A stretch of DNA of 33,265 nucleotides from Alphaproteobacteria bacterium (GTDB taxonomy: Bacteria > Pseudomonadota > Alphaproteobacteria > GCA-2731375). The translations under genes were made by a program, and so were the position numbers. The stretch spans positions 1 through 33,265 of the forward strand of contig JAPKBD010000010.1 of assembly GCA_028824965.1 (NCBI GenBank), given 5' to 3'. Below, piece by piece: positions 1-33,265 of the stretch (its first letter is position 1; every line of letters starts with the position of its first letter). The notes below the pieces were generated by a model. The model did no database searches, was not told the DNA's origin, and was given only the letters and a program-made list of their open reading frames with translations.

Positions 1-131
1 GAGCCACTTATAAATCGAACCCAAACTGTTCAAACAAACCGAGCCACCTCTGTATTGCAGCCTTACCTCGGGTAAAATTAACCGCTTAATGGCATTATGA
101 GGATCAGACCTTTTGGGGACCCCACCTATCA

Positions 132-1064
132 ATGAGTAAGTTAAACGCGATCTTTGCCGCATCCAGTGGCAATGCCAAAGGCATTGCCTGGATGTTTCTG
201 ACCGGCTTGATCTTTGTCGGCGTCACCGGTGTGGTGCGCCATGTCGGCACCACCATGCACCCGGTGCAATTGGCTTTTCTGCGCTATGCCATCGCGTTGC
301 TTTTCTTTGCCCCTATTATTTTGCGGGAGATCAGGAATTATCGCGGTCGGGGCCGGCGTTATGGTCTACACGCAGCCCGTGGCATATTGCATGCCGTCGG
401 GGTGGGCTTGTGGTTCTATGCCATGACCCAAATTCCCGTGGCAGAGGTTACCGCGTTGGGTTTTACAGCGCCCATTTTTGCTACAATCGGGGCTGCCATG
501 TTCCTGGGAGAAAAGCTGTACATGCGGCGCATCAGTGCGGTGGTCCTTGGTTTTGCAGGGGCTTTGGTCATCGTCCGCCCGGGCTTTCAGGTCATTGAGC
601 TGGGTGCCATCGCCCAGCTGTGCGCAGCCCCCTTATTTGCCGCGTCGTTGTTGATGGCCAAGAAATTGACGGAGACGGAGGACAACGCCATCATTGTTCT
701 GTCCACGGGCATATTCGTGACCCTGGTCCTGTTGCCGCCAGCAATTTATGTCTGGCGCACGCCGACGATGGAGGAAGCCATCTGGCTGGTTGTCGTTGCG
801 GGCCTGGCCACACTGGGGCATCTGACCATGACCCAGGCTTTTCGCCTGGCGGAAGTTACCGCCCTACAACCGATAACGTTTTTACAATTGGTCTGGGCAA
901 CGATTTTAGGTTTCTATGTATTTGGTGAAGAACCGGACATGTGGACCTGGATCGGCGGCGGCATCATCGTGGTATCGGCGAGCTATATCGCCCATCGAGA
1001 GGCCCGGGCTAGAAAGCGGCCCAACCAAAAGAGAACTGACCAAAAGCAAACAGAAGGCGCTTGA
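132..1064 (+). CDS. DMT superfamily (EamA) transporter
   Basis: A 310-residue integral membrane protein of the drug/metabolite transporter superfamily, likely exporting a small metabolite across the inner membrane; the substrate cannot be read from sequence. About ten hydrophobic segments are visible, arranged as two EamA repeats (roughly residues 15-150 and 160-290). The repeat signatures are visible as 'FLGEKL' near the end of the first half and 'FGEEPD' near the end of the second. The C-terminal tail is short, basic and hydrophilic. The start is preceded by a G-rich stretch (ggggac) about 12 bases upstream. The stop lies 3 bases before the next gene, so the two are probably co-transcribed. 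Family call is firm; substrate unknown. Confidence 0.9.
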   Translation: MSKLNAIFAASSGNAKGIAWMFLTGLIFVGVTGVVRHVGTTMHPVQLAFLRYAIALLFFAPIILREIRNYRGRGRRYGLHAARGILHAVGVGLWFYAMTQIPVAEVTALGFTAPIFATIGAAMFLGEKLYMRRISAVVLGFAGALVIVRPGFQVIELGAIAQLCAAPLFAASLLMAKKLTETEDNAIIVLSTGIFVTLVLLPPAIYVWRTPTMEEAIWLVVVAGLATLGHLTMTQAFRLAEVTALQPITFLQLVWATILGFYVFGEEPDMWTWIGGGIIVVSASYIAHREARARKRPNQKRTDQKQTEGA

Positions 1065-1067
1065 ATT

Positions 1068-1907
1068 ATGATCTCGCGCAGAAATTTATTGATTTCTGTT
1101 CCCTTGCTGGCCATCGCGTCCAGTCTATACCCCCATGCGGCAAAGTCAGCGCCCAAGGCTGATCCTTGGCCTCGTTGGCAGGCCCATGATCCGAAAAATC
1201 TAGCCGAGATCGACTTTGGTGACTGGGATCGGTTACTGCAGACATATCTCACGCCGTCACCGACCGGCATCAACCTGTTTCGTTACGGCGCTGTATCGAA
1301 GGCCGACCGGGCGGCGCTGGATCGGCTGCTCACGGTTCTGGCCGGTTTACCGATCTCGACCCACAACCGGACGCAGCAACGGGCCTATTGGATCAATCTC
1401 TATAATGCCCTGACGATCCAAGTCGTGCTCAATCATTTTCCCGTCGACTCGATTATGAATATTAACATCTCGCCCAGATTTTTCAGCTTTGGCCCCTGGG
1501 ACAAGAAGCTGTTGCAGATTGAAGGTGAGGCCATCTCCCTGAACGATATAGAACACCGCATCCTGCGCCCCCTATGGGATGATCCGCGCACCCATTATGT
1601 CCTGAACTGCGCCTCCCTCGGCTGCCCCAATCTTGCCCTGTCCGCCTATCGGGCTAAGGACATGGAGGCGAAGCTGGACGCTGCGGCACAAGCCTATATC
1701 AATCACCCCCGTGGCGTACGGTTTGCAGGCGACGACCTCATCGTCTCATCCATATACAAATGGTTCATCGCTGATTTCGGTGGCGACGAGGCCGGCGTAT
1801 TGGCCCATCTAAAGCAATACGCAGACCCCGCCTTAGCCCGACGCCTCAACAGTCATAGCCAGCTGGACGATACCGCCTATGACTGGGCCCTGAACCATAC
1901 AGACTAA
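1068..1907 (+). CDS. DUF547 domain-containing protein, exported
   Basis: A 279-residue protein of the DUF547 family, whose biochemical role is not established. The N-terminus (SRRNLL followed by a hydrophobic run to about residue 20, then small residues) looks like a secretion signal and resembles a Tat signal, so a periplasmic location is inferred. The family core is visible as YWINLYNALTI near residue 110 and 'NCASLGCPNL' near residue 185, with an intervening region rich in aromatic residues. It begins 3 bases after the upstream transporter stop, suggesting one transcript. Its stop abuts the stop of the convergent carboxyltransferase gene with no spacer, so there is no room for a separate terminator between them. 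Confidence 0.85.
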   Translation: MISRRNLLISVPLLAIASSLYPHAAKSAPKADPWPRWQAHDPKNLAEIDFGDWDRLLQTYLTPSPTGINLFRYGAVSKADRAALDRLLTVLAGLPISTHNRTQQRAYWINLYNALTIQVVLNHFPVDSIMNINISPRFFSFGPWDKKLLQIEGEAISLNDIEHRILRPLWDDPRTHYVLNCASLGCPNLALSAYRAKDMEAKLDAAAQAYINHPRGVRFAGDDLIVSSIYKWFIADFGGDEAGVLAHLKQYADPALARRLNSHSQLDDTAYDWALNHTD

Positions 1908-3467
1908 TTAGGGCCGCATGCCAAAACTGACCGGCCCCGGCGTCCGCAAGGGTGCTGCCAGATTGGCAAAATCACACAACAAGGGCCGGGTTTTATGGGG
2001 CTCAATAATATCTTCAATCCAGAACACTTCCGCTGTCCGGTAAGGGGAGCGGAGGCGGTTCAGACGGTCCTCAATCTCCTTCAACTTGGCCTCCGGATCG
2101 TCTGCGGCATCCAGATCGGCGCGATAGGCTGCCTCAATCCCGCCTTCCAGGGGGAGTGAGCCCCAACGCCCGGTGTACCAGGCATAGCGCACGGAATAGC
2201 GGCCCACCGGGCGATGGGCCCCGCCAGCAACACCGAACGAATTACGCACAATGATGGAACACCACGGCGTCGTGGTTTGGTTGATCGCCGCCATGGCGCG
2301 GACACCGTGGCGGATGGTCGCCGTCCGCTCCGCCTCACTCCCCACCAGGAAGCCAGGGCAATCAGCCAGATAGACCACGGGCAGGTGGAACGTTTCCGCC
2401 ATATCAATAAAACGGATGATCTTGTCGCAGGCAGCGGAGGTCCAGGCCCCGCCATAGAAATGCGGGTCAGAGGCCATGATGGCAACGGGCCAGCCGTCCA
2501 GACGAGCCAAGCCCGTGATCATGGAACGGCCAAACATCTTGCCCATCTCAAAAAAACTGTCCTGGTCCACCAACGAATTGATCACCTTGCGCATACGATA
2601 GACCTTGCGCGTGTTCTTCGGGATGATGGTGTCGAGCATCGCATCTTGACGGTTGACGTCATCCACCTGTTCACCACGCGGTGGCAGGTCATAGACGGAC
2701 GGCGGCATGTAAGACAGAAAACGCCGCGCGCATTCAAAGGCATCTTCCTCGCTGTCCGCCGCATGATCAACGCCGCCTGCAGCCGTCTGAATAGTGTGGC
2801 CACCCAATTCCTGTTTATCGAGATCTTCGCCAATATGTTTCACCACCGGCGGGCCGGCCACGAACATGGCACCGATATCCTTGACCAACACGGAATAATG
2901 GCTGGCCGCCAGACGCGCAGCACCCAGGCCCGCAACGGAACCCAGGCCGAGGCCCACGACCGGAACCGTCGCCATATTCTCAGCCAGAATATCGAAGCCG
3001 GAGGTATTGCCCAGACCACCGGGCAAATTCGCGCGGCCCTTGGTCTCGATCGTTTTGACAGAGCCACCGCCACCCGATCCTTCAATCAAGCGAATGATGG
3101 GCAGGCGCAATTCGTTGGCCATGGTTTCGGGATACTTCGCCTTTTCCCAGATCGTGGCATCGGCGGAACCGCCCCGTACGGTAAAGTCATCACCCGATAT
3201 GACGACTGGCTGGCCATTGATCCGACCCCGTCCCATGACGCAGTTGGTGGGGGAGTGGGAGGCGATGTTGCCGTCCGCGTCATAGCTATAGGCCCCTGCC
3301 AAGCCACCAATTTCCTGAAAGCTGTCCGGGTCCAGTATTTTGTCAATCCGCTCCCGCACCGTAAACCGGCCGCCCTTGTGCTGACGTTCAATCTTGTCCG
3401 CACCGCCCAGATTTTGAGCCAACGCATTACGCTTTACCAGTTCGTCTTTTTCGTCCTGCCAGTCCAT
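1908..3467 (-). CDS. Acyl-CoA carboxylase, carboxyltransferase (beta) subunit
   Basis: A 519-residue biotin-dependent carboxyltransferase of the propionyl-/methylcrotonyl-CoA carboxylase beta family. It would transfer the carboxyl group from biotin to an acyl-CoA in the cytoplasm. Both crotonase-fold halves are present: the N half carries the glycine-rich GSGGGGSV oxyanion region and the C half carries DCPGFLVG and 'SFGVAGGAH'. I chose the ATG at 3467 because gggag lies 5 bases before it; an in-frame TTG four codons upstream is less likely. No biotin carboxylase or biotin carrier gene is adjacent, so the partner subunit must be elsewhere. It is a distant paralogue of the gene at 8067. The acyl substrate cannot be assigned. 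Confidence 0.9.
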   Translation of the reverse strand: MDWQDEKDELVKRNALAQNLGGADKIERQHKGGRFTVRERIDKILDPDSFQEIGGLAGAYSYDADGNIASHSPTNCVMGRGRINGQPVVISGDDFTVRGGSADATIWEKAKYPETMANELRLPIIRLIEGSGGGGSVKTIETKGRANLPGGLGNTSGFDILAENMATVPVVGLGLGSVAGLGAARLAASHYSVLVKDIGAMFVAGPPVVKHIGEDLDKQELGGHTIQTAAGGVDHAADSEEDAFECARRFLSYMPPSVYDLPPRGEQVDDVNRQDAMLDTIIPKNTRKVYRMRKVINSLVDQDSFFEMGKMFGRSMITGLARLDGWPVAIMASDPHFYGGAWTSAACDKIIRFIDMAETFHLPVVYLADCPGFLVGSEAERTATIRHGVRAMAAINQTTTPWCSIIVRNSFGVAGGAHRPVGRYSVRYAWYTGRWGSLPLEGGIEAAYRADLDAADDPEAKLKEIEDRLNRLRSPYRTAEVFWIEDIIEPHKTRPLLCDFANLAAPLRTPGPVSFGMRP

Positions 3468-3556
3468 GACCACTCCCAATTATTACCTAAGTGTCATTAT
3501 AGACGGCTTTTCATTGATGATCTAACGTGGGCATCAACGACTTCTGGGGGTGAACA

Positions 3557-3646
3557 ATGACAAGTCATGCAGATAGCCATCTAACGGGCGCCGATATCCG
3601 CGCCAAGCTGAACCATCCCGTGGTTGATGCCGAGTGGAGAAGCTAA
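3557..3646 (+). pseudogene. Amidohydrolase N-terminal fragment
   Basis: A 29-codon open frame with a good ribosome site (ggggg about 9 bases upstream of ATG). Its residues 14-25 (IRAKLNHPVVDA) resemble the start of metal-dependent amidohydrolases, which read 'HPVIDADGH' there. The family resemblance stops abruptly after VVDA, where the metal-binding D-x-H motif should follow, and a stop comes four codons later. Another frame across the junction reads VEKLKAEGL then a stop at 3661-3663, which could be the true C-terminal end of the same gene. I interpret this as the 5' stub of a gene that lost its body. It is short, so the family call is moderate. Confidence 0.5.
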
Positions 3647-3659
3647 AAGCTGAGGGGCT

Positions 3660-4124
3660 TTAGGCAGCTAATTCCAATTGCATGAAGACACTATGGCGAT
3701 CTTCCACATAATCTGCGAAGGCTCCGCATAGAGTGAAGCCATGGCGCGAATAGAGCGCGCGGGCGGCGGCAAAGACCTCCATGGAGCCTGTTTCTAGGCT
3801 GATACGTTGATAGTTGCGTTGGCGCGCCACGTCCATGATGTGATTTAGCATACGCGCGCCGATTTTCTTGCCGCGATGGGCAGCAGTCGTATGCATGGAT
3901 TTGATCTCACCCTGGGTCGGACTTAATTCCTTAAGGGCCCCGCAGCCCAAAAGACCGGCACCATCCCAGGCGGTCCAAAAAGTAATCTCGGGCGCGCGCA
4001 AGGCCGCTAAATCAAGGGCATGCATGCTGTCTTCTGGCGAATTATCGCCCGCAAATAAAAGATGCGCCTGCAACAAAGCAGCTATTTCCGGCCCGGACAA
4101 ATCGTCTTCGCGAATTTCAGTCAT
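3660..4124 (-). CDS. GNAT family N-acetyltransferase
   Basis: A 154-residue Gcn5-related acetyltransferase. The acetyl-CoA binding motif A is visible as RGKKIGARML around residue 85, followed by 'ISLETGS' and the C-terminal 'LYSRHGFTLCG' typical of the fold. The acceptor substrate is unknown. Its ATG overlaps the stop of ccoS in an ATGA arrangement (4121-4124), so it is translated from the same message as the cbb3 assembly genes, although a role in oxidase biogenesis is not implied. Length is normal for a single-domain GNAT. Confidence 0.88.
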   Translation of the reverse strand: MTEIREDDLSGPEIAALLQAHLLFAGDNSPEDSMHALDLAALRAPEITFWTAWDGAGLLGCGALKELSPTQGEIKSMHTTAAHRGKKIGARMLNHIMDVARQRNYQRISLETGSMEVFAAARALYSRHGFTLCGAFADYVEDRHSVFMQLELAA

Positions 4125-4270
4125 GGTTTGATGTCATCGTCATAAAGGATACGTTCGGCAGCGCCATCCAAATCATCAAATTGACCGGAACGCAAGGACC
4201 ATAAGAACGCAGCCAGACCCAGCAGGCCCAAGAAGAGCGCCACCGGGATCAGGACTAATAAGACCGTCAT
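4121..4270 (-). CDS. ccoS: cbb3-type cytochrome oxidase assembly protein CcoS
   Basis: A 49-residue single-span membrane protein. One hydrophobic helix at residues 3-24 is followed by the hallmark 'W-S-L-R-S-G-Q-F-D-D-L' stretch and an acidic tail, which is the CcoS/FixS signature. In the family it is needed for copper and haem insertion into cbb3 oxidase. It overlaps the upstream ccoG-ccoI chimera stop by ATGA (4267-4270) and the downstream GNAT start by ATGA, so translation is coupled on both sides. The gene is intact even though other parts of the locus are damaged. Confidence 0.93.
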   Translation of the reverse strand: MTVLLVLIPVALFLGLLGLAAFLWSLRSGQFDDLDGAAERILYDDDIKP

Positions 4271-6522
4271 GGCAACCGGCCTAAATGTAAACGCAGGGCA
4301 TTCAGGGTCACCAATAATGACGATGACGACATGGCAATAGCAGCGATAAGCGGTGTGACGAACCCGGCCAATGCCAAAGGCACGGCGGCCAAATTATAGA
4401 ACAACGCCAGTGAAAATTTTTGCAGAATTAGACGCCGCACCTGTCGCGCCAAGGTCAACGTGGTCGCAACTGGTGCCAGACCCTCCCCCTGAAAGACGAA
4501 ATCCGCCGCCGCTTGCGCCACATCGGCGGCCCGCGCAGGGGATAGGGATGCGTGCGCCGCCGCTAATGCTGGGGCATCGTTCATGCCATCGCCGATCATT
4601 GCCACCTTGCGCCCCGCCGCCGCCAAACCCTGCAAATGCGCCACCTTTTCATCCGGACGGCAATCTGCCCGCCAGCTGGAAATATTCAACGCCTGAGCCA
4701 CAGGCCCAACCACGGCAGCACGATCACCGGAAACAATTTCAATATGCCAGCCCTGCTTTTGCAAATTCCCGATAACCTCAACCGCATCGGCCTTGATCTG
4801 ATCGCGCAGGGCGAAACGGATCGGCGCGCGGCCGGGCTGAGCGAACCACAATTCGCTGTTGCCGTCTTCTACATCTGCCGCATCCGCTGCACCAACGCCG
4901 CACCAGGTGCGATTACCGAGGCGCTGGCCGTCAAATTCCAGGCCCATGCCGGGGGTCTCCTGCACCGCCAATTGCGCCGATACGGTACCGGCGGCACGCA
5001 CCACGGCCTGACACACAGGGTGACGGCTGCCGGCTGCCAGGCTGGCGGCTAGTGCCAGAGCCTCTGTCGAAATTTCATCGCCGTTCACCAACTCCGGCCG
5101 GCCATATGTCAAGGTGCCGGTCTTATCAAACACCAAGGTGTCGACTTGGGCCAGACGCTCAAAGCCATCGCCCGACTTAACCAGAACACCCCGCCCCATG
5201 GCCAAGCCCGAAGCGACGACCTGGACGACAGGTACAGCCAATCCCAGGGCGCAGGGGCAGGTGATGATCAACACCGCGACGGCGATCAACAACGACGGCT
5301 GCCAGGCAAGACCACCCAGCAACCACCACCCCAGAAAACCCGACAGAGCCAACAAATGCACCGCCGGGGCATAAATTTGTGCGGCGCGATCCGCCAGACG
5401 CACATAGGCCGCCTTGGTTTGTTCGGCCACAGCAGTCAGGCGGACAATTTCGGCCAGCAGGGTATCGTCGCCCGCAGCAGCGACCGTGACCTCCAAGGGC
5501 GAAGAAAGGTTCATGGTATTGTAGCCGATCAAACTGCGCGGCTTGCCGATCTTGTCCATGACACCGTTGCAGGCATCGACACAGAGCGCACACGAGATAC
5601 ATTCCAGCTGCATGCCGTTACGAATATCGATCCCCATGGGGCAGACCACGACGCATTGATTACAGCTGATGCAATCGCCCAGGCCCTCACGTTTACCACC
5701 CCCCACTGCTCCATGGCCTCTAGGCTCGCCGCGCTGATTTTGGCAGGAGACGATCAGCGAGTCTTCATCGATCATGGCGGATTGAATACGCGGCCACGGG
5801 CACATGTAGGTACAGACCTGTTCCCGCGCGAAACCGCCCAGGATGTATGTGGTGGCGGTCAACACGGCGACGGTGACATAGGCGATCTCATCAGCCCGCA
5901 ACGTCACCAGATCAATAAACAAGGTCGGCGCGTCGGCGAAATAAAACACCCACGCACCGCCCGTCAGCACGGCGATAGCCAGCCAGACACTATGTTTGGC
6001 GGTACGTTTGGCCAGCTTGTTTAATGTCCACGGTCCCTTGTCCAGGCGCATACGGGCGTTACGATCACCTTCGACGAAGCGTTCAACAACCAGGAACAGA
6101 TCAACCCAAACCGTCTGCGGGCAGGCATAACCGCACCAAACCCGTCCCGCGACAGCCGTAAGCAGGAACAATGCCAGGGCAGCAATAATTAAAATGCCCG
6201 TGATGTAATAGACTTCCTGCGGCCAAATTTCGATGAAGAAGAAATAGAACCGCCGGCCCGGGATATCGATCAGAACAGCCTGATCCGGGGCACCGGGCCC
6301 GCGGTCCCAGCGCAACCACGGCGTCCAGTAATAGATGACCAAGGCCACGGTCATGGTGGCCCATTTCACATTACGGAAAAAGCCAAAGACGCGTTGGGGA
6401 AAAATCTTCTCCCGTTTCTTATACAGCGCGCCCGGCTCTCTGGTGTTCAGAGCCTTAACGTCGACCATCTCGACGGACGCTATCCTATCTGCCGGTTCGG
6501 GGATGGGTGATGCCGTCGTCAT
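4267..6522 (-). CDS. Chimeric CcoG-CcoI protein (ferredoxin-like accessory protein fused to Cu P-type ATPase remnant)
   Basis: A 751-residue open frame joining two normally separate genes. Residues 1-338 are CcoG/FixG/RdxA: membrane helices, WCGYACPQTVW near 130, CTYMCPW near 238, and two Cys clusters (CISCNQCVVVCP at 284 and CISCALCVDAC at 308) for 4Fe-4S centres. At about residue 339 the sequence switches to CcoI/FixI, a CPx copper ATPase: TCPCALGL, the phosphorylation site FDKTGTLT and the hinge GDGMNDAPAL are present. Missing are the C-terminal domain of CcoG, all of CcoH, and the N-terminal metal-binding domain, early helices and actuator domain of CcoI. Copper transport should therefore fail. 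The joint near 5502 keeps the reading frame. Either a real deletion fusion or an assembly collapse. Confidence 0.88.
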   Translation of the reverse strand: MTTASPIPEPADRIASVEMVDVKALNTREPGALYKKREKIFPQRVFGFFRNVKWATMTVALVIYYWTPWLRWDRGPGAPDQAVLIDIPGRRFYFFFIEIWPQEVYYITGILIIAALALFLLTAVAGRVWCGYACPQTVWVDLFLVVERFVEGDRNARMRLDKGPWTLNKLAKRTAKHSVWLAIAVLTGGAWVFYFADAPTLFIDLVTLRADEIAYVTVAVLTATTYILGGFAREQVCTYMCPWPRIQSAMIDEDSLIVSCQNQRGEPRGHGAVGGGKREGLGDCISCNQCVVVCPMGIDIRNGMQLECISCALCVDACNGVMDKIGKPRSLIGYNTMNLSSPLEVTVAAAGDDTLLAEIVRLTAVAEQTKAAYVRLADRAAQIYAPAVHLLALSGFLGWWLLGGLAWQPSLLIAVAVLIITCPCALGLAVPVVQVVASGLAMGRGVLVKSGDGFERLAQVDTLVFDKTGTLTYGRPELVNGDEISTEALALAASLAAGSRHPVCQAVVRAAGTVSAQLAVQETPGMGLEFDGQRLGNRTWCGVGAADAADVEDGNSELWFAQPGRAPIRFALRDQIKADAVEVIGNLQKQGWHIEIVSGDRAAVVGPVAQALNISSWRADCRPDEKVAHLQGLAAAGRKVAMIGDGMNDAPALAAAHASLSPARAADVAQAAADFVFQGEGLAPVATTLTLARQVRRLILQKFSLALFYNLAAVPLALAGFVTPLIAAIAMSSSSLLVTLNALRLHLGRLP

Positions 6523-6533
6523 GGCCTAACGCC

Positions 6534-7397
6534 CTACTCGCCGCCGCCCAAAGAATGGACGTAGACGGCCAATTGTTTCACCGTGACCTGGTCCAGGCGA
6601 TCGGCCCAGTCCGGCATCATGCCGGCGCGGCTGTTGGTGATAATATCAACCGTCATCGCCTTACCTCCCTGATAGAGCCAGATATGATCGCGCAGATTGG
6701 GCGCACCCAATTCCTGATTTCCAATCCCCTTGGGACCGTGACAATCAACACAATTTTCGACAAAGATCGCTTTACCCGGCAGGCTATCCGCCACACCGTC
6801 GGCACCGCTCAACGCCAGGATATAATCGGACACCGCATCAACCTGTTGCGGGTTCAATATTTCGTCCGTGCCAAATGCCGGCATGTCGTTGGTGCGGCTA
6901 TCATCATGGTCGGAGCGAATGCCATATTGAATGGTCGTGTGGATCGCCTCCAACGTACCGCCCCACAGCCAATCATCATCATTCAGATTGGGGTAGCCAT
7001 CGCTACCGGATGCACCGGAGCCATGGCATTGGGAACAATTCACGGAAAACGCCGAACGACCGCCCGCCAGGGCATATTCCAGCAATTCCGGATCAGACTT
7101 AATCTCCGCCAACGACGCCTTTGCCGTGCGGGCTACCAGGTCGGCCTGGCCCGCCTTTACAGCGGCGATTTCGTCCGACAGCTGCGCCCGCTGGGAATAG
7201 CCCAATAAGCCCCTGGTATAATCGGATACAAGGGGCCAGGCAGGCATGGCGATCCAACAGCCGATGGCCCAGATGACCGAGATATAATAGCTCCACAGCC
7301 ACCAGCGCGGCATGGGATTGTCCAATTCAGTGATGCCGTCCCATTCATGCCCGGTAGTCTCAACGCCGCTGACATCATCGATATTCTTGTCGGTCAC
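6534..7397 (-). CDS. ccoP: cbb3-type cytochrome c oxidase subunit III, dihaem CcoP
   Basis: A 287-residue dihaem c-type cytochrome that passes electrons to the cbb3 catalytic subunit at the periplasmic face of the inner membrane. One membrane segment lies around residues 32-55, after the conserved 'WDGI.ELDNP.PRWW' start region. Two haem attachment sites are visible, CSQCH (C121, C124, H125) and CVDCH (C216, C219, H220), with a likely axial Met in NDMPAFG. I chose the GTG at 7397: ggagg sits about 9 bases upstream, and the residues after it match the family N-terminus, while longer starts would overlap ccoQ. It follows ccoQ by 4 bases. Full length and apparently intact. Confidence 0.93.
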   Translation of the reverse strand: MTDKNIDDVSGVETTGHEWDGITELDNPMPRWWLWSYYISVIWAIGCWIAMPAWPLVSDYTRGLLGYSQRAQLSDEIAAVKAGQADLVARTAKASLAEIKSDPELLEYALAGGRSAFSVNCSQCHGSGASGSDGYPNLNDDDWLWGGTLEAIHTTIQYGIRSDHDDSRTNDMPAFGTDEILNPQQVDAVSDYILALSGADGVADSLPGKAIFVENCVDCHGPKGIGNQELGAPNLRDHIWLYQGGKAMTVDIITNSRAGMMPDWADRLDQVTVKQLAVYVHSLGGGE

Positions 7398-7401
7398 GGC
7401 A

Positions 7402-7554
7402 TCAGTCCTCCCGCAACGGAATTTCAGCGGCGTCTTTGAAACGCCGTTTGTTGCCGGGCCACAGGGCATAGACCAACATGGCGATGAACAAGGCCACCAG
7501 ATATAACAGGCCGTAGGTCTGGGCGAATTGGTAAGCTTCTGCATAATTTGTCAT
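7402..7554 (-). CDS. ccoQ: cbb3-type cytochrome c oxidase subunit CcoQ/FixQ
   Basis: A 50-residue small membrane subunit. A single hydrophobic helix (about residues 14-32) is followed by the family motif WPGNKRRF and an acidic C-terminus. CcoQ stabilises the assembled cbb3 oxidase. The start is supported by a purine-rich aagggag about 6 bases upstream, and it lies 13 bases after the ccoO stop and 4 before the ccoP GTG, in the canonical O-Q-P order. Confidence 0.92.
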   Translation of the reverse strand: MTNYAEAYQFAQTYGLLYLVALFIAMLVYALWPGNKRRFKDAAEIPLRED

Positions 7555-7567
7555 GTCGTCTCCCTTC

Positions 7568-7966
7568 CTAACGCAGGTTCTGGCCTTCAGCCTTGTAGGT
7601 GGTGAAATCCACCAGCGTGCCCAGCATTTGCATGTAGGCGATCAATGCATCCAGTTCGGAAATCATCTCTGCATTGCCGTCAAAATTCCGTACCTGCGCC
7701 TTGGCATAACGTTCTTCGAACGCTTCCAGATCATCACTATCGGGATCGACCTGGGCTGCCAGATCAACTGCGGCGTTGGCGATCATGTCCTCGGAATAGG
7801 GCACCCCGACCATTTGGTTGGCCTTCAGATGATCCGCGATGTCAGATGTATCCAACGTCGTAGTGGCCAGAAAGGGATAGCCCGGCATGATGGATTCGGG
7901 CACCAACTCCCGTGGATTGATCATATGCGCCACATGCCAATCATCCGAATAGCGTTTGCCCAACCA
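7568..7966 (-). pseudogene. ccoO: cbb3 oxidase subunit II CcoO, C-terminal fragment
   Basis: About 132 residues of the C-terminal half of the monohaem subunit CcoO, recognised from KRYSDDWHVAHM and PESIMPGYPFLA and the conserved C-terminal 'ELDALIAYMQMLGT'. The family is normally well over 200 residues and starts with a membrane anchor and a CxxCH haem site; both are missing. Upstream of about 7966 the frame runs through unrelated sequence to a stop, with no plausible start. The exact joint is approximate. ccoN, the catalytic subunit that normally precedes ccoO, is absent; instead a divergent acyl-CoA carboxyltransferase gene begins at 8067. A haem-less, anchor-less CcoO cannot support a working oxidase from this copy. 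Confidence 0.88.
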
Positions 7967-8066
7967 ATCGGACTTTTTGAGTGCATCGCACCTCAGACCC
8001 TGGCCTTGCCCCCCTTAGCCGCTGTAGCATGGGCGCAAATAGAATAGCACAGGAGTTTACGGCCCC

Positions 8067-9650
8067 ATGAGCTCAGATAGTTCGGATAATTGGGACGATG
8101 AGATAGCGGAAATCCATCAACGTCGCGCCATGGCAAAAAAACATGGCGGGGCCGACGCCGTGGCCAAACATCACGCCAAGGGACGCCTGACATTGCGGGA
8201 GCGGATTGACGGTCTGATCGATCCCGGCAGCTTCAAGGAAACCGGCATGGGAGCCGGTGGCGCGGAAAAAGACGAACGGGGCAATTTAACCGGCTTCACA
8301 CCGGGTAATTTCATTCTTGGGTTTGCCCAGGTCAACGGGCGGCCCTGCATCGTCGGCGGCGAAGATTTCACCATCGGCGGCGGCTCCCCCACCGTGGCGG
8401 GGCTGCGCAAGAGTGTTTATACGGAGGAACTTGCCTGCCGCTATAAAGTACCCCTGGTCCGCTTACATGAAGGCGGTGGTGGCTCGGTGCTGGGTGCTGC
8501 CGGCAAAAAGGGTCGCGGCGCGGGCACAGTCGGCGACAGCGTCGCCTCACCCCCACGCTTTAAGTCGGTGGCGGAGGCCATGGCCATGGTTCCCGTCGCC
8601 TCGGCCGCCTTAGGGCCTGTGGCAGGTCTGCCAGCAGCACGTTTAGTCGCCTCCCACTTTGTCACCATGGCACGCGATACAGCACAAATTTTGATCGCCG
8701 GACCGGCCGTGGTTGAACGCGCACTTGGTGTGAAGGTCAGCAAGGAAGAATTGGGCGGTGCTGACGTCCATGCCGCCAACGGCGTGGTCGATGCGGTGGC
8801 GGAAAACGAGGCGGAGGCTTTGGCGCAAATCAGAACCTTCCTCAGCTATATGCCCCAGAACGTGTGGGAGCTGTCACCCATTGTGGATACGGGAGACCCC
8901 GCAGACCGCGCCGAAGAAAGCCTGGCCAGCGTCATACCACGCAACCGCCGCAAGGCATTTAACATCCGGAAATTAATCGATACGGTGGTGGACAGAGGGT
9001 CATTCTTTGAGATGGGGCGCAAATACGGCCCCGGCCAGGTCACGGGCCTGGCCCGCATGAACGGGCAAAGCGTTGGCATCCTGACCAATGATGGCCGCTA
9101 TTACGCCGGTGCCATGACAGCAGAGGGCGCGCAGAAGGTCCGCCGCTTTATCGAGATTTGCGACACCTTTCACTTGCCTATGATCTCGTTGGTGGACGAA
9201 CCAGGCTTTATGATCGGGCCGGAAGCGGAAAGCGGCGGTGCCATCCGCTATGGCACAGCAGCCGTGAACGCGGCGGCAACCTATACCGCACCCTGGGCTT
9301 CCGTCATCATTCGCAAGAATTACGGCGTTGCTGCAGCCGCCCATTACGGACCCGATGCCTATGTTCTGGCCTGGCCATCGGCTGAGATGGGGGCACTACC
9401 CCTGGAGGGCGGCGTCGCCGTTGCCTTTGGCCGGGAGATTGCGGCGGCGGAGGACCCAGAGGCCCGGCGTAAGGAGTTGGAGGACGAATTGGCGGCACGG
9501 CTGTCGCCCTTCCCACGATCGGAATCCTATAACTTCCATGAATTGATAGACCCACGGGAAACCCGGCCCATGCTGTGTGACTGGATCAAACTGGTACAGC
9601 CTTTGTTGCCGGAGCTGTTGGGCCCGACTTACTTCGGTATTCGACCCTAA
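8067..9650 (+). CDS. Acyl-CoA carboxylase, carboxyltransferase (beta) subunit
   Basis: A 527-residue biotin-dependent carboxyltransferase, second of its family in the window. Family features include the N-terminal 'GRLTLRERIDGLIDPGSF', the 'HEGGGGSV' oxyanion loop, and in the C half 'DEPGFMIG' and 'NYGVAAAAH'. It has aggag 12 bases before ATG. It is the first gene of a plus-strand run that continues with a lipase-like gene (1-base overlap) and beta-oxidation type enzymes, so it probably acts on an acyl-CoA made or consumed by that pathway, for example a branched-chain or methyl-branched acyl-CoA. No biotin carboxylase subunit is nearby. The specific substrate is not assignable from sequence. 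Confidence 0.9.
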   Translation: MSSDSSDNWDDEIAEIHQRRAMAKKHGGADAVAKHHAKGRLTLRERIDGLIDPGSFKETGMGAGGAEKDERGNLTGFTPGNFILGFAQVNGRPCIVGGEDFTIGGGSPTVAGLRKSVYTEELACRYKVPLVRLHEGGGGSVLGAAGKKGRGAGTVGDSVASPPRFKSVAEAMAMVPVASAALGPVAGLPAARLVASHFVTMARDTAQILIAGPAVVERALGVKVSKEELGGADVHAANGVVDAVAENEAEALAQIRTFLSYMPQNVWELSPIVDTGDPADRAEESLASVIPRNRRKAFNIRKLIDTVVDRGSFFEMGRKYGPGQVTGLARMNGQSVGILTNDGRYYAGAMTAEGAQKVRRFIEICDTFHLPMISLVDEPGFMIGPEAESGGAIRYGTAAVNAAATYTAPWASVIIRKNYGVAAAAHYGPDAYVLAWPSAEMGALPLEGGVAVAFGREIAAAEDPEARRKELEDELAARLSPFPRSESYNFHELIDPRETRPMLCDWIKLVQPLLPELLGPTYFGIRP

Positions 9651-12064
9651 TGCGGGAAAAGGAACTACGCCTTGCCCTGGTCTGTTACGGCGGTGTTTCA
9701 CTGGCCGTCTATATGCATGGGGTCAGCAAGGAAATTCTAAAGCTGGTGCGCGCATCCGCTGACTACAAGGCGGGCGTCGATGCGGGTGGGCGGGCTGCCA
9801 ACAGCGACTATACGGATACCGAAGCCGTCTATCTGGATCTATTGCGCGAGGTTGGCCAGAACTTGGATCTGCATGTAGTGGTCGACGTCGTCGCAGGTGC
9901 ATCAGCTGGCGGTATCAATGGTATTTTTCTGGCCCGGGCCCTGGCCTTGGACCTGGCATTTGACCCACTTCGGGATATGTGGCTGAACAAGGCAGATGTC
10001 GCTGAATTGCTGGCACCGGACCACCGGGCGTCTATGTGGAGCAAATGGATTTTGCGTCCGGTTCTGCGCTGGGGTTTGTCCCGACGCAAAGTGACCCGTC
10101 TGGCACCTGATCAGGAGATGCGGGATAAATTATCCCTGTTCATTCGATCCCGCTGGTTCCGGCCACCCTTTGGCGGTGCTGCCTTATGCGATAATTTGTT
10201 CAACGCCATGAAAGCAATGGATGGCGGCGGCGGCAACAGTCAGGGAAGTAGCGGGAGGGGGCAATCCCGCACTTCTCTCACGCCGCCGGGGCAGTGGCTG
10301 GATCTATACGTTACCTTGACGGACTTCTTCGGCTATAGCCAACGCATCCCCCTACATGACCCGTTGGTTATAACAGAGCGGGAACATCGCCATACCCTGC
10401 ACTTTCGCCACCGCTATTTTACCGGTGAGAAGATGAACACGGATTTCGACAATCCGGATCTGCCTGCCCTGGTCTTTGCCGCCCGGGCGACGTCTTCATT
10501 CCCCGGCGCGTTCCCGCCCGCGCGCATCTCGGAAATTGACCGCCTGATGGACCGGCGTAAAACGCCCTGGCTGGGCAGAGGGGATTTTCTAAAACGCAAT
10601 TTTACGGCTTATGAAATCGCCGGGCAAAAACCGGAGGACACCGCCTTTATCGATGGCAGCGTGCTGAACAACAAACCGTTTGCCCAGGCCATCAATTCCA
10701 TAAAACAACGCCCCGCCTATCGTCAAGTCGACCGCCGATTGGTTTATATTGACCCCGACCCCGAGGATGGGGGCGGCAAAAACAATGAAAATCTACGCCG
10801 CGCGCCTTCGATGCTACGGACCCTAAAAGGTGCCTTATCGGACATTCCGCGCAATGAACCGATCCGGGATGAATTGGATTGGATCCATGGCTTTAATATC
10901 CGCGTTGGCCGTCTTAAAACAGTGCTGGACAGTGCCACACCGCAAATCGATGACTTGGTTGAGGAAGTCATCGGCAAAGACGGTGTCACACACGCCGATG
11001 CCGAACACATTGCCGGCTGGCGGGCAGCCGCAGGTCAGCTGGCAGCGGTTCGATCAGGTTATGCCTATGAAGGTTACCTGCGCCTGCGCATAGAAGCGAT
11101 GATCGAAAGCCTGGCCGAAATACTGGCCCAGGCCGCCTCAACAAGACCGGACTGGGTGGCGATTGATACCTGGGCCGAACGGTTGCGCGCCTGGGCTAAT
11201 GTGGCCGGGGTCTTTCCCCACAGTAGCAAAAACAGCACCAAAAACGGGGGAAAAAGCGGGAGGGGTGGCGATGAAGCGGCCCAATCGGCCTTTTTGCGAG
11301 GCCTGGATGCAGATTACCGGGCCCGTCGCCTGCGCTTCGTCGTCCGTGGCCTGAACCAGATGTACGCCACCCATCGCACGCCCGAGGCAGGCACGGCGTT
11401 GGACGATATCAAAGGCCAGGTCTATGACCTGTTGGAAGATCTACGCCGATGCCGGGACGTGGGCGTGTTAAGCCGTCGGACACGGGCCATGGCCATGGCC
11501 ATCGAGGCTGGAAAAGAAAGCAACATTGGTGCCCTAATCGGCCTGTTGGCGGATGATTTCAGCCTAAGCGGCGTTGGCCGACGAGTTGATCAAATGCTTG
11601 ACCAGGCATCAAGCAGCAATCTACCTGTGGCAGCGCACCGGGCATTATTGAACAGCTTTTTTGGCTTTGCATTCTGGGATGTGTTGGCCTTTACGGTCAC
11701 GTCCTGGCGGGATGTGGGGGAATTTGATGAAATCCGCGTCGATCGGATCTCTCCCGACGATGCCAACAGCCTGCGCCATGGCAGCGCCGACACTATTCTG
11801 AAAGGCGTCGGCCTGGGCCATTTCGCAGCCTTCTTCAGCCGACGCCATCGGGAAAACGACTATCTATGGGGGCGCCTGCATGGGGCGGAAAGATTGATCG
11901 ATATTGTCATCGATAGCGCGACGTTGGAGGGTGCAGCGGAAAACATTGATGTCCGCACTTTCAAAAAACGCGCCTTCACTGCCATTCTGGACGCAGAGGC
12001 GCTGCACCTGGGTAAAAGCAGCGATCTGTTGGCGGAATTGCGCCAGGAAGTTGCCGCGCTGTAG
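9650..12064 (+). CDS. Patatin-related phospholipase-like protein
   Basis: An 804-residue member of the large bacterial patatin-related group, predicted to be a serine acyl hydrolase using a Ser-Asp dyad. The nucleophile elbow is GASAGG with Ser85, and the partner Asp335 lies in IDGSVLNNKP. The oxyanion region is the N-terminal 'YGGVSLAVYMHG'. Two low-complexity Gly/Ser/Asn-rich linkers occur near residues 192-206 and 530-545, probably flexible loops. The long C-terminal half is helical-looking and of unknown role. The ATG shares one base with the stop of the upstream carboxyltransferase, so the two are coupled. It may release acyl chains for the downstream acyl-CoA enzymes; that is inference from position. 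Confidence 0.87.
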   Translation: MREKELRLALVCYGGVSLAVYMHGVSKEILKLVRASADYKAGVDAGGRAANSDYTDTEAVYLDLLREVGQNLDLHVVVDVVAGASAGGINGIFLARALALDLAFDPLRDMWLNKADVAELLAPDHRASMWSKWILRPVLRWGLSRRKVTRLAPDQEMRDKLSLFIRSRWFRPPFGGAALCDNLFNAMKAMDGGGGNSQGSSGRGQSRTSLTPPGQWLDLYVTLTDFFGYSQRIPLHDPLVITEREHRHTLHFRHRYFTGEKMNTDFDNPDLPALVFAARATSSFPGAFPPARISEIDRLMDRRKTPWLGRGDFLKRNFTAYEIAGQKPEDTAFIDGSVLNNKPFAQAINSIKQRPAYRQVDRRLVYIDPDPEDGGGKNNENLRRAPSMLRTLKGALSDIPRNEPIRDELDWIHGFNIRVGRLKTVLDSATPQIDDLVEEVIGKDGVTHADAEHIAGWRAAAGQLAAVRSGYAYEGYLRLRIEAMIESLAEILAQAASTRPDWVAIDTWAERLRAWANVAGVFPHSSKNSTKNGGKSGRGGDEAAQSAFLRGLDADYRARRLRFVVRGLNQMYATHRTPEAGTALDDIKGQVYDLLEDLRRCRDVGVLSRRTRAMAMAIEAGKESNIGALIGLLADDFSLSGVGRRVDQMLDQASSSNLPVAAHRALLNSFFGFAFWDVLAFTVTSWRDVGEFDEIRVDRISPDDANSLRHGSADTILKGVGLGHFAAFFSRRHRENDYLWGRLHGAERLIDIVIDSATLEGAAENIDVRTFKKRAFTAILDAEALHLGKSSDLLAELRQEVAAL

Positions 12065-12179
12065 CGCCCGATCACTGAGCACATGCGTCGTTCGCTGACA
12101 ACTTGTCGCGGAACCTTGTCGTGGGACCGGGCCCAAACTACACTTCGAAAAGATCCAGTTATTAGCAAGGAGCACGCCC

Positions 12180-12947
12180 ATGCCTGTCGAATATACCCGG
12201 GTTGACGAATTCGCGTTAATCACCCTGAACAGGCCGGAGGCGCTGAATGCGCTTTCCGTGCAGGTGGTCAAAGACATCGGCGCTGCCATAGATGAGGCCG
12301 CCACCTCTGACGCCCGCGCCCTGTTGATCACCGGGGCGGGGGAAAAGGCCTTTTGCGCCGGGGCGGATATATCCGAATTCATGGGCCGCAATGTGGTCGA
12401 ATGCATTGCCGCCACCGAATTGGGCCAAAACACATTTGCCAAACTGGATAGCCTCTCCATCCCCTCCCTCGCAATCATCAACGGCTTTGCCCTGGGCGGC
12501 GGGCTAGAGCTGGCGACCGCGTGTACTTTGCGGGTGGCAACGGTGAATGCGTGGTTGGGAGTGCCGGAGATTAAGCTGGGCCTGATCCCCGGCTATGGCG
12601 GCACTCAACGCCTCCCCCGCCTGGTGGGACAGGGCCGGGCCCTGGATATGGTCATGACCGGGCGCATGGTCGGGGCCGAGGAAGCTTTGAGCATGGGCCT
12701 GATTAACCGGCTAGTAGAGGCCCCCGCCGTCGAAGGTGCCATCGCCTATGCCCGCGAATTCGCCGGTTTTTCACTCCCCGTCCTACGCTACGGGCGGGAG
12801 GCCGTGATGCGGGCCGATCAAACCGCGTTATCGGAAGGGCTGCTAATAGAACGGGATTTAAACACCTTGGCCTTTCAAGGCGAAGATGCGACCGAGGGTG
12901 CGACGGCTTTTTTGGAAAAACGCAAACCCACGTTCAAGGATCGTTAG
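12180..12947 (+). CDS. Enoyl-CoA hydratase/isomerase family protein
   Basis: A 255-residue crotonase-family enzyme, cytoplasmic, most likely hydrating a trans-2-enoyl-CoA. The CoA/oxyanion motif 'KAFCAGADISEF' and the second motif 'GFALGGGLELA' are present, and 'GVPEIKLGLIPGYGGTQRL' carries the usual catalytic glutamate region. A clear aaggag precedes the ATG by about 7 bases. It sits between the patatin-related gene and an SDR plus acyl-CoA dehydrogenase, consistent with one beta-oxidation-like route. Length and motifs are normal; substrate chain length unknown. Confidence 0.9.
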   Translation: MPVEYTRVDEFALITLNRPEALNALSVQVVKDIGAAIDEAATSDARALLITGAGEKAFCAGADISEFMGRNVVECIAATELGQNTFAKLDSLSIPSLAIINGFALGGGLELATACTLRVATVNAWLGVPEIKLGLIPGYGGTQRLPRLVGQGRALDMVMTGRMVGAEEALSMGLINRLVEAPAVEGAIAYAREFAGFSLPVLRYGREAVMRADQTALSEGLLIERDLNTLAFQGEDATEGATAFLEKRKPTFKDR

Positions 12948-12964
12948 ATGGGGGATCGGTAGAA

Positions 12965-13699
12965 ATGGCAGACCAAAAAGTCATCGCCATCACAGGTGCC
13001 AGTCGGGGTATCGGATCCGGCCTGGTGGCGGAGTTGGCCTCGCGCGGACACATCATTGGTTGTCTGTCACGCAAAGGAGCAGGCCCTGAAGATCACGAGG
13101 TCGCGGGCACCTTGCTGAATTTTCCCTGTGACATGGAAGATGAAGACCAGATAGCAGCCGCCTTGAACGGCCTGGCGGAACAGGCGGGCCGGATCGATGT
13201 TCTGATCAACAATGCCGGCCTGCATCTGGAAGGACCCAGCGCCGAAGTCCCCACGGCGGACTTTGAAAAGGTCATCGCCACTAATATCACCGGGCCTTTT
13301 ATTGCCTGCCGTCAGGTCTATCCCCATCTGGTGGCCCAGGGCGGTGGTTTGATCATCAACATAGGATCATTCTTTGACCGTCTGGGGGCGAAACGTAACG
13401 CTGCCTACAATTGTTCGAAGGCCGCCATTGCCTCCCTGACCAAAACCCTGGCCGTGGAATGGGCCAGGGATAAAATACGATTGGTCAATCTGGCACCGGG
13501 CTTTGTCGCAACAGACCTGAATGCGGACTATATGGCGCAGGACAGTTTCAAAGAATTCGTCCGTCGGCGCATACCCACAGGTGCTGTCGCCAGCGTTGAT
13601 GAAGTCGCCCGTTTGGTGGCCATGTTGGTGGCCGAGGATCTACCCAGCCTGACGGGGGAGACCATCGTCATCGACGGCGGGCAAAGCATTAATCAATAA
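12965..13699 (+). CDS. SDR family NAD(P)-dependent oxidoreductase
   Basis: A 244-residue classical short-chain dehydrogenase/reductase. The cofactor motif is TGASRGIG at residues 10-17, NNAG is at 82-85, and the active site is Ser135 with Y148-x-x-x-K152. The C-terminus 'IVIDGGQSINQ' is typical of the family. The gene starts 17 bases after the enoyl-CoA hydratase stop and could supply the 3-hydroxyacyl-CoA dehydrogenase step of the cluster, but SDR specificity cannot be read from these motifs. It could equally be a FabG-like reductase. Confidence 0.9.
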   Translation: MADQKVIAITGASRGIGSGLVAELASRGHIIGCLSRKGAGPEDHEVAGTLLNFPCDMEDEDQIAAALNGLAEQAGRIDVLINNAGLHLEGPSAEVPTADFEKVIATNITGPFIACRQVYPHLVAQGGGLIINIGSFFDRLGAKRNAAYNCSKAAIASLTKTLAVEWARDKIRLVNLAPGFVATDLNADYMAQDSFKEFVRRRIPTGAVASVDEVARLVAMLVAEDLPSLTGETIVIDGGQSINQ

Positions 13700-13725
13700 A
13701 GGCCCAGACATTAAAGGTTTCATAC

Positions 13726-14901
13726 ATGAGTGTTTTTCAGCGCCTCGACGATAATATCAACCTGGTTGAGGAGGAGAGACTGGTATTGGATGCGGTCAGC
13801 GCATTATGCCGGGATCAAATAGCGCCACGGGCCGCAGCCTATGACGCCAGCAGCGAATTCCCCTGGGACAATATTAACGCCATCAATGACCTTGGCCTGA
13901 ATGGCATGTTCATTCCCGAGGGCTATGGCGGAGCCAGAACATCCTACCTCAGCTACCTCGCCGTCATGCGCGAAATGGCAAAATCATGCGCTGCCACCGC
14001 CCTAATATGGGGCACGACGTTTCATGCCATCAAGCCGGTGGTCGATTTCGCCAATGAAGCACAAAAACTGCGCCTGCTGCCGAAAATCGCCGCAGGTGGA
14101 CTTGCCTCCCTTTGTATAACGGAGCCGACCGCGGGTTCGGATGCCACGGGAATGAAAACAAAATTCACCCCTGACGGCGATGAGATCGTTATTACCGGCG
14201 GCAAGACTTTCATCACCACCGGCGACCATGCGGATCTATATGTGGTGTTCGGAAAATGGTCTGAAATTGAGAATGATAAGGCCGCGATTTCTGTGGTGCT
14301 GGTAGAAAAGGGTGCAGAAGGCACTGGGGGCCTGCATATCCTCGGCAAGGAAGACAAGATGGGCCAACGGGCCTCATCCACCGTCAGCCTGGCGTTTGAA
14401 GATCTCCGCGTGCCCCGGTCGAACCTGTTATGTGAGCCGGGCGACGGCCTGAAAATTCTATTTTCCGCCCTCAACAAATCCCGCCCCTCCATCGCCGCCC
14501 ATGCCCTGGGTATTGCCCGTGCGGCGTTTGAGGATGCGGTGGCCTATATCAATCAACGGCAACAATCAGGGCGCAACATTATCGAATTCCAAGGCATTCA
14601 GTTCCTGCTGGCAGACCTGGCCACGGACCTGGCGCTGTGCGAGAGCTGGCTGTGGCGTGTCGGTGCCATGATCGATGCGGGCGAAGACGACATCGGGGTT
14701 GAAGCATCCATGCTGAAAATGCGCGCCTCCGACCTGGCCATGCGGATCACGACCGAGGCAGTGCAGTTGCACGGCGGCTATGGTTATATCAAAGATTACC
14801 CGGTGGAGCGTTATATGCGGGATGCCAAGATCACGCAGATTTACGAAGGCACCAATCAGATCCATCGCCAACTGATCGGGCGCTCATTTATTGATCGGTA
14901 A
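13726..14901 (+). CDS. Acyl-CoA dehydrogenase
   Basis: A 391-residue FAD-dependent acyl-CoA dehydrogenase carrying out alpha,beta-dehydrogenation of an acyl-CoA thioester. Features are the N-terminal helical domain, the 'CITEPTAGSDATGMKTKF' FAD/substrate signature around residues 125-145, 'QLHGGYGYIKDYPVERYMRD', and 'IYEGTNQIHR' with the likely catalytic base Glu374. It ends the plus-strand acyl-CoA run and overlaps by 14 bases at its 3' end with the convergent GNAT gene. Together with the hydratase and SDR it gives the first three reactions of a beta-oxidation cycle; a thiolase is not in the window. Confidence 0.93.
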   Translation: MSVFQRLDDNINLVEEERLVLDAVSALCRDQIAPRAAAYDASSEFPWDNINAINDLGLNGMFIPEGYGGARTSYLSYLAVMREMAKSCAATALIWGTTFHAIKPVVDFANEAQKLRLLPKIAAGGLASLCITEPTAGSDATGMKTKFTPDGDEIVITGGKTFITTGDHADLYVVFGKWSEIENDKAAISVVLVEKGAEGTGGLHILGKEDKMGQRASSTVSLAFEDLRVPRSNLLCEPGDGLKILFSALNKSRPSIAAHALGIARAAFEDAVAYINQRQQSGRNIIEFQGIQFLLADLATDLALCESWLWRVGAMIDAGEDDIGVEASMLKMRASDLAMRITTEAVQLHGGYGYIKDYPVERYMRDAKITQIYEGTNQIHRQLIGRSFIDR

Positions 14902-15412
14902 GGCGGTCCCGGCGACTAAGCGAGAAGTAACTTAGATCCAGGCCATAGTGAAACTGCATGCCACCCGCTCGTAGACCGATCTTTTTCAACACATTGTGAG
15001 AGCCCGCATTTTCCGGATGGGTCACTGCAACTATTGGATCAAATTGAAATTCCCGAAAGCCGTAATCCAGCACGCGCGCAGCTGCCTCCGTCGCGACGCC
15101 CTTACCCCAGGTTTCTGTGACGTAGCGATAACCGATTTCGATCAGGCCGCAATCTTCCAGAGGGAACAAACCACACCAACCCATCATGTCGGGGGCATCC
15201 GTCCATTCGACCGCCCAGACAGCACCGCGCGCGGGCCAGTCGCTGTTCAGCTTCTCGTGCCAAATCTGCTGCTGCTCCGCCTCCACTGGTGCGCCATGGG
15301 GAAACAGATAGCGACCGACATCGGGGTCCATATTCATAGCAACGCAGAAATTTAAATCAGCAAAGGCCAAGGGTCGAAGGGTCAGGCGCGCTGTTGTCAG
15401 ATCAGGCTGCAC
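14888..15412 (-). CDS. GNAT family N-acetyltransferase (RimJ/RimL-like)
   Basis: A GNAT acetyltransferase of the RimJ/RimL type, recognised from the opening LTTARLTLRPLAFAD, the central 'EIGYRYVTETWGKGVATEAA' acetyl-CoA motif and 'VTHPENAGSHNVLKKIGL' near the C-terminus. The acceptor is unknown. The start is uncertain: GTG at 15412 gives 174 residues beginning just before the conserved region and overlaps tauD by 11 bases. The next upstream candidate (15484) would overlap by over 80 bases and add residues that do not look like the family. It is the last gene of the minus-strand dioxygenase operon. Confidence 0.85.
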   Translation of the reverse strand: MQPDLTTARLTLRPLAFADLNFCVAMNMDPDVGRYLFPHGAPVEAEQQQIWHEKLNSDWPARGAVWAVEWTDAPDMMGWCGLFPLEDCGLIEIGYRYVTETWGKGVATEAAARVLDYGFREFQFDPIVAVTHPENAGSHNVLKKIGLRAGGMQFHYGLDLSYFSLSRRDRLTDQ

Positions 15413-16271
15413 TGGCAGACGGCAACGCAGTACCCGCAATCTGGCAACGCCACAGAATACGCCGCGCGGCAGGATCAAAGGCATCCCGGCGATGCAGGGT
15501 GGAACGGTTATCCCAGATCAAAACATCGCCAGGCTGCCAATTATGGGAATAGGTGAAATTACCATCCACACAATAATCCCACAGCCGGTCCAACAATGCC
15601 TCGCTCTCGTCCACCGCCAATCCCTTGATATAGGCATTGGTGCGCCGGCCCAGGAACAACGCCTGCCGACCATTTTCCGGATGCCGAATAACCACGGGGT
15701 GAACAGCACCAGGTGCATCGCGTACATCCGTCACTTCATCCATGCCTTTGCGTAGTTCACCGGCAGAGGTGTATGTAGAATTATGCAACGCCTGCGCCTC
15801 AACAACAGCGCTGCGTAAATCATCGGGCATTTTGTCCCAGGCCGCATACATATTGGCGAACCAGGTATTGGCCCCTGTGGCCGGCACTTCATGGCCATAT
15901 AACACAGACGCTGTGGGCGGCACATCCAGATATGTCATGTCCGAATGCCATTCCGCCTCACCATTACCCAGGGCACCGATGGCCTTGCCGTTCTCCACCA
16001 CGTTGGAGATGATCCACATATCCGCCGCCTCGTCAGCGCCCGCATCCGCGCGCAGATCCTTTTCACTACTGGGGGGTGGTTCCAGGGGGCCGAAGCGTGC
16101 TGCGAATTTCGTCAGGCCGGCCGGTGTCAGGTTCTGGCCGCGAAACAACAACACGCAATTATCCAACCAAGCCTGATGAATGGCGGCGAAGTCCGCCGCG
16201 TCAATATCACCTGCCAGATCAATCCCATCTACCCGGGCACCGATGGCATCGTTCAATGGTGTAATTTGCAT
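15402..16271 (-). CDS. TauD/TfdA family Fe(II)/2-oxoglutarate dioxygenase
   Basis: A 289-residue non-haem iron dioxygenase expected to hydroxylate an organic substrate using 2-oxoglutarate and oxygen. The iron-binding facial triad is visible as H-x-D in EWHSDMTYLD and a distal His in 'WDNRSTLHRRDAFD'; the following 'RRILWRCQIAG' holds the Arg expected to bind 2-oxoglutarate. A ggagg site precedes the ATG by about 7 bases. It is 50 bases downstream of a second, PhyH-type dioxygenase gene. Possible substrates include taurine-like sulfonates or phenoxyacids, but the motifs do not decide. Confidence 0.92.
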   Translation of the reverse strand: MQITPLNDAIGARVDGIDLAGDIDAADFAAIHQAWLDNCVLLFRGQNLTPAGLTKFAARFGPLEPPPSSEKDLRADAGADEAADMWIISNVVENGKAIGALGNGEAEWHSDMTYLDVPPTASVLYGHEVPATGANTWFANMYAAWDKMPDDLRSAVVEAQALHNSTYTSAGELRKGMDEVTDVRDAPGAVHPVVIRHPENGRQALFLGRRTNAYIKGLAVDESEALLDRLWDYCVDGNFTYSHNWQPGDVLIWDNRSTLHRRDAFDPAARRILWRCQIAGTALPSASAA

Positions 16272-16321
16272 GATTGGCCTCCATCAATTCTGCTGGCTAT
16301 TTCTAACATCATAGCCGGTAT

Positions 16322-17104
16322 TTACAACTTTAAGAACGTCGGATAGCGAAAGGCGTCGCCCAGCTCCAATGTCTCATGCAAACCAGCTATCCGTGGCCCG
16401 CAGGGGCCGGGGCGTGGGGCATAGACCGCATCGTCGCCAAAGAAACGTAGGGACACTGTTTCGCGCACGGCATCTGTTGTCGCCCCGCCGCCGTGCAGGG
16501 TGTTGGGGTGAAAGGCGATAATATCGCCCGGCTCCGTCGCCCAGCTGACGATGTTCCAATCCTGTGGCTTTGCATCGATATCCGGCAGGCGTGGTAGATC
16601 ATCGCCGGGATAAAACGGCTCCGTCGGGTCATCAATGTTGAAGGTGGAACCATTATGGACAGGGCCAAGGTGGGACCCGGCCACAAACTCCAACGCCGCC
16701 CGCTTTGGAATGGACGCGAAGCTGATCCAAAAGACCACCAAGTGATCTCCATCCACCGCCAGATAGGAACTATCCTGATGCCAAGGCGTACGCCGACAGC
16801 CCCCCGATTTACGGAAGACCTGTTCGTACATGAACCAAAGATCTTCGCTGCCCAATAGACTGCGCGCCAGATCCGCCAAAGGGCCTTGCCGCAAAGCGTC
16901 TTCATAAATCGCCGGCGCGCCGGGGTTTGCCTTATCCTCGAACGTGCCGGAACCAGCACTTAACCAATCGCCGCCCTTGCCGTGGGGCCCCAGGTTATTC
17001 AAGCTCCATTCATATGCAGTCCTGATCAGGGCCAGACTGTTGGTATCCAGAGCACCTGTAAGTTTCACCGCCCCGTCTTGTATGTAGCGTTCACTGTCCC
17101 GCAT
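16322..17104 (-). CDS. Phytanoyl-CoA dioxygenase (PhyH) family protein
   Basis: A 260-residue Fe(II)/2-oxoglutarate oxygenase of the PhyH family. The iron ligands are visible as the H-x-D of 'TPWHQDSSYL' and a distal His in 'AFHPNTLHGGG'. The substrate is unknown; family members hydroxylate acyl-CoAs and diverse small molecules. I place the start at the ATG at 17104, opening MRDSERYIQDGAV as in relatives. This overlaps the end of the glutathione S-transferase gene by 14 bases and implies coupling. Longer in-frame starts run deep into that gene. Confidence 0.88.
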   Translation of the reverse strand: MRDSERYIQDGAVKLTGALDTNSLALIRTAYEWSLNNLGPHGKGGDWLSAGSGTFEDKANPGAPAIYEDALRQGPLADLARSLLGSEDLWFMYEQVFRKSGGCRRTPWHQDSSYLAVDGDHLVVFWISFASIPKRAALEFVAGSHLGPVHNGSTFNIDDPTEPFYPGDDLPRLPDIDAKPQDWNIVSWATEPGDIIAFHPNTLHGGGATTDAVRETVSLRFFGDDAVYAPRPGPCGPRIAGLHETLELGDAFRYPTFLKL

Positions 17105-17714
17105 GGATGGCGACAACCTTTTGCACCGCAGCACGTTCCGACATGCGTTGATAATGGGCATCGACATTGGGCAGATCGGCGCGATCTATTCCATCGCCGG
17201 GCAACCATCCGGTCAGGGTAAACAGATACGGGTCGCAGATGCTGTATTGATCACCCAGCACCCACGGCCCCTTAATCATGGTGCCGTTGATCAGATCAAA
17301 GCATTCGCCGACCGATTGGGGCACCTTGGCGGCCATAGCCGCAATCGCCGCCTCGTCATCGGCCCAACGATGGCCACGACGCAAATGGGCATGGGCCACA
17401 TGGGCGGAGGAACATAGGTAATTGTTAAACGCCTGAGCCTGGGCCAGAGCAAATGGATCATCTAACGGGGCCAGGGCCGCATTCGGATGGCATTGGGCGA
17501 TATACAGCAAAAGCGCTGGCGTCTCGCTCAACACACCCCGATCAGTGACCAATGACGGCACCCGCGCCTTTGGGTTGATGGCCAGATAGGCGTCGGCCTT
17601 TTGATCTTCCTCTGCGAAATCCAGGCGCACGGCCTCGTAATCGGCACCAGCCTCCTCTAACGCGATGTGGGAGGCAAGAGAACAGGAATTAGCCGAATAA
17701 TAGAGTTTCAACAT
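17091..17714 (-). CDS. Glutathione S-transferase family protein
   Basis: A 207-residue cytosolic glutathione transferase. The N-terminal thioredoxin-like domain begins 'LYYSANSCSLASHIALEEAG', a beta-class style start with a Ser/Cys near the glutathione site, and contains 'RVPSLV' with the cis-proline and the 'LSETPALLLYIA' glutathione-binding segment. The C-terminal part is all-helical. The start at 17714 matches the fold; upstream in-frame codons look non-coding. It lies 29 bases after the LysE exporter gene and overlaps the PhyH gene, so the cluster pairs oxygenation, conjugation and export, possibly for one xenobiotic or sulfur compound. Confidence 0.9.
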   Translation of the reverse strand: MLKLYYSANSCSLASHIALEEAGADYEAVRLDFAEEDQKADAYLAINPKARVPSLVTDRGVLSETPALLLYIAQCHPNAALAPLDDPFALAQAQAFNNYLCSSAHVAHAHLRRGHRWADDEAAIAAMAAKVPQSVGECFDLINGTMIKGPWVLGDQYSICDPYLFTLTGWLPGDGIDRADLPNVDAHYQRMSERAAVQKVVAIHAGQ

Positions 17715-17743
17715 TGCTTTAGAACGTCCCCTAAAATTTAAAA

Positions 17744-18355
17744 CTATAAAGTGACAACACGCAGGGCCAACAGCATTAGCACGGCCCCGGTAATTCGATT
17801 GACCAGCTGGCTGCGCCGTTGCAAGGCACCAAGAATGCGGCCATGGGATAAAACGACAGCGACGAAAGTGTACCAAAGACCATCAACGATTGTCACGGTC
17901 CCGACCATGATGCCGTGATCGGCCATGCTGCCGTCTTTGATCAGGAACTGGGAGAACAACGCAATAAAAAATATCGCCAATTTGGGGTTGAGGAAGGATA
18001 TCAACGCCCCTTCCCACCCCGCCCGCCAAACGGAAACCTCAGGCGCCTCCCCCACATCCAGCGCTCCGGCGGGTCCTGCACGTAGGGCCTGGATACCCAG
18101 CCAGGCCAGATAACCCGCCCCGCACCAGGTGATGGCGGTGAACAAAGTCGGTGATTGCGCTACGACGGCTGTCAGCCCTGCGATGGTCGCGACGGCCCAC
18201 AGCCCGACACCCAGCGCATGGCACCAACTGGTTGCCAACCCATGGCCCCTGCCGTTGTTAACGGTCTGCTTCAGCACCACAGCCAGGCTAGGGCCGGGCG
18301 ACATCGCGCCAAGGCAACAGATGGCCACAAGAGAGGCCCAGGTCGTCCATGTCAT
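17744..18355 (-). CDS. LysE family translocator
   Basis: A 203-residue inner-membrane exporter of the LysE/RhtB family, with about six hydrophobic helices. The family signature 'GAMSPGPSLAVV' is present at residues 16-27, as is 'FLNPKLAIFF' in the middle. Members export amino acids or related small molecules. It heads the minus-strand group GST-PhyH-TauD-GNAT. The TRAP fragment starts about 90 bases beyond and reads in the same direction. Confidence 0.9.
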   Translation of the reverse strand: MTWTTWASLVAICCLGAMSPGPSLAVVLKQTVNNGRGHGLATSWCHALGVGLWAVATIAGLTAVVAQSPTLFTAITWCGAGYLAWLGIQALRAGPAGALDVGEAPEVSVWRAGWEGALISFLNPKLAIFFIALFSQFLIKDGSMADHGIMVGTVTIVDGLWYTFVAVVLSHGRILGALQRRSQLVNRITGAVLMLLALRVVTL

Positions 18356-18446
18356 CAGGGGAAATCCAGAATTTATCGGCGCAGGCTCTTAAGATAGCCG
18401 ATTAACGGCCTAGCGTGAACCGCCAGTATATCAATCAGAATGGTAA

Positions 18447-19025
18447 TCAGAACATCAAACTTGGCAGGAACAGAACAATCTGCGGGAAGGCGATCAGCAG
18501 GCCCAGGGTCAGGATGTCCAGGAACAGGAAAGGCATGATGCCGGCGAACACGTCCTCTAATGTTAGCGGTATGGGTGAGGCGGAGCGCACCACATAGACA
18601 TTCAAGCCAACAGGGGGCGTAATCAACGATATTTCTGCCAGCTTGATGGCGATAACGCCCAGCCAGATTGGGTCGAAACCCGCCCCGGTTAAGATCGGGA
18701 ACATCACCGGCAGGGTCATGACCATGATGGCAATGGGGTCGATCAACATGCCGGGTATCAGATACACAAATGCAAAGCTGGCAAGATAGAGATAGGGGGA
18801 TAGCTGCAGGCCCAGCAGAATATCGGAAATATTGGCAACCAGGCCCGGAATTAACAGAACACCGACCGATTGCTCCGTAATGATGGCATAGACCACCATC
18901 AAAATACTGGGCAGGTTGAGGGAGGCCAGGGTGCCCGAAGCCGCGATGCAACCCGCACTCAACCGCTTTGAATAGCCGTACTTGGTCATTTCCGGCAGGG
19001 CCATGCGGGTGAACACGGCGGCATT
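18447..19025 (-). pseudogene. TRAP transporter large permease (DctM), C-terminal fragment
   Basis: The C-terminal part (about 190 residues) of a TRAP-type large permease, which normally has more than 400 residues and 12 or so helices. Recognisable segments are FTRMALPEMTKYGYSK, 'LNLPSILMVVYAI', 'GMLIDPIAIMVMTLPV' and 'LAEISLITPPVGLNVYV'. Upstream of about 19025 the frame enters sequence that is the reverse of a DsbA gene, so the 5' half is lost. No dctQ or dctP gene is next to it. The edge is approximate. A permease lacking half of its helices should not work. Confidence 0.87.
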
Positions 19026-19614
19026 GAAGGCGGCGAAGGCACCGACAAAGGGGCGACCGTTCCTTGGCCGGGCCGATGCGCCGGTAACTTTGGTAGAATT
19101 CACCGATTATCAATGCCCCTATTGCAGCCGGTTTTATAAGAACACTCTGCCCGCGCTGAAACGGGATTATATTGATACGGGCAAGGTGCGCCTGGTGCTC
19201 AAAGACCTTCCCCTCTCCTTCCATGCCCATGCCCGCAAGGCAGCCCAGGCGGCCCATTGCGCGGGGGAGCAGAACGCCTTTTGGCCCATGCACGACAAAT
19301 TGTTTGAAAACAATCGCGCGCTGGAAGCCGGCAAGCTGCCCGGCTATGCCACCGCCCTAGGGCTAGATGGAACGTCTTTCACGGCCTGCCTGGCCAGCGA
19401 CCGTCATATGACAGCGATTGACGCGGACGCAGGCCAGGCCCGCGCCACCGGCATTACCGGCACGCCCAGCTTTATCGTGGGGAAAAGCACTGATGATGTC
19501 ATTGATGGCCTGGGTATTCGGGGTGCGCAACCGTTTGCGGTTTTCAAGGCGAATATTGACAAGCTACTGGCCCAAGCTGGTGCTAATGCTGACACTGGCA
19601 CAAAGACTCAATAA
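19026..19614 (+). pseudogene. DsbA-family thioredoxin-fold protein, 5'-truncated
   Basis: About 195 residues of a DsbA-type thiol oxidoreductase. The conserved 'APVTLVEFTDYQCPYCSRFY' contains the CPYC active site, and 'TGTPSFIVG' holds the cis-proline. Family members are exported, yet no signal peptide or credible start exists: the open frame simply runs into TRAP permease sequence on the opposite strand at about 19025. The missing part would be the export signal and a linker. An in-frame TTG at 18982 exists but lies inside the permease remnant. The boundary is approximate. The catalytic domain itself looks intact. Confidence 0.82.
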
Positions 19615-19618
19615 CGGC

Positions 19619-20476
19619 CTACGACGCCTTCAGACCCTGACCAATATAATCCGCCGCCAACGTTACGGCGGGCGTGAGCTGCCCTTCGCGGCGATGCAGG
19701 GAGATCACGATGTCCTGCAAAACTGGAAAACCGTCCCGGCCATCGAGAATTTCAAAACCTGGCTGAATGGTGGAGGTTTCAGAAACCGCGACACCGGAAC
19801 CGGCCGCCACCGCATTATGGATCACCGCAATAGAACGGGTCGTATAGGCAATGCGCCACGGCTTTTCAGCGTCGTTTAACGCATCCAGGGCGATGTTGCG
19901 GCAGACGCAGCCGTTCGGATACATCACCAAAGGTACCGGTTCGTCCGGGTTCGCATAAAAATTCGCAGCCGCCACCCAGTGCAAAGGTTCCCGGCGAATA
20001 AATTCACCGGCATTATTCTGTGTCGGGTGGGCTGCGATAACCAGATCCAGCTTGCCCTGATCAAGTTGCCGCAACAGGTCTGCGCCATTATCGCAATCGA
20101 CTTCGATCTGAACGCGGGGATAGGCCGTCGAAAATTCCGACAATACCTGCGGCAAAAGATAGGTGGCATAATCATCGGGTGTGCCGATCCGCACCAGGCC
20201 ATCAGCGTCAGGCTCCCGCAAGCGGCTCAACGCCTCATCATTCAGCTGCAATATTCGATTGGCATCGCCCAACAGCGTCTCACCCTGGCTGGTGATCGAA
20301 ACTGCTTTGTTGGAGCGTTCAAACAGGCGCAGGCCGACAATCTCCTCCAACCGCTTTATCTGGATTGAGATAGCTGATTGGGTCCGCCCCAAAACGCCTG
20401 CAGCTAAGGTGAAGTTTCGATGCTGGGCAACGGCGACGAAGGCCCGCAACAGGTCAATTTCGAGATCTCTTTGCAT
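19619..20476 (-). CDS. LysR family transcriptional regulator
   Basis: A 285-residue LysR-type regulator. The N-terminal winged helix-turn-helix occupies about residues 5-62 ('TLAAGVLGRTQSAISIQIKRLEE'-like recognition region), followed by the periplasmic-binding-like effector domain. The effector is unknown. It converges with the dsbA fragment with 4 bases between stops. It is divergent from the small gene at 20601 across a 124-base AT-rich region, the usual arrangement for a LysR regulator and its target. Confidence 0.92.
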   Translation of the reverse strand: MQRDLEIDLLRAFVAVAQHRNFTLAAGVLGRTQSAISIQIKRLEEIVGLRLFERSNKAVSITSQGETLLGDANRILQLNDEALSRLREPDADGLVRIGTPDDYATYLLPQVLSEFSTAYPRVQIEVDCDNGADLLRQLDQGKLDLVIAAHPTQNNAGEFIRREPLHWVAAANFYANPDEPVPLVMYPNGCVCRNIALDALNDAEKPWRIAYTTRSIAVIHNAVAAGSGVAVSETSTIQPGFEILDGRDGFPVLQDIVISLHRREGQLTPAVTLAADYIGQGLKAS

Positions 20477-20600
20477 ATTTTATCATAACACAAACTAATC
20501 ATCATCATAAATTTAATTCGTTTTTAGAATGCAGCGCAAATCCTTAAGTTCCGATGGACCAAACAAGCCGACCCTGCCGAGGGGATAAGGAGATATTGCC
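20477..20600. promoter_or_regulatory. Divergent intergenic region between LysR gene and small ORF
   Basis: A 124-base gap that is clearly more AT-rich than its surroundings, especially 20480-20530, which includes cataaatttaattcg. It separates two divergent genes and ends in a strong ribosome site (aaggag) for the plus-strand gene. I expect promoters for both directions and a LysR binding site of the T-N11-A type, but I cannot single out one site with certainty. Confidence 0.4.
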
Positions 20601-20789
20601 ATGCTACAGATTTTCGCCGCCTCGATTTTTGAAGCCAGCCTTGCCACGGGCGCACGCCCCACCACGGACCCAATGGATTGGCGTCACGCCGAATACGTCA
20701 AACACCAGAAAAGCGCATTAGCCCGCTGCCACAGCTATTGGCAACAGACCAAATCAGCCTGCTTGCGCAAGGTGGGGCGCCTGGGTTAA
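20601..20789 (+). CDS. Hypothetical small protein
   Basis: A 62-residue open frame I do not recognise. It has a strong ribosome site (aaggag, 8 bases before ATG) and lies divergent to the LysR gene, which supports real expression. The first 17 residues are mildly hydrophobic; the rest is polar and basic with Trp, His and Tyr residues, ending KVGRLG. No signal for export or DNA binding stands out. It stops 12 bases before the YqaA-like gene, so they may share a message. Confidence 0.5.
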   Translation: MLQIFAASIFEASLATGARPTTDPMDWRHAEYVKHQKSALARCHSYWQQTKSACLRKVGRLG

Positions 20790-20801
20790 ATCTGTGGGCG
20801 C

Positions 20802-21224
20802 ATGGCCACATCCCTTATTGCCCTATTTATCAACGCCTTCATCGCCTCCACCATATTACCGGCGGCTTCCGAAGTCGTGTTGTGGGCCATTGTTGCAAAT
20901 GATCCGGGCCTGTTGTGGCCGGCCATCGCCGTGGCCAGCGTGGGCAATACCGCAGGCGCTGCGGTGAACTGGGCCCTGGGGCGTTACCTCTCAAATTTCA
21001 CGGAGCGGAAATGGTACCCGCTGTCAGCGCGTCAGCAGGACCGGGCCGCTAGGTGGTTTCAACGCTTTGGCCTGTGGTCCCTATTATTCGCCTGGGTGCC
21101 CATCGTGGGCGATCCATTGACGGTCGTCGCAGGCGTCCTGCGTGTGCGCTTCCCGGTCTTTCTGTGCCTTGTGGCAGTTGGAAAGACCGGGCGCTATATC
21201 ATTATTGCGATGCTAGCCATCTAG
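20802..21224 (+). CDS. YqaA-like small DedA/SNARE-associated membrane protein
   Basis: A 140-residue membrane protein resembling YqaA, a short relative of the DedA/VTT family. Visible family features are 'STILPAASEVVL', 'ASVGNTAGAAVNWALGRYL' and WVPIVGDPLTVVAGVLR, with three to four hydrophobic segments. DedA-type proteins are linked to lipid handling and membrane homeostasis, but the role of YqaA is not settled. The ribosome site is weak (gtggg). It follows the small gene at 20601 by 12 bases. Confidence 0.85.
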   Translation: MATSLIALFINAFIASTILPAASEVVLWAIVANDPGLLWPAIAVASVGNTAGAAVNWALGRYLSNFTERKWYPLSARQQDRAARWFQRFGLWSLLFAWVPIVGDPLTVVAGVLRVRFPVFLCLVAVGKTGRYIIIAMLAI

Positions 21225-21235
21225 TCAGAATACGG

Positions 21236-21817
21236 CTAGTCGGCGTTGGGCGCAGGCACGCCGTCTGGTGGCCAGGCGACGACGCCGTCTTCCAGGCTGA
21301 TATGCAGGCTTTTCAGCATGATGGAAAAAGTATTCCAATTGCAGATCGCTGCCACCAACTCCAACCGTTCTTCGTTCGTCGGCAGATGCTCACCACAGGC
21401 CTTCCACGCCGCCTCACCCACGCCGCCATTGTCCAGCACATCGTCGGTGGCGGCCAGCACGGCCAGTTCAGCGGCACCTAAACATGTTGCGTTGGCAGGA
21501 TCACGAACCGCCAGGGTTTCTTCCTCCGACAGGCCAATGCGCAGTGACACCGGCCAATGCTGGGTCCATTCATACATGGCACCCGTACGCCAACCGATCC
21601 GCATGATGATCAATTCCCGCAGACGTTCATCCAGCTTGTTGCCCCGGTACAGCATCATCGCCAGCTGTTTCGCCATGACAGAGGCCAATGCCGGATGATG
21701 CGACATGGTTCGGAAGACATTCAGCCCCGCCATCGTTGACGGCACGCCGACCTCCTTGCCGATGGCGCGGGCCTCTTCCTCCGACAGCATAGGTATGCGC
21801 GGTTCAATGGTTGTCAT
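21236..21817 (-). CDS. Carboxymuconolactone decarboxylase family protein
   Basis: A 193-residue protein of the carboxymuconolactone decarboxylase/AhpD-like fold. The conserved 'LRELIIMRIGWRTGAMYEW' followed by H in 'TQHW' is visible. The redox CxxC of AhpD peroxidase-type members is absent, so a thiol peroxidase role is unlikely. The true reaction is unknown. The start at 21817 has gaggagc about 10 bases upstream; a longer in-frame start would include that site. It converges with the YqaA gene with 11 bases between stops. Confidence 0.87.
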   Translation of the reverse strand: MTTIEPRIPMLSEEEARAIGKEVGVPSTMAGLNVFRTMSHHPALASVMAKQLAMMLYRGNKLDERLRELIIMRIGWRTGAMYEWTQHWPVSLRIGLSEEETLAVRDPANATCLGAAELAVLAATDDVLDNGGVGEAAWKACGEHLPTNEERLELVAAICNWNTFSIMLKSLHISLEDGVVAWPPDGVPAPNAD

Positions 21818-21980
21818 TAGTTCGAGCTCCTCACTCTTAGTATCCAACCTCCAAAATGCCGTGTTCCAGCCTCCGAGACAACCAAAAACTAACGTATGTT
21901 AGAAAATATTTGGGTCAATCGCAGGTTTGCTTTAGACTGCGGTTAAATTGAGTTGGGCTGAATTTAGGGGAACCCTTTTC

Positions 21981-22497
21981 ATGATGCAAAAAACCAGCAT
22001 GGCCATGGTACAGACCGCTCCGCGTACGTTGGAGGCGCAAAGCCTGCCGATCCCAGAAATCGATGAAGACAGCGCCCTGATGCGGATTGAGGCCTGCGGC
22101 ATCTGCGGCAGTGACTATGAACAGTATGAAGGCGTCATTCGCGCCCCCATGCCCGCCGTGCCGGGCCACGAACCCCTGGGCATTATTGAAGCCATTGGTG
22201 ATCGTGCGGCAAAACGTTGGGGCGTTGATGTGGGCGACCGTGTTGCGGTTGAAACTATGTTGTCCTGCCGCTTTTGTTCCCAATGCCTGGGCGGGCGCTA
22301 TCATTTATGCGACGACCGGCGGATCTATTCCTATATCCCGCTCAGCGATGCGCCGGGGCTTTGGGGGGCTTATTCCGAATACATGTTCGTGCATGGCAAT
22401 TCCATCGTTCATAAAATGGACAAAACCTTGGCACCGGAAATCGCCGTCATGTTCAACCCCCTGGGGGCAGGATACCGCTGGGCGGTTGAGGTGCCGG
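21981..22497 (+). pseudogene. Zinc-dependent alcohol dehydrogenase (MDR), N-terminal fragment
   Basis: About 172 residues from the N-terminal catalytic domain of a medium-chain Zn dehydrogenase. It shows CGICGSDYEQ (catalytic zinc Cys), 'GHEPLGIIEAIGD', and a structural zinc cluster 'CRFCSQCLGGRYHLC'. The sequence is normal up to NPLGAGYRWAVEVPG, just before the Rossmann NAD-binding domain, and then runs into the reverse strand of a PhyH-family gene. The family is normally about 340-390 residues. The ATG at 21981 has aggggaa upstream. Without the cofactor domain it cannot be active. The breakpoint is approximate. Confidence 0.87.
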
Positions 22498-22740
22498 GCC
22501 GATTAAATCCTCCACCACATCCAGGACAGCAGGGTGGTGCGCGATGGCGTCCGCCCAATCGAATAACAGATGTGACTTGGACCTCTCCGGAAAATCCAGT
22601 GCTGCGCCATTGCGCTGTTCGAACGCTTCCAGCCCAGCGCGATGGTCTTGCACCTCCCGCGCCGTCAGAACAGAAATCGCACCGAGATAGCCATTCTCCC
22701 GGTACGCTTGGACCTGCTGATCGCTTAGTCGATTGGCCAT
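22498..22740 (-). pseudogene. Phytanoyl-CoA dioxygenase family, N-terminal fragment
   Basis: About 81 residues of the N-terminus of a PhyH-type dioxygenase: it opens ANRLSDQQVQAYRENGYLGA and continues to 'HHPAVLDVVEDLIGP', after which relatives have the iron-binding core. That core is missing because the sequence changes to the alcohol dehydrogenase remnant in reverse. It is the second PhyH homologue in the window and is not a copy of the one at 16322. Convergent and 3'-truncated together with the dehydrogenase at the same joint. Confidence 0.82.
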
Positions 22741-22850
22741 TGAATTCCCCTCTGGTGGATAGGGCAAACTATAGTCGAGATTGGCAGGATTGTGGGCAAA
22801 TCATCGCTTGCGAAATACAGGGCACGGCGCTATAAACCGGCCTTCTTTGC

Positions 22851-22899
22851 GGCGCACCGGCGCGGGCTGATGCCCGGGGCATGCCCGGTCGCCGTTTTT
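22851..22899 (+). terminator. Leader hairpin with U-run before rpmI (attenuator or terminator)
   Basis: The arms ggcg-c-accgg (22851-22860) and ccggtcgcc (22885-22893) pair with one bulged C, and an inner hairpin cgggc-tgat-gcccg (22863-22876) sits within. Five T bases follow at 22895-22899. This is a good intrinsic terminator 32 bases before rpmI. Because ribosomal L20 controls its own leader in many bacteria, an attenuator is possible. It may instead end an upstream transcript. Confidence 0.6.
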
Positions 22900-22931
22900 A
22901 TGATGTATCCTGACCTTAAGGGAGGCTCAAA

Positions 22932-23129
22932 ATGCCCAAGATGAAGACCAAATCGAGCGTGAAAAAGCGCTTTTCGTTGACGGGGACCGGCAAAGTTCGC
23001 CGCACCCAGGCTGGTAAACAGCACGGTATGATCAAACGTACGAACGAGCAGATCCGAAATCATCGTGGCACCACGATCATGTCGGCAGCAGATTCGAAGA
23101 TCATCAAAAAATTCATGCCCTACGGCTAG
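22932..23129 (+). CDS. rpmI: 50S ribosomal protein L35
   Basis: A 65-residue very basic protein matching L35: it begins [20 protein letters not shown] and ends with '[10 protein letters not shown]'. It binds 23S rRNA in the large subunit. A strong ribosome site (gggagg) precedes the ATG. It is followed 15 bases later by rplT. infC, which often comes first in this operon, is not upstream; instead there are remnants of unrelated genes. Confidence 0.97.
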
Positions 23130-23144
23130 GCGAGGAGATATAAA

Positions 23145-23501
23145 ATGGCGCGCGTAAAACGCGGTGTGACATCTCACGCCAAACACAAAAAAGTATTAGC
23201 ACAAGCATCCGGCTATCAAGGCCGGCGCAAGAACACCATCCGCATCGCCAAACAGGCGGTCGAAAAAGCGGGGCAATATGCCTATCGCGACCGTCGGGTG
23301 AAAAAGCGGGTCTTCCGTGCCCTGTGGATCACACGGATCAACGCGGCCAGCCGGGAGCACGGTGTCAACTACGCCCGATTTATGAACGGCCTTAAGTTGG
23401 CGGGTATCGAGATCGATCGCAAAGTTTTGGCCGATCTTGCCGTCCGCGAACCTGAGGCGTTCAAGGCCCTGGTTGATCAGGCAGAAGCCGCACTGGCTTA
23501 A
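23145..23501 (+). CDS. rplT: 50S ribosomal protein L20
   Basis: A 118-residue basic protein identical in layout to L20: an extended basic N-terminus ([17 protein letters not shown]) and a globular part with '[21 protein letters not shown]' and 'YARFMNGL'. L20 is an early assembly protein of the large subunit and often represses its own operon by binding the leader. The start has gaggag upstream. A strong terminator follows at 23562. Confidence 0.97.
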
Positions 23502-23561
23502 TCGCCTATCGAACGACCGGGCCTTCGATCTTAAGATCGGGCTCCACATAGACGAAGTTAC

Positions 23562-23600
23562 GAAATGGGGGTCCGTCCAACGACGGCCCCCATTTCTTTT
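23562..23600 (+). terminator. Rho-independent terminator after rplT
   Basis: Arms gaaatggggg (23562-23571) and cccccatttc (23587-23596) pair perfectly. Inside, ccgtc and gacgg pair across a caac loop, with a single bulged T at 23572. Four T bases follow. This 15-pair hairpin should end the rpmI-rplT transcript or set a read-through fraction into pheST, which starts 70 bases later. Confidence 0.88.
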
Positions 23601-23670
23601 GACATCTTCCATATTTAGCGTTTGGGCCCCGAAAACAACCGAATAACTGCGTGAAAGCGAAATCATAACG

Positions 23671-24744
23671 ATGGATATTCAATCCCTGCAGGACGAGCTT
23701 TTGGCCGACGTGGCCGCAGCCGCTGATCTGGCCGCGTTAGAGACAACGCGGGTTGCCGCCTTGGGCAAAAAGGGCCGTATCACGGCACAGATGAAAGGCC
23801 TCGGCCAATTGGCACCGGAAGAACGCCGGGACGCGGGCGCTGCCCTGAACAAGGTCAAGGAAGCCGTTGCAGCTGCCATCGAAGAACGTAAATTGACCCT
23901 GCATGAAGCGGAGTTGGAAGAGCGCCTGGCCACAGAAGGCATCGACGTGACCTTGCCCGTGCGCCAGCAGGCCCAGGGCCGCATTCATCCCGTTAGCCAG
24001 GTGATGGACGAAATTGCCGCTATCTTCACCGACATGGGCTTCACCATTGCGGATGGTCCGGATATCGAGGACGACTTCCATAATTTCACCGCATTGAATA
24101 TCCCACCCGAACATCCCGCCCGGCAGATGCAAGACACCTTCTATTTGCCCAAGCGTGATGACGACATGCCCATGGTCCTGCGCACCCACACATCGCCGGT
24201 GCAGATCCGCACCATGCAGGACACCCCCCCGCCCCATCGCATCGTCATACCGGGGCGCACCTATCGCTCAGACTCCGATCAGACCCACACACCCATGTTC
24301 CACCAGATCGAAGGTCTGGTGATCGGCAAGGACATTCACATGGGCCATCTCAAGGGCACGTTGGAGGCGTTCTGTGAGGCATTTTTCGAGGTAGACAATA
24401 TCCGCATGCGCTTCCGCCCCAGCTATTTTCCCTTCACCGAACCATCGGCGGAAGTCGATATCGGCTGTTCCTACGAAGGCGGTAACCTGGCCATTGGCGA
24501 AGGTGACGATTGGTTGGAAATTCTCGGCTGTGGCATGGTCAATCCCCGTGTGCTGGAGAATTGCGGCCTGGACCCCGCCGAATGGCAAGGCTTTGCCTGG
24601 GGCATGGGGATCGACCGAATTGCCATGTTGAAATACGGCATCCCGGATCTACGTGCCTTCTTTGATAGCGATTTACGTTGGCTGCACCATTATGGATTTG
24701 TACCTTTGGATGTGCCCACGATGGCCGGAGGGTTGTCGCGATGA
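23671..24744 (+). CDS. pheS: Phenylalanyl-tRNA synthetase alpha subunit
   Basis: A 357-residue catalytic subunit that charges tRNA-Phe. The N-terminal coiled coil (about 1-85) is followed by the class II core: '[12 protein letters not shown]', motif 2 '[14 protein letters not shown]', and motif 3 '[20 protein letters not shown]'. Length is normal. Its stop overlaps the pheT start (ATGA at 24741-24744), so both subunits are made in coupled amounts for the alpha2-beta2 enzyme. Confidence 0.97.
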
Positions 24745-27146
24745 AGTTCACCCTTGCCTGGCTGAAAGACCATCTCGACACCGATGCAACGTTGGTGGAG
24801 ATCACCGATAAATTGACCGCCATCGGATTGGAGTTGGAGGGTGTAGAAGACCGCGCCGCCGATCTGGCCCCCTTCACGGTCGGTTACGTGATTGAGGCGA
24901 AACAGCATCCCAACGCTGATCGTCTGCGGGTCTGTATCGTTGATACGGGAGCTGAACATATCCAAGTGGTCTGTGGCGCCCCCAACGCGCGCACGGGCAT
25001 GAAAGGCGTTTTCGCACCATCGGGCACCACCATTCCCGGCAACGGCATGTTGTTGAAGCCAACAAGTATTCGCGGCGAAGAGTCCAATGGCATGCTTTGT
25101 TCCGAGCGTGAGATGGGGATGAGCGATGAGCACGACGGCATCATCGACCTACCCGAGGACACCGCCATCGGCACGCCCTTTGCAGAAGTTATGGGCTTGG
25201 ATGATCCGGTGATCGATATCAACGTGACCCCGAACAAGCAGGATTGCCTGGGCGTGCGTGGCATTGCCCGCGATCTGGCTGCCGCCGGCATGGGCACTTT
25301 GAAACCCCTGGATGCGACAGCGGTAACGGGTACCTATGACAGCCCCATCAATGTGGAACTGAACTTGGCGAGCGGTTACGAGGCAGCCTGCAGCTGCTTC
25401 CTGGGCCGGCATTTTCGTGGCCTTACGAACGGCGCCAGCCCCGATTGGCTGCAACGGCGTTTGACAGCCATCGGCTTGCGATCCATTTCGGCCCTGGTGG
25501 ATATGACGAACTACATCACCTACGACCTGGGCCGTCCCTTGCATGTATTCGATGCAGGCAAGGTCACCGGTAATATCCAGGCCCGCATGGCCACGGCGGG
25601 AGAAACCTTCCAGGCCCTGGACGGCAAGGAATACGAGTTGGATGGCGAGATTACGGTGATTGCCGACCAAAATGCGGCAGAGGCCATTGGTGGCGTTATG
25701 GGTGGTGAGGCATCCGGTTGTACGGATGAGACGACCGAGATGTTCCTGGAGGCGGCATTGTTTGATGCCCACCGTACAGCGGCCACGGGCCGACGACTGG
25801 GTATCGAAAGCGATGCCCGCTATCGCTTTGAACGTGGCGTCGATCCGGCCATGGTCCAGCCTGGCGTGGAAATCGCCACCCGTATGATTTTGGATATGTG
25901 TGGCGGCGAGACCTCCCACACGGTTATGGCCGGCACGCCTGTGGGCCCGGCCAAGGTCGTCGGCTTCCGCCCCGCGCGTGTGACGGAATTGATCGGCATC
26001 GACGTGGATGAGGCGGAACAACGCAAGATCCTTTCCGACTTGGGCTTTGGTATCGCTGACGGAGTGGACAACTGGCAGGTCACAGCGCCGACGTGGCGTA
26101 CGGATATTGATGGCGAAGCGGATATTGTTGAGGAAGTCGCCCGCATCGCCGGCTATGACCGCATTGTCTCCACGCCATTGCCGCGCCTGTCGGTCACCTC
26201 GAAACCTGCTTTGACCCCTGCACAAAGGCGTCGGCCCACGGCCAAGCGCGCCCTCGCCTCCCGCGGGATGATGGAATGTGTAACCTGGTCCTTCATGCCG
26301 CGCCGGTTCGCCGAATTGTTCGGCGGCGGTGATGAGGCGATGCTGCTGACCAATCCCATTTCATCGGAACTGGATGCCATGCGCCCCTCTATGCTGGGGA
26401 ATTTGATCCTGGCAGTTGGTCGCAACGTTGATCGCGGTTTCGAAGATGTTTCGCTGTTCGAAGTCGGCCCGCAATTCCGCGACACCACGCCCAAGGGTCA
26501 GGATTTCGTTGCTGCCGGTTTGCGCCGGGGCCGCAATGCCCGCCGCCACTGGGACCAAACCCCGCGTGCCGTCGATGCCTATGACGCCAAGGCCGATGCC
26601 CTGGCGGTGTTGGAAGCGATTGGCGCACCGACAGCGTCCATCCAGATCGCGACGGAGGCACCGGCCTGGTATCACCCGGGCCGATCGGGTGTCTTGCGCC
26701 TGGGACCCAAAAACGTCCTGGCAGCCTTTGGTGAGGTGCACCCACGAATCCTGGATCGTATGGATGTGACAGGGCCCATGGTGGCCTTTGAAGTGTTCAT
26801 CGACAACGCGCCGCTGCCCAAGGCCAAAGCGACCCGCAACCGCGCCGAATTGCTGGTTAGTGATCTGCAATCCGTGCAGCGCGATTTCGCCTTCGTGGTC
26901 GATCAGGCCACCACAGCAGCGGCAATTGTGCGGGCTGCCAAAGGCGCCGACAAAGCGTTCATTGGCGAGGTCAACGTATTTGATATCTATGACGGCAAGG
27001 GCATTGAGGACGGCAAAAAATCCGTCGCCATTACCGCCCGACTGGAGCCCAAGGACGCGACCTTGACCGACCCGGTGATCGAGGCCATCGCCGCCAAGAT
27101 CGTCGCAGCGGTCAGCAAAGCCACGGGTGGCACGTTGCGAGGTTGA
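24741..27146 (+). CDS. pheT: Phenylalanyl-tRNA synthetase beta subunit
   Basis: An 801-residue beta subunit. Domains in order: the opening [15 protein letters not shown], an OB-fold tRNA-binding domain (about 40-150, '[12 protein letters not shown]'), the B3/B4 editing region (about 210-400, including '[16 protein letters not shown]'), a B5 DNA-binding-like domain (about 405-480), a core-like region, and the C-terminal anticodon-binding FDX-ACB domain ending at 801. I start it at 24741, overlapping pheS, because the residues before that in the longer frame lie inside pheS. Complete. Confidence 0.97.
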
Positions 27147-27178
27147 ATTTCGGAATTTTCCTCCTATATTGGAGGAAA
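27143..27178 (+). promoter_or_regulatory. vapBC promoter with overlapping palindromic operator
   Basis: A perfect inverted repeat TTTCCTCC-tatatt-GGAGGAAA spans 27157-27178. Its spacer TATATT (27165-27170) makes a good -10 box, with TTGAAT (27143-27148) 16 bases upstream as -35, overlapping the pheT stop. A third copy GGAGGAAA follows directly at 27179-27186 and carries the vapB ribosome site. A repressor bound here would block the promoter, as expected for VapBC autoregulation. Confidence 0.7.
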
Positions 27179-27191
27179 GGAGGAAAATGCT

Positions 27192-27446
27192 ATGCCCCTG
27201 AACATCAAAGACGAACAAACCCACGCGATGGCGAAAGAACTCGCCAGCCTCACCGGCGAAACCCTGACGAAGGCGGTTAAGCACGCAATTCAGGATAAAA
27301 TCACGCACCTAAACAATGCTCATGATAAAGAACATATCGCCGATCAACTTGAGCAAATTGCCCTATATTGCGCAGGCTTACCAAGGCGCAGTAATAATAC
27401 ACCGGATGAAATTATTGGCTATGACGACCGTGGCCTGCCGAAATGA
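27192..27446 (+). CDS. vapB: VapB-type antitoxin (Rv0623-like)
   Basis: An 84-residue antitoxin of the Rv0623-like group. The N-terminal half (PLNIKDEQTHAMAKELASL...GETLTKAVKHAI) is a ribbon-helix-helix type DNA-binding region; the C-terminal half is polar and would wrap the toxin. ggagg lies 8 bases before ATG. It overlaps the toxin start by ATGA (27443-27446). It should repress its own promoter through the palindrome just upstream and neutralise the partner toxin. Confidence 0.9.
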   Translation: MPLNIKDEQTHAMAKELASLTGETLTKAVKHAIQDKITHLNNAHDKEHIADQLEQIALYCAGLPRRSNNTPDEIIGYDDRGLPK

Positions 27447-27850
27447 TCGTTGTCGATACATCAGCGATTGTCGCCATTCTCTACGATGAGCCGGAACGGC
27501 TTCAGTTCACGGATATAATCTTGTCGGCGTCTGCCGCAAAAATGAGCGTCGCAAGCCTGCTTGAAGCTCGAATTGTTTTACATTTCGACGCCGGCCAAGA
27601 CGCCATCATGGCGTTGGATTCACTTCTTCTCAAAAGCCGTATTGAATTGCTGGAAGTCTCGCCACAAATGGCTGATATCGCATTCACAGCTTATTGCCAA
27701 TACGGCAAAGGTACAGGTAGTTCGGCAAAATTGAACTACGGCGATTGCTTTGCCTATGCGTTAGCCAAGCATTTGAATTTACCGCTCCTGTTCAAAGGCA
27801 ACGACTTTTCCCAAACTGATCTTGTTGCAGCAGTCGATATATTCGGCTGA
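27443..27850 (+). CDS. vapC: VapC-type PIN-domain ribonuclease toxin
   Basis: A 135-residue PIN-domain toxin, a metal-dependent RNase. The acidic active-site residues are visible: D5 in VVDTSAI, E41 in 'LLEARIV', D101 in 'NYGDCFAYALA' and D121 in 'KGNDF'. In characterised VapC proteins the targets are tRNA or rRNA; the target here is unknown. The length is normal and the reading frame is intact, so the pair is probably functional. It lies between pheT and the selenoprotein module, a position compatible with horizontal arrival. Confidence 0.93.
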   Translation: MIVVDTSAIVAILYDEPERLQFTDIILSASAAKMSVASLLEARIVLHFDAGQDAIMALDSLLLKSRIELLEVSPQMADIAFTAYCQYGKGTGSSAKLNYGDCFAYALAKHLNLPLLFKGNDFSQTDLVAAVDIFG

Positions 27851-27928
27851 ACGCGCGCCTGCCCTCCAACATCGACAGAACTGCAAGATTTCGCTAAGTT
27901 CACCGCAAGCAAACGGGGAAACATCTTT

Positions 27929-29362
27929 ATGAGTGTTATTGCAAATGGCTTGGTAGCCGTGGTCAAGCAGGATTGCGAAACCTGCGTCATGATCGAACCT
28001 ATTCTGGCGCAACTGGCAGCGGATGGCATTTCTGTCTACAGCCAGGATAATCCGGATTTTCCGGCCACAGTACCCGGTGTGCTGGATGACCGGGCGTTGG
28101 AGACCTCCTTCAACCTGGATATCGAAACAGTCCCAACCTTGATCCGTATGACGGACGGGAAGGAAGCCGGGCGCGTGGTCGGCTGGGTACGCGATGAATG
28201 GCGGGATTTCACCGCCATCGCAGATTTGGGTGAGGACCTTCCGGCTTTCCGCCCTGGTTGCGGCTCTAAAAGCGTTGAACCGGGTATTGCGGAGGAGCTG
28301 GCGGTGCGCTTTGGCGATACCCCCATCGTCTCCCGCCGCATTGAAGTCGCACCGTTGGAAGACGAGATTGAGGCCTGCTTTGACCGGGGCTGGAGCGACG
28401 GCCTGCCCGTGGTTCCGCCCACGCCAACACGGGTTTATCGTATGTTGCAGGGCACCACACGGGCGCCTGACGAAGTGATCGGCATCATCCCCCCGGATTT
28501 GTCACCTTGCACGGTGGAAAAGGTTGCCATCAACGCGGTCATGGCAGGCTGCAAGCCGGAATATATGCCCGTTGTTTTGGCTGCTGTAGAAGCTGCCTTG
28601 ATCGAAGAATTCTGCATGCATGGTCTGTTGTGCACGACCATGTTCGCCGGCCCCATGGTTGTCGTCAACGGCCCCATGGCGCGCAAGATCGGCATGAACG
28701 CGCGGGAGAATGCCCTGGGTCAGGGCAATCGCGCCAATGCGACCATCGGTCGGGCGCTGCAATTGATCATTCGCAATGTGGGTGGTGGCAAACCAGGCGG
28801 CATCGACCGGGCCTGCCTGGGCAATCCGGGCAAATACACCTTTTGTTTTGCCGAGGACGAGGAAGGCTCGAACTGGGAGTCGCTCTCGGTCGAACGTGGC
28901 TTCGCGCCCGACGCCTCCACCGTGACACTTTTTGCAGCTGATGGCGTGCAGGCAATCTCGGATCAGAAATCACGCAAGCCTGAGAGCCTGGCCCGCACTT
29001 TCGCGGCCTGTTTGCGTATCGTCGATCATCCAAAATACGTCATGGCGGCGGATGCCTTTCTGGTCGTTTCACCAGAGCATGAACGGACTTTCATCAATGC
29101 CGGCTGGACCAAGGCGCGGCTGAAGGAAGAATTGGACGAATTGTTAATGATCCCCGGATCAGAACTGGTCGTCGGTGCAGGCGGTATAGACGAAGGCATC
29201 CCCCTGGACCTGGCTGATAAAACCCTACCCAAGTTCCGCCCCGGCGGCCTGAACATCGTTCGGGCTGGCGGCGGGGCGGGTATGTTTTCCGCTGTCATCG
29301 GCGGCTGGGCCGCTGGGGGCGAAAAAGGCTCCATCCCTGTAACCAAGGAGATAACTCTATGA
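27929..29362 (+). CDS. Thioredoxin-fold protein with C-terminal UGSC-associated domain
   Basis: A 477-residue protein. Residues 1-105 form a thioredoxin-like domain: CETC at 16-19 and a cis-proline in 'ETVPTLIRM'. The remaining ~350 residues form a domain of unknown function, opening with DRGWSDGLPVVPPTPTRV (about 152-170), with 'GNPGKYTFCFAEDE' and a glycine-rich C-terminal stretch ending shortly before KEITL. I recall this type as a neighbour of UGSC-motif proteins; this is from memory, not a search. Its stop overlaps the start of the selenoprotein gene (ATGA at 29359-29362), so the two likely act together. A thioredoxin domain reducing the partner's selenenyl group is a plausible inference. 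Reaction unknown. Confidence 0.8.
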   Translation: MSVIANGLVAVVKQDCETCVMIEPILAQLAADGISVYSQDNPDFPATVPGVLDDRALETSFNLDIETVPTLIRMTDGKEAGRVVGWVRDEWRDFTAIADLGEDLPAFRPGCGSKSVEPGIAEELAVRFGDTPIVSRRIEVAPLEDEIEACFDRGWSDGLPVVPPTPTRVYRMLQGTTRAPDEVIGIIPPDLSPCTVEKVAINAVMAGCKPEYMPVVLAAVEAALIEEFCMHGLLCTTMFAGPMVVVNGPMARKIGMNARENALGQGNRANATIGRALQLIIRNVGGGKPGGIDRACLGNPGKYTFCFAEDEEGSNWESLSVERGFAPDASTVTLFAADGVQAISDQKSRKPESLARTFAACLRIVDHPKYVMAADAFLVVSPEHERTFINAGWTKARLKEELDELLMIPGSELVVGAGGIDEGIPLDLADKTLPKFRPGGLNIVRAGGGAGMFSAVIGGWAAGGEKGSIPVTKEITL

Positions 29363-29883
29363 ATGACACCATCGTCATGCTCGACCCCACGTCAGAGCAG
29401 ACCCCGGCGCAAAGGCAGTTGTTGCCGCGCCCGGAAAAACTGGAAGGGCTGACCGTCGGCCTTCTGGATATTTCAAAACCACGGGGAAACATCTTCCTCG
29501 ACCAACTGGACGCGCTGTTGAGCGACAAGGGCATCGCCGTCAAACGCTATACCAAGCCAACCTTTACCCGCGTCGCACCGGTCGATCTGAAACAACAGAT
29601 CGCCTCGGAAGTTGATGTGGTTGTTGAAGGCCTGGCCGATTGAGGCTCGTGTACCTCGTGCTGTATGCATGATATCACGGATCTTGAAGGTCGCGGCATT
29701 CCCGGTGTGGGCGTCGCCTCCACCGAATTCACCGAAGCAGCGGCAGCTCAAGCCATCTCCCTAGGCTTCGATGCGCCCATGGTTTTCGTCCAGCATCCGA
29801 TCCAGGATCGCAACGACGATGAAATGCGCGCCCTGGCCGAAGCAGCCTATGACGAAATCGTCGCACGGGTCTCGCAAAGCTAA
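29359..29883 (+). CDS. UGSC-family selenoprotein (in-frame TGA read as selenocysteine)
   Basis: A 174-residue protein if TGA at 29641-29643 (codon 95) is read as selenocysteine. The frame is otherwise open on both sides: 94 codons before and 79 after, ending at TAA 29881-29883. The residues around it read GLAD-U-GSCTSCCMHD, matching the U-G-S-C motif that names this redox family, in which some members have Cys instead. A SECIS-like hairpin follows (29656-29680). An aaggag lies 9 bases before ATG, inside the upstream thioredoxin-fold gene. The biochemical role is unknown; the U-x-x-C motif suggests a thiol/selenol redox reaction. A stop-split pseudogene is the alternative. Confidence 0.85.
29656..29680 (+). 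promoter_or_regulatory. Candidate bacterial SECIS element
   Basis: The hairpin has a lower stem cgtg/cacg (29657-29660 with 29676-29679, plus an outer T-G pair), a two-base bulge ct on the 5' side, an upper stem gtat/atat (29663-29666 with 29672-29675, one G-T pair) and a five-base loop gcatg. The loop starts 24 bases after the TGA and begins with G. Distance, loop size and leading G fit the known bacterial SECIS pattern recognised by SelB. Folded by eye only. Confidence 0.6.
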
Positions 29884-29889
29884 GGTGTC

Positions 29890-30675
29890 CTAAAAGGACC
29901 CTGGGGGGTAGCGCCCTACCCCCCAGCCGCCGTCCACAGGCAGGACCTGTCCGGTGACAAAGGATGCGGCATCGGAGCAGAGGAAGGCGACGGCGTGGGC
30001 GATATCTATGGGCTGGCCGACCCGCTGCAGGGGTGTTTCCACCAGCATGCGCTGTTGCACGGTGCCTTGTTCATGAATGCGGGCGCTTGTCATAGGTGTT
30101 TCGATCAGGCCCGGCGCTATGGCGTTGATGCGAATGCCGACGGGGCCGAATTCCGCCGCCATCTGCCGGGTCAGCCCGTTCAGGGCGGATTTTGAAGCGG
30201 CGTAGGCCCCCGCGTTGGGCGTGCCAATCAGGGCGAAAATCGATGACATATTAACAATCGCACCGCCGCCGGTAGCGGGCATGACCTGGGCTGCGGCGCG
30301 GGACATCGCAAACACGGCGTTCAGGTTGATGTCCATGATCCGCGCCATCTCATCGCGGTTGCTGTCCAATACGGACCGGGCCTGACCAACGCCGGCGTTA
30401 TTTACCAGGATGCGCCAAGGTGCATCGATCACCGCGGCAGCAGCCTTTACTTTGTCACCGGCGTCGGGTGCGATCAGATCAAGGGCCAGAATTGTAATCT
30501 GCCCCTCAGGCCCATCAGCAGCGAGGCGTTCCAGGCCCTCCTGGTTTTGATCCACGGCCAAAACCTGTGCACCACGCTCCGCCAGCAGTAATGCCGTGGC
30601 CCGCCCAATACCGGATGCAGCACCCGTTACCACCGCCAGGCGGCCATCTGAAAAGCGAAATTCATCTGCGGTCAT
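29890..30675 (-). CDS. SDR family NAD(P)-dependent oxidoreductase
   Basis: A 261-residue classical short-chain dehydrogenase/reductase, different from the one at 12965. The cofactor motif is TGAASGIG near residue 17, NNAG lies near 93, the catalytic Ser is in 'IVNMSSIF' and the Y-x-x-x-K in 'AYAASKSAL'; the C-terminus has 'GQVLPVDGGWGVGRYP'. I start it at 30675, where gagag lies upstream and the family N-terminus begins; the longer frame to 30759 looks non-coding. It converges on the selenoprotein gene with 6 bases between stops and diverges from lepA. Substrate unknown. Confidence 0.9.
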   Translation of the reverse strand: MTADEFRFSDGRLAVVTGAASGIGRATALLLAERGAQVLAVDQNQEGLERLAADGPEGQITILALDLIAPDAGDKVKAAAAVIDAPWRILVNNAGVGQARSVLDSNRDEMARIMDINLNAVFAMSRAAAQVMPATGGGAIVNMSSIFALIGTPNAGAYAASKSALNGLTRQMAAEFGPVGIRINAIAPGLIETPMTSARIHEQGTVQQRMLVETPLQRVGQPIDIAHAVAFLCSDAASFVTGQVLPVDGGWGVGRYPPGSF

Positions 30676-30789
30676 GTGAAGAAGTCTCTCATTCTTGTTG
30701 CCAACATATTCCCCACTATAGCGGCGAAAAGTAGAGATGACGCATTGGCTCTTCCGCATGACGCCAAGCGGTGCTAAAAGCGCCCCGCA

Positions 30790-32589
30790 ATGACAGATTT
30801 AAAACATATCCGCAATTTCTCCATCATCGCCCATATTGATCACGGCAAGTCCACGTTGGCGGACCGTTTGATCGAATTCTGCGGCGGCTTGGATAGCCGT
30901 GAGATGCAGGAGCAGGTTCTCGATTCCATGGATCTGGAACGGGAACGTGGCATCACCATTAAGGCCCAGACCGTGCGCCTGAACTACACGGCAAAGGATG
31001 GCGAGACGTATATCCTGAATCTGATCGACACCCCTGGCCACGTGGATTTCGCCTATGAGGTCAACCGCTCTCTGGCCGCCTGTGAAGGCTCGTTACTGGT
31101 GGTGGACGCCTCCCAAGGGGTTGAGGCCCAGACCCTCGCGAACGTCTATCAGGCCATTGAAAACGACCATGAAATCGTCCCTATCCTGAATAAAATCGAT
31201 CTGCCCGCAGCTGAACCGGAACGGGTTCAGGCCCAGATTGAGGACGTTATCGGCATCGACGCCTCGGAAGCTATTTTTACCTCTGCCAAATCCGGCATCG
31301 GCATTGAAGAAACCTTGGAAGCCTTGGTAAAGCGCCTTCCAGCCCCTACGGGCGACGCAGAAGCGCCTCTACAGGCCTTGTTGGTCGATAGTTGGTATGA
31401 TTCCTACTTAGGCGTGATTGTGCTTGTCCGCGTCATGCAGGGCCGTCTGGAAAAAGGCATGCGCGCGCGCCTGATGGCAACGAATGCCCGGCATCTGATC
31501 GAACAAGTCGGTGTCTTTACACCAAAACTGGAAAAGACCGGGATCTTAGGTCCCGGCGAATTGGGCTATTTCACCGCCTCCATCAAGGATGTCTCGGAGA
31601 CCCGCGTCGGCGATACTTTGACCGATGACCGTAATCCGACGGAACATGCCCTCGAAGGCTTCAAGCCGGCCATTCCGGTGGTGTTTTGTGGCCTGTTTCC
31701 CATCGATGCGGCAAATTTTGATGACCTGCGGGAAAGTCTGGCACGCTTGAAACTGAACGACGCCTCATTTAATTTCGAGACGGAAAGCTCCCCCGCCCTG
31801 GGCTTTGGCTTCCGTTGCGGGTTTCTGGGGCTGTTGCACATGGAGATCGTGCAACAGCGGTTGGAGCGGGAATTTAATCTGGATCTGATCACCACGGCCC
31901 CCAGCGTGATCTACCACGTCTATATGATCGACGGCACGATGGCGGATATCCACAATCCCGCCGACATGCCCGACCCTGTGCAAATCGACCACATTGAAGA
32001 GCCCTGGATCAAAGCGACGATCCTGGTACCGGACGAATATCTGGGCCAAGTCCTGAAATTGTGTGAGGAGCGGCGCGGCAGCCAGACCAATCTGACCTAT
32101 GCCGGCAACCGGGCCATGGTGCAGTACGAACTGCCCCTGAACGAAGTCGTGTTCGATTTCTATGATCGCCTGAAATCCGTCTCTCGCGGCTACGCCTCCT
32201 TTGACTACGAATTGGTGGACTACCGGACTGAGCGGCTGGTCAAAATGTCGATCCTGGTCAACCATGAACCCGTCGATGCCCTGGCCATGATCGTCCATGC
32301 AGGCCGGGCCGACACCCGTGGCCGGGCGCTGTGTGAGCGTTTGAAGGACCTGATCCCAAGGCAGTTATTCGCCATCGCCATTCAGGCCGCCATTGGGGGC
32401 CGGGTCATCGCGCGGGAAACTGTGCGCGCCATGCGCAAGGACGTGCTGGCCAAATGCTACGGCGGCGATGTCAGCCGCAAACGAAAGCTGCTGGATAAGC
32501 AGAAAAAGGGCAAAAAGAAGATGCGCACCTTCGGCAAGGTGGAAATTCCGCAAGAAGCCTTTATCGCGGCCCTAAAGACTGGTGAGTAA
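30790..32589 (+). CDS. lepA: Elongation factor 4 (LepA), ribosomal back-translocase GTPase
   Basis: A 599-residue translational GTPase of normal LepA length. G motifs are visible: AHIDHGKST (P-loop), 'DTPGHVDF' and 'NKIDLPAA'. The EF-G-like domains follow, and the LepA-specific C-terminal part carries '[17 protein letters not shown]'. EF4 acts on the ribosome and inner membrane and helps with stalled or mistranslocated ribosomes. Divergent from the SDR gene, with a 114-base shared upstream region. Confidence 0.97.
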
Positions 32590-32648
32590 TTGGGCCGGGG
32601 AATAATTGCGCCGTAAATTATTTGGCCTGTGAATAGGCCCTCTACGTA

Positions 32649-32978
32649 TTATTTAGAGAACGACCGACGTCGATTAGACGTCCGGGGTCGGCAAAAGAAC
32701 AATAATACAGCCGCCGGAATTATTGCCACCAACCAGGCCGGCCATTGCAGCAAAGCAATCATGCCCGGGTCCCAGATGCTGGGATGCAAATCACGCTGCA
32801 CCACCGCCTGCATCAGATTGATACTGCCCCGATCCAGATCATACCAAACCTGCCCCAGAATTCTGGGCTGCCAATCATCGGCCTGTAACGAGGCCAATGC
32901 TTCCGCCCCCGCAGCCAATAATGCGAGCCCGAGGAACACCAGCCCCAGGAGAAACCCTACCATTCTTATCTTAGCCAT
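32649..32978 (-). CDS. Hypothetical small membrane protein
   Basis: A 109-residue protein I do not recognise. It has a hydrophobic N-terminal segment (about 7-30), possibly a membrane anchor or signal, a polar middle containing 'GQVWYDLDRGSINLMQAVVQRDL', a second hydrophobic segment (about 78-95), and a basic tail. Two spans with the loop outside the cytoplasm is the simplest topology. Small proteins with this W-Y-x-L-D-x-x-S-x-N style occur widely in Rhodospirillales. It converges with lepA, leaving a 59-base gap that holds several short inverted repeats. Confidence 0.65.
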   Translation of the reverse strand: MAKIRMVGFLLGLVFLGLALLAAGAEALASLQADDWQPRILGQVWYDLDRGSINLMQAVVQRDLHPSIWDPGMIALLQWPAWLVAIIPAAVLLFFCRPRTSNRRRSFSK

Positions 32979-33123
32979 AGCCCTGCAAACACCATTTCGT
33001 CCGATTCAATCACGTTCTTGCCGTAATCATTGAAAAATCGACATCAGAAGTCCATTTGTTCCCTATCACCATATTGCCCACAGGGACATTCCTCACTATG
33101 TTCGGCCCCGCAATGTTTTCTGT

Positions 33124-33213
33124 GGAGGGGTGGCCGAGTGGTTGAAGGCGCACGCCTGGAAAGTGTGTATACGGGAGACCGTATCGTGGGTTCGAATCCC
33201 ACTCCCTCCGCCA
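33124..33213 (+). tRNA. tRNA-Ser(GGA)
   Basis: A 90-base type II tRNA with encoded CCA. The acceptor arms ggagggg and tccctcc pair (last pair G-T). The anticodon stem cacgc/gtgtg encloses the loop ctGGAaa, so the anticodon is GGA and it reads UCC and UCU serine codons. The long variable arm (tacgggagaccgta) is typical of tRNA-Ser. The T arm gtggg-ttcgaat-cccac is perfect. The 52 bases after it are AT-rich and carry no gene. Confidence 0.96.
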
Positions 33214-33265
33214 TTAATTTCATATATCATGCTGATTTATAATAGATTTATGGGATTATAGAATG

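Follow-up and report, generated by a model that had tools for sequence, protein, structure and literature searches.

A probable UGSC-family selenoprotein and its genomic partner in an alphaproteobacterium

Introduction

What is encoded by an alphaproteobacterial reading frame that carries TGA at the first position of a U-G-S-C motif, and what might its product do? The frame lies in a stretch of 33,265 nucleotides (contig JAPKBD010000010.1, analysed whole and referred to here as the window) from an assembly of 4.44 Mb in 505 contigs that is 93.9% complete. The UGSC family to which the frame points was in print in 2008, in a survey with a table giving 255 Sec and 21 Cys (PMC2398784), and it also appears under reference 60 of a further source (PMC13188914). 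In the text seen of the 2008 survey, a thioredoxin-like fold was suggested for UGSC, and a fusion named 'UGSC/Unknown_1', with a conserved unknown domain, was described from aquatic bacteria of the Global Ocean Sampling collection (PMC2398784). Here, the reading of the TGA, the gene that overlaps the UGSC start and the relatives of both are considered, and a possible function is weighed against its alternatives.

The UGSC gene and its in-frame TGA

Table 1. Features of the UGSC locus (positions in the window)
Feature	Position	Strand	Remarks
Partner gene, unnamed family	27929..29362	+	477 aa; stop overlaps UGSC start (ATGA, 29359-29362)
Partner N-terminal thioredoxin-like domain	27929..28345	+	CETC, VPTL and PGCGS tail motif
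Partner core domain	28343..29359	+	DGLP, VMAGC, NGP and RANATIGR motifs; no known family or fold accepted
UGSC-family selenoprotein gene (very probable)	29359..29883	+	174 aa; Sec is residue 95
In-frame TGA of the UGSC motif, read as selenocysteine	29641..29643	+	All six UGSC copies of the genome have one TGA here
SECIS-like hairpin UCGUGC-UGUAU-GCAUGA	29656..29672	+	Loop 19-23 nt past the UGA

The frame opens with ATG at 29359, behind a ribosome-binding-like AAGGAG at 29345-29350, and after the TGA it continues through 79 sense codons to a TAA at 29881-29883. A preliminary description of the window had reported this arrangement, with the TGA at the first motif position, and both statements are exact in the sequence, where the [U/C]-G-x-C motif is present as UGSC at residues 95-98. 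It had also expected ordinary gene calling to return two short ORFs of 94 and 72 residues; the table-11 ORF listing does split UGA copies of UGSC in two, giving 94 aa for the window's first ORF, and the 72 aa of the second follow from the sequence, in which the next ATG beyond the TGA lies at residue 103 of 174.

The openness of the frame past the TGA is weak evidence, because 12 of the 52 TGA-ended open frames of at least 90 codons in this window also continue for at least 79 codons further. The case for recoding does not rely on it and is carried by homology on both sides of the TGA. Read through, the product scores 153.5 bits against Pfam PF24696 (UGSC; E 7.9e-45, cut-off 25) and 155.6 bits against NCBIfam NF041046 (UGSC_fam; cut-off 125). 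The N- and C-side halves that flank the Sec position each match both profiles separately, single halves scoring below the NCBIfam cut-off. Homologues aligning across the codon had been named in the preliminary description as a point on which its reading could fail, and they exist, as do homologues with Cys at the Sec position, which were found at 36 Cys-type loci. Its further suggestion of a redox centre made of clustered cysteines stands in part: in the UGSC alignment, in which Sec is read as C, U95, G96, C98 and F124 are invariant in 81 rows (and P8 in 80), so that the U95-C98 pair is upheld, whereas C101 and C102 vary among the aligned copies and drop out of it. Judged from these profile matches, positions 29359-29883 very probably encode a UGSC-family selenoprotein.

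Selenocysteine machinery and distribution of UGSC

The genome holds all four components of the selenocysteine machinery for which a check had been proposed: selA and selB are adjacent on one contig (C54), tRNA-Sec (selC), with anticodon tca, is on another (C34), and selD is on a third (C379) and itself carries an in-frame TGA. UGSC genes number six in this genome, and every one has a single TGA at the motif. A survey of 387 genomes of the class found 118 UGSC matches in 42 of them, with up to eight copies per genome; 112 of the matches contain one TGA and 6 contain none. SelA was above cut-off in 66 of the 387 genomes, and it is present in all 38 genomes with a UGA-type UGSC, while none of the 321 genomes without selA above cut-off has such a copy (Fisher 5e-35); this and the other p-values given here overstate the evidence, because related genomes are not independent. 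Four genomes have UGSC matches and no UGA copy, and one of these has selA. In G289, G105, G076, G328 and G046, UGSC copies are found at distances of about 3.6-8.4 kb from selA.

The 36 Cys-type loci come from actinomycetes, haloarchaea, Methanobacteriaceae bins, Binatia, Myxococcales and Proteobacteria. For annotation it matters that many UGSC matches fall under the NCBIfam cut-off (83 of the 118 class matches in a genome search that under-scores UGA copies slightly, the window copy reaching 148.2 bits there versus 155.6) and that ORF listing cuts UGA copies in half.

A SECIS-like hairpin downstream of the UGA

Bacterial SECIS elements are hairpins that lie shortly 3' of the UGA and have a G near the start of the loop. 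The window hairpin agrees with them in distance and loop G; taken alone it is mildly unusual, its stem UCGUGC/GCAUGA with loop UGUAU giving z -1.96 over 50 nt and -1.01 over 66 nt. An Rfam scan of the window returned tRNA only. Comparison of 96 distinct copies is more telling. At least five of six pairs can form, in either of two registers, in 59/59 UGA copies versus 18/37 Cys copies, the figure of 59/59 being partly post hoc because the second register was added after the copies of the C95 type had been inspected. With the window register only, the counts are 49/59 and 17/37, and the remaining ten UGA copies belong to the C95 type, with the stem shifted by one base. The first register is the window's own minimum-energy fold, and the second pairs positions 15-20 with 27-32.

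The stem is also more stable in UGA copies than in Cys copies when each is set against codon-preserving shuffles (mean z -1.42 and -0.19, respectively; p 1.9e-7). The Ser codon in the loop is AGT in 26/26 UGA copies versus 0/17 Cys copies and the Cys codon is TGT in 22/23 versus 0/7, a contrast to which codon usage may add, because the Cys copies belong largely to other lineages. Covariation was scored in the first register for 47 distinct UGA copies, nine distinct C95-type copies being omitted: 95.4% of cells are paired, nine two-sided changes occur, and neither the paired share nor the covariation score was reached by any of 500 shuffles. For the same stem in 26 of the 36 distinct Cys copies (ten C95-type copies omitted), pairing and covariation were not beyond shuffles. 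Computationally, the signs of recoding are present, and the TGA is almost certainly decoded as selenocysteine.

A partner gene that accompanies UGSC

The selenoprotein reading of the preliminary description is therefore supported, but it was incomplete, since the overlapping upstream gene, the five paralogues and a remote kinship with GrdB/PrdB had gone unnoticed. The core of the upstream gene product (about 330 aa) has eight copies in the genome, all of them at the six UGSC loci, two of which hold two copies each. On two contigs (C153 and C95) UGSC and a partner copy share one reading frame as a fusion. Beyond this genome, a partner core is found within about 2 kb of UGSC in 36/36 Cys-type loci, and a same-strand partner in 96 of 100 UGSC locus rows, some of these rows being partial re-fetches of the genome's own copies. 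One of the four rows with no partner in the stretch examined is the copy of the window itself, from a locus that is clipped.

The class survey gives the same picture from the partner's side, with 115 of 121 partner matches at most 4 kb from a UGSC match; the six that lie away from one are in G065 (two), G163, G054 and G363 (two). Every genome with a partner also has UGSC (41/41), and the sole genome with UGSC only has a marginal match (E 8.6e-4). The 19 of 118 UGSC matches that lack a partner row are not all real absences, because the partner search usually scored five candidates per genome. UGSC and the partner gene form a genomic partnership, a conclusion that we hold with high confidence.

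The partners differ in what is joined to the core. The 98 distinct partners divide into 29 UGSC fusions, 37 without a long extension and 32 with a frame of at least 90 codons upstream. A thioredoxin-like domain was counted in 22 of the 98, all of them within the last group; three of the 22 (L079, L081 and L082) were added by hand, their loci being clipped before the CxxC, and many loci are clipped. With only 22 of 98 partners counted, the domain is one electron supply and not a rule of the family. The most conserved partner positions (68 rows, fusion numbering) include D233-G-L-P, N278, V280-M-A-G-C284, G324, G374 and G529.

Predicted structures and fold comparisons

The natural fusion on C153 (551 aa) was modelled from a 123-row alignment with pLDDT 93.8 and pTM 0.92. 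In the model, the UGSC domain consists of five strand-helix alternations, and Sec95 is predicted to lie between strand 87-93 and helix 96-111. A Foldseek search with the whole fusion as query, the rows of which are silent on which part of the model aligned, gave E at or below 0.001 in 3 of 1,511 matches (two glycoside hydrolase chains and a kinetochore chain). The best 50 of the 1,511 comprise flavodoxin-type flavoproteins (azoreductases, a flavodiiron protein and a flavodoxin-like domain), GTPases, receptors and others, and no chain titled thioredoxin is among these 50. A thioredoxin fold for UGSC is not supported, given this absence and the succession of strands and helices that the model predicts; read from the model and a marginal Foldseek list, the domain would have a Rossmann/flavodoxin-like fold. 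By sequence, UGSC had no match in the PDB at E up to 10.

The window partner was modelled from 57 rows with pLDDT 92.2 and pTM 0.87. For its N-terminus, Foldseek placed thioredoxins first, with probability 1.00 and a best E of 1.1e-3, and Pfam scores were below their cut-offs; CETC and VPTL are presumably the CxxC motif and the cis-Pro-type motif of thioredoxins. The computational comparison identifies this N-terminus as a thioredoxin-like domain. None of the 629 Foldseek matches of the window partner reached E at or below 0.001, and the core had no acceptable match in Pfam, NCBIfam or the PDB. Two candidates were set aside along the way, class I-type fumarate hydratases, which aligned over 302-354 columns but with TM of 0.18-0.20, and a nucleoside hydrolase, represented by a single PDB sequence match at chance level (E 0.37).

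Remote kinship with GrdB and PrdB

When 54 UGSC members were scanned for matches at E up to 1, the families found beside UGSC itself were GrdB (29 members), GrdF (20), TIGR01918 (11), PrdB (10) and GrdH (8), with a best E of 5e-5 and every other non-UGSC family matched in at most 3 members. TIGR01917 was matched by 29 of the 54 at E up to 1 (best 1.3e-4). The window protein itself scores 14.6 bits against TIGR01917, for which the cut-off is 602.2, with a GrdB/PrdB-type E of 0.012; PF07355 gave no match to it at E up to 1, and none of the family cut-offs of PF07355, TIGR01917 and TIGR04483 is reached. In the same genome, four genes match PF07355, three of them above cut-off, and each has U-P-x-C through an in-frame TGA. 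In UGSC, Cys, Glu and Gly follow U at +3, +15 and +18, just as in these PrdB-like proteins, and an hhalign comparison of UGSC with a PrdB-like set aligned the Sec positions over 81 columns with E 0.0013, at a probability of only 18.7. Although each of these links is weak by itself, UGSC is, judged from the alignments, probably a remote homologue of GrdB/PrdB.

UGSC is nevertheless not a member of GrdB/PrdB, because its scores stay far below those families' cut-offs and the search for a GrdE/PrdA-type subunit yielded none. The partner core has no match to PF09338 (GrdE/PrdA), the comparison of the partner with the PrdB-like set by hhalign was negative, and no pyruvoyl processing site was identified; the partner was rejected as a GrdE/PrdA relative for want of a Pfam match. 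PF09338 was likewise not found in the genome, in a search that had no responding positive control.

Neighbouring genes

The families encoded next to UGSC and its partner vary, and among the 108 of 114 neighbour ORFs scanned none occurs in more than 5. The C153 locus has a phosphonate-binding-like protein as neighbour (a family present in 4 of the 108), the C378 locus a dimethylformamidase-like protein, and two Cys loci of the C95 type have AMP-binding ligases. The C95 locus itself has a dipeptide-type transporter upstream, named by eye from the sequence, and both it and its relative L126 have a pyridine-nucleotide-disulfide oxidoreductase after the partners. GMC oxidoreductases, an amidohydrolase and transporter permeases neighbour some copies. 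As a clue to one substrate the neighbours were discarded, since no single substrate emerges from the 108 ORFs; no literature joining dimethylformamidase with a selenoprotein was found.

Discussion

A selenoprotein with a near-constant partner that can carry a thioredoxin-like domain is no longer just an 'unknown redox protein' but part of a candidate enzyme complex. For the glycine and proline reductases, the sources seen in part describe a selenolate that is thought to cleave a C-N bond while the substrate is held by the protein-B/Prd pair, and a selenium-carbon bond that is then resolved by a thiol (PMC10298544), and fluoroacetate reduction has been proposed for a GrdB-type pair without pyruvoyl processing (PMC10838667). 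The thioredoxin-fused partner at the present locus hints at a reductase that works as the glycine and proline reductases do in anaerobes. Several pieces match those enzymes: a domain with Sec-x-x-Cys, a second subunit that is regularly present, a thioredoxin-like domain fused to it at this locus, and paralogues with differing neighbours.

The explanation that we prefer, tentatively and with chances that we would place a little short of even, is that UGSC and its partner form a two-subunit, thiol-driven reductase of the GrdB/PrdB kind in which Sec attacks a small substrate. SelB and tRNA-Sec would act on the hairpin just 3' of the UGA at 29641 to yield the 174-aa UGSC protein, which would be one subunit of a two-protein enzyme, with the product of the overlapping upstream gene as the other. 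The partner core may hold or shape the substrate site, and the selenolate, which the model puts at the beginning of a helix preceded by a long strand, would by analogy with GrdB/PrdB attack a small organic substrate, with reductive cleavage following. The oxidised Sec95-Cys98 pair might then be re-reduced, at this locus by the CETC domain fused to the partner. The kinship with GrdB/PrdB on which this explanation draws is supported but remote; a physical complex, this chemistry, this order of electron transfer and different substrates for the paralogues are what we infer.

A rather less probable alternative, and on balance an unlikely one, is that UGSC is a general thiol oxidoreductase acting on disulfides, peroxides or sulfoxides through a thioredoxin-like Sec-x-x-Cys site, which was the assumption of an early survey of the family, with the partner as scaffold or target. 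The UxxC motif with invariant U95 and C98 fits this, as does the thioredoxin-like domain fused to the window partner, but the predicted UGSC model argues against it, since the order of strands and helices in thioredoxin differs from a five-fold strand-helix alternation, and so does the lack of a thioredoxin chain among the best 50 of the 1,511 Foldseek matches. The next-nearest families, moreover, are GrdB, GrdF and PrdB, and steady pairing with a large conserved partner would be unusual for such an enzyme.

That UGSC and its partner deal with selenium, sulfur or a toxic metal or metalloid, instead of with carbon substrates, appears more improbable again. Clustered-Cys selenoproteins have been assigned such roles, and the UGSC copies that lie within several kilobases of selA would suit them; the ligases, GMC oxidoreductases, dimethylformamidase-like protein, amidohydrolase and permeases in the neighbourhood point instead to organic substrates, and Cys-type UGSC occurs in haloarchaea and actinomycetes. 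That the TGA is a true stop, so that the frame is a pseudogene, contains a sequencing error or encodes a short protein, is scarcely credible: the comparable window frames that also stay open downstream speak for it, whereas homology on both sides of the TGA, the single TGA inside 112 of 118 class matches, the association with selA and the covariation of the SECIS-like stem speak against it, and a pseudogene or chance open frame was rejected on these grounds.

Carried further than the two-subunit reductase itself, the preferred reading would make UGSC and its partner an unrecognised class of two-subunit selenoenzyme, present in bacteria that are free-living and probably aerobic and, as Cys versions, in archaea. 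Such an enzyme would be distantly related to the protein B of the glycine and proline reductases and would have a subunit that binds the substrate and whose fold gave no PDB relative, a built-in thioredoxin in some lineages, and up to eight paralogues per genome for different substrates. This wider proposal is possible, though more doubtful than the reductase reading.

Comparison with known systems

The protein had been presented in the preliminary description as hidden, which overstated its novelty; it is a member of a known family, given that UGSC was in print by 2008 and is in curated libraries. With the UGSC family (NF041046/PF24696) it shares the motif itself, the placing of Sec at its first position, the existence of Cys-type relatives and scores above both cut-offs, and the UGSC protein itself shows no difference from it. 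The profiles, of 147 and 172 positions, do not cover the partner. In the parts seen of the literature on UGSC and selenoproteins, no mention was found of a partner that constantly accompanies UGSC, or of the kinship with GrdB. The 'Unknown_1' domain of the Global Ocean Sampling survey is probably the partner family described here, the difference being that family-wide pairing and the thioredoxin-like domain are not reported in the text seen of that survey (PMC2398784).

GrdB, GrdF, GrdH and PrdB resemble UGSC in their UxxC spacing to Glu (+15) and Gly (+18), as represented by the genome's PrdB-like proteins, and, for GrdB/PrdB, in pairing a selenoprotein with another subunit and with a thiol reductant, as far as their side is described in the text seen (PMC10298544; PMC13188914). 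UGSC differs from them in being a single domain of about 170 aa that scores far under their cut-offs, and its partner is not GrdE/PrdA-like by Pfam. FarB/FarE, the fluoroacetate reductase of Cloacibacillus, differs in that its subunits are described GrdB/GrdE homologues in the part of the source seen, whereas UGSC is remote at best and its partner is unrelated by the tests made; it is alike in being a substrate-specific GrdB-type pair without pyruvoyl processing and one of several paralogues for different substrates (PMC10838667).

A second UGSC subfamily and the partner genes

A second subfamily of UGSC proteins, named for the copy on contig C95 of the window's own genome, is represented by ten loci, in which UGSC is fused to the partner protein encoded beside it in the window, and in some of which a second copy of the partner is then present downstream. 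With the NCBIfam UGSC model (NF041046), whose cut-off is 125 bits, these proteins reach scores of no more than about 44-51 bits, and C95-type copies will go undetected by that model.

Six of the 121 partner genes have no nearby UGSC match. These are found in four genomes of the class survey (G065, G163, G054 and G363), where some UGSC copies are likewise listed without a partner, and the solitary genes may be explained by loci that were split, by breaks between contigs or by the limits of the search. In the window itself, a VapBC-type pair sits immediately upstream of the partner gene.

Selenocysteine-related genes

In five genomes, each from a different family, the distance between UGSC and selA is about 3.6-8.4 kb (G289:C14, G105:C19, G076:C73, G328:C446, G046:C1). 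In the genome holding the window, four GrdB/PrdB-like genes, three of which exceed the PF07355 cut-off, likely encode further selenoproteins, since their frames run on past an in-frame TGA as U-P-x-C; one (L039) has four additional TGAs close to its end, followed by TAA. Judging from the in-frame TGA in selD, SelD is likely a selenoprotein as well.

Features of the window and of related loci
Feature	Location	Strand	Remarks
VapBC-type pair	window 27192-27850	+	Rv0623-like antitoxin-type regulator, PIN-domain protein
CcoG/FixG-like + P-type ATPase frame	window 4267-6522	-	751 aa; Fer4_18, E1-E2 ATPase, HAD matches
GrdB/PrdB-like genes	L039, L040, L041, L042 (contigs C397, C364, C291, C157)		PF07355
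selD	L149 (C379:5849-6775)		in-frame TGA
C95-type UGSC	L006, L120-L128		motif [UC]G[SAT]CTPAV

An apparently fused frame in the window

By its domain matches, the 751-aa frame joins a CcoG/FixG-like N-terminus with a Fer4_18 match directly to the rear part of a P-type ATPase, where the E1-E2 ATPase match begins at profile position 73 and is followed by HAD. The frame looks like a fusion of two fixGHI-type cluster genes that have lost their inner ends, due either to a genuine deletion-fusion or to an assembly fault.
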